A DNA stretch of 64,000 bases from Burkholderiales bacterium (GTDB taxonomy: Bacteria > Pseudomonadota > Gammaproteobacteria > Burkholderiales > Casimicrobiaceae). Of this stretch, positions 1-64,000 are shown piece by piece. Under the pieces are notes generated by a model. The model was not told the origin of the DNA, made no database searches, and saw only the letters and a program-made list of their open reading frames with translations. Position 1 is the stretch's first letter; each line of letters begins with the position of its first letter. The translations under genes and the position numbers were made by a program. The stretch is taken from assembly GCA_905339295.1 (NCBI GenBank), contig CAJPFI010000022.1, forward strand, positions 1 to 64,000. Reading direction: 5' to 3'.

Positions 1-141
1 GTATTCACCTCGGTGCCAGATCTGAAGAGGAAGCTCATGCGTTACATCCGCCAATACAACAAGCAGGCCAAACCCGTGAAATGGAAGTACTTCGATCCAT
101 CGCGCCGAATTACTCCCGATTCAATCGTTACAGTCCACTAG
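1..141 (+). pseudogene. C-terminal end of an IS630-family-like transposase (partial)
   Basis: The window opens inside a reading frame (frame 1, TAG stop at 139-141) coding for 46 residues. The stretch YIRQYNKQAKPVKWKYFDP resembles the C-terminus of IS630/DDE_3-type transposases, where a tyrosine-asparagine helix is followed by a K-P-x-x-W-x-Y strand. Base composition is markedly lower in GC than the rest of the window, as expected for an acquired element. The upstream part lies outside the window. The stop codon overlaps by two bases the stop codon of the converging TerB-like gene, so no room is left for a normal right-hand inverted repeat. The element end is probably lost. Family assignment rests on a short segment only. 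Confidence 0.6.
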
Positions 142-1082
142 ACCTGCCTGATCAGCGCCGGCAGGTTGCGCACGTCGATCGTCTTCGCGCGCTCGGCGAT
201 CTCGCCGCCGTAGCGCTGCATCATCCCCTGTCCCTGCTCGAGCAGCGGTGCGAACGCCGCCTTGAGCTTCGCGGCATCGAGCGTTCGGCCGCCACCGTAG
301 TACTGCTTCGCGACCTGGCCGAGCGCCCACGTCGTCGCGAACGACATCCCCGAGCTCGCGGCCTGGCGGCCGATCGCGCGGCCCAGGCCGCCGAGCACGG
401 CGCCGAGGAGCCCGCCCAGGAGCTTGCGGCCGAATTCCTCGAGGTACTGGCCGGTGAGCCCCACGCCGAGCGTCGCGATGAACTCCTTGATGTGGCCCTG
501 GTCGAGCGGGTAGCCGTAGGCCTGCCCGACCTTGTAGACCAGGCGCACCTGCAGCGGCAGGATCGCCATCGAGGCGAGCGAGTCGGGCAGAAGCTCGAGC
601 GCCGCGTTGGTGATCGACGCGTTGACGATCCTGCGGTCCAGCTCGGCGACATCGGGCATGACGCGGCCCACCACCAGGCGAGCCGGCGCGCCCGGCGCGT
701 CGGCCGTCGGCGCCGCAGCGATCGCGTCGGCGTCCGCGACGACCCTTGCGGCGGCGTCGGCGGGCAGCCCGAGCGCCGCGGCGAGATCGCGCAGGAACGC
801 GCCTTCCGCCTCACCGTGGACGCCGTCCGAGTCGACGACCGTCACCGCGAGCTCGAACGCGTACTGGCGCAGCGCCGGCGTCGAGAGCGGGCGCACCACC
901 TCGGCGAGCGGCGCTCGCTCGAGCAGCACCTTGCGATCGAGCTCGGCCAGGTCGACCCGGCCGCCGCCGAGCTTCGAGGCGAGCTCGCGCATGCGCAGGC
1001 GCTCCGGCTCGTGCTTGGCGCCGTCGGCGAACGCCGCCATGAGCGCGATCGTGAGCAGGCTGTTGAGTTCGGCGTCGGGCAT
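138..1082 (-). CDS. TerB/DUF697-like protein of unknown function
   Basis: A 314-residue protein starting MPDAELNSLL. An upstream in-frame ATG at 1139 adds an unconserved arginine/proline-rich tail and was not used. Residues 1-150 look like a helical TerB-like domain (FADGAKHEPERLRMRELA, then a second half with DGVHGEAEGAFLRDLAAALG), the acidic helical pattern of tellurite-resistance TerB proteins. The C-terminal half contains a glycine/alanine-rich segment (LLGGLLGAVLGGLGRAIG) resembling the membrane-associated part of DUF697/GTPase-associated proteins. The specific function is unknown. The gene is isolated: it converges with the transposase fragment and lies head-to-tail behind the GNAT gene with about 120 bases between. 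Confidence 0.65.
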   Translation of the reverse strand: MPDAELNSLLTIALMAAFADGAKHEPERLRMRELASKLGGGRVDLAELDRKVLLERAPLAEVVRPLSTPALRQYAFELAVTVVDSDGVHGEAEGAFLRDLAAALGLPADAAARVVADADAIAAAPTADAPGAPARLVVGRVMPDVAELDRRIVNASITNAALELLPDSLASMAILPLQVRLVYKVGQAYGYPLDQGHIKEFIATLGVGLTGQYLEEFGRKLLGGLLGAVLGGLGRAIGRQAASSGMSFATTWALGQVAKQYYGGGRTLDAAKLKAAFAPLLEQGQGMMQRYGGEIAERAKTIDVRNLPALIRQV

Positions 1083-1202
1083 CGTCGGCTCCGCGGGGCG
1101 TGCGTGGTCAGTGGGCGGATCGTACCGCGGCGCGCGCACGCCGGGACCGCCGATGCGACGGCACGCGACCGCGTGCGACGGGCGGGGCGCCGCGCCGCGC
1201 GG

Positions 1203-1811
1203 CTACGCGGCCAGCGCCGTGCCGACGCGCCGGGCGTCGAGATGCACCTCGACCGACAGGTGCTCGCCGGTGCGCACGAGGGCAGGACCCGGCGCGTGGC
1301 GCTCGAGCAGCGCGATCATCGGGTCGTTGTCGGGCTGCACGATGCCGGTGAGCCGCTCGACGCCGCGCTCGAGCGCGGCGCGCGCGAGGCGCGCGAGCAG
1401 CCGGCGACCGAGGCCGACGCGCTGGAAGTCGTCGACGACGAGGAGCGCGATCTCGGCGACGCGCGGGTCGTCCGCGACGCGGGCGAAGCGCGCGATGCCG
1501 GCGCCCACGGGGCCGTCGGGACCGCGCGCGACGGCGCCCAGCGCGAATCGCCGCCAGCCGTCGAGCCGGGTCATCTCGTCGAGCTCCCGTTCGGAGAAAC
1601 GGCGGCGGACGGTGAAGAAGCGCCGGCGGCTCGACTCCGGCGACACGCGCGCGATCCCTTGCTGGATCAGGTTGCGCGCCTCGGGCGTCACCGGGCGGAT
1701 CGTGACGGCGCGGCCGTCGTCGAGCGAGAGGGATTCGGGCAGGTCGGATGCGAGCGGCGCCGCCGGGACGAGGGGGGCCGCGACGGCGATCGGGGCGGGC
1801 AGAGCAATCAT
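1203..1811 (-). CDS. GNAT family N-acetyltransferase
   Basis: A 202-residue GNAT-fold acetyltransferase. The N-terminal strand DGRAVTIRPVTPEARNLIQQGI opens the domain. The acetyl-CoA-binding motif A is visible as ALLVVDDFQRVGLGRRLLARL (V-x-x-x-x-Q-x-x-G-x-G pattern), followed by helix AALERGVERLTG and the strand IVQPDNDPMIALLERH. The start at 1811 is chosen because an AAGGAA ribosome-binding site lies seven bases upstream (1819-1824). A longer version starting at 1883 would run into the shared operator. It is transcribed divergently from the TetR gene across a palindromic operator, so it is the probable target of that repressor. The acyl acceptor cannot be predicted. Confidence 0.85.
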   Translation of the reverse strand: MIALPAPIAVAAPLVPAAPLASDLPESLSLDDGRAVTIRPVTPEARNLIQQGIARVSPESSRRRFFTVRRRFSERELDEMTRLDGWRRFALGAVARGPDGPVGAGIARFARVADDPRVAEIALLVVDDFQRVGLGRRLLARLARAALERGVERLTGIVQPDNDPMIALLERHAPGPALVRTGEHLSVEVHLDARRVGTALAA

Positions 1812-1864
1812 CGTGGCGTTCCTTCCGGGCCGGGCCCCCGCCGGCACGGCGTTGCCGACGGGGG

Positions 1865-1902
1865 TTGACGTGAGATGACGCACATAATATTATGTGCATC
1901 AT
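1865..1902 (+). promoter_or_regulatory. TetR promoter and palindromic operator, probable leaderless start
   Basis: TTGACG (1865-1870), a 17-base spacer and TATTAT (1888-1893) form a near-consensus sigma-70 promoter whose predicted +1 falls at about 1900-1901, the A of the TetR ATG. No Shine-Dalgarno sequence precedes that ATG. The -10 lies inside a perfect 18-base palindrome (1880-1897, GCACATAATATTATGTGC), which extends to 28 bases (1875-1902) with one mismatched pair. The symmetric AT-rich core is a typical TetR-family operator and would block both divergent genes. Confidence 0.75.
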
Positions 1903-2584
1903 GGCACGATATCCGGCGGAGCACAAGGGGGAGACGCGCGCGAGGATCCTGGCGGCGTCCGACGCGCTGATGAAGGACCGCGGCATCGAGGCGGCGAGCG
2001 TCGACGCGGTGATGCGCGCGGCCGGACTCACGGTCGGCGGCTTTTACGCGCACTTCGCGTCGAAGGAGGAGCTCGCGAGCGAGACGCTGCTCCACGGGCT
2101 CACCCGGAGCTTCGACCGGATGGTGGATCGGCTCGATGGCGCGACCGGCGGCGAATGGGTGCGCGGCATGATCAGCGCCTACCTCGCGCAGGCCGAGGAC
2201 CCGGACCTGGCGCACGCATGCCCGATGACGCTGCTGCTCGCGGACGTCGCGCGCTCGGAGGACACGCGCAAGCGCCGCTTCGCCGACGTGACGCGGGCGA
2301 TGCTCGACCGCGTCGTCGGGCATTTCCCGGCACGCGGCGGGTTGTCGCCGCGCGAGACGGCGCTCGCGACCTACGCGACGCTCGTGGGGGCCGTCGCGCT
2401 CGCGCGCACGACGCCCTCGCGCACGTCGCGACGGACGATCGTCGCATCGTGCGAGCGGATGCTCCTCGCGTGGCTCGGCCTCGACGGTGTCGCGCCGCCG
2501 TCGGAGCCTCCCGCAGCGGCGCCGGCCCGCGGGCCCGGCGCCGGCGCTAGGACGCGGCGATCTCGATCACGCCGCGCCGGCTGA
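1901..2584 (+). CDS. TetR/AcrR family transcriptional regulator
   Basis: A 227-residue repressor. Residues about 8-55 form the N-terminal helix-turn-helix (TRARILAASDALMKDRGIEAASVDAVMRAAGLTVGGFYAHF), ending in the canonical F-Y-x-H-F of TetR proteins. The C-terminal ligand-binding region contains a short M-x-x-x-Y-L helix and ends in an arginine-rich tail. An ATG nine bases upstream (1892) is possible but lies inside the operator. The promoter geometry points to 1901 and a leaderless mRNA. It probably autoregulates and controls the divergent GNAT gene. The last 38 bases overlap the 3' end of the converging CoA-transferase gene, and the composition of the last residues suggests a recently extended C-terminus. 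Confidence 0.9.
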   Translation: MARYPAEHKGETRARILAASDALMKDRGIEAASVDAVMRAAGLTVGGFYAHFASKEELASETLLHGLTRSFDRMVDRLDGATGGEWVRGMISAYLAQAEDPDLAHACPMTLLLADVARSEDTRKRRFADVTRAMLDRVVGHFPARGGLSPRETALATYATLVGAVALARTTPSRTSRRTIVASCERMLLAWLGLDGVAPPSEPPAAAPARGPGAGARTRRSRSRRAG

Positions 2585-3776
2585 GCGCATCGATCGCGTC
2601 GTCCGCGTAGCCCAGCTCGCGCAACACCTCGCGCGTGTGCTCGCCGAGCCGCGGGCCGCCGCGTGCGAACCCGCCGGGCGTGGCCGACAGCTTCGGCACG
2701 ACGCCGGGTACCTTGAGCGTGCCGCCGCCGGCAAGCGCGATCTCGCGGATCATCCCCCGCGCGGCGTACTGCGGATCGGCGACGATGTCGCGCACCGTGT
2801 AGATGCGCGAGGCGGGCACCTCGGCGCGGGCCATCGCGTCGAGGACCTCCGAGGGCGACCGCGCGCTCGTCCACGCCTCGATCTCGCCGTCCAGCCACGC
2901 CTGCCGCGCGCCTCGCCCGTCGTTGTGCGCGAGCGAGGCGTCGTTCGCGAGGTCGTCGCGGCCCATCGCCGCGGCGAGGCGCCTGAAGATCGAGTCGCCG
3001 TTGGCGGCGATCAGCACGTAGCTGCCGTCGCTGCAGCGGTAGGCCGACGTCGGCGCGATGCCCGGCAGGATCGAGCCGGTGCGCTCGCGCACCGCGCCGA
3101 ACGCGTCGAACTCCGGCAGCATCGATTCCATCACCGAGAACACGCTCTCGTGGAGCGCGACGTCGACCACCTGCCCGTGGCCGGTCCTGCGCCGGTGCTC
3201 GAGCGCCGTCAGCGCGCCGATCACGCCGTAGAGCGCGGACAGCGTGTCGCCGATCGACACGCCCACGCGCGACGGCGGCCGGTCGGGCGTGCCGGTGACG
3301 TGGCGCAGGCCGCCCATCGCCTCGCCGATCACGCCGAAGCCGGGACGCGACGCGTAGGGTCCGGTCTGGCCGTAGCCCGAGATTCGCACCATCACGAGGC
3401 CGGGGTTGGCGCGCGCGAGCGTCGCGTAGTCCATCCCCCAGCCTTCGAGCGTTCCCGGCCGGAAGTTCTCGACCAGGATGTCGGCGCGCGAGGCGAGCTC
3501 TCTCGCGATCGCCTGGCCTTCCGGCTTGCGCAGGTCCAGCCCGACCGAGCGCTTGTTGCGCGACTGGACGTGCCACCACACCGACGTCCCGTCCTTGAGG
3601 TAGCGCCACTTGCGCAGCGGATCGCCCTGGCCGGGCGGCTCGATCTTGACCACGTCGGCGCCGAACTCGCCCAGGAGCTTGGCGCAGAACGGGCCGGCGA
3701 TCAGCGCGCCCAGCTCGAGGACCCTGAGGCCGGCAAGCGCGCCGGGCGCGGGGAGGGGGGCGGGAGCGTCGCTCAT
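2547..3776 (-). CDS. CaiB/BaiF (family III) CoA-transferase
   Basis: A 409-residue family III CoA-transferase, the usual length for formyl-CoA/carnitine-CoA transferases. The N-terminus shows LRVLELGALIAGPFCAKLLGEFGADVVKIE, the family nucleotide/CoA-binding opening. NKRSVGLDL and LVENFRPGTLEGWG follow. The catalytic aspartate is expected at about residue 177 in VSIGDTLSALYG. The late motif RIYTVRDIVADPQYAARGM and the terminal P-x-L-G-E-H-T-x-x-V block are also present. The ATG at 3776 (MSDAPAPLP) is preferred over an ATG seven codons upstream. The substrate acid is unknown. The gene is divergent from glcD with 125 bases between them. Confidence 0.92.
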   Translation of the reverse strand: MSDAPAPLPAPGALAGLRVLELGALIAGPFCAKLLGEFGADVVKIEPPGQGDPLRKWRYLKDGTSVWWHVQSRNKRSVGLDLRKPEGQAIARELASRADILVENFRPGTLEGWGMDYATLARANPGLVMVRISGYGQTGPYASRPGFGVIGEAMGGLRHVTGTPDRPPSRVGVSIGDTLSALYGVIGALTALEHRRRTGHGQVVDVALHESVFSVMESMLPEFDAFGAVRERTGSILPGIAPTSAYRCSDGSYVLIAANGDSIFRRLAAAMGRDDLANDASLAHNDGRGARQAWLDGEIEAWTSARSPSEVLDAMARAEVPASRIYTVRDIVADPQYAARGMIREIALAGGGTLKVPGVVPKLSATPGGFARGGPRLGEHTREVLRELGYADDAIDALSRRGVIEIAAS

Positions 3777-3901
3777 GACCGACAGTGTAGCGACCAAGGC
3801 GTCGACCCCTGCGGTACCGACGGGCGCCGGACCGCGACTGTGGAATAATCGGACGCCCGCCGCTCGGTCGAGCGCCGGGACGTCCCGACGACGCCTCGCC
3901 C

Positions 3902-5356
3902 ATGCTCGATTCCTACGTGCAAGCCGAGCTCGCGGCGCTGTTGCCGCCCTCGGCGCTGCTCACCGCGCCCGAAGACACTCGGCCCTACGAGTGCGACGGC
4001 CTGACGCTCTTCCGCGAGCGTCCGGCGGCGGTCGCGCTTCCCGAGACCGAGGCGCAGGTCGCGGGGATCCTGCGCGTCTGCCACGCCGCGCGCGTTCCTG
4101 TCGTCGCGCGCGGGGCGGGCACGAGCCTGTCGGGCGGCGCGCTGCCGGACCGCAACGGCCTCGTCCTGTCGATGGCGAAGTTCCGGCGCATCCTCGCGAT
4201 CGACGCGCTCGCGCGCACGGCGGTCGTGCAGCCGGGCGTGCGCAACCTCGCGATCTCGGAGGCGGCGGCGGCGCACGGACTCTACTACGCTCCCGATCCG
4301 TCGTCGCAGATCGCCTGCTCGATCGGCGGCAACGTGGCCGAGAACGCGGGCGGGGTGCACTGCCTCAAGTACGGGCTCACCGTCCACAACGTGCGGCGCG
4401 TCCGCGCACTGCTCGTCAACGGCGACGCGGTCGAGTTCGGCGGCGCGTCGCTCGACTCGGCCGGCTACGACCTGCTCGCGCTCGTCAACGGCAGCGAGGG
4501 GCTGCTCGCCGTGATCACCGAGATCACCGTGAAGCTCCTGCCGAAGCCGCAGCACGCGCAGGTCGCGCTCGCCGCGTTCGACGATGTCGAGAAGGCCGGC
4601 GCGGCGGTCGGTGCGATCATCGGCGCCGGGATCATTCCCGCCGGGCTCGAGATGATGGACCAGCCCGCGACGCGGGCGGTCGAGGAGTTCGTGCATGCGG
4701 GCTACCCGCTCGACGCCGCCGCCGTGCTGCTGGTCGAGTCCGACGGCACGATCGAGGAAGTCGGCGACGAGATGGCGGAGATCCGGCGGCTGCTGACCGA
4801 GTCCGGCGCGACGTCGATCCGCGTCTCGCGCGACGAGCGCGAGCGCCTGCTGCTGTGGTCCGGCCGCAAGGCCGCGTTCCCGGCGGTCGGCCGCATCTCG
4901 CCCGACTACTACTGCATCGACGGCACGATCCCGCGCAAGGCGCTGCCGCTCGTCCTGCGCCGCACCGCCGAGTGGTCGAAGGAATTCGGCCTCGCGTGCG
5001 CGAACGTCTTTCACGCCGGCGACGGCAACCTGCACCCGCTGATCCTGTTCGACGCGAACCGGGAGGGCGAGATCGAGAGGACGATCGCGTTCGGCGACCG
5101 CATCCTCGGGCTGTGCATCGAGGTCGGCGGCACCGTGACCGGCGAGCACGGCGTGGGCGTCGAGAAGCTCTCCGCGATGTGCGCGCAGTTCGCGCCCGAC
5201 GAGCTCGAGCGCTTCCACGGCGTCAAGGCCGCGTTCGACCCGTCCGGCCTGCTGAATCCCGGAAAGGCGGTGCCCACGCTCGCGCGCTGCGCCGAGTTCG
5301 GCAGGATGCACGTCCACCACGGCGAGCTCCGCCACCCGGACCTCCCGCGCTTCTGA
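3902..5356 (+). CDS. glcD: Glycolate oxidase FAD-linked subunit GlcD
   Basis: A 484-residue FAD-linked oxidase (E. coli GlcD is about 500). It oxidises glycolate to glyoxylate together with GlcE and GlcF at the membrane. The PCMH-type FAD-binding domain covers about residues 40-220: PVVARGAGTSLSGGALP is the FAD pyrophosphate loop, and SIGGNVAENAGGVHCLKYG and GSEGLLAVITEITVKLLP follow. The C-terminal FAD-oxidase domain has NVFHAGDGNLHPLILFD and GGTVTGEHGVGVEK, then the end motif FDPSGLLNPGKAVP. An upstream GGAATAAT (3842-3849) could be a -10 element. GlcE and GlcF are 2.3 kb downstream, separated by a second flavoprotein and a GST gene. Confidence 0.93.
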   Translation: MLDSYVQAELAALLPPSALLTAPEDTRPYECDGLTLFRERPAAVALPETEAQVAGILRVCHAARVPVVARGAGTSLSGGALPDRNGLVLSMAKFRRILAIDALARTAVVQPGVRNLAISEAAAAHGLYYAPDPSSQIACSIGGNVAENAGGVHCLKYGLTVHNVRRVRALLVNGDAVEFGGASLDSAGYDLLALVNGSEGLLAVITEITVKLLPKPQHAQVALAAFDDVEKAGAAVGAIIGAGIIPAGLEMMDQPATRAVEEFVHAGYPLDAAAVLLVESDGTIEEVGDEMAEIRRLLTESGATSIRVSRDERERLLLWSGRKAAFPAVGRISPDYYCIDGTIPRKALPLVLRRTAEWSKEFGLACANVFHAGDGNLHPLILFDANREGEIERTIAFGDRILGLCIEVGGTVTGEHGVGVEKLSAMCAQFAPDELERFHGVKAAFDPSGLLNPGKAVPTLARCAEFGRMHVHHGELRHPDLPRF

Positions 5357-5372
5357 TCCGCGAGCGCCCGCC

Positions 5373-6800
5373 ATGAATGCCCCGATCTCCGCGCGACGCC
5401 CGGCCCCCGAGGCCCTCGCCGCCGTGATGGGCGAGCTCTCCGCGCGCTTCGGGGAGCGCGCCGTCGTCAACGCGTCGATACGCGAGCAGCACGGGCACGG
5501 CGAGGGGCTCGCCGACGCCGCGCTGCCCGACGTCGTCGTGTTCGCGCACACGAACGAGGAGGTCGCCGCGGTCGTCAGCGCGTGCGCGGCCGCGCGCGTG
5601 CCGGTGATCGCGTTCGGCGTGGGGACGTCGCTCGAGGGCCACGTCGCCGCGATCCACGGCGGCGTGTGCGTCGACCTCTCGCAGATGAACCGGGTGCTCG
5701 ACGTCAACGCCGAGGACCTCGACTGCCGCGTCCAGGCCGGCGTCACGCGCGAGCAGCTGAACGCGGAGCTCAAGGGCACGGGGCTGTTCTTCCCGATCGA
5801 CCCCGGGGCGAACGCGACGCTCGGCGGCATGGCGGCGACGCGCGCCTCCGGAACGAACGCGGTGCGCTACGGCACGATGCGCGAGAACGTCCTGGGGCTC
5901 ACCGTCGTCACTGCGGACGGGCGAATCGTGCGAACCGGCGGTCGCGCGCGCAAGTCCTCCGCCGGGTACGACCTGACGCGCCTCTACGTCGGAAGCGAGG
6001 GCACGCTCGGCATCATCACCGAGGTGGGTCTCCGGCTCTTCGGCGTCCCGGAGGCGATCTCGGCCGCGGTCGCGCAGTTTCCCGACCTGCGCTCGGCGGT
6101 GAGCACGGTGATCGTCGCGATGCAGATGGGCATCCCGGTCGCGCGCATCGAGCTGCTCGACGCGGTGCAGATGGACGCGTGCATGCGCTACTCGAAGCTC
6201 GAGGGCTACGAGGCGAAGCCGACGCTGTTCTTCGAATTTCACGGGACGGGCGCGGGCGTCGCCGAGCAGGCCGGGCTGATGCAGCAGGTCGCCGCAGAGC
6301 ACGGCGGCGGCGCGTTCCGCTGGGCGACGGCGCAGGAGGAGCGCACGAAGCTCTGGAAGGCGCGTCACGACGCGTATTACGCCGCGCTCGCGCTGCAGCC
6401 GGGGTGCTTCGGCTTCTCGACCGACGCGTGCGTGCCGATCTCGCGGCTCGCCGACTGCGTGCTCGAGACGCGCGAGGACATCGACGCGACCGGCCTTACC
6501 TGCCCGATCGTCGGGCACGTCGGCGACGGCAACTTCCACGTGCTCGTGCTGTTCGATCCGGACGACCCGGCCGAGCGCGCGAAGGCGGAGGCGCTCGCGC
6601 ACCGCGTGTCGATGCGCGCGATCGCGATGGGCGGCACATGCACCGGCGAGCACGGCGTGGGCATCCACAAGCTCGACGCGCTCGTCGCCGAGCACGGCGA
6701 GGCGGTGGACCTGATGCGCACGATCAAGCGGGCGCTCGATCCGCTCGACATCATGAACCCTGGAAAGACGGTACCGCTTCAGAAGGCGGAAGCCCGTTGA
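5373..6800 (+). CDS. FAD-binding oxidoreductase, D-lactate dehydrogenase (cytochrome)-like
   Basis: A 475-residue flavoprotein of the same superfamily as GlcD but a different subgroup. PVIAFGVGTSLEGHVAAIHGG is the FAD loop with the S-L-E-G-H signature typical of D-lactate dehydrogenase (LDHD/Dld) proteins. DPGANATLGGMAATRASGTNAVRYGTM, GSEGTLGIITEVGLRLFG, GHVGDGNFHVLVLFDPDD, GGTCTGEHGVGIHKL and DPLDIMNPGKTVP follow. It starts 16 bases after glcD, so the two are probably cotranscribed. It likely oxidises a D-2-hydroxy acid such as D-lactate, passing electrons to the respiratory chain; the exact substrate is inferred. It is not the GlcE subunit, which lies further down. Confidence 0.88.
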   Translation: MNAPISARRPAPEALAAVMGELSARFGERAVVNASIREQHGHGEGLADAALPDVVVFAHTNEEVAAVVSACAAARVPVIAFGVGTSLEGHVAAIHGGVCVDLSQMNRVLDVNAEDLDCRVQAGVTREQLNAELKGTGLFFPIDPGANATLGGMAATRASGTNAVRYGTMRENVLGLTVVTADGRIVRTGGRARKSSAGYDLTRLYVGSEGTLGIITEVGLRLFGVPEAISAAVAQFPDLRSAVSTVIVAMQMGIPVARIELLDAVQMDACMRYSKLEGYEAKPTLFFEFHGTGAGVAEQAGLMQQVAAEHGGGAFRWATAQEERTKLWKARHDAYYAALALQPGCFGFSTDACVPISRLADCVLETREDIDATGLTCPIVGHVGDGNFHVLVLFDPDDPAERAKAEALAHRVSMRAIAMGGTCTGEHGVGIHKLDALVAEHGEAVDLMRTIKRALDPLDIMNPGKTVPLQKAEAR

Positions 6801-6998
6801 CCGTCGGCAGTCATGTCGGCGGCTCCCGTGGCGGCGCGTCTTGCGCCGGCGCGGGTGCGTGACTGGCATCGAGGAACCCGTCGCATGTCGCAAACCGAGG
6901 CCCATGGCACCGAGTCGTCTTCACCACGTCGGCACCCGTCATCGGCGCCTGCCGCGCCGGCGCGCGGGACGCCACGGTCAACCGAGTCCTGACCCCTG

Positions 6999-7676
6999 AT
7001 GTATACCCTCTACCTCGGCAACAAGAACTACTCGTCCTGGTCGCTGCGCGGCTGGTTCGCGACGAAGCTCTCCGGCGCGCCGTTTCGCGAGGTCGGCGTG
7101 CAGCTCGTCGGTCAGGGCCGCAATCCGGCGAACCGGAGCTTCTCGCCGTCCGGCTTCGTGCCCGCGCTGCACGACGGCGAGACCGTCGTCTGGGACACGA
7201 TGGCGATCGCCGAGACCCTCGCGGAGCGGCATCGGGGCCTGTGGCCCGCCGAGTCCGCCGCGCGCGCGTGGGCGCGATCGATCTCGGCGGAGATGCACAG
7301 CTCGTTCCAGGCGCTGCGCAGCGAGATGACGATGTGCGTGCGCGAACGTCTCGACGTGCGGCCGTGGTCGGACGCCCTCGCGGCGGACATCGCGCGCGTC
7401 GAGGAGATCTGGAGCGAGAGCCGGCGCCGGTTCGGGCGCGGGGGGCCGTACCTGTGCGGCGCGGCGTCGCTCGCGGACGCCTTCTACGCGCCGGTCGCGT
7501 TCCGCTTCCAGACCTACCGGGTCGCGCCGGCGGGCGAGGCGGGCGGATATCTCGCGACGCTCCTCGCGCACCCGTTCATGCGCGAATGGGAGCACGACGC
7601 GGTCGCCGAGACGATCGTGATCGAGGCCGACGAGCCGCGCACCCTCTACCGCGACAAGCTCGCGGCGCGGGCCTGA
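6999..7676 (+). CDS. Glutathione S-transferase family protein
   Basis: A 225-residue GST. The N-terminal thioredoxin-like domain begins LYLGNKNYSSWSLRGWFATKLSG, a variant found in a bacterial GST subgroup where S-S-W-S-L-R carries the glutathione-activating serine. SPSGFVPALHDGETVVWDTMAIAETLAE contains the cis-proline and the W-D/E-T/S glutathione-binding site. The C-terminal all-helical domain has GPYLCGAASLADAFYAPVAFRFQTY. It sits between the two parts of the glycolate oxidase set, about 200 bases after the D-lactate dehydrogenase-like gene and 23 bases before glcE. The gap 6801-6998 has no recognisable gene. A role linked to glyoxylate or lactate metabolism is only suggested by position. 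Confidence 0.9.
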   Translation: MYTLYLGNKNYSSWSLRGWFATKLSGAPFREVGVQLVGQGRNPANRSFSPSGFVPALHDGETVVWDTMAIAETLAERHRGLWPAESAARAWARSISAEMHSSFQALRSEMTMCVRERLDVRPWSDALAADIARVEEIWSESRRRFGRGGPYLCGAASLADAFYAPVAFRFQTYRVAPAGEAGGYLATLLAHPFMREWEHDAVAETIVIEADEPRTLYRDKLAARA

Positions 7677-7699
7677 CGGGCGCGTCGCGCGCGTACGCG

Positions 7700-8779
7700 A
7701 TGACCGACCCGGCGATCGAGGCGCTGCAGGCGACGGTGCGCCGCGCCGCGGCGACGCGCGCGTCGTTGCGAATCGTCGGCGGCGGAACCAAGGAATTCTA
7801 TGGCGCGAGCCTCTCCGGCGAGACGCTCGACGTGCGCGCGGTGACGGGCGTCGTCGACTACGATCCCACCGAGCTCGTGATCACCGCGCGCGCGGGAACG
7901 CCGCTCGACGCGATCGAAGCCACGATGCGGGCCGCCGGCCAGATGCTGGGATTCGAGCCGCCGCGTTTCGGCGCGGGCGGCACGCTCGGCGGCGCGATCG
8001 CGTCCGGCCTGTCGGGACCGAGGCGCCCGTACGCGGGCGCCGCGCGCGACTTCGTGCTGGGCGTCGGGGTCGTCGACGGAACCGGCCGCGCGCTGTCGTT
8101 CGGCGGGCGGGTGATGAAGAATGTCGCGGGATTCGATGTCGCGCGCCTGATGACCGGCGCGATGGGCACGCTCGGCGTCATCACCGAGGTCTCGCTCAAG
8201 TGCCTGCCGCGGCCGCACGCGGAGGCGACGCGGCTCTTCGAGCTGTCGGCGGACGAGTCGATCGCGCGGGTCAACGAATGGGGCGGACAGCCGTTGCCGC
8301 TGTCGGCCACGTGCTTCCACCAGGGCCTGCTCGCCGTGCGCCTGTCCGGCGCGCCGAGCGCGGTCGCCTCGGCACGCGCGAAGCTCGGCGGCAGCGAGCT
8401 CGAGGGGGCGGATGCGCTCTGGTCGTCGGTGCGCGACCATCGGCATGCCTTCTTCGCGTCCGCGGCGTCCGCGGCCGCGCCGCTGTGGCGGCTGTCGGTC
8501 GCGTCGACCGCGCCGTACACGGACCTGGGGGGCGAGCAGTTGATCGAGTGGGGCGGCGCGCTGCGCTGGCTCGCCGCGGGCGCGCGCACCGACGCCGCGA
8601 AGGTGCGCACCTGGGCGCAGGCGCAGGGCGGGCACGCGACGCTGTTCCGCGCCGCGGCGAAGCCGGTCGAGGTCTTTCACCCGCTGCCGTCCACGCTCGC
8701 GGCATTGCACAAGCGCCTCAAGGCGACGTTCGACCCGCACGGCATCCTCAATCCCGGCCGACTCTCGGCCGCCTTCTGA
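7700..8779 (+). CDS. glcE: Glycolate oxidase FAD-binding subunit GlcE
   Basis: A 359-residue protein (E. coli GlcE 350), a shortened PCMH flavoprotein without the full C-terminal oxidase domain. Visible motifs are RIVGGGTKEFYG (FAD loop), VDYDPTELVITARAGTPLDAIE, FEPPRFGAGGTLGGAIASGLSGPRRPYAGAARDFVLGV, MKNVAGFDVARLMTGAMGTLGVITEVSLK and the terminal FDPHGILNPGRL. The ATG at 7700 precedes the first conserved strand; the frame is open upstream but unconserved. The TGA overlaps the ATG of glcF (TGATG at 8777-8781), so the two are translationally coupled, matching the GlcDEF complex. Confidence 0.93.
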   Translation: MTDPAIEALQATVRRAAATRASLRIVGGGTKEFYGASLSGETLDVRAVTGVVDYDPTELVITARAGTPLDAIEATMRAAGQMLGFEPPRFGAGGTLGGAIASGLSGPRRPYAGAARDFVLGVGVVDGTGRALSFGGRVMKNVAGFDVARLMTGAMGTLGVITEVSLKCLPRPHAEATRLFELSADESIARVNEWGGQPLPLSATCFHQGLLAVRLSGAPSAVASARAKLGGSELEGADALWSSVRDHRHAFFASAASAAAPLWRLSVASTAPYTDLGGEQLIEWGGALRWLAAGARTDAAKVRTWAQAQGGHATLFRAAAKPVEVFHPLPSTLAALHKRLKATFDPHGILNPGRLSAAF

Positions 8780-10029
8780 TGCAGACGAATCTCGCGCCCG
8801 AGTTCCGCGGCACGCCGGACGGCGAGGAAGCCGACGCGATCCTGCGCGCGTGCGTGCACTGCGGCTTCTGCACGGCGACGTGCCCGACCTACCAGCTCCT
8901 CGGCGACGAGCTCGACGGGCCGCGCGGGCGGATCTACCTGATCAAGGAGATGCTCGAGGGCGCGGCGGTCAGCGCGAAGACGCAGCTGCATCTCGACCGC
9001 TGCCTCACCTGCCGCAGTTGCGAGACCACCTGCCCGTCGGGCGTGCGCTACGGCCGGCTCGTCGACATCGGCCGCAGGATCGTCGACGAGCGCGTCGGAC
9101 GCGGGACCGCCGAGTCGGCGCTTCGCTGGTCGCTCAGGAAGGGGCTCGTGTCGAGGCCGCTGTTCGGCGGCGCGCTCGCGCTGGGCCGGATCGCGAAGGC
9201 GTTCGTCCCGTCGCAGATGAGCCGCCGCATCCCGGCGTCGAGCCCGGCGGGCGCGTGGCCCGCGGCGCGGCATGCGCGGCGCATGATCGCGCTGGAGGGC
9301 TGCGTGCAGCCGTCGATCGCGCCGTCGATCGACGCCGCGCTCGCGCGCGTGCTCGACCGCGTCGGCATCTCGCTCGTGCGCGTCGGCGGTGGGGGCTGTT
9401 GCGCGGCGCTCCCTTTCCACCTCGACGACCACGACGGGGCAAGGGCTTACGCGCGGCGGAACATCGACGCGTGGTGGCCGCACGTCGAGGCCGGGGCCGA
9501 GGCGATCGTGGTCACCGCGAGCGGCTGCGGCGTCATGGTGAAGGACTATGCCCACCTGCTCGCGCGCGACCCGGCGTACGCCGCGCGCGGCGAGCGCGTC
9601 GCAGCGCTCGCGCGCGACACGATCGAGGTCGTCGCGCCCGAGTGGAAGTCGATCGCGCCGCTCGTCGCGCTGGACAAGGGCCCTCAGCGCGTCGCGTTCC
9701 ACGCGCCGTGCTCGCTCCAGCACGGCATGAGGATCCGCGGCGAGGTCGAGGAGATCCTGCGCGCGATCGGCCACGAGCTCCTGCCGGTCGCCGACGCGCA
9801 CCTGTGCTGCGGTTCGGCGGGCACCTATTCGATCCTGCAGCCGGAGCTCTCGTCGCGGCTTCGCCGCAACAAGCTCGCGGCGCTCGAGGCCGACCGGCCC
9901 AACGTGATCGCGTCGGCGAACATCGGCTGCCAGACGCACCTCGCGGCGGGCACGTCGCGACCGGTGCGCCACTGGATCGAGCTGCTCGACGAGCGCATGT
10001 TCGGCGGCTCGCCGGCCGGCCGGCGATGA
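8779..10029 (+). CDS. glcF: Glycolate oxidase iron-sulfur subunit GlcF
   Basis: A 416-residue membrane-associated iron-sulfur subunit that carries electrons from the GlcD/GlcE flavins to quinone. Two [4Fe-4S] motifs are clear: CVHCGFCTATCP (about residues 24-35) and CLTCRSCETTCP (about 75-86). Two cysteine-rich CCG domains follow: GGGGCCAALPFHLDDH and HLCCGSAGTYSILQP, typical of heterodisulfide-reductase-type subunits. The length matches E. coli GlcF (407). It overlaps glcE at its start, and its TGA overlaps the ATG of the thioesterase (ATGA at 10026-10029). Confidence 0.94.
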   Translation: MQTNLAPEFRGTPDGEEADAILRACVHCGFCTATCPTYQLLGDELDGPRGRIYLIKEMLEGAAVSAKTQLHLDRCLTCRSCETTCPSGVRYGRLVDIGRRIVDERVGRGTAESALRWSLRKGLVSRPLFGGALALGRIAKAFVPSQMSRRIPASSPAGAWPAARHARRMIALEGCVQPSIAPSIDAALARVLDRVGISLVRVGGGGCCAALPFHLDDHDGARAYARRNIDAWWPHVEAGAEAIVVTASGCGVMVKDYAHLLARDPAYAARGERVAALARDTIEVVAPEWKSIAPLVALDKGPQRVAFHAPCSLQHGMRIRGEVEEILRAIGHELLPVADAHLCCGSAGTYSILQPELSSRLRRNKLAALEADRPNVIASANIGCQTHLAAGTSRPVRHWIELLDERMFGGSPAGRR

Positions 10030-10538
10030 AGCCCGGCCGCGCGGAGAGCGTTTCGCCCGCGTCCCTTGAGGGAGGGGTGCAGCGCCGGGAAGCGGCGAGT
10101 CCGGGAGAGGCCGGCTTCTCCCGTTCGGCGTACCGGCGCTTCCTCGCGATCCCGACGCGCTGGATGGACAACGACGCCTACGGCCACGTGAACAACGTGA
10201 CCTACTACTCGTACTTCGACACCGCGGTGAACGAGCACCTGATCCGCGACGGCGGCCTCGACATCGCGGGCGGCCCGATCATCGGGCTGGTCGTGGAGAC
10301 CGGATGCCGGTTCCACGCTTCGCTGTCGTTTCCCGAGACGATCGACGCGGGGCTCGCGATCGAGAGGCTCGGGACGACGAGCGTCGTCTACCGCATCGGC
10401 CTGTTCCGGCGCGGGACCGACTCCCCGGCGGCGACCGGACGGTTCGTGCACGTGTGGGTCGATCGCGCGACGCAGCGGCCGGCGCCGGTGCCGGAGCGCA
10501 TCCGCGCCGCGCTGGCGCCGCTCGTCGTGCCGCCATGA
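10026..10538 (+). CDS. 4-hydroxybenzoyl-CoA thioesterase-family acyl-CoA thioesterase
   Basis: A 170-residue hotdog-fold thioesterase. The signature RWMDNDAYGHVNNVTYYSYFDTA (about residues 48-70) contains the D-x-x-x-H-V-N-N catalytic region of the 4HBT/YbgC type I family. The first 35 residues are a non-conserved leader, so the true start may be further in; the ATG at 10026 is kept because it overlaps the glcF stop. It probably hydrolyses an acyl-CoA of unknown identity. It belongs to the coupled chain glcE-glcF-thioesterase-GNAT. Confidence 0.88.
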   Translation: MKPGRAESVSPASLEGGVQRREAASPGEAGFSRSAYRRFLAIPTRWMDNDAYGHVNNVTYYSYFDTAVNEHLIRDGGLDIAGGPIIGLVVETGCRFHASLSFPETIDAGLAIERLGTTSVVYRIGLFRRGTDSPAATGRFVHVWVDRATQRPAPVPERIRAALAPLVVPP

Positions 10539-11050
10539 CCGGGATGGCGCCGAGCTCCGCCGCGATGGCGATCGAGTGCGAGCCGATGACGGCCGCGACG
10601 CGGAGCGACGCGTCCGCGCTGCTCGGGGAGTTCCTCGCCGCCGACGAGCACTACCTCGCGTCGTCGGCCGCGTACGGCGACGGGGGCGCCGACGCGCTCC
10701 GGCGCGCACTCGACATGTTCGTCGCGCGCCCGGAGCTCGGCTTCGTGTGGATCGCGTGGGCGCGGGAGCGGGGCCGCAGGATCGCGGTCGGCGCCTGCGT
10801 CGTGTGCCGCGCGATCTCGACCTCGCGCGGCGGCATCGTCGCGAAGCTCGACGACGTCACGATCCGCGGCGGCTGGCAGGGGCGCGGCGTCGGCAGCGCG
10901 ATGCTCGAGGCGCTCGCCGGTCACCTTCGCGGCGAGGGCGCCCGCCGGATCGACACGGCGTGCCATCGCGAGAACGCGCTCGCGTGGCGTTTCTACGAGC
11001 GCATGGGATTTCGGCCGCTCGACGAGGCGCGGCTGGCGAAGCTGATCTGA
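10535..11050 (+). CDS. GNAT family N-acetyltransferase
   Basis: A 171-residue acetyltransferase whose ATG overlaps the TGA of the thioesterase (10535-10538). The acetyl-CoA motif is AKLDDVTIRGGWQGRGVGSAMLEALAGHL (G-x-G-x-G/A type), followed by RIDTACHRENALAWRFYERMGFRPLDEARLAKLI, the classic GNAT motif B with N-x-x-A-x-x-F-Y-x-x-x-G-F. The N-terminal helices EFLAADEHYLASSAAY resemble aminoglycoside/small-amine acetyltransferases, but the acceptor cannot be determined. It closes the operon-like series; 73 bases without features follow. Confidence 0.9.
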   Translation: MTGMAPSSAAMAIECEPMTAATRSDASALLGEFLAADEHYLASSAAYGDGGADALRRALDMFVARPELGFVWIAWARERGRRIAVGACVVCRAISTSRGGIVAKLDDVTIRGGWQGRGVGSAMLEALAGHLRGEGARRIDTACHRENALAWRFYERMGFRPLDEARLAKLI

Positions 11051-11123
11051 CCGGTCGCGGCGATTCCGTGGACCGCGCCCGCCGCATCCCCCCGGATCGT
11101 CCCGACCGGAACGAGGCTCCCCG

Positions 11124-11477
11124 ATGACGCGCCGCCCGACGATCGCCGCCGCCATGCTCGCCGCCGCGCCAGTTTCGCCCGAGATACCGCTTCGAGACTT
11201 CGTCCGCAACCCGGCGCGCGCGCACTTGCACGCGTCGGGCGACGGCAGGACGATCGCGTACATGCCGCCGCGCGAACGGCGCATGAGCCTCCCCGTGCAG
11301 CCGGCGGGTTGCGACGCCGCGCCCGTGCGCGCCACGGCCGGGAAGGAGCGCGACGTCGCGGACTGCTTCCGGAAGGGCGCCGGCCGCGTCGTCCGCCTGA
11401 AGGACCTGGGCGGCGACGAGAACACGCTGGTCGTCGTCTCCCACCGCCGTGGCCGCGACGCGAAGGACCTGACATGA
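11124..11477 (+). pseudogene. N-terminal remnant of an S9 prolyl oligopeptidase-family peptidase
   Basis: Only 117 codons remain of what is normally a protein of about 600-700 residues. IPLRDFVRNPARAHLHASGDGRTIAYMPPRERRMSLPVQPAG resembles the start of secreted S9C aminopeptidases (P-x-x-D-F-F-R-N-P, then S-P-D-G-x-x-I-A-Y-x-x-P-x-E-R-R). It continues with KERDVADCF-KGAGRVVRLKDLGGDEN and ends RDAKDLT, matching the order of the first beta-propeller blades. No propeller or catalytic serine domain follows. The stop overlaps the start of ispD (ATG 11474). It may still be translated and couple to ispD, but as a peptidase it is broken. Confidence 0.7.
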
Positions 11478-12199
11478 GCGTGACGAGGCGCTTCGCCATC
11501 GTTCCCGCGGCGGGCGGCGGCACCCGCGCCGGCGTCGCGTTGCCGAAGCAGTACCACCAGATCCTCGGCAAGCCGATCCTGGCGCACACGCTCGACCGAC
11601 TCGCCGGGGCGCTCGCGCTCGACGGCGTGCTCGTCGCTCTCGCGCCCGACGACGTTCGCTACGCCGGGGCGATCGGTCCGCGGCCGGGCGTCGAGCCGCT
11701 GCCGTGCGGCGGCACCACGCGCGCGCGGACGGTGACGAACGCCATGGCGGTCCTCGCGTCGCGCTGCGGCCCGGACGACTGGATCCTCGTGCACGACGCC
11801 GCGCGGCCCTGCGTGCCGGTGGAGTCGCTGCGGCGGCTGGTCGAGGCCGTCGGGAACGATCCGGTCGGCGGCCTGCTCGCGATGCCGGTGGCCGACACGC
11901 TCAAGCGCGGCGACGGCGACGCCGAACCGCGCGTCGCGCGCACCGAGGGCCGCGAGCGGCTGTGGCAGGCGCAGACACCGCAGATGTTCCGCCACGGCGT
12001 CCTCGCGCGGGCCTATGCCGCGCCGGACGCCGCCGACGCCACCGACGATGCGCAGGCCGTGGAGCGGCTCGCCGCGCGCGGCGGGTGCCGGATGCCGCGG
12101 CTCGTGCCCGGCAGCCGCGCGAACCTCAAGATCACCTGGCCCGAGGACTTCGCGCTCGCCGCGGCGATCCTCGCGGCGCAAGCCAGGGAGCGCGCATGA
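11474..12199 (+). CDS. ispD: 2-C-methyl-D-erythritol 4-phosphate cytidylyltransferase
   Basis: A 241-residue IspD (E. coli 236) making CDP-methylerythritol in the MEP isoprenoid pathway. The nucleotide-binding opening is [46 protein letters not shown] binds metal and [12 protein letters not shown] follows, and [14 protein letters not shown] and [10 protein letters not shown] complete the family pattern. The end [16 protein letters not shown] is characteristic. The ATG overlaps the stop of the S9 remnant, and the TGA overlaps the ATG of ispF (12196-12199), giving the ispD-ispF arrangement common in proteobacteria. Confidence 0.96.
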
Positions 12200-12684
12200 G
12201 CACGCCTCGCGTCGGCAGCGGATTCGATGTCCATGCGCTCGTCCCGGGGCGCCCGCTCGTCATCGGCGGCGTCACGATCCCGTTCGATCACGGACTCGAG
12301 GGGCACTCGGACGCCGACGTGCTGATCCACGCGATCGGCGACGCGATCCTCGGCGCGCTCGCCCTGGGCGACCTCGGCATGCACTTTCCGGACACCGACC
12401 CGCGCTGGAAGGGCGCCGACAGCCGTGCGCTGCTGCGCGCCATCGTGACGATGGCTGGCGAGCGCGGGTTCCGCGTCGGCAACGTCGACGCGACGGTGAT
12501 CGCGCAGGCCCCGAAGCTCGCGCCGCACGTCGGCGCGATGCGCGCGAACCTCGCGGCGGACCTCGGCTGCGAGGTCGGCGACGTCGGCGTCAAGGCGACG
12601 ACCACCGAGCGGCTGGGCTTCGCCGGCCGCGGCGAGGGCATCGCGGCGATGGCGAGCGTGCTGATGGTCCGCGAGTCCGCCTGA
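12196..12684 (+). CDS. ispF: 2-C-methyl-D-erythritol 2,4-cyclodiphosphate synthase
   Basis: A 162-residue IspF (E. coli 159). [11 protein letters not shown] gives the zinc ligands D-x-H at about residues 11-13, [41 protein letters not shown] gives the third ligand and the active-site loop, and the C-terminus has [20 protein letters not shown]. It catalyses formation of methylerythritol cyclodiphosphate with loss of CMP, downstream of IspD and IspE (IspE is not in this window). A GC-rich hairpin lies 24 bases after the stop. Confidence 0.97.
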
Positions 12685-12707
12685 CACCGGGTCCGGCGCA
12701 CGCGCCC

Positions 12708-12733
12708 GCGGGCCGGGCGTCGGCCCGGCCCGC
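12708..12733. terminator. GC-rich hairpin between ispF and the converging kinase gene
   Basis: A perfect 11-base-pair stem (12708-12718 with 12723-12733) closes a GTCG tetraloop. There is no U-tract, so termination would have to rely on stem strength or Rho. It lies in the 261-base convergent gap 12685-12945, which otherwise holds no recognisable gene. Confidence 0.5.
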
Positions 12734-12945
12734 ACCAGGGAAGCTCTGTGCCGGCCCGCGGCGCGGACGTGCACGGGGATTCCCCGGTGCGCTGTCCCGC
12801 AAGCTCGCTCGACCGGTCGCGGCGAACTCGGCCGCCATGCCGCGTTGCGCGGCCTCGCCGCATGGGGGGCACGGTCACGGCCACGCGCCTCGCCTGGCGA
12901 GCGATTCCATCCGTTCCCCTGTCGTCGGAACCTGCGCGACGGGAG

Positions 12946-14274
12946 CTAGCGCGCGCCGGTGGCGAGCGTCACCCGCGCGACCGTGCCGCCGCCTTCGCGC
13001 GGCGCCAGGTCGAACGTCCCCCCGTGCATGCGCGCGATGCGCTCGACGATCGCGAGGCCGAGCCCGGCGCCGGCCGCGCCGTCGTCGCGCGCGCGCGCGT
13101 CGCTCGAGCGCGTGAACGCGCGCTTGAGCCGCTCGACGTCGCCGGGCGGAACGCCGGCGCCGCGATCCCGCACCTCGATCGTGGCGAACGCGACGCCGTC
13201 CTGCGTCTCGACCTCGACCGGCGGCGCGCCGTAGGCGAGCGCGTTGTCGACCAGATTGGCGACGAGCCGCGCGACGGCAGTGGCCTTCATCGGCAGCGGG
13301 CGCACGCCGCCGGGCCGGAACGTCACGTCGTGCCCCGCCGCGGCGTAGCGGTCGACGCGCGCACGCACGATCGGGTCGAGCTCGGCGATCTCGTGCCCCG
13401 AGGTGTCGTCCGCGCGGGCGAAGTCGAGGAACTGCCCAATGATGCGGTCCATCTCCTCGATGTCGGCGACCATGCCGGCGCGCACAGACGGATCCTCGCC
13501 CGCGGCGCCCATCTCGACGCCCAGTCGCAGGCGGGCGAGCGGCGTGCGCAAGTCGTGCGAGACGCCGGCGAGCAGGACCGCGCGGTCGCGTTCGATCTGG
13601 CGCAGGTTCGCGAGCATCGCGTTAAAGCGGCGGTTGACCGCGGCGATCTCGGTCGGGCCGGTCTCGGGCAGCGGCGACGGCGTCCCGCCGCGCCCGAGCT
13701 CGTCGACCGCTGCGTTCAGCTGGCGCAACGGGCGCGACAGGTAGAGCGCGAACGCATACGCCGCGGCGAGCAGCAGCGCGACGATCGCGAGCGACCACAG
13801 GAGGCCGCGCGACGGCGCGTTGTCGAGCTCGCGCGCGGCGGGCATCGGGAAGGCCGCCCAGTACGCGGTGTCGCCCGACATCAGGCGCACGAGGAACTGC
13901 TGGCGCCCGGGCATCGCGCGGACCTCGGTGCCCGGACCGAGCGCCGCGCGCAGGCGGTTCTCGAGCTCGGCGACGAGCGGGCCGCGCGGCGGGCCGCCCA
14001 TCGCGAGCCCGGGCCGCTCCGCTTCGGGAATGATGCGCGCGCCGAACTCGCGCCCGATGCGCTGGAGCGTCTCGCGTCGCTCGGGACCCTCCGCGCCCTC
14101 GAGCGCGGCGCGCAAAGCCTTGAGCTGCGCAATCTTGGTCTCGCCGAACTGGCGCTCGACGAGCGCCGCGCGGTCCTGGCGGAACAGCACGATCATCGAC
14201 ACCGTCGCGATCGCGACCACCGCGACGAGCAGCAGCGTCAGGCGACCGAACAGCGAGCGCGGGAGGAGCGTCAC
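12946..14274 (-). CDS. EnvZ-type membrane sensor histidine kinase
   Basis: A 442-residue kinase starting at a GTG (MTLLPRSLFGRLTLLLVAVV). The two membrane segments are about residues 9-30 and 158-178 and enclose a periplasmic sensor of about 125 residues. A HAMP linker follows (SRPLRQLNAAVDELGRG). The phosphoacceptor is His240 in VSHDLRTPLARLRLGVEM. ATPase boxes are NLVDNALAYG (N), EVRDRGAGVPP (G1), and GAAGAGLGLAIVERIARMHGG (G2). The layout and length (EnvZ is 450) match EnvZ. The gene starts 37 bases after the ompR-like gene, in the same transcript. The ligand is unknown; proximity of the Spy-like gene suggests envelope stress. Confidence 0.93.
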   Translation of the reverse strand: MTLLPRSLFGRLTLLLVAVVAIATVSMIVLFRQDRAALVERQFGETKIAQLKALRAALEGAEGPERRETLQRIGREFGARIIPEAERPGLAMGGPPRGPLVAELENRLRAALGPGTEVRAMPGRQQFLVRLMSGDTAYWAAFPMPAARELDNAPSRGLLWSLAIVALLLAAAYAFALYLSRPLRQLNAAVDELGRGGTPSPLPETGPTEIAAVNRRFNAMLANLRQIERDRAVLLAGVSHDLRTPLARLRLGVEMGAAGEDPSVRAGMVADIEEMDRIIGQFLDFARADDTSGHEIAELDPIVRARVDRYAAAGHDVTFRPGGVRPLPMKATAVARLVANLVDNALAYGAPPVEVETQDGVAFATIEVRDRGAGVPPGDVERLKRAFTRSSDARARDDGAAGAGLGLAIVERIARMHGGTFDLAPREGGGTVARVTLATGAR

Positions 14275-14311
14275 GCTGCGCTCCCGGCGCCGGGGCGTCG
14301 ACGGCGACGCG

Positions 14312-15061
14312 TCACGGCACCTGTCCCGGCCCGGCGTCGTCGGGAACGTACACGTAGCCCATGCCCCAGACCGTCTGGATGTAGCGCGGGTTGGCCGGAT
14401 CGGGCTCGACCAGCTTGCGCACGCGCGACACCTGCACGTCGATGGCCCGGTCGAACACCTCGTGGTCGCGCCCGCGCGCAAGCTGCATCAGCTTCTCCCG
14501 CGCGAGCGGCAGGCGCGGGTGCTGCGCGAACACGCGTATCAGCGAGTACTCGCCGGTCGTGAGGTGGGTGACGGTCTCGTCGAGCACGAGCGTGCGCGCC
14601 GCGTGGTCGAGGCGGTGGCGGCCGAACGCCACCACGCCGGACTCGTCCGGCGTGCCCGGCGCGGGCCGCAGCGCATGGCGGCGCAGCACTGCGTGGATGC
14701 GCGCGACCAGCTCGCGCGGATTGAACGGCTTGCCGAGATAGTCGTCGGCGCCCATCTCGAGGCCGACGATGCGGTCGACGTCCTCGCCCTTCGCGGTGAG
14801 CATGATGATCGGGACGTTCTCGCCGGCACCGCGCAGCCGCCGGCAGACGGCCAGCCCGTCCTCTCCCGGGAGCATCAGGTCGAGCACCACGAGGCCCGGG
14901 GGGTCGCGCTGGAGCCACTTGTCGATCTCGCGGGCATCGGGGATCGCGCGCACCTCGAATCCCTGGCTCGCGAGGTAGCGGGTCAGCAGGTCGCGCAGGC
15001 GCACGTCGTCGTCGACGACGAGGATTCGCGTGGGCGGGGGCGGAGGTCTCGCGTTGCTCAT
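14312..15061 (-). CDS. OmpR-family response regulator
   Basis: A 249-residue regulator: receiver domain residues 12-125 with the acidic pair in LVVDDDVRL, phosphorylation site Asp61 (VVLDLMLPGEDG), Thr in MLTAKG and Lys in YLGKPFNPREL. The winged-helix DNA-binding domain covers about 150-240 (LTTGEYSLIRVFAQHP, then DRAIDVQVSRVRKLVEPDPANPRYIQTVWGMGYVYVP, very close to OmpR). ATG 15061 is preferred over an upstream in-frame ATG at 15145, which would extend through the regulatory region. It is divergent from the Spy-like gene; a GTAAC-N5-GTAAC repeat lies between them. Confidence 0.94.
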   Translation of the reverse strand: MSNARPPPPPTRILVVDDDVRLRDLLTRYLASQGFEVRAIPDAREIDKWLQRDPPGLVVLDLMLPGEDGLAVCRRLRGAGENVPIIMLTAKGEDVDRIVGLEMGADDYLGKPFNPRELVARIHAVLRRHALRPAPGTPDESGVVAFGRHRLDHAARTLVLDETVTHLTTGEYSLIRVFAQHPRLPLAREKLMQLARGRDHEVFDRAIDVQVSRVRKLVEPDPANPRYIQTVWGMGYVYVPDDAGPGQVP

Positions 15062-15112
15062 GGGCACGTCTCGATTGGAACGCAATGCGGGTCGATCGGC
15101 GCGACGCGGGCT

Positions 15113-15127
15113 GTAACCGAGTGTAAC
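15113..15127. promoter_or_regulatory. CpxR/OmpR-like tandem half-site
   Basis: GTAAC (15113-15117), five bases, GTAAC (15123-15127): a direct repeat with one helical turn (10 bases) between half-sites. This is the geometry bound by OmpR-family dimers and is one base per half-site off the CpxR box GTAAA-N5-GTAAA. It lies 52 bases upstream of the regulator start and about 147 bases upstream of the Spy-like start, so it could autoregulate the two-component operon and/or activate the periplasmic gene. Confidence 0.5.
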
Positions 15128-15273
15128 GATCCGGGCGCGCCGCAACGACCGGTTGCACGCGCGGCCGCCGGCGGCGCAACTCCCGGCGCATCCTGCGTTC
15201 GAACTTCACGACCCCGCCGAGCGGAGATGCCGCCCCGCGGGACGATTTCCGTCACTTCCGAAAGGTACCCGAC

Positions 15274-15810
15274 ATGACGCACGTTTCCCGTTCCATGCGC
15301 CCGGCCGCCCTTGCCGCCGCATTGCTCCTCGCCTCCACCGTCGCCATCGCGGGCCCGGGCCCGGGGCGCGGCCCCGGGATGCACGGCCCCGCCGGCGGTC
15401 CGCCCGCGTCGGGCGAGATGGTCGAGCAGATCCTCGCGACGATGAAGGACAAGCTCGCGCTCGACACCACGCAGCAGGTGATGTTCGACAACGCGCGGGC
15501 GCAATCGCTCGCCGCGCGCGAGAAGATGCACGCGAACCGCACCGGCATCCGCGCGAAGGTCGAGACCGAGCTCGCGAAGACCGAACCCGACCTGGCCGCG
15601 ATCGCCTCGGCGCTCGACGCGGTCGAGGAGCAGGCGCGCGCCGCGCGCCGCCAGGCCCGCGACGAGTGGCTCAAGCTCTACGCGACCCTCCGCCCCGACC
15701 AGAAGGCGGTTGTCCGCGACGCGATCAAGGTCCGTCTCGATCGCGCCGAGACCATGCGCGGCCGGATGCAGGAGCGGATGCGCGAGCGCTCGCCGCGCGC
15801 GCCGTCCTGA
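15274..15810 (+). CDS. Spy/CpxP-like periplasmic protein (LTXXQ-type)
   Basis: A 178-residue exported protein. Signal peptide residues 1-26 (basic MTHVSRSMR, hydrophobic core, cleavage after AIA). A glycine/proline/methionine-rich linker follows, then a long all-alpha region: MKDKLALDTTQQVMFDNARAQS carries the L-x-x-x-Q motif of Spy/CpxP, and LYATLRPDQKAVVRDAIKVRLDR repeats it. Spy-type proteins act as ATP-independent periplasmic chaperones and CpxP as a sensor inhibitor. The divergent two-component system and the shared intergenic repeat suggest it is a target or feedback partner of that system. The methionine/histidine-rich segments could bind metal. Confidence 0.82.
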   Translation: MTHVSRSMRPAALAAALLLASTVAIAGPGPGRGPGMHGPAGGPPASGEMVEQILATMKDKLALDTTQQVMFDNARAQSLAAREKMHANRTGIRAKVETELAKTEPDLAAIASALDAVEEQARAARRQARDEWLKLYATLRPDQKAVVRDAIKVRLDRAETMRGRMQERMRERSPRAPS

Positions 15811-16760
15811 GCGACCCGAGGGGAGCGATCCCCTCGCCCCGGAAACGCCGCCCGTCCGGGCGGCGATTCAGGGGTCTTCCGCGCTTGTCGTGCGCTGCAC
15901 CGGGCAACCGGCTCTTCGACCGCACGCCCTCCTGCAGCGCACCGTCGCGATGCCGGCCATCGGAGACCGTGAAGGGCACCCGATCGTCGCGACCGGCGAT
16001 CCGCAATCCCGCGTAACCCTCGCCACCTGGAAGGCACAGTCGCGTCGGCGTGGCCTTCTGACACCGGAATGGATGGGCGACCGCGAGGTCCTGGCCGCGC
16101 CGTTCCGACGATGGACGCCCGGGTCCCCGCGTCTTGCTCGCTCGTCGCTGCCGCCGGTCCGCACGCCGGTGCGCGTGGCCGTGTTTCGGCTCGCGGGGGG
16201 GGGGGGCGACGGCATCGCGACGCGGCTTGTCCGCGCGTTCGCGGCGGCTTCCCCGGCCCCGTCGCGACCGCCACCCGTGCCGAACGGGCCCGTTGCCCGG
16301 ACCCATGAGGCCGTTGGCGACGTTCCCGGCGCGCGATGCGTCCCGCTCCGCGAGCCTGCGCCATTCGCGCGGCGTTGCGCCGGGGCGGCCGACCCGGCGA
16401 TCGAAGCGGACCTTCCTGCGGGCGATGTCGAGATCCCGGGCGCGCGCCGGTGCCTCCGCGCCATGCCTGGTTCGCCTCGCAGGCCCGGTCTTCGTGCCCC
16501 GGGGCGCGCCCGGCGTGGCCATTCCCATGTCATAGGAGTTCGTCCGGCGCGCCCCGGCACGTCGCGGGCGGCCACGACAGGCATCTTCTCCCGCCCTCTG
16601 CCGGGCGAGTCTGGCGCGCTCCCCTAGGGCGGGCCGCCATTCGAACGTCATGAACCGCTGGCCAGCGAACGGGATCGATAGCCGATCATCGTAAGTAATC
16701 ACAATGTTAACAACAGGTTAAGCGACAACTTTCACGGACTTCTGGCAGAAACGTCGTTCA
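15811..16760. other. Long intergenic region without a convincing gene
   Basis: About 950 bases. Open frames exist on both strands but none has a recognisable motif, ribosome-binding site or plausible amino-acid composition. They are arginine/alanine/proline-rich as expected for antisense or non-coding high-GC DNA. It holds a run of 12 G (16195-16206). Its last 100 bases are AT-rich and contain a short inverted repeat (TTAAC 16707-16711, GTTAA 16717-16721), probably part of the control region of the downstream DUF1800 gene. Confidence 0.6.
16195..16206 (+). repeat. Homopolymeric run of 12 G
   Basis: Twelve consecutive G residues in otherwise non-coding DNA. Such tracts can vary in length by slipped-strand mispairing, but here no interrupted gene is apparent on either side. 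It could equally be an error-prone assembly site. Confidence 0.8.
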
Positions 16761-16796
16761 GTGGCCGGCTTTCGTCCCTCAGGCGACAAACGGGAC

Positions 16797-16826
16797 TTGT
16801 CAGCCACTTTATGCCGATGGAATAAT
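16797..16826 (+). promoter_or_regulatory. Putative promoter of the DUF1800/DUF1501 operon
   Basis: TTGTCA (16797-16802), 18-base spacer, AATAAT (16821-16826). Predicted +1 at about 16833, leaving a leader of about 60 bases to the ATG at 16893, which has a GGGGGAGG ribosome-binding site about ten bases upstream. It lies in a locally AT-richer stretch. Confidence 0.45.
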
Positions 16827-16892
16827 GCGCCGAGGACTGCAGCGCGCATCGCGGCGCTCCGGAAGGCACAACGGCGGGGGAGGTCCGTAGCG

Positions 16893-19800
16893 ATGCATCA
16901 GACGAGCAAAGCCGGCGTCGGCGTCCGCGCATTCGCGCGCGGTTGCCTCGGATTCGCGGTCCTCGCGTTCGCCGCGTTCGCCGGCGCCGCGCAGGCGCAG
17001 CTCCCCAATCCGGTATTCCGCTTCTACAACACGGCGACCGGGACGCACTTCTACACGATCTCGACCCCGGAGCGCGACCTCGTGCTGTCGCGCTATCCGC
17101 ACTTCGCCTACGAGGGGCCCGCGTACTACGCGCACCCGGCGCCGACGGCGGGCAACCTGCCCGTCTACCGCTTCTACAACACGCGGACCGGCACGCACTT
17201 CTACACGCAGTCGGAGGAGGAGAAGAACTTCGTCCTCGCGACCTGGCCGGTGTTCGCGTTCGAGGGCCCGGCCTACTACGCGCCCGCGGCCGCCGGCGCG
17301 GGCCGGGTCCCGCTGTACCGCTTCTACAACACGAACACGGGCGCGCATTTCTTCACGACCAACGCGGCCGAGCGCGACATGGTGCTGCAGCGCTGGCCGT
17401 TCTTCGCCTACGAGGGCACGGCCTATCAGGTCTACCCGACCGGCGCGACGGGCGGCAACATCGCGCCGATCGCGAAGCTCAGCGTCACGCCGACGACGGT
17501 GCCGGTGGTGCCGGCGATCGTCACGCTCTCGGTCGACACGAGCGATACCGACGGGCAGGTGGTGCGCGTCGAGTTCTACGCGGGTGCCGCCAAGGTCGGC
17601 GAGACGGTCGTCGCGCCGCACACGATGAACTACCCGGTCACGGTCGCCGGCATGGTCGCGTTCCGCGCGATCGCGTTCGACAACCTGAACGCGGCGACGA
17701 CGACCACCACGGTCAACGTGCAGGCGGGGCCGGTCTCGGTGAACGTTCCGCCCAAGGTCACGCTGTCGGCGTCGCCGGCGACGCTCCCGGGTCCCGGCAC
17801 GGTGTCGCTCGCGGCGAGCGCGACCGACGACGACGGCAGCATCGCCAAGGTGACGTTCTACGAGGGCAACAACAAGCTCGGCGAAGTCACGTCCGCGCCC
17901 TTCGCGATCGCCTACAACGCGGCGACGGCCAGGCTCTACAAGTTCCGGGCGGTCGCGGTCGACGACGATGGCGCGAGCACGACCTCGACCGAAATCGGCG
18001 TCACCGTCGGGACGCTCACCAACGTCGCGCCGAAGGTCACGCTCTCGGTGTCGCCCTCGTCGCAGGCCGCGCCCGGGCCGCTGACGCTGACCGCGACGGC
18101 GAGCGACGACGACGGAACCGTCGCGAAGGTCGAGTTCTACCAGGGCGGCACCAAGATCGCCGAGAAGACCGCCGCGCCCTGGACCGCGTCGTTCACGACG
18201 ACGGCGACGGCGATCTACAAGTTCAGCGCGAGGGCCACCGACGACAAGGGCGCCACGACCACGTCCGCCGACGTCAACGTCTCGGTCGGCAACGCGACCA
18301 ACATCGCGCCGAAGGTCTCGCTCGCGGTCTCCGGGACGCAGATCCCGTTCCCGGGCACCGTCACGCTGACCGCGACCGCGAGCGACGACGACGGCACGAT
18401 CACGCGCGTGAGCTTCTACCAGAACGGGACCAAGCGCGCCGACGTCACGACGCCGCCGTACACGTTCGACTACACGACGACGGTGCCGGGCGTCTACAAG
18501 TTCAGGGCGGTCGCGGTCGACAACAAGAACGCCTCGACCTCGACGGCGGAGATCGACGTGACGTCCGGGACGGCGATCCAGCTCAACAAGAAGCCGGCGG
18601 TGTCGCTGTCGCTCTCCAACACGCTCGTGATGGCGCCCGCGACGATCACGCTCACCGTGAGCGCGAGCGATACGGACGGCACGATCGCGAAGGTCCAGTT
18701 CTACCGGAACGGCGCGAAGCTCGGCGAGAAGACCGCCACGCCGTTCACGTGGACCGACACGGTCGCCTCGCCGGGACAGGTCACCTACCACGCGGACGCG
18801 GTCGACGACGTCGGCAACGTGAACACGACGCTCGGGCAGGTCGTGTCGGCGCAGACGCCGCCGCCGTCCGCCCCGCGCAGCGCCGACGTCTGGCGCCTGC
18901 TCAACCAGGCGACGTTCGGCGCGTCGCAGGGCGAGGCCGCGAACGTGGTGTCGAAGGGCGTCACCGGCTGGATCGACGACCAGTTCGTGAAGCCGATGTC
19001 CGGCTACCCGGCGACCCGCTACAACAGGATCCAGCTCTCCGAGACCGCCGACTGCACGACGCGCGACCCGCTCGGCGGCAGCTACCCGGGGAACTCGCCG
19101 CAATCGACCTGCGTCCGCGACCACCTGTCGCTGCAGATGATGCAGCGCGACCTGTTCACCCACGCGGCGTTCGGCGCCGACCAGCTGCGCCAGCGCGTGG
19201 CCTGGGCGCTCTCGCAGATCCTCGTGATCTCCGGGGTCGAGGCCGACCTGTCGCGGGCGCACGTGATGGCGCGCTACCAGCAGATCATGTTCGAGAACGC
19301 CTTCGGCAACTACGAGACGATCCTGAAGAAGATCTCGGTGTCGCCGGCCATGGGCAACTGGCTCGACTCGGTGAACAACGACCGGCCGAACCCGACGACG
19401 GGCAAGGTGCCGAACGAGAACTACGCCCGCGAGATCAAGCAGCTCTTCAGCATCGGCCTGCACGAGCTCAAGGCCGACGGGACGCCGCTGCTCGACGCGT
19501 TCGGCGACCCGATTCCGACCTACGACCAGGACGACATCAAGCAGTTCGCGCGCGTGTTCACCGGCTGGACCTACGCGAACCCCGACGGCAGCGCGATCAC
19601 GAAGAAGAACGGCGTCTACTACGGCGCCGACATGGGCGTGTATCCGGGCACCGCGACGACCGGCCACGATCCCGACGCGAAGACGCTGCTGAACGGCACG
19701 GTCCTGCCCGCGGGCCAGACGCCGCAGAAGGACATGGACGACGCGGTCCACAACGTGTTCGTTCACCCGAACACCGGCCCGTTCATCGGCAAGCAGCTGA

Positions 19801-20492
19801 TCCAGCGCCTCGTGACGGGCAATCCGTCGCCCGCGTACGTGGGACGCGTCGCCGCCATCTTCAACAACAACGGAGCGGGCGTTCGCGGCGACCTGAAGGC
19901 GGTCGTGCGCGCGATCCTGCTCGACAGCGAGGCGCGCGGACCGACCAAGGCCGATCCGGGGTTCGGCACGCTGCGCGAGCCGGTCCTGATGATCACCGGG
20001 CTCGTCCGCGCGCTCAACGGCGTGACCGACGGCACGGCGCTGGGCGACCGCGCGTCGACGCTCGGCCAGCGGCCGTACTACTCGCCGACGGTGTTCAACT
20101 ACTTCCAGCCCGACGAGACCGTCCCCGGGACGTCGATCCTCGCCCCCGAGTTCGGCATCCACAACAGCAACTCGGCCGTGGCGCGGACCAACCTCGTGTA
20201 CTCGCTCGTCTACAGCGGCATCGCGCCGGACGGCAACCTCGCCAACGCGACCGGGACGCGGCTCAACACGTTCCAGTTCGACCCGTTCGCCACCGACGCG
20301 GCGCTGCTGACGGACAAGGTCTCCGAGGCGCTCCTCGGCGGGCCGCTGCCGCCCGCGTCGCGCGATGCCGTGATCGCGGCCGTCAATGCCGTCGTGCTCT
20401 CGGCCACGCCCACGCAGGCGCAACTGACCGATCGCTCCCGCGCCGCGGTCTACCTGATCGCATCGTCGTTCCACTACCAGGTGCAGCGCTGA
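16893..20492 (+). CDS. Secreted multidomain DUF1800 protein with DUF5648 and Ig-like repeats
   Basis: A 1199-residue exported protein. Signal peptide residues 1-35 (cleavage after AQA). Three tandem DUF5648-like repeats at about 41-80, 91-130 and 141-180 keep an exact 50-residue period, each with the core YRFYNTxTGTHFYT and ending FAYEGPAYY. Five bacterial Ig-like domains follow at about 190-280, 285-374, 378-466, 471-559 and 566-654, each with D-x-D-G-x-I-x-K-V-x-F-Y. Residues about 665-1195 are the DUF1800 domain (WRLLNQATFGAS, then REIKQLFSIGLHEL and RVFTGWTY). DUF1800 proteins nearly always precede a DUF1501 gene, as here (ATG 2 bases after this stop). Function is unknown; an envelope-exposed role is likely from the adhesin-like repeats. 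Confidence 0.92.
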   Translation: MHQTSKAGVGVRAFARGCLGFAVLAFAAFAGAAQAQLPNPVFRFYNTATGTHFYTISTPERDLVLSRYPHFAYEGPAYYAHPAPTAGNLPVYRFYNTRTGTHFYTQSEEEKNFVLATWPVFAFEGPAYYAPAAAGAGRVPLYRFYNTNTGAHFFTTNAAERDMVLQRWPFFAYEGTAYQVYPTGATGGNIAPIAKLSVTPTTVPVVPAIVTLSVDTSDTDGQVVRVEFYAGAAKVGETVVAPHTMNYPVTVAGMVAFRAIAFDNLNAATTTTTVNVQAGPVSVNVPPKVTLSASPATLPGPGTVSLAASATDDDGSIAKVTFYEGNNKLGEVTSAPFAIAYNAATARLYKFRAVAVDDDGASTTSTEIGVTVGTLTNVAPKVTLSVSPSSQAAPGPLTLTATASDDDGTVAKVEFYQGGTKIAEKTAAPWTASFTTTATAIYKFSARATDDKGATTTSADVNVSVGNATNIAPKVSLAVSGTQIPFPGTVTLTATASDDDGTITRVSFYQNGTKRADVTTPPYTFDYTTTVPGVYKFRAVAVDNKNASTSTAEIDVTSGTAIQLNKKPAVSLSLSNTLVMAPATITLTVSASDTDGTIAKVQFYRNGAKLGEKTATPFTWTDTVASPGQVTYHADAVDDVGNVNTTLGQVVSAQTPPPSAPRSADVWRLLNQATFGASQGEAANVVSKGVTGWIDDQFVKPMSGYPATRYNRIQLSETADCTTRDPLGGSYPGNSPQSTCVRDHLSLQMMQRDLFTHAAFGADQLRQRVAWALSQILVISGVEADLSRAHVMARYQQIMFENAFGNYETILKKISVSPAMGNWLDSVNNDRPNPTTGKVPNENYAREIKQLFSIGLHELKADGTPLLDAFGDPIPTYDQDDIKQFARVFTGWTYANPDGSAITKKNGVYYGADMGVYPGTATTGHDPDAKTLLNGTVLPAGQTPQKDMDDAVHNVFVHPNTGPFIGKQLIQRLVTGNPSPAYVGRVAAIFNNNGAGVRGDLKAVVRAILLDSEARGPTKADPGFGTLREPVLMITGLVRALNGVTDGTALGDRASTLGQRPYYSPTVFNYFQPDETVPGTSILAPEFGIHNSNSAVARTNLVYSLVYSGIAPDGNLANATGTRLNTFQFDPFATDAALLTDKVSEALLGGPLPPASRDAVIAAVNAVVLSATPTQAQLTDRSRAAVYLIASSFHYQVQR

Positions 20493-20493
20493 C

Positions 20494-21879
20494 ATGAGCG
20501 CGAACCGTCGACAGTTCCTCTCGCGCACCGGCGCGCTCACCGGCGCGGCGATGGCCGGCGCCTTCGGCCGCTTCGGCATCGAGTCCGCCTGCGCGCAGTC
20601 GGTGTCCGACTACAAGGCGCTCGTCTGCCTGTTCATGTTCGGGGGCGCGGACAGCAACAACATCGTGGTCCCGGACACCGATTACGCGCAGTACTCGCTG
20701 GTCCGCACGACCGCGTCGCAGGTGGGCATCCCGCAGGCGAACCTGCTGACGTTCACCGCGTCGAGGCAGGGGGGGAAGTCGTACGGCTTCCACCCCAACC
20801 TGCAGCCGCTGCGCGAGCTCTACGACCAGAAGAGACTCGCCGTCATCGCGAACGCGGGCACGCTGATCGCGCCGATCACGATGGCCGAATACAAGGCGGG
20901 CATCAATCGGCCGCCGAACCTGTTCTCGCACTCCGACCAGCAGATGCTGTGGCAGGGACTGCTGCGCGGCGAGGTCGTGCGCACCGGCTGGGGCGGCCGC
21001 CTCGCGGACCGTCTCACGTCGGCCAACGCCGGGCAGAAGGTCCCGACGATGGTGTCGGTGTCGGGGACGCAGATCTTCGGCTCGGGCCACCAGACGACGC
21101 CGTTCGTGATCCCGGCGTCCGGCGGTGTCCTGCTCTCCGGGCAGTCGACCGCCCCGGCGGCGGTGGCGCGCTACAACGCGCTTCGCGCGATGCTGGCGAT
21201 GAACGGCGGGAACAAGATCTACGAGGGCGGCGCGTCCATCCTCGAGTCGGCGCTCACCGCGGCGGACGCGGCCAACCCGTTGCTGACGGCGGCGCAACCG
21301 GCGATCATCACCAACGCGTTCACCGTCGACGGCGCGCTGCTCAACACCGGGCTCGCGAACCAGCTGAAGCAGGTCGCGCGCATGATCGAGGGCCGCGCGG
21401 CGCTCGGCGTCAAGCGCCAGGTCTTCCTGGTCAACATCGGCGGGTGGGACAACCATTCGAACCTGCTGACCGCCGAAGGCAATCTCCTCACCACGGTGGC
21501 CCGCGCGACGCGCGCGTTCTACGACTACACGGTGGCCGCCGGCCTCGCGAACAGCGTCACGACGTTCACGATGTCGGACTTCAACCGCACGTTCATCGGC
21601 AACCAGTCGATCGGCACCGACCACGCCTACGGCGGCAACTACCTGGTGATGGGCGGCGCGGTGAAGGGCGGCGACATGTACGGCACCTACCCGCAGCTGT
21701 TCCTCAAGGGTCCCGACGACACCGGCAGCAATGGCGCGTGGTTGCCGACGACGTCGGTCGACCAGATCGGCAACACGCTCGCGACGTGGTTCGGCATGGC
21801 CGCGGCCGACATCGCCTACGCGTTCCCGAACCTCTCCAACTGGTCGGCGGGCGTGCGCAACGTCGGCTTCATGGCCTAG
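20494..21879 (+). CDS. DUF1501 family protein with Tat-like signal
   Basis: A 461-residue partner of the DUF1800 protein, starting one base after that gene's stop. The N-terminus NRRQFLSRTGALTGAAMAG has the twin-arginine and hydrophobic stretch of a Tat signal. DUF1501 is related to the sulfatase/alkaline phosphatase fold: LVCLFMFGGADSNNIVVP (opening strand with conserved G-G-x-D), FLVNIGGWDNHSN and TMSDFNRTF, then GTDHAYGGNYLVMGGAVKGG carry the conserved metal-site-like D/H residues (x-D-H-A/G-x-G-x). The biochemical role is not established. Export by Tat suggests folding or cofactor insertion before secretion. Confidence 0.92.
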   Translation: MSANRRQFLSRTGALTGAAMAGAFGRFGIESACAQSVSDYKALVCLFMFGGADSNNIVVPDTDYAQYSLVRTTASQVGIPQANLLTFTASRQGGKSYGFHPNLQPLRELYDQKRLAVIANAGTLIAPITMAEYKAGINRPPNLFSHSDQQMLWQGLLRGEVVRTGWGGRLADRLTSANAGQKVPTMVSVSGTQIFGSGHQTTPFVIPASGGVLLSGQSTAPAAVARYNALRAMLAMNGGNKIYEGGASILESALTAADAANPLLTAAQPAIITNAFTVDGALLNTGLANQLKQVARMIEGRAALGVKRQVFLVNIGGWDNHSNLLTAEGNLLTTVARATRAFYDYTVAAGLANSVTTFTMSDFNRTFIGNQSIGTDHAYGGNYLVMGGAVKGGDMYGTYPQLFLKGPDDTGSNGAWLPTTSVDQIGNTLATWFGMAAADIAYAFPNLSNWSAGVRNVGFMA

Positions 21880-21959
21880 GACGTCCCCCGCGGTCCTGCC
21901 GATTCGCCCCCCGGCCGAGAACCCCCCTTCGACGCCGGCGCAGGACCGCGCCTTCCAAT

Positions 21960-21980
21960 GGCCGGCGGGATCCGCCGGCC
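21960..21980. terminator. Hairpin between converging genes
   Basis: Perfect nine-base-pair stem (21960-21968 with 21972-21980) and a three-base loop, midway between the stop of the DUF1501 gene and the stop of the converging PaaK-like gene. No U-tract on either strand. Confidence 0.5.
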
Positions 21981-22030
21981 GCGGGCGCGACGCCCCTCGC
22001 GCCCGGGCGCGTGGCGCGCGGCGATCCGCG

Positions 22031-23398
22031 CTACGCGCGATCCGCCATCTGCGACACGATCGTCCGCAGCTTGCCGCCGGGCGTGAGGTCAATCCGCTCG
22101 ACCCGCTCGACACGCGGTGGCACGGGCGGACGGACCAGGTCGTGCAGGATGGCGGCGATGCGCGCGCGGTCCGCTTCCTGTCGCGGCGATGCGCGCTGGA
22201 CGACACGGGCAAGAAGGCGCGACTGCGAATCCTGCACCACCTGGATATCCACGACGCTGCCGTCCAGGCCCGGGCGAACCGCGTCCACGACCTGTCGCGG
22301 GCCGATCCTCGCGCCGGTCGACGCGCGCAGGAAGTCGTTGCTGCGCCCTGCGACCGCCCCGAACACCGGGAGGCCGCGACCGCAGGCGCATTGCGGGCGC
22401 GGCGGCGCGATCGCCCGGTCGCCGACGCGATAGCGGATCAGCGGCGTGGCGCGGTTGCGCAGCGCGGTCACCAGCACGTCGCCGGTCTCGCCCGCCGCCA
22501 CCGGCGTACCGTCGGGCGCGACGATCTCGACGATCAGGCCCTCGGCGGGCACGTGCAGCGAGCCGGCCTCCGGGCACTCGTGCGCGACGACGCCGGTTTC
22601 CATCGTCGCGTACCGCTCGAACACGCGGCAGCCGAACGCCTCCTCCATCGCGTGCCGGTAGTGCGGGTGCAGGTGATTGCCGCCGCTGACGCACGAGCCG
22701 ACGCGAACCCGGGTTCCGTGGTCGAGCAGCGCCAGCGCGACGGCGTAGAGCGTGTTCGAGACGCCCCACACCATCGACGGCGGCCGGCGCTCGATCGATC
22801 GCGCGAGGCGATGCAGGACGGCGGGGTCGGCGACCGACGGCGCGTGCAGCGCGCTGGTGTTGAGGATCGCCGCGCTGATCGCCTGCGCGGGACCCACGGG
22901 ACGGCAACGCACCTCGACGCGCCGCTCGCCGATGCCCGAACCGAACCACGAGCGCGCGCGCGCTTCGCCGGCATCGAGCCAGCGCATCTGCGAAAGCGGC
23001 CACAGGAACTCGACCGGCTTCCCGAGCGAGCCCGAGCTCCTGGCCCGGAGGCCCCAGCTGCCGGGCGTGCGCATGCCCTCGACGCCGAGCCGCACCAGAT
23101 CGTCACGCTCCAGGATCGGGAGCCGGGCGAGATCGTCGATCGTGCGCAGGTCGTCGGCGCGGATGCGGGCCGCCGCGAACCGCTCGTGGTGGAACGGCAC
23201 GCGATCCGCCGCGCCCACCAGTTGACGCAACGCGGCCAGCTGCAGGTCGACGAGGCGCTCGTGCGGCCACCACTCGCTCTCGCGCAGGAACGCATACTCG
23301 GGGCCCGGGCGCGCCGGATGCGCGTGCCACAGCAGGCGCGCGGTCGATTCGCGCCACGAGCCGCTCGCCGCGGGCGCCGGCATGCCGGAAGTCCCCAT
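22031..23398 (-). CDS. PaaK/CapK-like adenylate-forming enzyme
   Basis: A 455-residue member of the phenylacetate-CoA ligase/CapK family. The phosphate-binding loop is ARSSGSLGKPVEF (S-S-G-x-x-G-K-P). The adenine region appears as CVSGGNHLHPHYRHAMEEAFGCRVFERYATMETGVVAHECPE (Y-x-x-x-E type), and EIVAPDGTPVAAGETGDVLVTALRNRATPLIRYRVGDRA is the family D-x-x-x hinge. A C-terminal GRSNDFLRASTGARI-x-P module and GGKLRTIV with the catalytic lysine follow. It presumably activates a carboxylate as acyl-adenylate. Third gene of the operon; 12 bases separate it from the phosphatase-like gene. Confidence 0.85.
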   Translation of the reverse strand: MGTSGMPAPAASGSWRESTARLLWHAHPARPGPEYAFLRESEWWPHERLVDLQLAALRQLVGAADRVPFHHERFAAARIRADDLRTIDDLARLPILERDDLVRLGVEGMRTPGSWGLRARSSGSLGKPVEFLWPLSQMRWLDAGEARARSWFGSGIGERRVEVRCRPVGPAQAISAAILNTSALHAPSVADPAVLHRLARSIERRPPSMVWGVSNTLYAVALALLDHGTRVRVGSCVSGGNHLHPHYRHAMEEAFGCRVFERYATMETGVVAHECPEAGSLHVPAEGLIVEIVAPDGTPVAAGETGDVLVTALRNRATPLIRYRVGDRAIAPPRPQCACGRGLPVFGAVAGRSNDFLRASTGARIGPRQVVDAVRPGLDGSVVDIQVVQDSQSRLLARVVQRASPRQEADRARIAAILHDLVRPPVPPRVERVERIDLTPGGKLRTIVSQMADRA

Positions 23399-23410
23399 CG
23401 TCGTGTCCGC

Positions 23411-24916
23411 TTACGCAGCCTCGAGGAGCGAGGATCCGGCGAGACCCGCCCGGTCGGCGTCCAGCAGCTCGCAGGCGGTGGCGCCGATGTCGGCGATCCC
23501 GGCGGGACGACCGAGGTCGCGCGGGCGTGAGCGGCCCGGCACGACGATCGCCCAGGCGTCGTCGGTGTGATTGCCGGATCGGCCGCTGCCGGAGCCCTGC
23601 CGCGCGACCGTGCCGAAACGCGGCGACTCGACCCTGGACAGGCGCGCCGCGGGCCGATCGCACCAGCTGACCACGAGATCCGGCAACTCCGGTACCGAAG
23701 GACGGTCGGCGAGCGCGGTCATCCGCTCCACCTTCCTGATCGAGGGCAGGCCGTCGGGATCGCGAAACGACGCGAGGCCCTCGGCGATCGCGTCCAGCAG
23801 GGCGTCGGCCTCGGACGGGTCGACGCTGCCCTCGCGCTCGCGCCCGCGGAGATTGAGCCGGACGTAGCCCTGGTTCTCGCCTGGGACGGCCATCGCGCGC
23901 GTGTTCGACCAGTCGGCCTGCAGGTAGAGGCGCGTCGTCAGGTTGGCCACCAGGTCGTCGGGCAGGGCGCTGGCGATCCATGAACGCCACGCGACCGGCA
24001 CCCGCCCGCGCAATGACCAGATCGGGGAGCGCGATCCGCGGCGCATCGACGCGCTCCCGCGCGCGTTGCCATTCAGCACGGCCTCGAGCATGCCCGGAAG
24101 CAGGTCGGCGCGGCTGAGGTTCGGTCCCATGCCCGTCGGCGAGAACGCGATCACGTCGGCATGTCGCGGCAGCGCGTCGAGGACGCGCGCCATCGCCCGA
24201 TCGATGGCGACGTACACCGACTCCAGCCCGTCGCGCAGCGCACGCGAGGCGCCCTCGCCGATCGGGCCATCGACGACCGAGGCGGCATCCCACAGGTGGT
24301 GCCCCGCCTTGTGCGCGGCGCCGAAGGTGAGCCACAGCAGGTCGAACTCGTCCTCGCGCAGCAGGTCGACGACGGCCGCGGCCACGCGCTGCGGCGAGCG
24401 GACCAGGTGATCGCGCAGGCCGACGAGCGACGCGACCCGCGGCCGGCCGTAGACGTCGTCGAGCCGCGGCGGCCGGCCGTGCCGCGCGGCGAGATCGCGG
24501 TGCACATGCGAGGGGACCGAGCGGCGCGGCAGCACGATCCGGTCGACGAAATGGCAGCCGCTCAGGTACACGCCGGCCATCTCGCGCGGCGCCCACGACA
24601 GGTACGGATCGACGACGAGCGAACGACGGCCGCAATCGGTCAGGCGCTCCCATACGGTGGGCGGCTTGCGAAACCGCTGCACCGGGAACGCACGCTGGTC
24701 GGCGGACGACCACGGGAACGCCGAGTACAGGCCATGATCGCGGACATCCATGCCGGTGTAGAGCGTCGGATGCGCCGCCGACTGCAGGAGCGGCGCGTCG
24801 AGGCGCATCCACGTTCCGCGCCGCCGCAGGTCGGCCAGCGTGGGCAGCCTGCCGTCCGCCATCATCTGCGCGACCAGCGGAAGCGCGGCCGCGTCGAACT
24901 GGAGCAGCGCGAGCAT
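23411..24916 (-). CDS. Alkaline phosphatase/phosphodiesterase-superfamily protein, active site atypical
   Basis: A 501-residue protein of the type I phosphodiesterase/nucleotide pyrophosphatase fold. The N-terminus reads LLQFDAAALPLVAQMMADGRLPTLADLRRRG (first metal-binding Asp in the opening strand). SAAHPTLYTGMDVRDHGLYS places the nucleophile region and the G-x-x-x-x-x-H-G motif. The middle LLWLTFGAAHKAGHHLWD and VIAFSPTGMGPN correspond to the second metal site, but the usual S-D/x-H-G-M is S-P-T-G-M, so a standard histidine ligand is missing. It may act on phospholipid-, sulfate- or nucleotide-linked substrates or be non-catalytic. Between two PaaK-like genes: 5 bases after one, 12 before the other. 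Confidence 0.75.
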   Translation of the reverse strand: MLALLQFDAAALPLVAQMMADGRLPTLADLRRRGTWMRLDAPLLQSAAHPTLYTGMDVRDHGLYSAFPWSSADQRAFPVQRFRKPPTVWERLTDCGRRSLVVDPYLSWAPREMAGVYLSGCHFVDRIVLPRRSVPSHVHRDLAARHGRPPRLDDVYGRPRVASLVGLRDHLVRSPQRVAAAVVDLLREDEFDLLWLTFGAAHKAGHHLWDAASVVDGPIGEGASRALRDGLESVYVAIDRAMARVLDALPRHADVIAFSPTGMGPNLSRADLLPGMLEAVLNGNARGSASMRRGSRSPIWSLRGRVPVAWRSWIASALPDDLVANLTTRLYLQADWSNTRAMAVPGENQGYVRLNLRGREREGSVDPSEADALLDAIAEGLASFRDPDGLPSIRKVERMTALADRPSVPELPDLVVSWCDRPAARLSRVESPRFGTVARQGSGSGRSGNHTDDAWAIVVPGRSRPRDLGRPAGIADIGATACELLDADRAGLAGSSLLEAA

Positions 24917-24921
24917 CGCCG

Positions 24922-26535
24922 CTATTCGACGACCTGCAGCGGCTGGATCTTGCCGCCGGACGTGACGTGCGAATCGCCGCGCAGGACCTCCAGCGTCCGT
25001 CCCTGCGTCCACATGCTGGCGATCATCGCGGCGGCGAGCCCGCGGCGGCGGAGGAAGTCGAGCACGGTCTCGACGACGAGCGCGGCATCGAGCTTGCCGA
25101 CGGCGCGGCTGACGACGAGGCTGACCTTCGGCAGGCCCGCCTGCTCCCGCTCGACGAACTGGTAGTAGGTCGGGTAGCCGCCGAAGCGGGCCGGCAGCAC
25201 CTGCTCGACGAGCGTCAGCAGGTCGCCGCCGAGGAAGCTCATGCCTTCGCTGGTCAGCTTCTCGTAGCTTCGGATCGTGTGCAGGTGACGGCGGAACGGC
25301 GGCGGAAGCGCGCGGCAGCCGCAGTCCCGATCCTCCAGCACGCCGTAGTCGCCGCTCTCCACGTTGAGCATCACCTTGGGCGACGCGTGCAGCAGCGTCG
25401 TGTGGAACAGCGCCGGCAGCGGCCTGCCGGAATCGCCGACGACAAGGTCGCGCCGGATCGTCGCGACCTTGTCGCCGAGCAGGTGCACGTCGTCGGGATG
25501 CGTGGCCGCCTGGCAGGCGACGCCGATCGCGCCGGCCTCCACCATGGCGTAGTGACTCGCGGCCCGGCTTCCCGTGCGGGCGATCAACTCCGCCTTGGCC
25601 GGCGTGAACGGCTCGCCGCCCAGGATGAACAGCGTGTCGCGGATGTCCACGCCGGCGTCGATCGCCGCGGTGCAGGTGCGCACGCCCGCGCTCGCGGTCG
25701 TGACCAGGATCGCCGGTTCGCCCTGCGCGCACTTGCGCGCGAGCCACGCGACGACGCGGCCGACGTCCTGCGCCGGCGTGTACTCGGGCATCGGCACCGG
25801 CGCGCCGCACAGCCGCGCGGTGAGGACCGTCGCGCGCGTGAACGCCGCATGCTTGAGCGAGCCCGCGTTGAGCGGGGTCTGCGAGAACCATTTCTCGGCC
25901 GGTCGCGCCAGCTTCGAACGGATCAGCGCCGTCTTGATGCCGACCGCGCCGGGCGGCGCCGGATGCCAGATCGCCAGCGCGCGGTCGCCGGTGCCGGTCG
26001 CGGCCAGGAACGACGCGTGGTAGGCGCTCTCGTGCTCGAGCAGACCGAGATCGACGAGGATGCGGCGCGCGGCGCCCGAGGATCCTCCGGTGCGCGCCTC
26101 GTATTGCCGCGTGGTCAGCGGATTGTCGAAATCCTCGGCGCGCACCTCGAGGTCGAGTCCGGGCCGCACGATCGGCCGCCTGCCCTTGAATTCATCGAGA
26201 TGGACATGGACGCCCGCATCGTGGAGCCGCTCCAGCGTGCCTTCGACGCCCGTTTCGGCCAGCAGGCGCGCGACGTCGGCCTGCGTGATCCGCGCCCACG
26301 CGAACAGCCGCCGGTACGGACTCCCCGGATTCTCGAAGACGGCGCGCTGCAGCACGTCCGCGAAGGTTCGCTGCCGCCGTGCCATCTGACGCTCGAGTCG
26401 GCCGCGGCCCTCCTCGAAATCCTGCGGCCGCGTCAGGAATGCTCCCAGCCCTCTGAGATAGCCGCCGGCGGTGCGCAGTTCGCTGATGCTCCCCCCTGCG
26501 GGCGCGGGCTGTTCGCCGCGCACGGTCGAGCGCAT
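24922..26535 (-). CDS. PaaK/LuxE-like adenylate-forming protein
   Basis: A 537-residue divergent relative of the PaaK/LuxE adenylation group and first gene of the operon. ARTGGSSGAARRILVDLG is the phosphate-binding loop, but it lacks the usual T-G-K-P ending. AILVTTASAGVRTC, LFILGGEPFTPAKAELIARTGSRAASHYAMVEAGAIGVACQAATHPDDVHLLGD correspond to the nucleotide and aromatic-adenine regions. A cysteine pair CGCRAL precedes the C-terminal subdomain GDLLTLVEQVLPARFGG. ATG 26535 is chosen over an in-frame ATG at 26634 because the extra part is unconserved. The 217 bases upstream (26536-26752) have no recognisable gene. The substrate is unknown. Confidence 0.78.
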   Translation of the reverse strand: MRSTVRGEQPAPAGGSISELRTAGGYLRGLGAFLTRPQDFEEGRGRLERQMARRQRTFADVLQRAVFENPGSPYRRLFAWARITQADVARLLAETGVEGTLERLHDAGVHVHLDEFKGRRPIVRPGLDLEVRAEDFDNPLTTRQYEARTGGSSGAARRILVDLGLLEHESAYHASFLAATGTGDRALAIWHPAPPGAVGIKTALIRSKLARPAEKWFSQTPLNAGSLKHAAFTRATVLTARLCGAPVPMPEYTPAQDVGRVVAWLARKCAQGEPAILVTTASAGVRTCTAAIDAGVDIRDTLFILGGEPFTPAKAELIARTGSRAASHYAMVEAGAIGVACQAATHPDDVHLLGDKVATIRRDLVVGDSGRPLPALFHTTLLHASPKVMLNVESGDYGVLEDRDCGCRALPPPFRRHLHTIRSYEKLTSEGMSFLGGDLLTLVEQVLPARFGGYPTYYQFVEREQAGLPKVSLVVSRAVGKLDAALVVETVLDFLRRRGLAAAMIASMWTQGRTLEVLRGDSHVTSGGKIQPLQVVE

Positions 26536-26752
26536 GGTTCGTCCTCCCGGCACCGGCGCGATTCTACACGCCGGGCGGACCGCACGCGAACCCGGCCACG
26601 GCTCCGCGGCCGTCGAATCGTCGCGCGCCGGCAACGTGCGCCTCCGTCCGGAGTTCGTTCGCCTTCACCGGCGTTGCGAGCCGGGGGCACTCGCGGGCGG
26701 CGGGCGCCGCGACCGGCGGCCTTCCGGTGCAAGCGAGATCGGCTGCGAGCAG

Positions 26753-28543
26753 TCACCGGGCGATGCCCGGGGCCTCGACCAGCGTGGACGCGGCGGCCTC
26801 CAGCGACGCCGGAACCACCGGTTTCGCGAGCAGCATGAATCCGGCCGAGCGCACCTCGCGCTCGGCCGCGGCGCGCAGGTCGCCGCTCACGACGAGCGCG
26901 GGCACGCACACGCCCAGCTCGTCGCGCAGGCGGGCGATCGCGGCGAGCCCGCTCGCGTCGTCGTCGAGGCGCAGGTCGGCGACGATGAGGTCCGGGTAGC
27001 GCCCGACCTCGCCGAGCGCGGCGAGGACCGCGTCGGCGTGCGCGCCGCCGGCGATCTCGGCGCCCCAGGTCGAGAACAGCGCGCGCATGCCTTCCACCGC
27101 CGCGGGATCGTCGTCGATCACCGCGATGCAGGCGCCCGCGAGCGTCCTGCCGTCGGGTGCGCGGCGGATCCGCGGCGGCGGGGCGTCCGCGGCGCGCGGC
27201 GCGACGATCCCGAACCGCGATCCGTGGCCGGGCATGCTCTCGAGCGTGAGCCTCGCGCCGACGAGCGCGGCGAACCGGCGCACGATCGCGAGCCCGAGGC
27301 CCATGCCGCCCGCGCGCGGCCGGTCGGCGCGGCCGGGCACCTGGAAGAACTCGTCGAACACGCGCTCGCGGTGTTCGGGCGCGATGCCCACGCCGCTGTC
27401 GACGACCTCGACGGCCACGTTCGCACCGCGGCGCCGCGCGCCGACGATCACGCCGCCGTGGCGCGTGTAGCGCAGCGCGTTGGACACCAGGTTGCGCAGC
27501 ATCCGCTCGAGCAGCAGCGGATCGGAGTCGACCGCGAGCCGCGTGCGCACGAACGTCAGCGAGAGCCCGCGTGAGCCGGCCTCGACGCCGAACTCGCGCG
27601 CGAGCCGCTCGAACAGCGGCGCCAGCGGCACGCGCTCGCGCGACGGGGAGAGCGCGCCCGCCTCCAGCCGCGACAGGTCGAGCAGTTGCGCGAACTGCGC
27701 CTCCAGCGCGACCAGCGCCGCGCGCACGCTCGCCACCAGCGGCGCGAGCTCGCCGTCGCGCGCGCTCCTGCCGAGCGCCGCGACGAACAGCCCGAGCGCG
27801 TGCAGCGGCTGGCGCAGGTCGTGGCTCGCAGCCGCGAGCAGCTGGCTCTTGCCGCGGTTGGCCTCCTCGGCCGCCGCACGCGCGTCGACCGCCGCGCGCG
27901 TCCGCGCCTTGAGCTCGGCGATCAGGTCGGTGTTGCGGTGGCGCGTCGCGAGCGCGTCGGTGAGCACGTCGTTCAGCCGGTGGCCGAACGCGAGCACGAA
28001 CGCGAGCACGACCGCCATCACCAGCGCGGTGTACAGGTGAACGGGGCCGCCCTCGAGGCCGACGCGGACGATCAGCGGCACCAGCGCGGGCAGCACGAAG
28101 CCGTAGAACGACGGCTTGTACACCGCGGTGAGGTTGAGTCCGCCCAGCACGACGCCGAACAGGCAGACGATCGACAGCGCCTGGTGCGGCGGCGACGCCG
28201 GGAACATCGCGATCGCCGCGGCGCCCCAGAGCGCGCCCGCCGCGGTCGAGCCGACCGACCAGTAGCGACCCCAGCGCCGTATCGCCGACGCACCGGGTTG
28301 CGCGCGCCGCCACGCGCGCACGAGCAACGCGCGCCAGCCCTGGTTCGCGACGACCAGCGCGATCCACGCGGCCATCAGCGCGGGCGGCGCCTGCCCCCAC
28401 ATCGCCGCGCAGAACAGCGCGGCGCCGAACAGCATCGACGCCGTCGTGCGCGGCCAGCTCGCGTAGAGCGTCGCGACCTGGTCGGCGCGCGCCCGCCCGA
28501 GCGGGGAGGGCGACGCGAGCGCGGATGCGCGATCCGCGTCCAT
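26753..28543 (-). CDS. Hybrid sensor histidine kinase
   Basis: A 596-residue protein: about six membrane segments in residues 35-190, a short coiled coil, dimerisation/phosphoacceptor domain with His241 (ASHDLRQPLHALGLFV, the H-D-L-R-Q-P variant of one betaproteobacterial group), ATPase boxes NLVSNALRYTR, EVVDSGVGIAP and GGMGLGLAIVRRFAALVGARL, then a C-terminal receiver (ACIAVIDDDPAAVEGM, phospho-Asp in IVADLRLDDDASG). No periplasmic sensor domain is seen, so the signal is probably sensed within the membrane. It starts 16 bases after the NarL-type regulator. Confidence 0.92.
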   Translation of the reverse strand: MDADRASALASPSPLGRARADQVATLYASWPRTTASMLFGAALFCAAMWGQAPPALMAAWIALVVANQGWRALLVRAWRRAQPGASAIRRWGRYWSVGSTAAGALWGAAAIAMFPASPPHQALSIVCLFGVVLGGLNLTAVYKPSFYGFVLPALVPLIVRVGLEGGPVHLYTALVMAVVLAFVLAFGHRLNDVLTDALATRHRNTDLIAELKARTRAAVDARAAAEEANRGKSQLLAAASHDLRQPLHALGLFVAALGRSARDGELAPLVASVRAALVALEAQFAQLLDLSRLEAGALSPSRERVPLAPLFERLAREFGVEAGSRGLSLTFVRTRLAVDSDPLLLERMLRNLVSNALRYTRHGGVIVGARRRGANVAVEVVDSGVGIAPEHRERVFDEFFQVPGRADRPRAGGMGLGLAIVRRFAALVGARLTLESMPGHGSRFGIVAPRAADAPPPRIRRAPDGRTLAGACIAVIDDDPAAVEGMRALFSTWGAEIAGGAHADAVLAALGEVGRYPDLIVADLRLDDDASGLAAIARLRDELGVCVPALVVSGDLRAAAEREVRSAGFMLLAKPVVPASLEAAASTLVEAPGIAR

Positions 28544-28559
28544 CGGCTCGGCCGGCGCG

Positions 28560-29204
28560 TCAGCGCAGCGTGAGCGTGTCGGCGCCGACGCCGCGCCGCG
28601 CGAGCTCGGCGATCGCCTGCGCGCGCGTGTGCACGTTGAGCGCCCTGAGGATCGCGCTCACGTGGACCTTGACGGTTCCCTCGGACAACGCGAGGTCGCG
28701 GCAGATGAGCTTGTTGGGCTTGCCCTGCACGAGCAGGCGCAGCACGTCGGATTGGCGTTGCGTGAAACCGATCTCGAGGCCGACGGGCCATGCGCCGGCG
28801 GGGCGCGAGCGCGGGTCCGTCGCGCTCGCGACCGGGCGGCCGCCGCGCGCGGTCGCCTTGACCGCCGCGATCACCTCGGCCGCGTCCGCGCGCTTCGCGA
28901 CGTAGCCGCGCGCCCCCGCGGCGAGCGCGCCGTCGATGGTCGCGCGGTCGTGCGTCGCCGAGAGCACGACGATCGGCAGGCGCGGGCGGTCGCGAACCAG
29001 CTCGGCGAGGAACGCGAGCCCGCGCGTGCCGGGCAGCGCGAGGTCGAGCAGCAGGACGTCGCAGTCGGGGTGCAGCGCGAGCGCGCGCAGCGCCTCGTCG
29101 CGCGAGCACGCGGTGACGAGCGTCCAGTGCGGCTCCGCTTGCGCGACGTAGGTCGCGAGCGCCTCGAGGATCAGCGGGTGGTCGTCGACGACGACGAGCT
29201 TCAT
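28560..29204 (-). CDS. NarL/LuxR-family response regulator
   Basis: A 214-residue regulator: receiver with Asp9/Asp8 pair (VVVDDHPLI), phosphorylation site Asp54 (VLLLDLALPGT) and Lys in YVAKRADAAEVI. The C-terminal LuxR-type helix-turn-helix (FTQRQSDVLRLLVQGKPNKLICRDLALSEGTVKVHVSAILRALNV) covers about 145-205. It is first in the transcript, followed by the hybrid kinase, so the pair is probably cognate. The 124-base upstream region contains a 7-2-7 palindrome. Confidence 0.94.
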   Translation of the reverse strand: MKLVVVDDHPLILEALATYVAQAEPHWTLVTACSRDEALRALALHPDCDVLLLDLALPGTRGLAFLAELVRDRPRLPIVVLSATHDRATIDGALAAGARGYVAKRADAAEVIAAVKATARGGRPVASATDPRSRPAGAWPVGLEIGFTQRQSDVLRLLVQGKPNKLICRDLALSEGTVKVHVSAILRALNVHTRAQAIAELARRGVGADTLTLR

Positions 29205-29275
29205 GGCGGTCTCCCGGCAAGCGCACCCGGAAGGGTGACGCGAAGGACTCTAGGCCGGCGCCGGTCGCCCCGCTA

Positions 29276-29291
29276 CTGTCAGTTCTGACAG
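29276..29291. promoter_or_regulatory. 7-2-7 palindrome, possible NarL-type operator
   Basis: CTGTCAG (29276-29282), TT, CTGACAG (29285-29291): perfect seven-base arms with a two-base spacer. NarL/NarP-type regulators bind paired heptamers in exactly this 7-2-7 layout. It lies 72 bases upstream of the regulator start and 37 bases downstream of the ABC permease stop. It could also serve as a short terminator hairpin for the preceding operon. Confidence 0.4.
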
Positions 29292-29328
29292 GTGGCTCGC
29301 CGCGTGAGCCCGCGCGCGGCGCATGCGA

Positions 29329-30561
29329 TCACTCGTGCCGCAGCGCCTCGATCGGCACGAGCCGCGACGCCTTGCGCGCCGGGTAGAAGCCGAAGAACAC
29401 GCCGACCGCCGCGGAGAACCCGAACGCGAGCAGCACGGCGTCGGCGCCCATCTCGGTGCGCCATCCCGCGAACTCGCCGACCAGCACCGACGCGATGGCG
29501 CCCAGCACGATGCCGACGATCCCGCCGATGAGCGACAGCGTCACCGCCTCGACCAGGAACTGCGTGAGGATGTCGCGCGACTTGGCGCCGACCGCCATGC
29601 GCAGCCCGATCTCGCGCGTGCGCTCGGTGACCGACACCAGCATGATGTTCATGATGCCGATGCCGCCGACGAGGAGCGACACCGACGCGATCGCCGCGAG
29701 CAGGATCGCGAGCACGCGCGAGCTCGCCTCCTGCGCGGAGAGCACCTCGGAGAGGTTGCGCACGAAGAAGTCGTCCTCCTGGTTCGCCTGCAGCCGGTGT
29801 CGCTGGCGCAGGAGGTCGCGCATCAGCTGCTCGGCGTGCGCGACGTCCGCGCCCTGGCGGACCTTCACCGTGATCGAGCCGACGTTGCGCGCGCGCACCT
29901 GCTGGCCGCCGAGCACGCGCTTGCGCGCGGTCGAGATCGGGATCAGCACGACGTCGTCCTGGTCCTGGCCGATCATGCTCTGACCCTTGCGCTCGAGGAG
30001 GCCGACGATCTCGTGCGGGACGTTGCGGATGCGGATCGTCTCGCCGACCGGGTCGGACTCGCCGAACAGCGTCCGCGCGACGGTCTGTCCCACGAGCACG
30101 ATCTTCGCCGCCGCGTCGATGTCGGAGCCGGTGAACTCGCGGCCGGACTCCAGCGCCCACTCGCGCGCGACCAGGTAGTCGGTCGTCACGCCGAGGATCT
30201 GCGTGGCCCAGTTGCTGTTGCCGAACACCACCTGCCCGCCGCCGCGCAGCTGCGGGGCGGCGACCTCGATCTCCGGGATCTCGCGCGGCAGCGCCGCGGC
30301 GTCGTCCTCGGAGAGCGTGAGCTGCGCGCCGCTGCCCATCCGCACGCCGCCCGACGTGATGTTGCCGGGCAGCACGATGATCAGGTTCGACCCGAGGCTG
30401 CGGATCTGGTCCTCGACGCGCGCCTGCGCGCCCGCGCCGATCGCGGTCATCGCGATCACGGCGCCGACGCCGATCACGATGCCGAGCATCGTCAGCGCGC
30501 TGCGCAGCTTGTTGACGCGCAGCGCGGCGAGCGCGATCCGGAGCGTCGCGAGCAGGCTCAT
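29329..30561 (-). CDS. MacB-like ABC transporter permease
   Basis: A 410-residue permease with the MacB/FtsX topology: a first membrane helix (residues about 20-45, [22 protein letters not shown]), a large periplasmic MacB_PCD domain, and three C-terminal helices ([35 protein letters not shown], then [13 protein letters not shown], and [14 protein letters not shown]). It lacks a fused ATPase, which is encoded by the next gene upstream; their stop and start overlap by 3 bases (30558-30561). Together with the MFP it forms a MacAB-like exporter. Confidence 0.92.
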
Positions 30562-31340
30562 CGCGGCGCCTGCCAGCCGGCGCGCGCGCCGTCGCGGGAC
30601 CCGGCTCGCGCGGACGGCGGCGCCGGGTCCGTCCAGGCCGCGCGCGGCACGTGCCGCGCGTCGGACACGACGCGGCCGTCGCGGAACTGGATCGTGCGCG
30701 AGGCGAACGCGGCGATGTCGCGTTCGTGCGTGACGACGACGATCGTGATGCCGTCGCGATTGAGCGCCTGCAGCAGCGCCATCACCTCGATCGAGGTCGT
30801 CGAGTCGAGCGCGCCGGTCGGCTCGTCGGCGAGGATCAGCTTCGGCTCGTTGACGAGCGCGCGCGCGATCGCGACGCGCTGCTGCTGGCCGCCGGAGAGC
30901 TGCGACGGGTGATGGCCGGCGCGGCCATCGAGGCCGACCATCGCGAGCTTCGCGCGCGCGCGCTCGTGCCGCTCGGCCGGGGGAACGCCGGCGTAGAGCA
31001 GCGGCAGCTCGACGTTGTCGAGCGCGGAGGTGCGCGGGAGCAGGTTGAACTGCTGGAACACGAAGCCGATCTTGCGGTTCCGGATCGACGCCAGGTCGTC
31101 GGCGCGCAGCGCCGCGGTGTCCTCGCCGTCGAGCCGGTAACTGCCCGACGTCGGAACGTCGAGGCAGCCGATCATGTTCATGAACGTCGACTTGCCCGAT
31201 CCCGACGCTCCCATCACGGCGACGAATTCGCCGCGCGCGATGTCGACCGACACGCCGGCGAGCGCGTGCACCTCGGTGTCGCCCATCCGGTAGACCTTGA
31301 CGAGGTCGCGCGTCGCGACGAGGGGGGTCGGGTCGGTCAT
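30558..31340 (-). CDS. ABC transporter ATP-binding protein (MacB/LolD-like)
   Basis: A 260-residue ATPase. Walker [10 protein letters not shown] (residues 44-52), Q-loop [24 protein letters not shown], signature [15 protein letters not shown], Walker [13 protein letters not shown] and H-loop VVTHERD are all intact, matching the MacB/LolD subfamily. The C-terminus has a variable tail after the core. It starts 44 bases after the MFP gene and overlaps the permease start. It powers the MacAB-like exporter. Confidence 0.93.
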
Positions 31341-31384
31341 CTCGACGATTCGCCCCGGCGCCTGGGTCGGTGCGGGCGCCGCGC

Positions 31385-32962
31385 CTAGAACGGCAGCCGC
31401 GGGCCGCTGCCGGCCTTCGGCGCGGCGGCGTTCGCGATCTGCGTCCCCACGATCACCCCGTCGCCCTCGGCCAGCGCGCCGGACACGACCTCGGTCGCGT
31501 TGCCGTCGGTGAGCCCGGTGCGGATCGGCACCTCGACCGGCCTGCCGCCGACGACCTTGTGGACGCGGCCCGTGCCGGCGCTCGCGCGGCCGGTCTCGGC
31601 GGCGACGATCTCGGCGTAGCGCTTCTTCTGCTCGGCGTCGAGGATCGCGTTGATCTTCTGGCGCGCCTCGCCGCGCATCCGCTCGCTGCGCTGGCGGCGG
31701 TCGGCGTCGGTCAGGTCGCGCAGCTCGGCCATGCGGTTGCGCTGCTCGGCGAAGATCTCGTCGACGCGCGCCGACTGGGCGGCGTCGAGCTTGAGCTCGT
31801 CGACCAGCCGCTGGCGGCGCGCCTGCGCGTCGCCCGCGCCGGCCGCGCCGCCCCCGTTCGCCACGGCGTCCGCCGGCGCCGCGGCGCCCAGCGGACGCCA
31901 GCGCAGCGCCGCATTGGCGACCTTGAGCACGTTCTCGCGGCTGTCCGACACGATCCGCACGTTGGCGGTCATGCCCGGGACCAGGCGCAGGTCCGGGTTG
32001 GGCGTCGAGACGATCACCGTGTAGGTGACGACGTTCTGCACGGTGGTCGCCGACTTGCGTATCTGGTCGACGCGCCCCTCGAACGTGCGCCCGGCGTAGG
32101 CGTCGACGGTGAAGGTGACGCGCTGGTCGGGCCGGATGCGGCCGATGTCGGTCTCGTCGATCGCCACGGCGACCTGCATCTTCGAGAGGTCCTGCGCGAT
32201 CGTGAACAGCGTGGGCGTGTTGAGGCTCGCCGCGACGGTCTGCCCGGCGTCGACCTGCCGCGAGATCACGACGCCGTTGACCGGCGCGGTGATCGCCGTC
32301 TTGGCGAGGTCGTTGCGCGCGGAGGCGAGCGCGGCCTCGCGCTGCTTGACGATCGCCGCGGCGTTCGCGACCTGCGCGACGGCGGACTTCACCTGCGCGT
32401 CGGCCGTGCGAATCGCCTCCTCGGCCTCGCGAGCGACGAAACGCGCCTTGTCGCGCTCCGCCGTCGAGATGAACCCCTTCTGCACGAGCGACTCCTTGCG
32501 CTCGAGGTCGCTTTTCGCGTCCTCGAAGCCGATGCGCGCGCGCAGGACCTGCGAGCGCTGCGCCGCCGCGTCGCTCTCGCGTTGCAGGTGCGACGTGCGC
32601 GCGGCCTCGAGGTCGGCCTCGGCCTGCCGCACCTTGAGCTCGTAGGTCTCCGGATCGATGCGCGCGAGGAGCTGGCCCTCCTTCACGACGCTGTTGAAGT
32701 CGACGAGCAGCTCCTTGATCTGGCCGGAGATCTGCGAGCCGACCTGCACGGTCGTCACGGCCTGCAGCGTGCCCGACGCCGACACGACCGAGGCGAGTGC
32801 GCCGCGCTCGACCTTCGCGAAGCGGTACGCGGGCGCGCCGGTGCCCTTGCCGAGCAGGGTCCACGCGCCCCAGCCGGCCGCGGCGAGCGCGGCGACGACC
32901 AGCAGGGCAACGAGGGGGCGGCGCCACGCGGGGCGGCGCGGTCCGGAAACGTCGGCGGGCAT
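31385..32962 (-). CDS. MacA-like periplasmic adaptor with inserted Spy-like helical segment
   Basis: A 525-residue HlyD-family adaptor anchored by a membrane helix (residues 15-36). The lipoyl/barrel region begins [29 protein letters not shown] and a long coiled-coil hairpin covers about 110-220. The barrel continues with [22 protein letters not shown]. Residues about 378-455 are unusual: an all-helical insert ([26 protein letters not shown], later [17 protein letters not shown]) that resembles the Spy/CpxP L-x-x-x-Q repeat pattern, sitting between the last barrel strand and the membrane-proximal domain. The ordinary C-terminus [24 protein letters not shown] follows. First gene of the exporter operon. 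Confidence 0.87.
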
Positions 32963-33028
32963 CGGGGAGTCGGGGAGGGTGGCGGGGACCGGCGTGGCGC
33001 GGCGGTAGCGGGGATCCGGGGTGGGCGG

Positions 33029-34612
33029 CTAGCCTTCGGTTCGCCCGAACCCCTCGCGCTGCTGCTCGGCCTGCTCGCGTCTGAGCGTGCGCAGCCGCGT
33101 TTCGACCACCGAGCTCTCGTAGAAGTTCGCGTCGCCGGCCTTGATGGCGAGCTCGAGCTGGTCGATCGCGAGGCGCAGGTTGCCCTGCCAGGCGTAGAAC
33201 TCGCCCAGGTGCTGGTGCTGCCTCAGCGTCCTGCCCTGCGCGGCGTACGCCTTGGCGGCGATCTGGTGCAGCAGCCCGTCCTGCGGGAAACGCTGGAGCT
33301 GCGCCTCGGCGAAGGCCGACGCCTGCGCCGCGCGGCCAGCCTTGATGAGCGCGTCGGGGTAGTCGTAGACGAGCTGCATCTTGTTCGGGTAGCGCGCGAG
33401 CGCCTTCTCGAAGCGCCCGACCGCGGCCTCGATCTCGCCGCCCTCGAGCAGCACGTGGCCGGCGATCGCCTCGATCATCGGGTGCGGCGGCGCGATGCGC
33501 TCGAGCGCGGCCAGCTCCTTTCGCGCTCGCGGGATCCTGGCATCGCGCAGCAGCGCGGCGACCAGCCCGTAGCGCGCCGAGACCTCGCTGTTGTACTTGC
33601 GCTCGGCGAGCGCGGCGTCGAACCACGCGACCGCCTCGTCCGGGCGCCCGACGTAGCTGCGCAGGAGCGCTCGCACCATCTGGAAGTCGGGCGAGTCCGC
33701 CACCTGCCGGTACGACCGCGCCTGCGCGCGCGACTGCGCCTCGGCGATCCGCTCGTAGGTGATCGGGTGCGTGCGCAGGTAGGTGGGCACGCTGCCGTCG
33801 GCGAAGCGCGAGGCCTTCTGCAGCCGCTCCATCAGCGCGGCCGCGCCGGCCGTGTCGAAGCCCGCCGCCTCGAGGCGCTGGAAGCCGATGCGGTCGGCCT
33901 CGTACTCGTTCTCGCGCGTGAAGTTGAGCTGGTTCTGCACCGCGAGCGCCTGCGCCGAGGTGATCGCCGCGCCGAGCATGTCGGAGGAGGACGACGAGTT
34001 CGACCGCGCCGCGATCACCGCGAGCGCCAGCGCGGCGAGCGACATCCACAGCGAGTTCTTCTGGCTCTCGAGCATCCGCGCCATGTGGTTCTGCGTCACG
34101 TGCGTGATCTCGTGCGCGAGCACGCTCGCGAGCTCGGACTCGGTCTGCGTGAGCAGGATCAGGCCGGTGTTGACGCCGATGAAGCCTCCCGGGATCGCGA
34201 ACGCGTTGATCGACGCGTCCGGCACCGCGAAGAACTGGAAGTCGAACCGCGAGTCGGCGCGGGCCGCGACCAGGCGCTGCCCGAGGTCGTTCAGGTAGTC
34301 GTTGACCTCGGGGTCGTTCAGGTAGGCGCCCGCCGCGCGAAGCTGCTTCAGCGCGGTCTCCCCGAGCTTTCGCTCCTGCGCGGGCGACAGCGCGGCGCGC
34401 GCCGAGTCGCCGAGTTCCGGCAGTCCGGGCGCGGCCGCGCCCGCGGACGGGGCGGGGGCCTGCCTCGCCGGACCGAACAACGATCCCTGCGCCCACGCCG
34501 CGGGCGGCGCGACCGCCGGGGTCGCCGCGAGCACGAGCGCCATCAGCGCGGCGAGCGCGCGCCGCGGGCGCGGCACGCTCGTCGTCTCGATCGGAAGAGG
34601 GCGCGAGGGCAT
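33029..34612 (-). CDS. BepA-like periplasmic M48 metalloprotease with TPR repeats
   Basis: A 527-residue exported protease (E. coli BepA 487). Signal peptide about 1-42 (cleavage after AWA). The zinc site is [20 protein letters not shown] (H-E-x-x-H); the third ligand is in [11 protein letters not shown]. The region [23 protein letters not shown] links protease and TPR parts. The C-terminal half carries TPR-like helices ([18 protein letters not shown] to [32 protein letters not shown]). Family members assist outer-membrane protein and LptD assembly quality control. The gene is monocistronic, divergent from moaC with six bases between starts if the upstream moaC start is used. Confidence 0.9.
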
Positions 34613-34678
34613 GCTGCTATGATGCGCGAATGGCCGCGGGAGTTCACCGCCGGCCGGAAACGCGACAGCTCCCGACCG

Positions 34679-35209
34679 ATGCCGAAGTCTCCGCCGCCCC
34701 CGCGCACGCCGTCGAAGCGGCGCCGAGGCGGATCGGCGCATTTTACCCACTTCGACGCGACCGGGCAGGCGCACATGGTCGACGTCGCGGGGAAAGATGT
34801 AACCCATCGTGTCGCGCGGGCGGTCGGGCGCATCGCGATGCGCCCCGAGACGCTCGCGCTGGTTCGCCAGGGCGACGCGAAGAAGGGCGACGTGCTGGGC
34901 GTCGCGCGCGTGGCGGCAATCGCCGCGGCGAAGCGCGCCAGCGACCTGATCCCGCTCTGCCATCCGCTGCCGCTCACGCATGTCGCGGTCGCGTTCGCGT
35001 TCGCCGAGGACGACTCGGCGATCGAGATCGAGGTGACCGCCGCGACGCTCGGGCGCACCGGTGTCGAGATGGAGGCGCTCGCCGGCGCGGCGGTCGGTCT
35101 TCTCACGATCTACGACATGTGCAAGGCCGTCGACCGCGCGATGCGCATCGAGGACGTGCGGCTCGCGGAGAAGCGCGGCGGCCGCTCGGGGCACTACGTC
35201 GCGCGGTGA
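34679..35209 (+). CDS. moaC: Cyclic pyranopterin monophosphate synthase MoaC
   Basis: A 176-residue MoaC, acting with MoaA in the first step of molybdopterin cofactor synthesis. Core: [93 protein letters not shown]. The ATG at 34679 is a compromise. In-frame ATGs at 34619/34622 have a GAGGG site upstream, but the extra 19-20 residues are not conserved in the family. No other mo-cofactor gene is in the window, so this is an orphan copy. Confidence 0.9.
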
Positions 35210-35230
35210 GATCGCGGCACGTTCCGCTGC

Positions 35231-35245
35231 AGTGGTTGGACCACT
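35231..35245. promoter_or_regulatory. FadR/UxuR-like operator (TGGT-N3-ACCA)
   Basis: AGTGGT (35231-35236), TGG, ACCACT (35240-35245): a perfect inverted repeat with a TGGT-N3-ACCA core. FadR-subfamily GntR regulators bind TGGT-x-ACCA type palindromes, and UxuR/ExuR sites share TGGT/ACCA half-sites. It lies 131 bases upstream of the FadR-type gene that follows, an autoregulation-compatible position. Confidence 0.5.
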
Positions 35246-35375
35246 TGACCGCTGGACCGGCGTGCCGGTAGAGTCCCCGGGCGTCGCGACCGCCGCCCCG
35301 AGGCAACCCGGGAGACGCCGTCCGACCGGCCGTCCCCTGGCGGCCCGCAGGCCGCCGCCGCGAGGAGGATCCCGA

Positions 35376-36152
35376 GTGCCGCTCACGATGGTCGAGCCGC
35401 TGCGGCTCTACCGCCGCATCGCCGACCAGATCGCGGAGCTGATCGACCGCGGCGAGTTCCGGGCCGGCTCGCGACTGCCCGCCGAGCGCGAGCTCGCGCG
35501 CGAGCTGGGCGTGTCGCGCACGTCGGTGCGCGAGGCGATCATCTCGCTCGAGATCGCGGGCAAGGTCGAGGTTCGCGTCGGCAACGGCATCTTCGTGCGG
35601 ACGCGCCCGGCCGGCGCGCGGCGCGACGCCGACGACGGACCGGGCCCGTTCGAGCTGCTCGCGGCGCGCCGCATGATCGAGGGCGAGATCGCCGCGGCGG
35701 CCGCGAAGCTCGTCAAGCGCTCCGACCTCGCGGCGCTTCGCGCGACGCTGGACGCGATGCGCGACGCCGACGGCGACGCGGCGCGCCGCGACCTCGCCGA
35801 CCGCGAGTTCCACGTCCGCATCGCCGAGGCGACGCGCAACGGCGCGCTGGCGCACGTCGTCGATGCGCTCTGGGAGCAGCGCCGCGGCGAGCTGTGGACG
35901 CGCATCGAGGGCCACTTCCACACGCCCGAGCTGCGCCTGCGAACGCTCGAGGATCACGCCGCGATCGTCGATGCGCTCGCCGCCGGCGATCCGGTGGCCG
36001 CGCGCGCGGCGATGCGGCGCCACCTCGCGCGCGTCGCGCGCGAGTTCCAGCGCCGCCTCGAGCCCGGGGCGGGCGCGCACGGCGCGGCCCGCGGCCCGGC
36101 GGACGCCGATCCGGCCGATCGCAAGTCCGGCGCCGTCGCCGGTGACGAGTGA
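35376..36152 (+). CDS. GntR-family regulator, FadR subfamily
   Basis: A 258-residue repressor. It starts at a GTG, read as MPLTMVEPLRLYRRIADQIAEL, with a strong GAGGAGGA ribosome-binding site six bases upstream (35362-35369). The N-terminal winged helix is IDRGEFRAGSRLPAERELARELGVSRTSVREAIISLEIAGKVEVRVGNGIFV (GntR motif). The C-terminal FCD domain carries the metal-binding pattern DREFHVRIAEATRN and [22 protein letters not shown]. Its position ahead of uxuB/uxaC suggests a hexuronate repressor like UxuR/ExuR. The effector is probably a uronate; inferred from context. Confidence 0.9.
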   Translation: MPLTMVEPLRLYRRIADQIAELIDRGEFRAGSRLPAERELARELGVSRTSVREAIISLEIAGKVEVRVGNGIFVRTRPAGARRDADDGPGPFELLAARRMIEGEIAAAAAKLVKRSDLAALRATLDAMRDADGDAARRDLADREFHVRIAEATRNGALAHVVDALWEQRRGELWTRIEGHFHTPELRLRTLEDHAAIVDALAAGDPVAARAAMRRHLARVAREFQRRLEPGAGAHGAARGPADADPADRKSGAVAGDE

Positions 36153-36368
36153 TCGCATGTTCCCGATCCTCGCGCCGGCCGTCACGCCGTTTCGCGCCGT
36201 TCGCGACCGGGGCCCGGCGCGATCCGGGAGCGTGGCGGGGATCGGCCGCGCCATCGGCGCAGCCCCGGCCGGCGCGGCGATGCGCGCGATCGGTCCGTCG
36301 CGCAACGTGCGCGCGCCGATGCGCGTGACCCGCACGCCGGGCCTCTCGCGGCGCCGGCGCGACGCGGG

Positions 36369-37859
36369 ATGAAGCCCGTCCGTCCGGCGCTCTCGCGCGC
36401 GACGCTCGCCGGGCTTCCCGGCGAGGTCGCGCAGCCGCGCTACGACCCCGGGTCGGTCGACGTCGGGATCGTCCACCTGGGACTGGGCGCGTTCCATCGC
36501 GCGCATCAGGCGGTCTGCGTCGACGACCTCCTCGCGCGCGACCCGCGCTGGGGCATCTGCGGCGTGTCGATGAAGACGCCGCGAGCGGTCGCGGCGCTCG
36601 CGGCGCAGGACGGTCTCTACACGCTGCTCGTCAAGGACCCGTCGGGCAGCTCCGCGCGCGTCGTCGGATCGCTGCGCGAGACCGCGTTCGCGCCCGCGGA
36701 CCCGTACGCGCTGGTGCATCGGATGGCCGATCCGCGCGTGCACGTCGTGACGCTCACGGTGACCGAGAAGGGCTACTGCCACGACCCGGCGACCGGCCGG
36801 CTCGCTCTCGCGCATCCCGACATCCGGCACGATCTCGAGCACCCCGACCGGCCGGTGTCGGCCGTGGGGTTCCTGGTCGCGGCGCTCGCCGTGCGCCGGC
36901 GCACCGGCGTCGGCGCGCTCAACGTCGTGTGTTGCGACAACCTGCCGCACAACGGGCGCGTGCTGGAGGGGCTCGTGGCGGCATTCGCAGAGGCGCGCTC
37001 GCCCGACCTCGCGACATGGATCGCCGCACACGCGGCGTTCCCGTGCACGATGGTCGATCGCATCGTCCCCGCCACGACCGACGCGGACGTCGCCGACGTC
37101 GAGCGGCGCCTGGGCGTGCACGATGCCGCGCCGGTCGTCGCCGAGCCGTATTTCCAGTGGGTGATCGAGGACCGGTTCGTCGCCGCGCGCCCCGCGTGGG
37201 AGGAGGCGGGCGCCGAGATCGCGGCCGACGTCGCCCCCTACGAGGCGATGAAGCTGCGGCTTCTCAACGGCAGCCACTCGACGCTCGCCTACCTGGGCTT
37301 CCTCGTGGGTCACGCGACGATCGCGCAGGCCGCGGGCGATCCGCGCCTCGGTCGCCTCGTCCTGCGCCAGATGGCCGAGGAGATCGTGCCGACGCTCGCG
37401 AGCCCGCCGGGCACCGACCTCGCGCGCTACTGCGAGACGCTGCTCGCGCGCTTCCGCAATCCCGCGCTTCCTCACCGGACCGCGCAGGTCGCGATGGACG
37501 GCTCGCAGAAGCTGCCGCAGCGGCTGCTCGCCACGGCGCGCGACCGCCTCGCGGGCGGCGGCTCGATCCGGCACCTGTCTCTCGCGATCGCGGGCTGGAT
37601 GCGCTACGCGACCGGCGTCGACGAGCGCGGCGCCCGCATCGAGGTGTCCGATCCGCTCGCGGCCCGGTTCGCGGAGATCGCCGCGGCGGCGCACGGCGAC
37701 GCCGGAGCGCTCGCGCGCGGCTTCCTCGGCATCGCGGCGATCTTCGGCGACGACCTGCGCGCGAGGCCCGCGTTCGTCGACGCGGTGACCGGGAACCTCG
37801 ACTCGCTCCTTCGGCGCGGCGTCGGCGCGACGCTCGCCGACCACCTCGCGTCCGGTTGA
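36369..37859 (+). CDS. uxuB: Mannitol dehydrogenase-family hexuronate reductase (UxuB-like)
   Basis: A 496-residue NAD-dependent polyol dehydrogenase (E. coli UxuB 486) that interconverts fructuronate and mannonate. The Rossmann start is DVGIVHLGLGAFHRAHQAVCVDDLL; substrate-site motifs are TVTEKGYCHD, VVCCDNLPHNGRVLEGL, PCTMVDRIVPATT and EAMKLRLLNGSHSTLAYLGFL (K-x-R-x-L-N-G-S/x-H). Lengths and motifs fit UxuB or MtlD; pairing with uxaC favours UxuB. The 216-base gap after the regulator (36153-36368) holds no convincing gene. Confidence 0.85.
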   Translation: MKPVRPALSRATLAGLPGEVAQPRYDPGSVDVGIVHLGLGAFHRAHQAVCVDDLLARDPRWGICGVSMKTPRAVAALAAQDGLYTLLVKDPSGSSARVVGSLRETAFAPADPYALVHRMADPRVHVVTLTVTEKGYCHDPATGRLALAHPDIRHDLEHPDRPVSAVGFLVAALAVRRRTGVGALNVVCCDNLPHNGRVLEGLVAAFAEARSPDLATWIAAHAAFPCTMVDRIVPATTDADVADVERRLGVHDAAPVVAEPYFQWVIEDRFVAARPAWEEAGAEIAADVAPYEAMKLRLLNGSHSTLAYLGFLVGHATIAQAAGDPRLGRLVLRQMAEEIVPTLASPPGTDLARYCETLLARFRNPALPHRTAQVAMDGSQKLPQRLLATARDRLAGGGSIRHLSLAIAGWMRYATGVDERGARIEVSDPLAARFAEIAAAAHGDAGALARGFLGIAAIFGDDLRARPAFVDAVTGNLDSLLRRGVGATLADHLASG

Positions 37860-37897
37860 CCGGCCACCCGCGCTTCCGGCGGCACGAAGGATCCACG

Positions 37898-39310
37898 ATG
37901 CCCGCGCTCGCCCTGCATCCCGACCGCCTGTTCCCCGCCGATCCCGCGGTTCGCGCCATCGCCCGCCGCCTGTACGCGACCGTCGCGCACCTGCCGATCG
38001 TGAGCCCGCACGGCCACACCGATCCGCGCTGGTTCGCGGACGACCTCCCGTTCGCCGATGCGAGCGCGCTGTTCATCACGCCGGACCACTACGTGTTCCG
38101 GATGCTCTACAGCCAGGGCGTGCCGCTCGAGTCGCTCGGCATCCCGCGGCGCGACGGCGGGCCGGTCGAGACCGACGCGCGCGCGATCTGGCGCGTTTTC
38201 GCCGCGCACTGGCACCTGTTCCGCGGCACGCCGACGCGCCTGTGGCTCGACCACGCGTTCTCGACGGTGTTCGGCATTCGCGAGCGGCTGTCGCCTGCCA
38301 CCGCCGACGCGATCTTCGACGCGATCAACGCAGCGCTCGCCACGCCCGCGTTCCGCCCGCGGACGCTGTTCGAGCGCTTCAACCTCGAGGTGATCGCCAC
38401 CACCGAGAGCCCGCTCGACACGCTCGAGCACCACGCGAGGATCCGCGCCTCCGGCTGGAAGGGTCGCGTCGTCACTGCCTACCGTCCCGACCCGGTCGTC
38501 GATCCGGAATTCGAGGGCTTCCGCGACAACGTCGCGCGCTTCGGCGAGCTGACCGGCGAGGACACGGCGACGTGGGCGGGCTACCTCGCCGCGCATCGCA
38601 TCCGCCGCGCGTACTTCGCGTCGATGGGCGCGACGTCGACCGACCACGGCCACCCGACCGCGCGCACGGCAGACCTCGACGCGGGCGCGTGCCAGGCGCT
38701 GCTCGACCGCGCGCTCGCGGGCACGGCGAGCGCGGACGAGGCGGAGGCCTTCCGCGCGCAGATGCTGACCGAGATGGCGACGATGAGCCTCGAGGACGGG
38801 CTCGTGATGCAGATCCACCCGGGCAGCTTCCGCAACCACAATCCGCGGCTCTTTGCCGCGTACGGCCGCGACAGGGGCGCCGACATCCCGACGCCGACCG
38901 ACTACGTGCGCGCGCTGAAGCCGCTGCTCGACCGCGTCGGCAGCGAGCCCGGCCTCACCGTGATCCTGTTCACGCTCGACGAGACCAGCTACGCGCGCGA
39001 GCTGGCGCCGCTCGCCGGCCACTACCCGACGCTGAAGCTCGGGCCCGCGTGGTGGTTCCACGACAGCCCGGAGGGGATGCTTCGCTTCCGCGAGCAGACG
39101 ACCGAGACGGCCGGCTTCTTCAATACCGTCGGCTTCAACGACGACACGCGCGCGTTCCTGTCGATCCCGGCCCGGCACGACGTCGCGCGGCGCGTCGACT
39201 GCCGCTTCCTCGCGACGCTCGTCGCCGAGCACCGCATCGACGAGGACGAGGCGTTCGCGCTCGCGCCCGAACTCGCTTACGGACTCGCCAAGCGCGCCTA
39301 CCGGCTCTGA
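37898..39310 (+). CDS. uxaC: Glucuronate (uronate) isomerase UxaC
   Basis: A 470-residue UxaC, the same length as the E. coli enzyme, which isomerises glucuronate/galacturonate to fructuronate/tagaturonate. LPIVSPHGHTDPRWFADDLPFADASALFITPDHYVFRMLYSQG contains the metal-binding H-x-H of the amidohydrolase fold. HWHLFRGTPTRLWLDHAF, IATTESPLDTLEHH, MQIHPGSFRNHN and WWFHDSPEGM follow. It starts 38 bases after uxuB, so the pair forms a hexuronate operon. The last 13 bases overlap the end of the converging LysR gene. Confidence 0.94.
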   Translation: MPALALHPDRLFPADPAVRAIARRLYATVAHLPIVSPHGHTDPRWFADDLPFADASALFITPDHYVFRMLYSQGVPLESLGIPRRDGGPVETDARAIWRVFAAHWHLFRGTPTRLWLDHAFSTVFGIRERLSPATADAIFDAINAALATPAFRPRTLFERFNLEVIATTESPLDTLEHHARIRASGWKGRVVTAYRPDPVVDPEFEGFRDNVARFGELTGEDTATWAGYLAAHRIRRAYFASMGATSTDHGHPTARTADLDAGACQALLDRALAGTASADEAEAFRAQMLTEMATMSLEDGLVMQIHPGSFRNHNPRLFAAYGRDRGADIPTPTDYVRALKPLLDRVGSEPGLTVILFTLDETSYARELAPLAGHYPTLKLGPAWWFHDSPEGMLRFREQTTETAGFFNTVGFNDDTRAFLSIPARHDVARRVDCRFLATLVAEHRIDEDEAFALAPELAYGLAKRAYRL

Positions 39311-40233
39311 TCGCGGCCGGGGCGCGCCGCGAATGCCCAGTCGGCGCGCGTGACCGCGTCGATCCACCACGCGAGCGCCCGGCCGGGCCGGTTCTCGCGC
39401 CACGCGAGCTGCAGCGCGACGTCGTCGCGCGGTACCTCGGTCGCGAGCGCGACGAGGGAGCCGGCCGAGAGCGGCCGCGCCGCGAGCGACATCGGCAGGA
39501 AGCCGACGCCCAGGCCGCGCGCCTGCGCCTCCAGCTTCGCGTCGAGGTCGGGAACGACGAGCATGTCCTGCCCCGCGAGCACGCCGGCAGTCCTGGCGGG
39601 CAGGCGGCGCGAGCTGTCGGCGGCGATCACGGCGCGATGGGCGGCGATCGTCGCCTCGGAGAGCGGCTCCCTAGCCCGGGCGATCGGATGCGACGGCGCG
39701 ACGGCGAACACCATGGCGACGGCGGCCAGCCGGCGCGTGCGCCAGCCGCCGCCCGGCGGCGGATCGCCGGTCGCGCCGATCGCGAGGTCCGCGCGCCCCT
39801 CGGCGACCGCGTCCCAGGTGCCTCCCAGCACCTCGCGCGTGATCGCGAGCCGCGTGTGCGCCGCGTCCTCGGCCTGGCAATGCGCCGCGAATGCCGCGAC
39901 CCACGGCCAGACGCGGGCGTACGGCACCATCGCGTCGATCGCGACGCCGAGCGTCGACTCCCACCCGGTCGCGACGCGCTTCACGCGGCGAGCGAGCGCG
40001 TCGGCGTCGTCGAGGAGCCGCCGCCCCGAGGCCAGCAGCTCGCGGCCGGCGGGCGTGAGCCGCGCGCGGTGGCCGCGTCGGTCGAACAGCAGCACGTCGA
40101 GCGTGTCCTCCAGCCGGCGCACCGTGTAGGTGATCGCCGAGGGCACGCGGCCGAGCTCGTCGGCGGCCGCGGCGAAGCTTCCGCGCCGGTCGATCGCGTC
40201 GAGGACCGCCAGCGCATCGAGCGTCGGCAGCAT
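39298..40233 (-). CDS. LysR-family transcriptional regulator
   Basis: A 311-residue regulator. The N-terminal winged helix-turn-helix is LDALAVLDAIDRRGSFAAAADELGRVPSAITYTVRRLEDTLDVLLFDRRGHRARLTPAGRELL. The C-terminal effector domain includes GWESTLGVAIDAMVPYARVWPWVAAFAAH and PDLDAKLEAQARGLGVGFLPMSLAA. It is divergent from the pirin gene, and this LysR group commonly controls the neighbouring pirin/DoxX genes. An ATTC-N9-GAAT inverted repeat (40234-40250) abuts its start codon. Confidence 0.92.
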   Translation of the reverse strand: MLPTLDALAVLDAIDRRGSFAAAADELGRVPSAITYTVRRLEDTLDVLLFDRRGHRARLTPAGRELLASGRRLLDDADALARRVKRVATGWESTLGVAIDAMVPYARVWPWVAAFAAHCQAEDAAHTRLAITREVLGGTWDAVAEGRADLAIGATGDPPPGGGWRTRRLAAVAMVFAVAPSHPIARAREPLSEATIAAHRAVIAADSSRRLPARTAGVLAGQDMLVVPDLDAKLEAQARGLGVGFLPMSLAARPLSAGSLVALATEVPRDDVALQLAWRENRPGRALAWWIDAVTRADWAFAARPGRDQSR

Positions 40234-40250
40234 ATTCAGAATTTTCGAAT
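40234..40250. promoter_or_regulatory. AT-rich inverted repeat, candidate LysR site
   Basis: ATTC (40234-40237), nine bases, GAAT (40247-40250), followed by a second ATTC (40252-40255). LysR regulators bind A/T-rich dyads of the T-N11-A type in divergent intergenic regions such as this one (40234-40359). The arms are short, so the call is weak. Confidence 0.3.
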
Positions 40251-40359
40251 GATTCAGCCAATAGAGTACCGGTGAACTCGACGGCCGGCAACGCTATGCT
40301 GAGGACCATGCAGGAAGGCATGGCGATCGCGCCGATGCCCGACGACACAGGAGATTCGA

Positions 40360-41058
40360 ATGATCGACCGACGACCGGCCGCCGAACGCGGCCATGCGAA
40401 CCACGGGTGGCTCGATTCGCGCCACAGCTTCTCGTTCGCCGAGTACCACGACCCCGACCACATGGGCTTCGGGCCGCTGCGCGTCATCAACGAGGACCGC
40501 GTGGCGCCGGGCGCGGGCTTCGGCACCCACGGTCACCGCGACATGGAGATCCTGTCGTACGTGCTCGACGGGGCGCTCATGCACCGCGACAGCATGGGCA
40601 ACGGATCGACGATCCGCCCGGGCGACGTGCAGCGCATGAGCGCGGGCCGCGGCGTGATGCACAGCGAGTCGAACCCGTCGACGGACGCGCACGTGCATTT
40701 CCTGCAGATCTGGATCGAGCCCGACCGGCGCGGCATCGCGCCCGGCTACGAGCAGGTCAGCGTCCCCGACGAGGCGAAGCGCGGCCGCTTCGCGCTGATC
40801 GCCGGGCCCGCGGGCGCGGGCGGCGCGGTCACGATCCACCAGGACGCGCGCGTCTACGCGGCGCTCGTCGACGGCGACGAGGAGGCCACCCACGCGTTCG
40901 CGCCCGGGCGCCGCGGCTACGTGCACGTCGCGCGGGGCAATGCGACGGTCAACGGCGTGCCGCTCGCCGCCGGCGACGCGGTCAGGCTGACCGGCGAGGC
41001 GAGCGCGCGGATCGAGCGCGGCGAGCGCGCCGAAGTGCTACTGTTCGACCTGCCGTGA
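40360..41058 (+). CDS. Pirin family protein
   Basis: A 232-residue bicupin. The first cupin holds the metal ligands in GFGTHGHRDMEILSYVLDGALMHRDSMGN (two histidines) and RGVMHSESNP (His and Glu), the H-x-H...E/H pattern of pirins such as YhhW. HFLQIWIEPDRRGIAPGYEQ is the family signature. The second cupin is degenerate. Bacterial pirins include quercetin dioxygenases and redox sensors; the role here is unknown. It is followed by DoxX and Dps genes, an oxidative-stress-like grouping. Confidence 0.92.
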   Translation: MIDRRPAAERGHANHGWLDSRHSFSFAEYHDPDHMGFGPLRVINEDRVAPGAGFGTHGHRDMEILSYVLDGALMHRDSMGNGSTIRPGDVQRMSAGRGVMHSESNPSTDAHVHFLQIWIEPDRRGIAPGYEQVSVPDEAKRGRFALIAGPAGAGGAVTIHQDARVYAALVDGDEEATHAFAPGRRGYVHVARGNATVNGVPLAAGDAVRLTGEASARIERGERAEVLLFDLP

Positions 41059-41115
41059 GCGGGTCGTGCCGCGGCGCGCCGCCACGGCCCCGGGGCGAAC
41101 CGAACGGAGCTCGAC

Positions 41116-41514
41116 ATGACGACGAACAGGGACTGGGCGGCACTGCTGGGACGCATCCTGCTCTCGGCGATCTTCATCCAGGCGGGGTTCGCCAAGATCG
41201 GCGGCTTCGCCGGCAACGTGGCCTACGCGGCGGGCGCGGGCCTGCCGATGCCCGAGGCCGCGGTGGCGCTCGCGATCGCGATCGAACTGGGCGGCGGGCT
41301 TCTGGTGCTCGCCGGCTACAAGGCGCGGCTCGCCGCGCTGGCGATCGCGGTGTTCGCGCTGGTGGCGGCCCTCGTGTTCCACCGCTACTGGAACCTCCCC
41401 GCCGACAAGCAGATGGTCGATTACCTGTTCTTCTGGAAGGACCTGGCGCTCGCCGGCGGCATGCTGATGGTGTTCGCGTTCGGCCCGGGGCGGCTGTCGG
41501 TCGACAGGGGCTAG
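41116..41514 (+). CDS. DoxX family membrane protein
   Basis: A 132-residue protein with four membrane segments. The N-terminal LLGRILLSAIFIQAGFAKIGGF is the DoxX signature (L-R-x-x-x-x-x-F-x-x-x-G-x-x-K). ALAIAIELGGGLLVLAGYKARLAALAIAVFALVAALVFHRYWN follows with the conserved H near the third helix. DoxX proteins are quinone-linked or redox-stress-related membrane proteins of uncertain activity. It lies 57 bases after pirin and 42 before dps. Confidence 0.93.
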   Translation: MTTNRDWAALLGRILLSAIFIQAGFAKIGGFAGNVAYAAGAGLPMPEAAVALAIAIELGGGLLVLAGYKARLAALAIAVFALVAALVFHRYWNLPADKQMVDYLFFWKDLALAGGMLMVFAFGPGRLSVDRG

Positions 41515-41556
41515 CGCGGCGCGCGCACCCCGCAACGCAGGACGGAGAACGGAAAC

Positions 41557-42072
41557 ATGGCGAACAGGAAGGCGAAGGCGGCACGGCACGCGGCGGGCGC
41601 GCCGCCGATGGACACCGGCATCGGGACGAAGGACCGCGCGACGATCGCGACGGGGCTCTCGAGGCTCCTCGCGGACAACTTCGCGCTCTACCTCAAGACG
41701 CACAGCTTCCACTGGAACGTCACCGGGCCGATGTTCAGCACGCTGCACCTGATGTTCGAGACGCAGTACAACGAGCTGTGGCTGGCGAACGACCTCATCG
41801 CCGAGCGCATCCGCTCGCTCGGCCACCACGCGCCGGGCACCTTCGCCGAGTACCTGAAGCTCGCGTCGATCCGCGAGACGCCGGGCCGGCCCGGCGCGGA
41901 GGACATGGTGCGGCTGCTGGTCGAGGGCAACGAGGCGGCCGTGCGCACCGCGCGCAAGGTCTTCCCGTCGGCCGACGCCGCGAACGACGAGCCTACCGCC
42001 GACCTCCTGACGCAGCGCATGCAGATCCACGAGAAGAACGCGTGGATGCTGCGCAGCCTACTCGAGGCCTGA
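41557..42072 (+). CDS. dps: Dps family DNA-binding ferritin-like protein
   Basis: A 171-residue Dps. The ferroxidase site between subunits is [51 protein letters not shown] (H-x-x-x-H/W and D-x-x-x-E arrangement). The N-terminal tail [13 protein letters not shown] is lysine/arginine-rich and could bind DNA. Dps oxidises Fe(II) with peroxide, stores iron and protects DNA. The context with pirin and DoxX supports an oxidative-stress role. A good ribosome-binding site (GGACGGAG) lies about ten bases upstream. Confidence 0.94.
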
Positions 42073-42139
42073 ACGCCGCCCGCGCCGCCGCCGGACCGCC
42101 CGTGCGCGGGGACGCGATGCCGACGCGGCAGGGCATCCG

Positions 42140-43114
42140 ATGAGCGCGCCGTCCGGGCCCCGGATGTCGGTCGTCATCGCGACGCCCGACACGTTCGCGA
42201 CGATCCGCCGCACGGTCGAGCACCTCGCGCGCCAGAGCGCGCGCGACGTTCTCGAACTGGTCGTCGTCGCTCCGTCGCTCGCGACGCTTCGCGCCGACGC
42301 GTCGCTGCTCGGGGCGTTCGCGCGCGTCGAGCTCGTCGAGGTCGGCGCCGTCGACTCGATCGGCGCCGCCAATGCGGCCGGCGTCCTGCGCGCGTCGTCG
42401 CGCGTCGTCGTGCTCGCCGAGGACCACGCGTTCCCGGCGCCGGGCTGGGCCGCGGCGCTGATCGCCGCGCACGAGGGTCCGTGGGCCGCGGTCGGACCGG
42501 CGGTGCGCAACGCGAACCCGGCGACCGCCGTCAGCCGCGCCGACCTCCTGATCGGCTACGGGCCGTGGATCGCGCCGGCGGAGGCGGGCGAGCGGCCCCT
42601 GCTGCCGGGGCACAACACGAGCTACAAGCGCGAGGTGCTGCTCGCCTGCGGAGAGCGGCTGCCCGCGATGCTCGACGCGGAGACGCTGCTGCACTGGGAG
42701 CTGCGCGCCGGCGGCCACCGGCTGTGGCTCGAGCCGCGCGCCGAGATCGCCCACGCCAACTTCTCGCTGTGGCGCTCGTGGCTGCCCGCGCAGTTCCACT
42801 ACGGCCGCCTGTTCGCCGGATTGCGCGCGCGCGACATGCCGGCGGCGCGGCGCGTCGCCTACGCGATCGGCGCGCCGGGGATCCCGCCGCTGCGCCTCGC
42901 GCGACTGTGGCGCGACGCGCGCGCGCGAGGCGCGTCCGCGCCGGTCCTGTCCTGCCTCCACGCGCTTGTCGCCGGACTCGCGATGGACGGGCTGGGCCAG
43001 TGGATCGGCTACGTGGCGGGCACGGGCCGCGCGGGCGAGCGCGTGGCGCGCTACGAGTTCCGGCGCTTCCTGCACGTGCGGCCGGACGAGCGCCGCGAGC
43101 TGTGGCCGGCATGA
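42140..43114 (+). CDS. Family 2 (GT-A) glycosyltransferase
   Basis: A 324-residue GT2-like protein. MSVVIATPDTFATIRRTVEHLARQ is the nucleotide-sugar-binding start, SIGAANAAGVLRASSRVVVLAEDHAFPAPGWAAAL holds the D-x-D-equivalent E-D-H, and YKREVLLACGERLPAMLDAETLLHWELRAGGHRLWLEPRAEIAH matches the second half of GT2 enzymes. The second half has possible amphipathic segments but no clear membrane helix. The sugar is unknown. First gene of a small sugar cluster with the Gfo/Idh oxidoreductase and another GT2. Confidence 0.82.
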   Translation: MSAPSGPRMSVVIATPDTFATIRRTVEHLARQSARDVLELVVVAPSLATLRADASLLGAFARVELVEVGAVDSIGAANAAGVLRASSRVVVLAEDHAFPAPGWAAALIAAHEGPWAAVGPAVRNANPATAVSRADLLIGYGPWIAPAEAGERPLLPGHNTSYKREVLLACGERLPAMLDAETLLHWELRAGGHRLWLEPRAEIAHANFSLWRSWLPAQFHYGRLFAGLRARDMPAARRVAYAIGAPGIPPLRLARLWRDARARGASAPVLSCLHALVAGLAMDGLGQWIGYVAGTGRAGERVARYEFRRFLHVRPDERRELWPA

Positions 43115-43139
43115 GCCCGAACCCGGACGCGGTGATCCG

Positions 43140-44222
43140 GTGAGTGCCGACGTGCCGCAGCGCGGCCGCGGTTCGCCGCGTGCCTTGCGCCTGGGAATCG
43201 TCGGGTGCGGCCGCGTCACCTCGTCGCTGCACGTGCCAGCGCTCGCGCCGCTGCGCGACATCCGCGTCGCGGCGCTGGCGGACACGAACGCCGGCGCGCT
43301 CGCACGCGTCGCAGGACAGGTGCGGCCCGAACGCACCGCGTCGCATTACCGGGAGCTGGTCGACGACCCGACGCTCGATGCGATCGCCGTCTGCGTGCCG
43401 GCGCGCTCGCACGCCGAGATCGCGCTCGCCGCAATCGAAGCCGGCAAGCACGTGTTCGTCGAGAAGCCGCTCGCGCTGACGCTCGCCGATTGCGACGCGC
43501 TGGCCGCGCGCGCCGCGAAGGCAGGCGTGTGCGCGATGGTCGGATTCAACACGCGCTGGCACGCGCAGGCGCGCCGTGCGCGCGACGCGATCCGCCGCGG
43601 CGAGCTGGGCGCGATCGACGCGATCGCGAGCCGGCTCACCAGCTGCCACGACGCCGTGCCCGACTGGCAGAAGGCGCGCGCGACCGGCGGCGGCGTGATG
43701 CTGGAGCTCGCGATCCATCACGTCGATCTGTGGCGCTGCCTGACCGGCGCGGAGATCGACGAGGTCTCGGCGTTCGCCCGTTCCGGTGAGCGCGAGGACG
43801 AGACCGCGACGCTCGTCGCGCGGCTGTCGGACGGCTCGCTCGCGACCGCCGTGTTCGCCGAGCGTACGAGCCGCGCCAACGAGGTCGACGTCTGGGGGCG
43901 GTCGGGATCGATCGCGCTGTCGCTCTATCGCTTCGACGGCTATGCGACGGCGGACGCCGCGAGCGTGGCCGGCGACGGCCGGGCGCGCCTGCGCTCCGCG
44001 ATGCGCTTCGCGCGCGCGCTGCCGCGCGCGGTGCTCGACGCGCGACGGGGCGGGGCGTGGCCGCTGACCTATCGCGACACGTGGCGCCACTTCGCGGCGG
44101 CGATCCGCGGCCGCGTGCCGGTCGAGTCCACGCTGGACGACGGCCGTCGCGCGCTCGCCGTCGTGCTCGCGGCGATCGAGTCGGCGGCGACCGGCCGCAG
44201 CGTGAAGGTCGCGCGGAGCTGA
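43140..44222 (+). CDS. Gfo/Idh/MocA-family oxidoreductase
   Basis: A 360-residue NAD(P)-dependent oxidoreductase. The Rossmann loop is LRLGIVGCGRVTSSLHVPAL, the family lysine is in EAGKHVFVEKPLALTLADCDAL (E-K-P), and the second catalytic region is GGGVMLELAIHHVDLWRCLTG (H-x-x-D). It acts on sugars or their derivatives, here probably a nucleotide-sugar used by the flanking glycosyltransferases. The GTG at 43140 is the earliest start after the preceding gene; a GTG at 43152 is also possible. Confidence 0.88.
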   Translation: MSADVPQRGRGSPRALRLGIVGCGRVTSSLHVPALAPLRDIRVAALADTNAGALARVAGQVRPERTASHYRELVDDPTLDAIAVCVPARSHAEIALAAIEAGKHVFVEKPLALTLADCDALAARAAKAGVCAMVGFNTRWHAQARRARDAIRRGELGAIDAIASRLTSCHDAVPDWQKARATGGGVMLELAIHHVDLWRCLTGAEIDEVSAFARSGEREDETATLVARLSDGSLATAVFAERTSRANEVDVWGRSGSIALSLYRFDGYATADAASVAGDGRARLRSAMRFARALPRAVLDARRGGAWPLTYRDTWRHFAAAIRGRVPVESTLDDGRRALAVVLAAIESAATGRSVKVARS

Positions 44223-44224
44223 CG

Positions 44225-45211
44225 ATGCCCGCGCAAGGCGCGCCGCCGATCGCGTCGTCGCCGCCGACGCCGCTCGCGCAGACGGTCGCCTCCGTCCCCC
44301 TCCCGGCTCCGGAAGTCGCTCCGCCGTCGTTCTCGATCGTCGTCCCGACCTGCGACCGCCCGCGCGAGCTCGCCGCCTGCCTCGCCGCGCTCGCGGCGCT
44401 CGACTATCCGGTGGAGCGCTACGAGGTCATCGTCGTGGACGACGGCAGCAGGCCGCCGGTCGTGCCGATCGCGCTTCCCTGCCGGCCGGGGCTGCGCGTG
44501 ACGTGGCTGCGCCAGCCGAACGCCGGACCGGCCTCGGCGCGCAATGCGGGCGCGCGCGCCGCGGCGGGCGACATCCTCGCGTTCACCGACGACGACTGCG
44601 CCCCCGCGCCCGGGTGGCTGCACGCGCTCGCCGCCGCCGTGACCCGCGAGCCATGGGGCCTGCACGGCGGCGCGGTCGAGAACGCGCTCCCCGACAACGC
44701 CTGCTCGGCCGCCAGCCATGCGATCGTCGACGTGCTCGTGCCACACCTGATCGACGCCCGCAGCGAGCTGCGCTTCGTCACGTCGAACAACGTCGCGATG
44801 ACCGCCGAGCGGTTCCGCGCGATCGGCGGCTTCGACGCCTCGTTCCGCACCGCCGAGGACCGCGAACTGTGCCAGCGCTGGCTGCTGGCCGGCCAGCCGG
44901 TCCTTCGCGTGGCGGCGGCCATCGTTCGCCATCGCCACGACCTCACGCTTCCCGCCTTCTGGCGGCAGCACTTCGGCTACGGACGCGGGGCCTGCCGCTT
45001 TCACCGCCAGCGGAAGGCCCGGGGACTCGCGCCGTTCCGGCCGGACGTCGCGCTCGTCGCGAGGACGTTCCGGCGCCAGTTCGCGGAGCATCCGCCGTCG
45101 CGGGCGATGCGCATCGCGGCACTGCTCGTCGTATGGCAGCTCGCGAACGCCACGGGCTACCTGTGGCAGCGAGTGAGCGGCGACCGGCCGCGACCGTCGT
45201 CGCGCGCCTGA
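44225..45211 (+). CDS. Family 2 (GT-A) glycosyltransferase
   Basis: A 328-residue GT2 enzyme, starting two bases after the preceding stop. [27 protein letters not shown] and [12 protein letters not shown] form the nucleotide-binding part; [37 protein letters not shown] carries the D-D-D metal motif. [38 protein letters not shown] gives the catalytic E-D. The N-terminal 35 residues are proline-rich. Last gene of the small sugar cluster, converging with the LolD-like gene. Confidence 0.92.
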
Positions 45212-45259
45212 CGGCACGTCGACCGTCCGGCGACGCCGGCGCCCGTCGCGGACGCCGGG

Positions 45260-45973
<714 letters not shown>

Positions 45974-45988
45974 GGGTTGGGACAGGCC

Positions 45989-47218
45989 CTACATCCGGAT
46001 CGCCTGCGCCGGATCGAGCCGCGCGGCGGCGCGTGCCGGCAGCGCGGCGGCGGCGATCCCGCCGGCGATCGCGCCGGCGACGGCCGCGCCGTACAGCCAC
46101 GGCGGCATCGCGATCAGGTCGAACAGCGGCGTCCCGTCGGCGTTCTGCGCGAGGCGCAGGAACGCGAACAGCATGGCCGAGGCGAGCGCGCTGCCGATGA
46201 GCGAACCGCTCGCCGCCACGATCGCGCCCTGCAGCAGGAAGACGCGCTGCACCCGGCCGCGCGAGGCGCCCATCGCGCGCAGGATGCCGATCTCCCGCCG
46301 CTTCTGGACCACCCAGACGACCAGCACGCTCGCGATGCCGACGGCGACGATCAGGATGACGAAGGCGCGGATCGTCCGCGTCGAGATGTCCTGTGCGCTG
46401 ATCGCGGCGAGGAGCTGCTCGTTGGTGCGCATCCACGACTCGACCGTGAGGCCGGTCTGCGCCTCGAGCCGGCGCGCGAGCGTCTCGGCGCCGAACAGGT
46501 CGGCGACCTTGAGGTCGATCTGCGAGGCGCCGCCGGGAAGCGCGAGCATCGTCTGCGCGGTGCGGAACGCGACATACACCGAACGCCGGTTGAGGTCGCG
46601 AACGCCCATGTCGACGATGCCCGACACGACGAACGTCGCCGCCACCGGCTGCGCGGACTCGGCGGTCAGGATGCGAAAGCGGTCGCCGACGCCGATGCCC
46701 AGGTCCTTCGCGAGCTCCTTGCCGATCACCGCGTCGTCGGGCCCCAGCCGGAATGCGCCGCCGACGAGCTTCTCGCCGATCGCGACGATGCGGTCGTAGC
46801 GCGCGGGCTCGACGCCGAAGATCGCGATCGACTTCGACGCGTCGCCGCGCAGCGCGAACGCGGGCCCGGACACCATCGGCGAGACCGCGGTGACCCCCGG
46901 CATCGCGTCGAGCATCGGCTCCAGCGCCTGCCACTGGTCGATCGAGCGCAGGCGCTGCGCGCGCGCCTCGATGCGCGGAAGCATCGTCTCGCCGGCGCCG
47001 GGCTCGCGCTGCGGCCGCGCGAGCTCCTCGGCCGGGCGGATCACGATGTGCGCCTGCGTGCCGAGCACGCGCTTGATCGTGTTGGCCTGCAGGCCCTGCA
47101 CGAGCGCGGTGATGAACAGGACGACGGCGACGCCGGCCGCGGCGCCGCCGATGATGAGGGCCGACTGCAGGCGTCCCTCGCGAAGGAAGCGCAGCGCGAC
47201 GACCCACTCGAACGGCAT
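45989..47218 (-). CDS. LolC/LolE- or MacB-like FtsX-domain permease
   Basis: A 409-residue ABC permease. The first membrane helix is about residues 16-40 ([37 protein letters not shown]) and starts a periplasmic domain. C-terminal helices are [44 protein letters not shown] (FtsX signature), [21 protein letters not shown] and a last segment followed by [15 protein letters not shown]. The length matches LolC/LolE (about 400) and MacB permease parts. It starts one base after the MFP stop and is followed 15 bases later by the ATPase. Confidence 0.9.
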
Positions 47219-47219
47219 G

Positions 47220-48419
47220 TCAGCGCTCGCGCACGCGGTCGCCCGCGACGACGGCGGGGTCGACGATGACCGGCACGCCGGCCGTCAGCCCCTCAAGGAT
47301 CTCGACGTGCCCGGACGCGCGTGCGCCGGTCCGCACGCCCACGCGCGCGGCGATGCCGCCGCGGATCACCAGCACCGACGGCTCGGGCGCGGCGGGGTCG
47401 CGCACGGCCGATGCCGGCACGACCAGCGCGTGGTCCTTGTCGGCCACCGCGATGTCGATCGACACGGTCATGTCGGAGCGCAGGAAGGGCGGCGGCGCCG
47501 CGACGCTGAACTTCGCCTCCACGGTGCCGCGCTGCAGGTCGATGCCGGGCGAGAGCGTGTCGAGCACGGCGTCGAAGCGGGTTCCCGGGAACGCGTCCGC
47601 CGACACGCGCGCCGGCTGGCCGGGCCTGAGCACCGCGAGGTTCTTCTCGTCGATCGGGGCGACGAGGCGCACCGGACCGTCGAGCGCGAGCACGATCAGC
47701 GTGCGGCCCGGCTGCGCGATGTCGCCGGGCTCGACCGAGCGATCGAGCACGATGCCGTCCGCGGGCGAAGCGATGCTCGTTTGCGCGAGCTTCGCGGCCG
47801 CCGCGTCGCGCGTCGCGCGCGCGGTCGCGAGCTGGTCCTCGAGGAGCTGGCGCTCGGCGCCGTCGTCGCGGTTCGCCGCGACGGCCGCGCGGGCGGCCGC
47901 GAGCTGCGACTGCGCGACGGAGAGCGCGCGACGCGACTCGTCGAGGCGGGCCTGGCCGATGAACCCCTGCGCGAACAGCGCGTTTTGCCGCGCGTGCTCG
48001 CTTTCGGCCATCGTCGCGTTGGCCTCCGCCTGCGCCAGCTGCTCGCGCGCGTTCGGGACGCCGACGCTGCGCCATTGCCGGATGCGGGTCGCGGACGCGC
48101 GTTCGGCGGCCTGCGCCTGCGCGAGCGCCGCGGCCAGCTCGGCCGATTCGAGCCGGACGAGGACCTGGCCCGCGCGCACGCGATCGCCGTCGTCCACGCC
48201 CACCGACACGACGCGACCGGTGATCGTCGAGCCGATCTCGACCTTCGCGGGCGCGAGCACGCGCCCCGACACGACGACCGACTGCTTGAGGCGCGTCGTC
48301 GCGGCCGGGACGACGTCGACCGCACGGCCCTGCGAGGCGCGGAACGCGACCGCGGCGAGCGCGATCGCGACCAGCGCGCCTGCGGCGAGGACCCAGCGGG
48401 GAGGGCGCGGGATGGACAT
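47220..48419 (-). CDS. HlyD-family periplasmic adaptor
   Basis: A 399-residue membrane fusion protein. Membrane anchor residues 8-28 ([20 protein letters not shown]). [41 protein letters not shown] is the first lipoyl half; a coiled coil covers about 105-215; [29 protein letters not shown] closes the lipoyl domain; the beta barrel is [22 protein letters not shown], and [25 protein letters not shown] is the membrane-proximal domain. Together with the permease and ATPase it forms a tripartite exporter of unknown substrate. Confidence 0.91.
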
Positions 48420-48451
48420 CGGGGGCGCCCATTATAGGCGCGCCGCCGTGC

Positions 48452-48904
48452 TCACTCGCGCCGTCGGCTGTCGATCACGATCGTCACCGGGCCGTCGTTG
48501 ACGAGCGCGACCTGCATGTCGGCGCCGAACGCGCCGGTGGACACCGGACGGCCGAGCTCGCGCGCGAGCGCCGCGACGAGCGCGTCGAACAGCGGGCGCG
48601 CGACCTCGGGCGGCGCAGCGCCGGACCACGACGGGCGATTGCCGCTGCGCGTCGACGCGTGGAGCGTGAACTGCGACACCGCGAGAATCTCGCCCCCGAC
48701 GTCGGCCACCGACCGGTTCATGACGCCGGCGCCGTCGGGGAACACGCGCAGGCGCACGATCTTGCGGGCGAGCCAGTCGCGGTCGTCGTCGGCGTCGTCC
48801 GCCGCGGCGCCCGCGAGGACGAGGAGTCCGCGGCCGATCGCGCCGACGACGCGCCCGTCGACGGTGACGCTGGCACGCGAGACTCGCTGCAGGACGACGC
48901 GCAA
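48452..48904 (-). CDS. dtd: D-aminoacyl-tRNA deacylase
   Basis: A 150-residue Dtd (E. coli 145) that hydrolyses D-amino acids from t[20 protein letters not shown] is the start; [20 protein letters not shown] carries the S-Q-x-T/L motif and [12 protein letters not shown] the Gly-cis-Pro motif that rejects L-amino acids. It lies between the exporter and the DUF4124 gene, same strand. Confidence 0.95.
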
Positions 48905-49000
48905 GGAGGCGGAAGGCGGTGACCGGGGAGGCCGACGTTAGCTCAGGTCGGCGCGCGGTGTCGAGTCCGCGTCCGCGCCGGAACGCGGCGCGCGGCGGCG

Positions 49001-49510
49001 TCACCGCTTGATCACCGTGCGCTCGATCTCGACGGCGCGGCCGACCTCGAACAGCACGACGGTGATCGTGTCCGGGTCTCCGTGGGCGGGCATCCAGGTC
49101 CAGCGTGCGAGCCGCCGCCCCTTGCCGGTCGTGAGGTCGGGCGGCCCGATGCGCGCGATCACCTCGCCCTCGCTCATCCCGGTGCGCAGGTGCCTGCGCT
49201 CCGAGGGGTTCCCCGTGCGGACCGGCTCGGCGCGGCGCGCGCGCTCGGCGCGGACCGGCTTCGGCGCGCTGTCGCGGCGCACGAGCGTCGTTCCCTGCGC
49301 CGGCGAGGGTGTCACCGACAGCGGCGCCGTGGTGCCGTCGAACGCGGCGGGCGTGTCCTGCGGACCGCACGGGCGGTCCTGGTAGGTCGTTCCGCCCGTC
49401 CCGGCGCACTTGTGGATCGCCGACTGCGCCGCCGGCGCCGGGAACGCGAGGACGAGCAAATGCACGAGGATCGCCACGGCCGGGGCGCCGCGCGCCTTCA
49501 GGCGGAGCAT
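49001..49510 (-). CDS. DUF4124 protein with SmpA-like segment
   Basis: A 169-residue exported protein. Signal peptide about 1-29 (MLRLKARG, hydrophobic core, cleavage near AQS). IHKCAGTGGTTYQDRPC is the DUF4124 cysteine motif. A low-complexity linker rich in arginine and proline follows, and the C-terminus RTGMSEGEVIARIGPPDLTTGKGRRLARWTW has the G-M-x-x-x-E-V-x-x-x-L/I-G-x-P pattern of SmpA/OmlA (BamE-like) folds. ATG 49510 is used; a GTG at 49522 is also possible. Unknown function, likely envelope. Confidence 0.82.
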   Translation of the reverse strand: MLRLKARGAPAVAILVHLLVLAFPAPAAQSAIHKCAGTGGTTYQDRPCGPQDTPAAFDGTTAPLSVTPSPAQGTTLVRRDSAPKPVRAERARRAEPVRTGNPSERRHLRTGMSEGEVIARIGPPDLTTGKGRRLARWTWMPAHGDPDTITVVLFEVGRAVEIERTVIKR

Positions 49511-49637
49511 CGATGCGGTCACGGTGCGATCGTGTGGCGGTGCGTTGCGGCGACAAGGCGGGCGGCGCGCGCGGAGCGTGCGACGCTCGGCGTACCATAC
49601 GGAATCGGCGCCTCCGCCGCCTTCAGCCATTCGACCG

Positions 49638-50864
49638 ATGGATACCCGAACGCGCCTCGCCGCACGCGTCGCCGACATCGCGCCGTTCCACGTGATGGAG
49701 GTGCAGACCGCCGCGCGCGCGCTCGAGGCGGCCGGCCGCAGCGTCGTGCACATGGAGATCGGCGAGCCCGATTTCCCGACGCCCGAGCCGGTGCTCGACG
49801 CGGCGCGCGCGGCGCTCGCCGACGGCGGCATCTACTACACGTCGGCGCTGGGCATTCCCGAGCTGCGCGCCGCGATCGCGCGGCACTACGGCGACCGCTA
49901 TGGCGTCGACGTCTCGCCCGAGCGCGTGATCGTGACCGCCGGGTCGTCGGCGGCGCTGCTGCTCGTGGTGGCGCTGCTCGTCAACCGCGACGAGCAGATC
50001 CTGATGGCCGATCCCGGCTACCCGTGCAACCGCCACTTCGTGCGCACGCTCGAGGGCGAGCCGGTCGGCGTCCCCGTGGGAGCGGACACGCGCTACCAGC
50101 TGTCGGCGGACCTGGTCGCGCGCCACTGGTCGGCGCGCACGCGCGGCGTGCTGATCGCCTCGCCCTCGAACCCGACCGGCACGACGGTGGAGCGCGAGGA
50201 GATGCGGCGCATCGTCCGCGAGGTCGACGACCGCGGCGGGCGGCTGATCGTCGACGAGATCTACCTCGGGCTCACCTACGACCTCGCGCCGGGCGGGCGT
50301 CCGGCCTCCGCGCTCGCGCTGTCCGACGACATCTTCGTCGTGTCGAGCTTCTCGAAGTATTTCAACATGACCGGCTGGCGGCTGGGCTGGGTCGTCGCGC
50401 CCGAGCGCCACGTGCGCGACATCGAGAAGCTCGCGCAGAACCTCTACATCTCGCCGCCCACGCTGTCGCAGCGCGCGGCGCTCGCGTGCTTCGAGCCGGC
50501 GACGCTCGCGATCCTCGAGTCGCGCCGCGACGAGTTCCGCGCGCGGCGCGACCTGCTCGTGCCGGCGCTGCGCGAGCTGGGCTTCGGCATCCCGGTGATG
50601 CCGACGGGCGGGTTCTTCGTCTACGCCGACACGTCGCGCTTCTCCGGGGGCAGCCGTGCGTTCTGCCGCGACGTGCTCGAGCGCGCCGGCGTCGCGATCA
50701 CGCCTGGCATCGACTTCGGCGCCTGGCGCGCCGGGGCGCACGTGCGCTTCGCCTACACGATCGCGCGCGAGAAGATCGCGGACGGCATCGCGCGGCTGGC
50801 GCGCTTTCTCGGGAGCCGGCCTCTCGCCGACCGCGCGATGGGCGGGGAGGAGCGTGGGGACTGA
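49638..50864 (+). CDS. Class I/II PLP-dependent aminotransferase
   Basis: A 408-residue fold-type I aminotransferase. MEIGEPDFPTPEPVLDAARAAL opens the family; TAGSSAALLLVVALLVNRDEQILMADPGYPCNRHFV is the cofactor phosphate region; SPSNPTGTTVEREEM and DEIYLGLTYD hold the Asn and Asp/Tyr contacts; SSFSKYFNMTGWRLGWVVAP contains the PLP lysine. GFFVYADTSRF and HVRFAYTIAREKI supply the arginine for the substrate carboxylate. Substrate is unknown (AspC/AlaA-like or methionine-related). Divergent from the DUF4124 gene. Confidence 0.93.
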   Translation: MDTRTRLAARVADIAPFHVMEVQTAARALEAAGRSVVHMEIGEPDFPTPEPVLDAARAALADGGIYYTSALGIPELRAAIARHYGDRYGVDVSPERVIVTAGSSAALLLVVALLVNRDEQILMADPGYPCNRHFVRTLEGEPVGVPVGADTRYQLSADLVARHWSARTRGVLIASPSNPTGTTVEREEMRRIVREVDDRGGRLIVDEIYLGLTYDLAPGGRPASALALSDDIFVVSSFSKYFNMTGWRLGWVVAPERHVRDIEKLAQNLYISPPTLSQRAALACFEPATLAILESRRDEFRARRDLLVPALRELGFGIPVMPTGGFFVYADTSRFSGGSRAFCRDVLERAGVAITPGIDFGAWRAGAHVRFAYTIAREKIADGIARLARFLGSRPLADRAMGGEERGD

Positions 50865-51981
50865 CCGCGGCTTGCGTCGACGGACCGCCGCGCGCGCGCT
50901 GCCGCTCGTCGCCGCGCTCGCGCTCGCCGGCTGCGGCGCGGTCGACACGGCGGACTACTACTGGCAGAGCGCGTCCGGGCAGCTCGACCTGATCGCGCGC
51001 GCGAAGCCGCTCGACGAGGCCATCGTCGCCACCGGGGATGCGCGCCTGAAGGATCGGCTGGAGCGCGCGAGAGCGATCCGCGCGTACGCGAGCCGCGAGC
51101 TCGCGCTGCCGGACAACGGGAGCTACACCCGCTACGCCGAGCTCGGGCGCCCGTTCGTCGTGTGGAACGTGTTCGCCGCCCCCGAGTTCTCGCTCGTGCC
51201 GCGCGAGTGGTGCTTCCCGGTCGCCGGATGCGTCGCCTACCGCGGCTACTTCCGCGAGGAGGAGGCGCGCGCCGAGGCCGCGCGGCTGTCCGCGGAAGGC
51301 TTCGACGTTCACGTGGGCGGCGTCCCGGCCTACTCGACGCTCGGCTGGTTCGACGATCCGCTGCTGTCGTCGTTCATCCGCTACCCGGACGTCGAGCTCG
51401 CCCGGCTCGTCTTCCACGAGCTCGCCCACCAGGTCGCCTATGCGAAGGACGACACGGCGTTCAACGAGTCGTTCGCGACGGCGGTCGAGGAGGCGGGGCT
51501 CGCGCGCTGGATCGCCTCGCAACCGCCGGAGGAGGCCGCGCGGCTTTCCGCCGGCCGCGAGCGTGGCGACCGGCTGCGCGCCGGGTTCCGCCGGCTCGTG
51601 CGCGAGACGCGCGCGGCGCTGGCGGCGGTGTACGCGGGTGACGGCGCCGACGACGCGAAGCGGCGCGCGAAGCAGGCGGCGTTCGACGCGATGCGTGCCG
51701 CCTACGAGCGGGCGAAGGCGGGCGACCCGGGACTCGCGGGCTTCGACCGCTTCTTCGCGGGCCACCGCGGGTCCGGGCCGAACAACGCGAGCCTGGCCTC
51801 GGTCGGTCTGTACACCGACCAGCTGCCGGCGTTCCGCGCGCTGCTCGCACGCGATGGCGGCGACCTGCCGGCGTTCTACGCGCGGGTGCGCGGGCTCGCC
51901 GCGCTTCCGAAGGCCGACCGGCACGCCGCGCTCGCGGCGCTCGCCTCGCCGGACGCCGAAGCGCAGGCGCGCGCGCAATAG
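50854..51981 (+). CDS. Zinc aminopeptidase-like lipoprotein (COG4324 type)
   Basis: A 375-residue protein starting at a GTG (MGTDRGLRRRTAARAL) that overlaps the end of the aminotransferase gene; a GGGGAGG ribosome-binding site lies three bases upstream. Signal peptide with lipobox LALAGC (Cys about residue 27). VFHELAHQVAYAKDDTAFNESFATAVEE contains H-E-x-x-H and the downstream E of a gluzincin-like site. The region YSTLGWFDDPLLSSFIRYPD and SLASVGLYTDQLPAFRALL fit a predicted aminopeptidase family. Likely an outer-membrane-anchored peptidase; substrate unknown. Confidence 0.85.
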   Translation: MGTDRGLRRRTAARALPLVAALALAGCGAVDTADYYWQSASGQLDLIARAKPLDEAIVATGDARLKDRLERARAIRAYASRELALPDNGSYTRYAELGRPFVVWNVFAAPEFSLVPREWCFPVAGCVAYRGYFREEEARAEAARLSAEGFDVHVGGVPAYSTLGWFDDPLLSSFIRYPDVELARLVFHELAHQVAYAKDDTAFNESFATAVEEAGLARWIASQPPEEAARLSAGRERGDRLRAGFRRLVRETRAALAAVYAGDGADDAKRRAKQAAFDAMRAAYERAKAGDPGLAGFDRFFAGHRGSGPNNASLASVGLYTDQLPAFRALLARDGGDLPAFYARVRGLAALPKADRHAALAALASPDAEAQARAQ

Positions 51982-51984
51982 CGA

Positions 51985-52019
51985 CTCCGGGCACGCGCCA
52001 CGAAGGCGCGCGCCCGGAG
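51985..52019. terminator. Strong bidirectional hairpin between converging genes
   Basis: Arms CTCCGGGC (51985-51992) and GCCCGGAG (52012-52019), then CGCGCC (51994-51999) with GGCGCG (52005-52010), one mismatched pair and a five-base loop: 14 paired bases. It begins four bases after the aminopeptidase stop and ends 29 bases before the heme-protein stop, so it can serve both transcripts. No U-tract. Confidence 0.6.
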
Positions 52020-52048
52020 GCAGACGGCGCGATGCCCCGCGCGAAGCG

Positions 52049-53350
52049 CTACGGCAGCTTGACCGCCTTGATCTCGGCCTCGGCGCCGAGCCCGAGCGTC
52101 TTCACGAACGAGACATGGTGGCCGCGCGTCGTGATGTTGTCGTCGTGCACCGCGAAGCCGACGTTGTACACGCCGCCGTCCTTGAGCATCTTGTCGTCGG
52201 CATTCGCGAGGCCGAGCGGGCGGATGATCACGACGGTCCACATCCCGTCCTTCCAGCTCGCGATCGCCTTGTTGTCGGCGGCGGAGCCGGCGGCCGCTTC
52301 GCGGCTGGTGACGTAGTCGGGAATCATGTCGCCCGCCTTCCAGCCCGCGTTCGGATCGAACGGCACCGCGTTCTGGCCGGCGATCAGGAAGTGGTCGCCC
52401 TTGCGCAGCGCATCGGCCGTGATCGACCTGTAGCCGACCTTCTTCTCGTCCCACATCAGCTTCGGCTGGTGCGTGCTCCGGTCCGCGTTGCCGCTGAACA
52501 TGTCCTTCCCCGCGTCCGCGAGGCGAAACTCGAGGACATGGCCGTCGTCCGCCATGCCGACCGGGTACGACCGGTGCGCACGCCACTGGATCAGGTCGAC
52601 GAAGCCGCCCGCCGCCTTGATCTTCGCGATGTCGGCGACCGCGAGCCCGGTCTTCCAGTCGGTCGGGTCGGAGCGCGTCGCCGGCAGGTACTTGCGCACG
52701 TCGGACTTCTTGATCGCCGTGAGCAGCGGATTGGCGGCCACCTGCTCCTTGGTGAACTGCTTCGCCATGTCGCGCGAGCCGTCGTGGCAGGTCAGCCAGC
52801 ATCCCTGCTTCGAGAATCCCGGGACCTTGCCGTCGTCGATCATGATCGCCAGGCGATCCTCGTAGATGCCGGGTTGCGCGCCGTCCTGCACGACCTTGTC
52901 GAGCTTCGGGTAGCCGTAGACCTTCCACTCCTTGCCGTCGTAACGCAGGTACTGGTGCTCGGTGCCGCCGTACGGTTGCTGCGTCTTCCACTGGAAGCGC
53001 AGGTAGGCGTTCGCGGCGTCGTACGCGGCCTGGACCGCGAGATCGATCGTGCCGTTCTTGCCCTTGACCGGCGTCGGCTCGAGCGGACCGCCCTTCACGA
53101 GCGCGTCGCCCAGGTCCTTTTCCTCGCCTTCGTGGCACTTCTCGCACGCCTGCCCGCCCGCGGCCGCCTTCGCCCCCTTGCCTCCCTTGTGGTCGTTGCG
53201 CACCCACTCGTAAGAGGCCTGCCCCGGAAAGAACAGCGTCAGCTTCGTCGCGGGAACCTGGGTCCAGTCGATCCTGGCCGGATCCGCGGCCAGGGCGGTG
53301 CCGGCGGCCATGGCGGCCACGCCGACGATCATCGCGGTCTGCTTCATCAT
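52049..53350 (-). CDS. Ethylbenzene-dehydrogenase-related heme-binding periplasmic protein
   Basis: A 433-residue exported protein. Signal peptide about 1-22 (cleavage after ALA). A c-type heme site CEKCH is at about residues 70-74, and CWLTCH (C-x3-CH) at about 184-189 is an unusual spacing. The rest resembles the heme-b-binding gamma subunit of ethylbenzene/dimethylsulfide dehydrogenases: FQWKTQQPYGG, IMIDDGKVPGFSKQGCWLTCH, IQWRAHRSYPVGMADDGHVLEFRLADAGKDMF and WTVVIIRPL. It probably carries electrons in a periplasmic respiratory branch; its partner enzyme is not in the window. Upstream is an FNR/DNR-like site. Confidence 0.82.
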   Translation of the reverse strand: MMKQTAMIVGVAAMAAGTALAADPARIDWTQVPATKLTLFFPGQASYEWVRNDHKGGKGAKAAAGGQACEKCHEGEEKDLGDALVKGGPLEPTPVKGKNGTIDLAVQAAYDAANAYLRFQWKTQQPYGGTEHQYLRYDGKEWKVYGYPKLDKVVQDGAQPGIYEDRLAIMIDDGKVPGFSKQGCWLTCHDGSRDMAKQFTKEQVAANPLLTAIKKSDVRKYLPATRSDPTDWKTGLAVADIAKIKAAGGFVDLIQWRAHRSYPVGMADDGHVLEFRLADAGKDMFSGNADRSTHQPKLMWDEKKVGYRSITADALRKGDHFLIAGQNAVPFDPNAGWKAGDMIPDYVTSREAAAGSAADNKAIASWKDGMWTVVIIRPLGLANADDKMLKDGGVYNVGFAVHDDNITTRGHHVSFVKTLGLGAEAEIKAVKLP

Positions 53351-53400
53351 CGCTCTCTCTCCTGATTGGGGTGCGCCTACACTGCGCCGCGTTCGCGCGA

Positions 53401-53426
53401 GCCGTGTTGACGCACGTCAACACGGC
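53401..53426. promoter_or_regulatory. FNR/DNR-family palindrome
   Basis: GCCGTGTTGAC (53401-53411), GCAC, GTCAACACGGC (53416-53426): perfect 11-base arms with a four-base centre. The core TTGAC-N4-GTCAA is the pattern of CRP/FNR-superfamily sites, close to ANR/DNR boxes. Its centre is 63 bases upstream of the heme-protein start codon, compatible with class II activation (centre near -41.5). Confidence 0.65.
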
Positions 53427-53557
53427 CATGGCCTTCGCGGAACGACGGGCACCGGACGACTATCGCCCGGTCGCGCGTCCGCGACTGTTCGGTCGCGCAC
53501 ACAGGGCGGGCCCTCGCGGCGACGGGGCACGGCGCCGGGCACCGGGAGCGCACCCCG

Positions 53558-53587
53558 TTGATCCGTCGGCAAATTCCGGGCTATAAT
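53558..53587 (+). promoter_or_regulatory. Promoter of the rpsF-priB-rpsR-rplI operon
   Basis: TTGATC (53558-53563), 18-base spacer, perfect TATAAT (53582-53587). Predicted +1 about 53594, giving a leader of about 117 bases before the rpsF ATG. Confidence 0.8.
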
Positions 53588-53600
53588 CACGGGCTTCCTT

Positions 53601-53626
53601 GCCTCACCCGCCGCAGACGGGGAGGC
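53601..53626 (+). promoter_or_regulatory. Leader hairpin, candidate S6:S18 autoregulatory motif
   Basis: Arms GCCTC-A-CCCG (53601-53610) pair with CGGG-GAGGC (53618-53626), one bulged A, loop CCGCAGA (53611-53617). A bulged hairpin exposing CCG in the leader of rpsF is the published type of S6:S18 feedback site in other bacteria. The structure is inferred by eye. Confidence 0.45.
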
Positions 53627-53711
53627 CGATGTGCCGGGGCGGCCCCCGCCCGTCATCCCGACGGGGCCGGGGCTTCAAGCGCTGCCCCCGATGACCGAAA
53701 GGAGCGTCTGC

Positions 53712-54131
53712 ATGCGTCACTACGAAATCGTCTTCATCGTGCATCCCGACCAGAGCGAGCAGGTGCCCGCGATGGTCGAGCGCTACCGCACGATGGTGAC
53801 CGGCCGCTCGGGCCGCGTCCACCGCCTCGAGGACTGGGGCCGCCGCCAGATGGCCTACCCGATCCAGAAGCTGCACAAGGCGCACTACGTGCTCATGAAC
53901 ATCGAGTGCGACCGCGAGACGCTCTCCGAGCTCGAGCACGCGTTCAAGTTCAACGACGCGGTGCTTCGCCACCTGATCGTCGCGACGAAGGAGGCGGTTG
54001 TCGCCCCCTCGCCGATGATGAAGGAGGAGAAGTCGCGCTCGCTGACCGACAGGTCCGGCGAGAAGCCGCCCGAGCGAAGCGGCGACCGGGCCGAGCGCGC
54101 GGTCGCGCCGGAGACCCCGGCCGCCGCCTGA
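53712..54131 (+). CDS. rpsF: Ribosomal protein S6
   Basis: A 139-residue S6 ([25 protein letters not shown]). AAAGGAG lies seven bases upstream. [25 protein letters not shown] and [11 protein letters not shown] are conserved; the C-terminal tail is long and charged. It binds S18 and central-domain 16S rRNA. First gene of the operon. Confidence 0.97.
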
Positions 54132-54135
54132 CGAC

Positions 54136-54459
54136 GTGCGCGAGCGCGCGCCGGACACGAACCGGCTCGCGATCGACGCCACGCTCGCGACGCGCGACGC
54201 GCTGCGCCACACGCCCGCCGGGCTCGCTGCGATCGACGCGGTGCTGCTGCACCGCTCGGAGCAGCCGGAAGCCGGCGGCAGGCGGCGGGTCGAGTGCGAG
54301 ATCGCGGCGGTGGCGTTCGGCGGAGTCGCCGAGGCGATCGCGAAGCTGCCCGTCGGGTCGGCGGTCCGTTGCGAGGGCTTCGTCGCCCGCCGCTGGCGCA
54401 CCGGACTCACGCTCGCGCTGCACATCGACCGCATCGAGCCGCTCGACGAACACAACTGA
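54136..54459 (+). CDS. priB: Primosomal replication protein N (PriB)
   Basis: A 107-residue OB-fold protein with a GTG start. NRLAIDATLATRDALRHTPAGLAAIDAVLLHRSEQPEAGGRRRVECEI and VGSAVRCEGFVARRWRTG-LTLALHIDRIE match the PriB core (beta strands of an SSB-like fold). It starts four bases after rpsF. PriB with PriA restarts stalled replication forks. The position between rpsF and rpsR is typical of beta- and gammaproteobacteria. Confidence 0.92.
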   Translation: MRERAPDTNRLAIDATLATRDALRHTPAGLAAIDAVLLHRSEQPEAGGRRRVECEIAAVAFGGVAEAIAKLPVGSAVRCEGFVARRWRTGLTLALHIDRIEPLDEHN

Positions 54460-54483
54460 TTCGCCTACGCAGAGGATTCCATC

Positions 54484-54768
54484 ATGCCCCGTCCGTTCAA
54501 GGGTAAAGGCAAGGACAAGAACAAGGCCAAGCGCCGCGACCGCGGCAACGCGCTGTTCAAGCGCAAGAAGTTCTGCCGGTTCACCGCCGAGAAGGTGGTG
54601 CAGATCGACTACAAGGACATCGACGTCCTGAAGGACTTCGTGCAGGAGAACGGCAAGATCATGCCGGCGCGCGTCACGGGCACCAAGGCCCGCTACCAGC
54701 GCCAGCTCGGCACGGCGATCAAGCGCGCGCAGTTCCTCGCGCTCCTGCCGTACACCGACCGCCACTGA
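54484..54768 (+). CDS. rpsR: Ribosomal protein S18
   Basis: A 94-residue S18. The core [67 protein letters not shown] is unmistakable; the lysine-rich N-terminus [15 protein letters not shown] is normal for this protein. It pairs with S6 in the platform. 24 bases after priB. Confidence 0.98.
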
Positions 54769-54782
54769 CCGGGAGAGCGACG

Positions 54783-55241
54783 ATGCAGATCATCCTCCTG
54801 GAGAAGGTCGCCAACGTCGGCGACCTGGGCGACGTCGTCAAGGTCAGGAACGGGTTCGCGCGGAACTTCCTGATCCCGACGGGCAAGGCGAAGCGGGCGA
54901 CGCCCGAGAACGTGCGGATGCTCGAGGAGAAGCGCACCGAGCTCGAGCACGCCGCCGCCGGCAAGCTCGCCGCGGCGCAGGCCGCCGCGACCCGGCTCGA
55001 GGGCCTGACGGTGCAGGTCACGCAGAAGGCCGGCGTCGACGGCCGGCTGTTCGGCTCGGTCGGCACCGTCGACATCGTCGAGGCGCTCAAGGCGCACGGG
55101 ATCGCGGTCGAGAAGTCCGCCATCCGCCTGCCGTCGGGACCGCTCAAGCACGTCGGCGACCATCCGGTCACCGTCCAGTTGCACACCGACGTGCTCGCGC
55201 ACATCACGGTGGGCGTGCTCGGCGACACCGCGCAGGGTTGA
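54783..55241 (+). CDS. rplI: Ribosomal protein L9
   Basis: A 152-residue L9 ([40 protein letters not shown]). The long connecting helix and the C-terminal domain ([54 protein letters not shown]) are intact. Last gene of the ribosomal set, followed by a hairpin. Confidence 0.98.
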
Positions 55242-55283
55242 CGCAGGCGCCGCCGTCGCGGCGCGCACCGGGGCAGCACCGAA

Positions 55284-55303
55284 GGGCTCCCGGGAGGGAG
55301 CCC
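55284..55303 (+). terminator. Terminator-like hairpin after rplI
   Basis: GGGCTCCC (55284-55291) pairs with GGGAGCCC (55296-55303) around a GGGA loop; a short T-containing stretch (TCTTGGCTTGT) follows. It separates the ribosomal operon from the glycosyltransferase gene. Confidence 0.6.
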
Positions 55304-55468
55304 TCTTGGCTTGTACGGCGGTGTCGGGCGACGGGCGACAGGGACCCGCGGGGGGACCGCGCCCGCGGAAGGAAACGGCGCGCGCCGCCGGCGCGCATGT
55401 CCGACCGACCATCGCCGATCTCCGGTATCCCGGCCTTGCGCTACGATGCGACGTAGGAGAAGGCGAGT

Positions 55469-56363
55469 ATGTTCTCGTTCGTCGTCTGCAGCGTCGACGC
55501 CGCGAAGCTGGCGGTGATGAAGCCAAGCCTGGCCGCCTGTGCCGGCAGCGGACGCTACGAAGTCGTGGACATCGACGACGCTCCTTCGCTCTGCGCCGGC
55601 TGGACGCGAGGACTCGAGCGCGCGGCGGGCGATCCGGTCGTGTTCTGCCATGACGACATCAGCTTCGTCGTGCCGGACCTCCTCGCCCGTATTGCACGAC
55701 ATCTCGAGCGCTTCGACGTCGTCGGCGTCGTAGGCACGGACCGCTGTGCGGGCGCGGACTGGTCGGAGGCCCGGATCGAGCACGCGTACGGCGCCATCGT
55801 TCACGACCGGGGCCGTTCGCCCGACTTCTGCTTCTACGGTGCGGGGGCGGACGCGGTGGCAGACGCCGTCGGCGGCATCCAGGCGATGGACGGCGTGTTG
55901 CTCGCGGCGAGGCGCGCCGCCGCCGAGCGCATCGGCTTCGACGCCGCGACGTTCGACGGCTGGCATGGCCATGACGCGGACTTCACGTTCCGAGCGCGCC
56001 TCGCCGGCCTTCGGCTCGGCGTCGCGCTCGACCCCCGATCGTGCATCGCTCGATGGGGCGCGATGACAGGCGATGCAGCGCCACCACCGGCGTTTCGCGG
56101 AAAAACATGCCTCGAGCCTGACTCCGGGATGCGGGCCGCGGGTCGACGCGTGCATCCCGATCACTGTGCCCGACGGCATCGGTGCCGCCTTCGACCGCGC
56201 GAACCTCGACCGCCTGCACGCGTGGTCGCGCGACGAGGCCCGGCGTCGCCGGCTTGCGGCCGAGCGGCCGCACGCTGCCGGGCGCAACGACTCGTGCCAC
56301 TGTGGCGGCCGGCTTCGGTACAACGGGTGCCACGGAGGGCAGCGTTCCGCGTCGGCGCGGTAG
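55469..56363 (+). pseudogene. StrF-like glycosyltransferase with SEC-C motif, frameshifted
   Basis: A paralogue of the gene at 57780, broken by a frameshift at about 56070-56078. Residues 1-200 read MFSFVVCSVDAAKLAVMKPSL, DPVVFCHDDISFVVPDLLARIARHLERFDVVGVVGTDRC and ADFTFRARLAGLRLGVALDPRS in one frame. The alignment with the paralogue then continues only in the frame ending at 56363: HHRRFAEKHASSL, and a SEC-C zinc motif NDSCHCGGRLRYNGCHG (C-x-C-x8-C-H). The intact protein would be about 300 residues. Because of the shift, the first frame runs without a stop into dnaB. It could be a real mutation, a sequencing error, or a weakly used frameshift. Confidence 0.75.
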
Positions 56364-56389
56364 AATCAACCTCCCGCTGGGCCCCCGCG

Positions 56390-57757
56390 ATGCCCGATCA
56401 CGCCGACGTCGACACGCTGCGCCTGCCGCCGCACTCCCTCGAGGCCGAGCAGTCGGTGCTCGGCGGCCTGCTGCTCGACAACGAGGCCGCCGACCGGATC
56501 GGCGACGTCGTCTCGGCCGTCGATTTCTACAGCGAGGCGCACCGGGTCATCTTCGACCACGCCGTGCGGCTGATCGCCGAGGCGAAGCCGGCGGATGCCG
56601 TCACGCTCGCCGAGTCGCTCGCCTCCGCCGGGAAGCTCGATCACGTCGGCGGGCTCGCCTACCTGGGCGCGCTCGTCCAGGGCGTGCCGACCGCCGCGAA
56701 CGTCCGCCACTACGCGCAGATCGTGCGCGACCGCTCGGTGCTGCGCCAGCTCGCGTCCACGGCCGCCGAGATCGCCGAGTCCGCCTACCAGCCGAGGGGG
56801 CGCAACGCGTCGCAGCTGCTCGACGAGGCGGAGACGCGGGTGATGCACATCGCCGAGGCGGGCGCGCGCGGGCGCAAGCAGTACGCGAAGCTCGGCGACC
56901 TGCTCGCCGGCGTCGTCGAGCGCATCGAGGAGCTGTTCAACCGCGAGCACCCCGACGACGTCACCGGGATCGCCACCGGCTTCACCGATCTCGACCGGAT
57001 GACCGCGGGGCTGCAGGCGGGCGACCTGGTGATCGTCGCCGGCCGCCCGTCGATGGGAAAGACCGCGCTCGCCGTCAACATCGGCGAGCACGTCGCGCTC
57101 GAATCGAAGCGTCCGGTCGCGATCTTCTCGATGGAGATGGGCGCGCACCAGCTCGCGCTGCGCCTGATCGGCTCGGTGGGCCGGCTGCCGTCGCAGAGCC
57201 TGCGCACCGGACGGCTGCAGGCCGAGGACTGGACGCGGCTGTCGAGCGCGCTCGGCCGGCTCAACGACGCGCCGATCCTGATCGACGAAACGCCGGCGCT
57301 CACGGTGATGGAGCTGCGTTCGCGCGCGCGGCGCATCGCCCGCGCGCACTCGCCGCTCGGCCTCATCATCGTCGACTACCTGCAGCTGATGCAGGCGTCC
57401 TCGATGGGCGAGAACCGGGCGACCGAGATCTCGGAGATCTCGCGGTCGCTGAAGGCGCTCGCGAAGGAGCTGCAGGTTCCGGTGATGGCGCTGTCGCAGC
57501 TCAATCGCTCGCTCGAGCAGCGGCCGAACAAGCGGCCGGTGATGAGCGACCTCCGGGAATCGGGCGCGATCGAGCAGGACGCCGACGTGATCCTGTTCAT
57601 CTACCGCGACGAGGTCTACAACCAGGACACGCCGGACAAGGGCGTGGCCGAGATCATCATCGGAAAGCAGCGCAACGGGCCGATCGGCACGGTGCGGCTC
57701 ACCTTCCTCGGCGAGTACACGCGCTTCGAGAACTTCGCGGCGCCGGGCTCGTACTGA
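56390..57757 (+). CDS. dnaB: Replicative DNA helicase DnaB
   Basis: A 455-residue helicase (E. coli 471). N-terminal DnaG-interacting domain (LPPHSLEAEQSVLGGLLLDNEAADRIGDVVSAVDFY), linker, then the RecA-like domain with Walker A VAGRPSMGKTALAVN, LFIYRDEVYNQDTP near the end and LIIVDYLQLMQ (Walker B). ATG 56390 follows a TAGAAT -10-like element (56361-56366). It lies between two SEC-C glycosyltransferase paralogues, an unusual position, since dnaB normally follows rplI directly. Confidence 0.97.
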   Translation: MPDHADVDTLRLPPHSLEAEQSVLGGLLLDNEAADRIGDVVSAVDFYSEAHRVIFDHAVRLIAEAKPADAVTLAESLASAGKLDHVGGLAYLGALVQGVPTAANVRHYAQIVRDRSVLRQLASTAAEIAESAYQPRGRNASQLLDEAETRVMHIAEAGARGRKQYAKLGDLLAGVVERIEELFNREHPDDVTGIATGFTDLDRMTAGLQAGDLVIVAGRPSMGKTALAVNIGEHVALESKRPVAIFSMEMGAHQLALRLIGSVGRLPSQSLRTGRLQAEDWTRLSSALGRLNDAPILIDETPALTVMELRSRARRIARAHSPLGLIIVDYLQLMQASSMGENRATEISEISRSLKALAKELQVPVMALSQLNRSLEQRPNKRPVMSDLRESGAIEQDADVILFIYRDEVYNQDTPDKGVAEIIIGKQRNGPIGTVRLTFLGEYTRFENFAAPGSY

Positions 57758-57779
57758 CGATTCCGCGCCGCGCGCCGAC

Positions 57780-58742
57780 ATGCTCTCGTTCGTGATCAAC
57801 AGCATCGACCCGGCGAAGTTCGCCGCCGTCGGCGCCACCATCACGCGGGCGACGGGCGGCGCGCGCTTCGAGATCGTCGGCATCCACGACGCGAAGTCGA
57901 TGTGCGACGGGTACCGGCGCGGACTCGCGATGACCCGCGGCGATCCGGTCGTGTTCTGTCACGACGACATCGAGCTGCTGATGACGGACCTTCCCGCGCG
58001 CCTCGCGCGCCATCGGGAGCGGTTCGACCTCTTCGCGCCGGTGGGGACGCGCAAGCTGGTCTCGATGAATTGGGCGGACGCCGGGGCGGAGCACCTCTAC
58101 GGCGCGATGTCCGGCGAGAACCCGGACGGCACGTTCGGCACCGGGTTCTTCGGCGGCGACGCGCGCGAGATCGACGGCATCGTCGCGCTCGAGGGCGTCT
58201 TCATCGTCGCGCGGCGCGACGCGGCGCTCGCGGTCGGCTGGGACGCCGAGACGTTCGACGACTGGCACGGCTACGACGCCGATTTCAGCTTCCGCGCGCA
58301 CCTCGCCGGCTGGCGGGTCGGCGTGGTGCTCGATCTCGCGATCATCCACCGCTCGCGCGGGAGGAAGGATGCCGGCTACCAGCGGTCGAAGTCGCTCTTC
58401 GCGCGCAAGCACGCGGGGCGGCTTGCGCAGGGCAGCAGCGGCGTCAACGTGATCACGGGCATCGCGATGAAGGACCGCGCGGCGATCGCGGAGTTCTTCG
58501 ACCGCGGCGACCTGCGCCGATGGCACAGGGAATCGCGACTGCGCATCGACCGTGCGCGCAACTCGCCCGGCATCCGCCCGCCAGCGGGATTGATGCAGGG
58601 CGCCTGGGATCCGGCGCACGCCAAGTCGGGCGGCGCGACGCTGGTTCGGGAGCCGCCGACGCGCAACGGGGCGTGCCCCTGCGGCAGCGGCAAGCGTTAC
58701 CGGGAATGCCACGGTGCCGCCGGCGCGGGCGAGCGCCGCTAG
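57780..58742 (+). CDS. StrF-like glycosyltransferase with C-terminal SEC-C motif
   Basis: A 320-residue protein, intact paralogue of the frameshifted gene at 55469. MLSFVINSIDPAKFAAVGATI, FEIVGIHDAKSMCDGYRRGLAMTRGDPVVFCHDDIELLMTDLPARLARH is the StrF-type (Glyco_tranf_2_5) GT-A start, with H-D-D as the metal motif. DFSFRAHLAGWRVGVVLDLAIIHRS and FARKHAGRL follow. C-terminal residues 296-312 form the SEC-C zinc knuckle NGACPCGSGKRYRECHG (Cys299, Cys301, Cys310, His311). A GT-A fused to a SEC-C is uncommon. The sugar donor is unknown. Confidence 0.85.
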   Translation: MLSFVINSIDPAKFAAVGATITRATGGARFEIVGIHDAKSMCDGYRRGLAMTRGDPVVFCHDDIELLMTDLPARLARHRERFDLFAPVGTRKLVSMNWADAGAEHLYGAMSGENPDGTFGTGFFGGDAREIDGIVALEGVFIVARRDAALAVGWDAETFDDWHGYDADFSFRAHLAGWRVGVVLDLAIIHRSRGRKDAGYQRSKSLFARKHAGRLAQGSSGVNVITGIAMKDRAAIAEFFDRGDLRRWHRESRLRIDRARNSPGIRPPAGLMQGAWDPAHAKSGGATLVREPPTRNGACPCGSGKRYRECHGAAGAGERR

Positions 58743-58923
58743 AATCACGCCGACGTCCGTCCCGCTTCGCGCGAATGACACTCCTCCGGCCGACCCGCGT
58801 CGCCGTCGATCGAGCGATCGAGGGCGATCGCGCGCGTCCCGGTGCGCCGGGCCGGGCCGCACCGGCAACGCCCGACGCGCTCGGCGCGCGGTCGTCGTGC
58901 GCCGCGCCTGGCGCCTTCGTCGC

Positions 58924-59790
58924 ATGAGCGCGACCGTCGCGGCGCCGGCCTCGCGCAATGCCCCCTGTCCTTGCGGCAGCGGGCGGCGCTACAAGGAATG
59001 CCACGGCCGGCCGTCGGCACCGGCCGCGCGGACGGCGGCGGTGGACGACGCGACCGCCGAGCGTCTCCATGCCGCGCTCGCCGCGCAGCAGGGCGGCCGG
59101 GTCGCCGAGGCGATCGCGATCTACGACGACGTCATCGCCCGGGTCCCGGCGATCTTCGACGCGTGGCACATGCGAGGCGTCGCCCACTTCCAGCTGATGG
59201 AGTTCGACGCGGCGGAGCGGGACATCCGGCGCACGCTCGACCTCCGGCCCGACCTGTTCGCGGCGCGCAACAACCTGTCGCTCGTGCTCGAGGGCAGGCG
59301 CATCGCCAGGCAGGAGGCGGCGCTGTGTCGCGAGACGTTGCCGCGCTACGGGCCGCTGCTGGCGGATCCGCCGCTGTCCCCGTTCGATGGCACCGGTGCC
59401 GGCACGCGTGTCTTCGTGCTGGGCGCAGGCGCGCGCGCCGGGCTGGTCGAGGCGCTCGTGCGCGATGCGGCCGCGCGCGGCGCCGACGTGACGACGATCG
59501 CGGTGGGCGACGGGCGCGCGATCGAAGGCGACGAGGCGGCCAGGCTGGCCGCGACGTCCGGGCGCGATGTCGTCGTCTGCGCCGGGTGCGCGCGGCCGCT
59601 GGGAGACTGGACGCTCGACGCCAGGCCCGGCGTGACCGCGCTCGTGTGCGACGGCGCGGACCTCGCGTCGTTCATCGACCGGCTGCGCGAGGTTTCCGGG
59701 CAGGCCCGCAGGCGGGTGCGCGTCGCGGTCGCCGCGGACGCCTCGATCGACCTGCGCCCGCTGCCGCACGTGCGGAGCGACGCATGGTAG
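58924..59790 (+). CDS. SEC-C/TPR protein
   Basis: A 288-residue protein. Residues 12-28 are a SEC-C motif (Cys15, Cys17, Cys26, His27) in RNAPCPCGSGRRYKECHG. One or two TPR repeats follow (about 55-125: RVAEAIAIYDDVIARVPAIFDAWHMRGVAHFQLMEFDAAERDIRRTLDLRPDLFAARNNLSL). The C-terminus looks like a Rossmann/GT-B-like fragment (TRVFVLGAGARAGLVEALV, VVVCAGCARPLG). Overlaps the next gene's ATG by seven bases. Same SEC-C position and TPR order as the protein at 62545. The 181 bases before it (58743-58923) hold nothing recognisable. Confidence 0.82.
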   Translation: MSATVAAPASRNAPCPCGSGRRYKECHGRPSAPAARTAAVDDATAERLHAALAAQQGGRVAEAIAIYDDVIARVPAIFDAWHMRGVAHFQLMEFDAAERDIRRTLDLRPDLFAARNNLSLVLEGRRIARQEAALCRETLPRYGPLLADPPLSPFDGTGAGTRVFVLGAGARAGLVEALVRDAAARGADVTTIAVGDGRAIEGDEAARLAATSGRDVVVCAGCARPLGDWTLDARPGVTALVCDGADLASFIDRLREVSGQARRRVRVAVAADASIDLRPLPHVRSDAW

Positions 59791-61787
59791 GCGCAGCGGG
59801 TCGCGGCGACGCGCCGGTGCGCGCGATCGCGTTCTACCTTCCGCAGTTCCACCGGATTCCCGAGAACGACCGCTGGTGGGGCGAGGGTTTCACCGAGTGG
59901 ACCAACGTGCGGCGCGCCAGGCCGCTATTCCCGGGACACGAGCAGCCGAAGGCGCCCGGCGCGCTCGGATGGTACGACCTCACCGAACCCGGCGTCGCCG
60001 AGCGGCAGGCGGCGCTAGCCCGCGAGCACGGCCTGCACGGATTCTGCTACTACTTCTACTGGTTCAACGGCAAGCGTCTGCTCGAGCGCCCGCTCGAGGC
60101 GATGCTCGCGCGCGGCACGCCCGACTTCCCGTTCTGCGTATGCTGGGCCAACGAGAACTGGACGCGTCGCTGGGACGGCCGCGAGCAGGACGTGCTCATG
60201 GCGCAGCACTACAGCGCCGAGGACGGCGTGCGCCTGTTCGACGAGTTCCTGCGGCTGTTCCGCGACCCGCGCTACATCCGGGTCGACGGCCGCCCGCTGC
60301 TGCTCGTCTACAAGGCCTCGCTCATCCCCGACGTCGCGCGGATCACCGCGATCTGGCGCGAGCGCGCCGCCGCGTCGGGCGTCGCCGAGCCCTATCTCGT
60401 GTACTGCGAGACCGGGGAGCCGACGGATCCGCCGTCGCTGGGCTTCGATGCGTCGGTCGAGTTCCCGCCGCACCGGCACCATGCGCACTGGCTCAACGCG
60501 CAGGTGCGGGGCCTCGATCCGGGCTACACCGGCATGCTGACGAGCTATCGCGCGCTCGTCGCGCAGTCCGTGTCGCGTGACGTCTCCGGCGCGAGACGGC
60601 TGCGCTGCGTCGCGCCTTCCTGGGACAACACCGCGCGGCAGGGGCTGCGCGGCACGGTGTTCGTCGGGTCGAGCCCCGAGCTCTTCGGCTACTGGGTCGA
60701 GACGATGGTGCGCGACACGCGGCGCCGCCTCGACGGCGACGAGCGGCTCCTGTTCGTGAACGCCTGGAACGAGTGGGCGGAAGGCTGCTGCCTCGAGCCC
60801 GACGCGCGGTACGGGACGCAGTACCTCGAGGCGCTGCACGCCGGCCTCGCCGCCGGGGCCCGGCTCCCGGTCGTCTCGCTCGAGCGGCCGCGGTTCCGCG
60901 ATGTCGTGCGCGACACGCGAGCCGAGATCGATGCCGGGGAACTCGTCGTCGCGCGTCACGGCGCGACGCCGGAGGACGGCGCGCACGGCGTGTCGGTGGT
61001 GATGCCCGTCTACAACCACGAGCGCTACCTCGGGCGCGCGCTCGCCTCGCTCGCCGCCCAGACGCTCGCGCCGTGCGAGCTCGTGGCGGTCGACGACGGC
61101 TCGAGCGATGCCGGCGACGCGGTGATCGAGCGGTTCGCGCGCACGGCGCCGTTCCCGGTGACGCTCGCGCGGCAGCGCAATCGCGGCGCGCACGTCGCGC
61201 TCAACCGCGGGCTGGCGCTCGCGCGCGGACGGACGATCGCGCTCCTCAACTCGGACGACGAGTTCCACCCGCGCCGCCTCGAGCGCCTGTCCGCCGTGCT
61301 GGACGACGCCACCGGGTTCGCGTTCTCCGACGCCGAGCTGATCGACGACGAGGGCAGGCCGGCGCACGGCGCGGACGCCGATTCGCTGCGCGCGGCGATC
61401 GCACGCGCGAACGCGCATGCCACGATCGTGGAAACGCTGCTCGCGCGGAACGTCGCGATCTCGACGGGGAACTTCATGTTCGGGCGGGCGCTGCTCGACG
61501 CGATCGGCGGATTCGCGGCGCTGGAGATCTGCCACGACTGGGACTTCGTCCTCGCGGCGACACGGCATACCCGCGTGCTTCGCGTGGCCGAGCCGCTGTA
61601 TCGCTATCGGCTGCACGGCGGGAACACCGTGACGATGCGCGTGTTCACGGGCCTGATGGACGTCGAGCGGCTGCTGCGCCGTTTCCTCGCGACGCTGCCG
61701 ACCCATCCGCGGGTCGACGACCTCGCGCGCGCGCGAATCCACGACCAGGTCGAGGACCGGGGTCAGAAAGGCCTGATGCCGGCATGA
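59784..61787 (+). CDS. WbsX-type glycosyltransferase fused to a GT2 domain
   Basis: A 667-residue bifunctional protein. Residues about 10-355 are the WbsX/Glyco_tran_WbsX domain: AIAFYLPQFHRIPENDRWWGEGFTEWTNVRRARPLFPGHEQPKAP, GFCYYFYWFNGKRLLERPLEAML, FCVCWANENWTRRWDGREQDVLMAQHY and LFVNAWNEWAEGCCLEPD. Residues about 400-640 are a GT2: VSVVMPVYNHERYLGRALASLAAQTLAP, ELVAVDDGSSD, LLNSDDEFHPRRLE and FMFGRALLDAIGGFAALEICHDWDFVLAAT. WbsX domains occur in O-antigen/capsule clusters. The fusion suggests two successive sugar transfers. Overlaps both neighbours. Confidence 0.9.
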   Translation: MVGAAGRGDAPVRAIAFYLPQFHRIPENDRWWGEGFTEWTNVRRARPLFPGHEQPKAPGALGWYDLTEPGVAERQAALAREHGLHGFCYYFYWFNGKRLLERPLEAMLARGTPDFPFCVCWANENWTRRWDGREQDVLMAQHYSAEDGVRLFDEFLRLFRDPRYIRVDGRPLLLVYKASLIPDVARITAIWRERAAASGVAEPYLVYCETGEPTDPPSLGFDASVEFPPHRHHAHWLNAQVRGLDPGYTGMLTSYRALVAQSVSRDVSGARRLRCVAPSWDNTARQGLRGTVFVGSSPELFGYWVETMVRDTRRRLDGDERLLFVNAWNEWAEGCCLEPDARYGTQYLEALHAGLAAGARLPVVSLERPRFRDVVRDTRAEIDAGELVVARHGATPEDGAHGVSVVMPVYNHERYLGRALASLAAQTLAPCELVAVDDGSSDAGDAVIERFARTAPFPVTLARQRNRGAHVALNRGLALARGRTIALLNSDDEFHPRRLERLSAVLDDATGFAFSDAELIDDEGRPAHGADADSLRAAIARANAHATIVETLLARNVAISTGNFMFGRALLDAIGGFAALEICHDWDFVLAATRHTRVLRVAEPLYRYRLHGGNTVTMRVFTGLMDVERLLRRFLATLPTHPRVDDLARARIHDQVEDRGQKGLMPA

Positions 61788-62548
61788 CGGACACCGTGCC
61801 CGGCGCGTCGACGGCGCGTCCCGTCTGGTGGACGCACCTCGCGGCCGAGGCGCCGATCGACGACGCGTATCACGCGACCGCGCGCGTCGAGATCGCGAGC
61901 TTCTTCGACGCCCCGCCCGGGCTGGTCGTCGACGTGGGTTGCGGCGCGGGCGCGACCGGCCGCCTGCTCAAGCAGAAGTTCCCAGGCACGCGCGTCGTCG
62001 GCGTCGAGCGCAACCCGCGCGCGGCCGCGATCGCGCGCACCAACCTCGACGCCGTCGCCTGCGCCGACCTCGCGGACGTGCGTCTCGACGAGCTCCTGGG
62101 CGGGCAGCCGGTGGGCGCGCTGCTGCTGCTCGACGTCCTCGAGCATCTCGTCGATCCGTGGCGCGCGCTCCTCGCATTGCGCCGGTGGCTCGCACCGTCG
62201 TCCCGCGTGCTCGCCAGCGTGCCCAACGTCCGCAACCTGCTGACACTCGAGCAGCTTGCGTCGGGTCGCTTCGAGTACGAGGCGAGCGGCGTGCTGGACG
62301 TCACGCACCTCCGGTTCTTCACGCGACCGACGCTTCGGCGCATGTTCGAGGAGACCGGCTTCGAGGTCGTGTCGATCGAGCCGCTGCTCCACCCGGCGCC
62401 GGACGAGCTCTCGGTCGAGCGCGGGGCGGGGTGGGTGCGCACGCGCGGCCTCGCGATACGCTGCGCGACGCTTTCCGACCTCGAGGACCTGCACGCGTTC
62501 CAGTTCGTCGTCGACGCCCGGCCGTCGGGCAGCGAGCCGCTCGCGTGA
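61784..62548 (+). CDS. Class I SAM-dependent methyltransferase
   Basis: A 254-residue methyltransferase whose ATG overlaps the preceding stop. VVDVGCGAGATGRLLKQKFPGTRVVGVERNPRAA is motif I and post-I, LLLLDVLEHLVDPWRALLALRRWLAP is motif II/III, then SVPNVRNLLTLEQLASGRFEYEASGVLDVTHLRFFT, frequent in sugar-cluster methyltransferases of the UbiE/Methyltransf_23 type. Probably methylates a sugar or lipid in the glycan pathway. Confidence 0.92.
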   Translation: MTDTVPGASTARPVWWTHLAAEAPIDDAYHATARVEIASFFDAPPGLVVDVGCGAGATGRLLKQKFPGTRVVGVERNPRAAAIARTNLDAVACADLADVRLDELLGGQPVGALLLLDVLEHLVDPWRALLALRRWLAPSSRVLASVPNVRNLLTLEQLASGRFEYEASGVLDVTHLRFFTRPTLRRMFEETGFEVVSIEPLLHPAPDELSVERGAGWVRTRGLAIRCATLSDLEDLHAFQFVVDARPSGSEPLA

Positions 62549-64000
62549 ACGCCGCCGCCGCGGCGCCGGTGTCGCGCAACGCGCCGTGCCCGTGCGGGAG
62601 CGGGCGTCGCTTCCGCGACTGTCACGGCGCCATCGCGGTCCCCGGGGCGACGCCGCCGCCGCGCGCCGAGGCGACCTACCGGCCAGGCGGTTCCGAGTGG
62701 GATGACGTCGATCCGGCCGGCCGGGCGCGCCTCGCCGCGATGATGGAGTCCGCGCTCGCGCGGCAGGCCGTCAACGACCAGGCCGGCGCCGAGGGGCTCT
62801 ACCGCGCCGTCCTGGCGGTCGCGCCACGTACGCACGATGCGCTGCACATGCTGGCCGTGGCGCGATGGGGTCTCGGCGATCTCGACGACGCGTGGCGGCT
62901 GATCGAGCGCGCGCTCGACCTGCGCGAGCCGGATCCCGCCATCCTCGCGAACCGGGCCACGCTGCAACGCGCGCGCGAGCACCGGGCGCGGATCGATGCC
63001 GGGAAGCGGGAGAAATCGGCCATGGCGGGCCTGCTCGCGACACTCGCGTCGCGCGTGCCCGCGGGCGCGGAGCGCGTGCCGCTGGCGCCGGGGGAACCGC
63101 TCCACGTGATCCTCGGCACCATCGATCCCGGCGACGATGCCGCCTGGCTCGCGAATCGGCTGGTCCGGGTTCTCGCGCCATGGAACCCGATGGCGTGGGT
63201 CCTCGACAGGTCGATGTGCGCCTCCGCGCCGGTCGGCGCGCACGTCCTCCGGCCCGGACTCGGCGCGATTCCGGCCGGCGGCGTGCACGTTCACGTCGGC
63301 CTCGATCTCGTCGGCGAAATGGACTGGCTTGCGCGCGCGTCGCCGAGCCGCGTCGTTGCGATGGGCGTGCGTGCACGCACGGCCGACTGGCTCGCCGGAC
63401 TCGCGAAGCTCGCCCGCGATGGCGCCGTGCCGCTGCTCCCGGTGTTCCTCACCTCCGCGCAGGCATCCCGATTCGGGGTGGACGGCCCGACGCTGCCGTG
63501 CCTCGAGGCCGGCCTTCCCGGCCCGCCTGCGCGGGGTGCGCGACGCTGGACGCTCGGCGTCGTCGCCGGGAACCGGCAGGCGCTCGAGGCCGTTCCCGAC
63601 GGCCCCCTTCTGCGGCGGATTGCCACGCGCGGGATCGCGGTGGCGATCCGCGATCCGGGACGCTTGCGCTTCCAACTCGGCGACCTTCCGGACGTGCGCT
63701 TCGAGCCGCGCGACGCCCGATCGGTCGAAGCGTTCGTCGCCTCGGTCGACGCATTGCTCGTTCCGGCGCGGCGCTGGCACGACGAGGGACTCGAGCGGGA
63801 AGTCGCGCTCGCGCTCGGGTCGGGTCGCCCGGTCGTCGTGCGACGCCCGTCGATCCACGCGCCCCTCGTGCGCGAGGGGGTCGACGGCCGGATCGTGCGC
63901 GGCGACGACGAGGCGCTCGAAGCGGTCTGCTCGCTCGCGCGCGACGATCTCGCGCCGGACCGGACCCCTCGCGCGTCGACGGAGGCGTTGCTCGAGTCGG
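62545..64000 (+). CDS. SEC-C/TPR protein with GT-B-like region (partial, runs off the end)
   Basis: At least 485 codons from a GTG that overlaps the preceding stop (GTGA); the frame is open to the window end. Residues 12-28 are a SEC-C motif identical in spacing to the protein at 58924 (Cys15, Cys17, Cys26, His27). TPR helices follow (about 70-130: QAVNDQAGAEGLYRAVLAVAPRTHDALHMLAVARWGLGDLDDAWRLIERALDL). The C-terminal part resembles a GT-B glycosyltransferase: VDALLVPARRWHDEGLEREVALALGSGRPVVVRRPSIHAPLVREGVDGRIVRGDDEALEAV. It is the larger form of a SEC-C/TPR/glycosyltransferase family, of which the 58924 gene may be a shorter member. Confidence 0.8.
   Translation, partial: MNAAAAAPVSRNAPCPCGSGRRFRDCHGAIAVPGATPPPRAEATYRPGGSEWDDVDPAGRARLAAMMESALARQAVNDQAGAEGLYRAVLAVAPRTHDALHMLAVARWGLGDLDDAWRLIERALDLREPDPAILANRATLQRAREHRARIDAGKREKSAMAGLLATLASRVPAGAERVPLAPGEPLHVILGTIDPGDDAAWLANRLVRVLAPWNPMAWVLDRSMCASAPVGAHVLRPGLGAIPAGGVHVHVGLDLVGEMDWLARASPSRVVAMGVRARTADWLAGLAKLARDGAVPLLPVFLTSAQASRFGVDGPTLPCLEAGLPGPPARGARRWTLGVVAGNRQALEAVPDGPLLRRIATRGIAVAIRDPGRLRFQLGDLPDVRFEPRDARSVEAFVASVDALLVPARRWHDEGLEREVALALGSGRPVVVRRPSIHAPLVREGVDGRIVRGDDEALEAVCSLARDDLAPDRTPRASTEALLES

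Follow-up and report, generated by a model that had tools for sequence, protein, structure and literature searches.

Genes appended to the dnaB operon

Near the end of the window (the whole stretch of 64,000 nucleotides that was analysed), a cluster of plus-strand genes is appended to an rpsF-rplI-dnaB operon. dnaB (56390-57757), which the first-pass annotation had left out, lies between two genes, here GTa and GTb, that had been described as StrF-type glycosyltransferases with C-terminal SEC-C motifs. Both matched the glycosyltransferase family PF13712, and an intact SEC-C enzyme was found only for GTb. GTb (57780-58742, + strand) matched PF13712 at 4.3e-15 (56.4 bits, cut-off 27) and carried its SEC-C at 58662-58715 (PF02810, 7.6e-6, 30.1 bits). 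H61, D62, D63, D166, D168 and other residues were invariant among 35 aligned sequences. GTa is disrupted. Its first frame piece (55469-56032, + strand; PF13712 4.8e-13) stopped matching at 56032 in tblastn comparisons with three intact relatives, and the remainder (56035-56363, + strand) ran through two further frames, 56035-56085 and then 56091 to a stop at 56361-56363. A degenerate SEC-C, CHCGGRLRYNGCHG, lay at about 56283-56339 in the third frame and gave no Pfam SEC-C match. Since alignment to the intact relatives placed two frame changes before the motif, 55469 was rejected as a single intact SEC-C glycosyltransferase; the listed 762-aa reading frame from 55469 continues into dnaB.

Downstream of GTb, also on the + strand, lies the gene of a 288-aa protein with SEC-C and TPR (58924-59790; PF02810 5.8e-9, TPR_16 1.4e-6; SEC-C at 58954-59010, 40.1 bits). 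It is followed by a WbsX + GT2 fusion glycosyltransferase (59784-61787, + strand; PF14307 1.9e-133, PF00535 3.4e-26) that has no SEC-C of its own and whose ATG at 59784, a start taken from the sequence, overlaps the preceding stop. Next come a 254-aa SAM-dependent methyltransferase (61784-62548, + strand; PF13489 1.7e-18) and a 503-aa protein with SEC-C, TPR and a GT-B-like part (62545-64056, + strand; PF02810 8.1e-8, PF13692 4.7e-5, TPR_14 0.0011; SEC-C at 62575-62628, 37.1 bits). The last gene stops at 64056, beyond the window end at 64000, on a contig of 66,431 bp. The overlap of these four genes and the Pfam matches of the fusion and the methyltransferase agree with the earlier description. 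The 58924 and 62545 products had both been called TPR/GT-B-like: SEC-C and TPR were present in each, with the TPR models scoring under Pfam's own cut-offs, and the GT-B part had no Pfam evidence in the 58924 protein and a weak GT1 match in the 62545 protein (PF13692, 24.1 bits against a cut-off of 27). By eye, the cluster faces GtrA/GtrB-like genes.

The strict pattern C-x-C-x8-C-H occurred four times, always in + strand frames (first Cys at 56295, 58674, 58966 and 62587); a six-frame search of the window gave no further strict match. A chance origin was rejected, since 30 first-order Markov sequences of window length gave 0 matches. Three of the four motifs exceeded the curated PF02810 cut-off of 20.4 bits and the GTa motif fell below it. 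The earlier count of four SEC-C proteins thus stands for the motifs and fails for GTa, where the motif is out of frame and degenerate. Pfam searches gave no match to the DEAD motor or preprotein domains of SecA in any SEC-C protein of the window, and neither the UPF0149 domain PF03695 nor the GT41 domain PF13844 was present in the window proteins.

SEC-C proteins in the genome, family and order

The cluster was present at the same dnaB site in 10 of the 22 genomes of the genus, and six of these 10 carried at least two SEC-C genes there. Several SEC-C genes together had been expected outside this genome, and were found: among the nine relatives that have the cluster, five carried two or three at the site and four carried one each. 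In G016 and G002 the SEC-C+TPR module is fused to WbsX+GT2, while in the window it is the separate gene 58924, which implies that the module acts with the WbsX-GT2 enzyme.

Besides SecA, which is encoded by a separate gene (C1:61646), this genome has six SEC-C proteins: four with matches to glycosyltransferase families, one of these matches being weak, a TPR partner, and one protein without a match. SecB is also encoded. Three of the six lie outside the cluster on three other contigs (two GT2 matches, one matchless), and the former proposal of a module shared by enzymes of one pathway was therefore too narrow. Across the family SEC-C was joined to GT2, WbsX, GT41, GT9, GT-B and sulfotransferase domains. 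These folds are unrelated, and SEC-C could be N-terminal, internal or C-terminal; a transferase match was missing in 7 of the 42 SEC-C proteins of the family that were scanned one by one. The genus also has UPF0149 genes, as genes of their own. The SEC-C+TPR module was found in 47/64 family genomes and in at least 30 of 387 other genomes sampled from the order, where the PF02810 matches listed in 120 genomes were too mixed with SecA to be used alone. Wide spread in the phylum was not seen in 397 genomes with at most 11 candidates scored in each, a weak negative; among the matches listed that started at model position 4 or earlier, three were in the window's own genome (G000) and one in G518, where the SEC-C+TPR match contains three stops.

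A second tandem outside this genome, of the DUF5672 type, was likewise confirmed: DUF5672+SEC-C+TPR followed by SEC-C+TPR occurred in four genera of the family, and the second gene was GT41 where scanned. GT41, the domain of the OGT, SPINDLY and HMW1C-like protein glycosyltransferases, was matched (PF13844) in relatives L042, L098, L102, L297 and L299 and, outside the family, in 6 of 10 SEC-C+TPR proteins scanned (two at L265, and L268, L273, L276 and L278). Pfam matched neither L265:13288 nor either of two genes that precede the L042 tandem; the by-eye guess that L265:13288 is a sugar amidotransferase was dropped for want of Pfam support. Many SEC-C genes are solitary, set among housekeeping genes with no exported protein evident alongside. 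By eye, such single genes followed a rho-like gene (L098) or a hemL-like gene (L083), or preceded a dapF-like gene (L292, L294, L295).

Conservation and predicted structure of the segment

Conservation in homologues, also anticipated earlier, differed between enzyme families. Among 70 PF13712 loci (one with its glycosyltransferase reading frame cut by a contig end), SEC-C was found in that frame in 0 of the 68 loci other than the genus members SJ17 and SJ753. An ancient PF13712 trait was therefore rejected, and SEC-C was added in this lineage. Among 730 windows of 19 aa in 11 DUF5672+SEC-C+TPR proteins, SEC-C ranked first in conservation (0.91, against 0.62 and 0.53 for its flanks), a ranking biased toward SEC-C since the proteins had been recruited by it. 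DUF5672 proteins selected without regard to SEC-C were for this reason added: the 64 family genomes gave 40 matches, of which 36 had SEC-C in register behind them, three were cut by a contig end and one was without. SEC-C is hence kept in 36/37 uncut proteins from five genera.

The search pattern demanded the cysteine ligands, whose presence therefore carries no weight of its own. Residues that the pattern left free were nevertheless retained in 70 enzyme-group segments: Arg1 in 69, Asn2 in 67, Lys/Arg12 in 69 and Lys14 in 65. The Asp after the Asn was kept in just 30/70. Mean net charge was +3.14, against +3.0 in SecA segments. Position 12 was Arg in 67/70 enzyme-group segments, and Lys in 28/28 SecA segments (a set chosen with a SecA context check, in which the genome's own SecA counts twice) and in 14/14 of the UPF0149 cluster.

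The predicted structure of GTb combined a confident GT-A fold with a linker at residues 265-291 modelled as disordered (pLDDT <50) and a small knuckle, and SEC-C would thus be flexibly tethered in this protein. The 36-residue tail alone gave no PDB match. In the 62545 protein, residues 9-29 matched the SecA peptide 1ozb_I (E 4.9e-5) and residues 8-28 matched YchJ, 9l6b_C (E 0.0032); its own predicted structure was poor (mean pLDDT 49.7, from an alignment of two sequences).

SEC-C as a possible docking tag

SEC-C is a tag common to many sugar- and sulfate-transferring folds, conserved where tested and spread over the lineage. Its repeated joining to unrelated enzymes suggests that it may take them to freshly synthesised proteins bound for export. 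From what is known of the family, the tag probably binds metal and docks. 1OZB is the complex of the SecA metal-binding domain (MBD) with SecB; this domain binds SecB and ribosomes, requires its cysteines for the ribosome, and belongs to a tail that crosslinks to uL23 (PMC6620043). SecA contacts an acidic surface of SecB mainly through the zinc region (PMC6377645). The SecA C-terminal MBD (PF02810, PDB 1OZB) shares the C-x-C-x8-C-H knuckle, most of the basic residues and a flexible tether with the window segments, and differs in that the window proteins lack motor domains, join SEC-C to transferases and belong to a group with Arg12 rather than Lys in 67/70. YecA/AscA (UPF0149) and YchJ of E. 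coli likewise have SecA-like MBDs on non-SecA proteins, but are not transferases; YecA has been put forward as a chaperone that interacts with SecB (PMC8076867). On the model of SecA and YecA, SecB or the ribosome may be the partner and exported proteins the substrates, a step that we take more cautiously than docking itself.

The reading we favour, tentatively and at rather less than an even chance, is that SEC-C docks these enzymes, with SecB and/or the ribosome as the likeliest partner. Metal-binding, small and flexibly tethered, the tag would hold otherwise unrelated transferases at SecB and/or near the ribosomal exit tunnel, where they would meet new, still unfolded export-bound proteins and modify these ahead of translocation. 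In the window, GTb, the methyltransferase and the SEC-C+TPR+GT-B protein would belong to one such unit, together with the SEC-C+TPR protein as partner of WbsX-GT2. A fuller version seems to us doubtful but worth stating: SEC-C glycosyl- and sulfotransferases of the Burkholderiales, seated on SecB or the ribosome, would modify outer-membrane and surface proteins while these are being made or shortly afterwards, still ahead of translocation, and TPR would pick the substrates.

No open-access paper was found that describes a SEC-C tag on sugar- or sulfate-transferring enzymes. A review of type 5 secretion leaves open how protein glycosyltransferases of the cytoplasm reach their export-bound substrates and whether chaperones or targeting factors are among their contacts (PMC8151025), and a Sec review considers many further accessory components possible among proteins with SecA-like MBDs (PMC8076867). 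With enzymes that bear the docking knuckle of SecA, both points can be put to a direct test through a 20-residue tag with four ligands. Should the partner prove different, this would still be a portable tag common to many unrelated glycan enzymes of one bacterial lineage.

A somewhat unlikely alternative, the model of the first-pass annotation, is that the partner of SEC-C belongs to the glycan pathway itself, as another protein of the cluster or as further SEC-C knuckles, and that a complex of polysaccharide enzymes is put together in this way. SecB and the ribosome would take no part. The grouping of SEC-C genes at the dnaB site and in the DUF5672 tandem is consistent with this, as is the SEC-C+TPR module that is fused to WbsX-GT2 in some genomes and separate here. 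Arg12, together with the poorly kept Asp, indicates that the partner may differ from that of SecA and UPF0149. The lone SEC-C genes in housekeeping surroundings argue against it, and an unsystematic look noticed no scaffold gene common to the loci. Marginally less probable still is a local structural or sensing knuckle without a docking partner, which would bind zinc or iron, cap one terminus, or make the enzyme responsive to metal or redox state. Iron is an in vivo ligand of SecA-like MBDs according to the title of Cranford-Smith 2020a (cited in PMC8076867). A cap packing on one fold would be at odds with the varied position of SEC-C and the disordered linker of the GTb model, and basic residues are conserved besides the ligands.

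Neutral spread of a mobile, functionless domain would suit the lineage-limited, recurrent fusion to many folds and the distant homologues without SEC-C, but is very improbable given retention in the DUF5672 proteins and the strong conservation of the segment in the 11 recruited by it. Least credible is cytoplasmic glycosylation of flagellin in the manner of FlmG. In G058, of another family, SEC-C+TPR genes do have flagellin and flhB genes at a distance of 3-6 kb. Flagellin (PF00669) is, however, missing from 57/64 family genomes and present in only 7, against 47 with SEC-C+TPR, and with no match in the window's genome it was rejected as the substrate there, barring a location in the missing ~2%.

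Known cytoplasmic systems offer partial parallels. FlmG of Caulobacter, which O-glycosylates flagellin in the cytoplasm and binds it through an N-terminal domain (PMC7591256), resembles the SEC-C+TPR+GT41 relatives in layout, and HMW1C-type NGT and BAHT glycosyltransferases act on exported proteins while these are still in the cytoplasm (PMC8151025), as proposed here. FlmG differs in its substrate, absent here, and the window enzymes are of GT2, WbsX and GT-B types. None of FlmG, HMW1C-type NGT and BAHT is known to carry SEC-C. The mycobacterial MSMEG_1285 (orthologue of Rv0613c) also combines SEC-C and TPR, and its deletion alters surface exposure of HBHA; it belongs to a different phylum, and the available text describes no glycosyltransferase domain (PMC6032435). 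For GTb the closest solved fold was Majastridin (PDB 2QGI/2NXV; 3.7e-10, 21% identity), whose available description mentions no SEC-C and whose title places it, too, in a housekeeping (F1-ATPase) operon.

Some SEC-C enzymes lay in apparent polysaccharide loci with WcaJ-like and multi-TM genes (by eye); such loci and the GtrA/GtrB-like genes facing the window cluster point to polysaccharide as well as protein and, like the lone genes with no evident exported neighbour and the seven proteins lacking a transferase match, count against the favoured reading. In its favour, a TonB-dependent receptor gene stood directly upstream of two SEC-C genes, in G019 (Pfam-confirmed) and in G011 (a protein with the same start).

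The SEC-C genes around dnaB

The genome is 4.03 Mb in size and 98% complete, and the window takes in bases 1-64000 of its contig, which is 66,431 bp long. After rpsF (53712), priB (54136), rpsR (54484) and rplI (54783; all named by eye) lies GTa (from 55469, forward strand), a disrupted PF13712 (StrF-like) glycosyltransferase gene, and dnaB (56390-57757) separates it from GTb (57780-58742), a second PF13712 glycosyltransferase gene with SEC-C. GTb is followed, also on the forward strand, by genes for a SEC-C+TPR protein (58924-59790), a WbsX+GT2 protein (59784-61787), a methyltransferase (61784-62548), and a SEC-C+TPR+GT-B-like protein (62545-64056). Methyltransferase-like, GtrA-like, and GtrB-like genes (by eye) come after 64056, on the strand opposite to the cluster.

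The first-pass annotation described four SEC-C proteins in one glycan operon and proposed a common docking partner. The motifs are genuine: four strict motifs, all on the forward strand, fall inside 6.3 kb, and none occurred in 30 Markov sequences of window length. Three exceed the Pfam cut-off; the fourth is degenerate and lies 3' of GTa, which has to change frame twice to reach it, once at 56032-56035 and once at 56085-56091. In three relatives (G001, G004, and G015) GTa is in a single frame with its SEC-C, slightly altered in G001. The frame changes may come from decay of the gene or from an assembly error.

Genome-wide, PF02810 (E up to 0.1) gave seven matches: SecA itself, three window proteins, and three proteins encoded elsewhere in the genome. 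The last three are a 621 aa protein with SEC-C followed by two GT2-type domains (contig C16), a 445 aa SEC-C+TPR+GT2 protein (C28), and a 273 aa protein with a C-terminal SEC-C, the rest of which has no Pfam match and is glycosyltransferase-like by eye (C18). Besides SecA, four of the six match glycosyltransferase families (the 62545 protein below cut-off), and the remaining two are the TPR protein 58924 and one protein without a match.

Several SEC-C genes also stand together outside this genome. A SEC-C cluster was found at the rplI-dnaB site in 10 of 22 genus members (this genome and nine fetched relatives), and five of the nine relatives carry at least two SEC-C genes at it: G001, G004, and G015 have three, G002 and G016 two. 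The other four (G008, G012, G018, and G021) have a single one, and in G021 the contig is short. Inspection by eye of the interval from dnaB to the following neighbour gene revealed no glycan gene in G005, G006, G011, G013, and G017, and a gmd-like pair in G003, G007, and G010. The post-dnaB interval is variable within one genus (SEC-C cluster 10, no glycan gene 5, gmd-like pair 3, a count over 18 genomes that leaves out G009, G014, G019, and G020).

The SEC-C+TPR module and WbsX+GT2 form one protein in G016 and G002 and two overlapping genes in the window, which is good evidence that the two act jointly. Another pair of SEC-C genes, DUF5672+SEC-C+TPR and then a SEC-C+TPR protein, occurs in G004 and G015 of the genus, as well as in genera g4, g355, and g3, with one or two genomes in each. 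The second gene of this pair matches GT41 (Pfam) at three loci (L042, L297, and L299) and the first gene GT9 (Pfam) at L298.

In other members of the genus (G003, G005, G006, G013, G017; loci L043, L050, L079, L095) DnaB is interrupted in frame at about residue 391, and in some of them again at about 224. The inserts of G017 and G005 match Intein_splicing and LAGLIDADG_3. The window dnaB has no such inserts, so occupancy of the two intein sites varies in the genus.

Constraint and partner domains

Seventy enzyme-group SEC-C segments, including the GTa motif and one segment from another family, were compared. Several residues that the search pattern left free were conserved, namely Arg 1 (69 segments), Asn 2 (67), Lys/Arg 12 (69), and Lys 14 (65). 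As fourth ligand, 58 segments had His and 12 had Cys. Position 12 was Arg in 67 of the 70, but every SecA-context segment (28, with own SecA entered twice) and every segment of the UPF0149 cluster (14) had Lys there, which sets the enzyme group apart as a subset of its own. Within the family the fourth ligand is mostly His and the basic pair [KR]-Arg; outside it (L262-L281) the ligand is often Cys and the pair Lys-Lys. SEC-C was the most conserved 19-residue window in 11 DUF5672+SEC-C+TPR proteins, which were recruited by SEC-C, a choice that favours it. An AlphaFold2 model of GTb (35 sequences) gave a confident GT-A fold over about residues 1-260, a linker (265-291) with pLDDT under 50, and a small knuckle with pLDDT of about 67-82. 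The closest solved folds were majastridin, then B4GALNT1, WrtF, and polypeptide GalNAc-transferases. The tag is constrained and, in the GTb model, tethered.

For the family survey (own genome and 40 relatives), loci were fetched for most non-SecA PF02810 matches, and a pattern requiring the ligands extracted 98 motif rows, one of them false. When 83 SEC-C proteins, some of them SecA fragments, were scanned together (E up to 1e-3), the commonest partners were TPR_16 (40), GT2 (26), DUF5672 (14), and Sulfotransfer_3 (14), followed by GT9 (11), UPF0149 (10), and GT41 (5). Forty-two family proteins, a non-random draw after clustering had removed SecA, UPF0149, and radical-SAM groups, were scanned singly at E-values of 0.1, 1e-3 or 1e-4 depending on the scan. 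Glycosyltransferase or sulfotransferase families matched 35, two of them (window 62545 and L045:5463) below Pfam's own cut-off; no transferase match was obtained for 58924, L009, L042:3099 (DUF5672 only), L092, L048:9508, L076, and L097. The position of SEC-C differs among proteins: it lies at the N-terminus, in the middle (close to residue 279, behind DUF5672) or at the C-terminus.

Single SEC-C transferase genes also lie in housekeeping surroundings (L083, L098, L292, L294, and L295), 3' of hemL-like and rho-like genes and 5' of dapF-like genes (names by eye).

Distribution of the SEC-C tag

DUF5672 was searched in 64 family genomes with no selection for SEC-C. Among 40 matches, 35 had SEC-C in register within 500 bases behind DUF5672, and the motif was also present in G789. 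Since three matches were truncated at contig ends (two in G013, one in G795) and one protein (G017:C138, 302 aa) lacked SEC-C, as well as TPR and GT part, 36 of 37 uncut DUF5672 proteins carry it, in five genera.

A profile of the SEC-C+TPR module (A3; 12 sequences, E up to 1e-20) found it in 47 of the 64 family genomes and in none of 11 small-genome members of genus g288. An order survey of 399 genomes placed the module in at least 40: 10 of 12 listed family members and at least 30 of 387 others, from 12 other families. Ten SEC-C+TPR proteins from outside the family were scanned (E 1e-5); GT41 followed the TPRs in six, DUF5672 was present in one, and three had TPR and SEC-C only, apart from unspecific repeat-type matches. 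Among the matches listed for 397 phylum genomes (up to 11 candidates scored per genome), there was no convincing SEC-C+TPR outside this genome.

The expectation that SEC-C is kept in glycosyltransferase homologues did not hold. When named genomes were scanned with six GTa/GTb proteins, the glycosyltransferase ORF carried SEC-C only in genus members SJ17 and SJ753 and lacked it at the other 68 of the 70 loci; one of these 68 had a SecA-like gene nearby. Judged from these sequences, the tag on the GTa/GTb enzyme is not ancestral.

Docking and possible substrates

No paper on SEC-C joined to glycan enzymes was found in the open-access literature; there may be more in subscription journals. In the 62545 protein, the stretch 9-29 matches the 1OZB SecA peptide (4.9e-5) and the stretch 8-28 the YchJ tail (0.0032), and SecB is encoded in the genome. 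PMC6620043 describes ribosome binding by the SecA metal-binding domain via its metal site, crosslinking of the tail to uL23, and conservation of the domain in many species without SecB; PMC6377645 has the SecA zinc region contacting the acidic face of SecB. A TonB-dependent receptor gene precedes two co-directional SEC-C genes in both G019 and G011, three of these four SEC-C genes matching Sulfotransfer_3 (one weakly), and in G058 flagellin and flhB lie near SEC-C+TPR genes. Because of these matches, SecB, the SecA literature, and the receptor and flagellin neighbours, we favour a mechanism in which SEC-C would dock enzymes on the export side and exported proteins would be modified. That the enzymes dock to SecB or the ribosome in particular is tentative, and we hold it at somewhat below an even chance. 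The modification of polysaccharide instead of exported proteins is less favoured but plausible, given the apparent polysaccharide surroundings at other SEC-C loci.

At each of two loci (L045:3268-12738 and L048:4330-13892), a pair of SEC-C genes, largely of sulfotransferase type, comes after a gene for a TonB-dependent receptor (PF00593 in L045). Both loci also have a TPR gene that lacks SEC-C (with a methyltransferase match in L045), and ExbB/ExbD-like genes are nearby (by eye). Each is possibly a receptor-modifying operon. The genus also encodes a radical SAM + SPASM protein (PF04055, PF13186) with a C-terminal SEC-C (L075:5818-7185, L088:6435-7841), by eye a sulfatase maturase, which may act on exported proteins.
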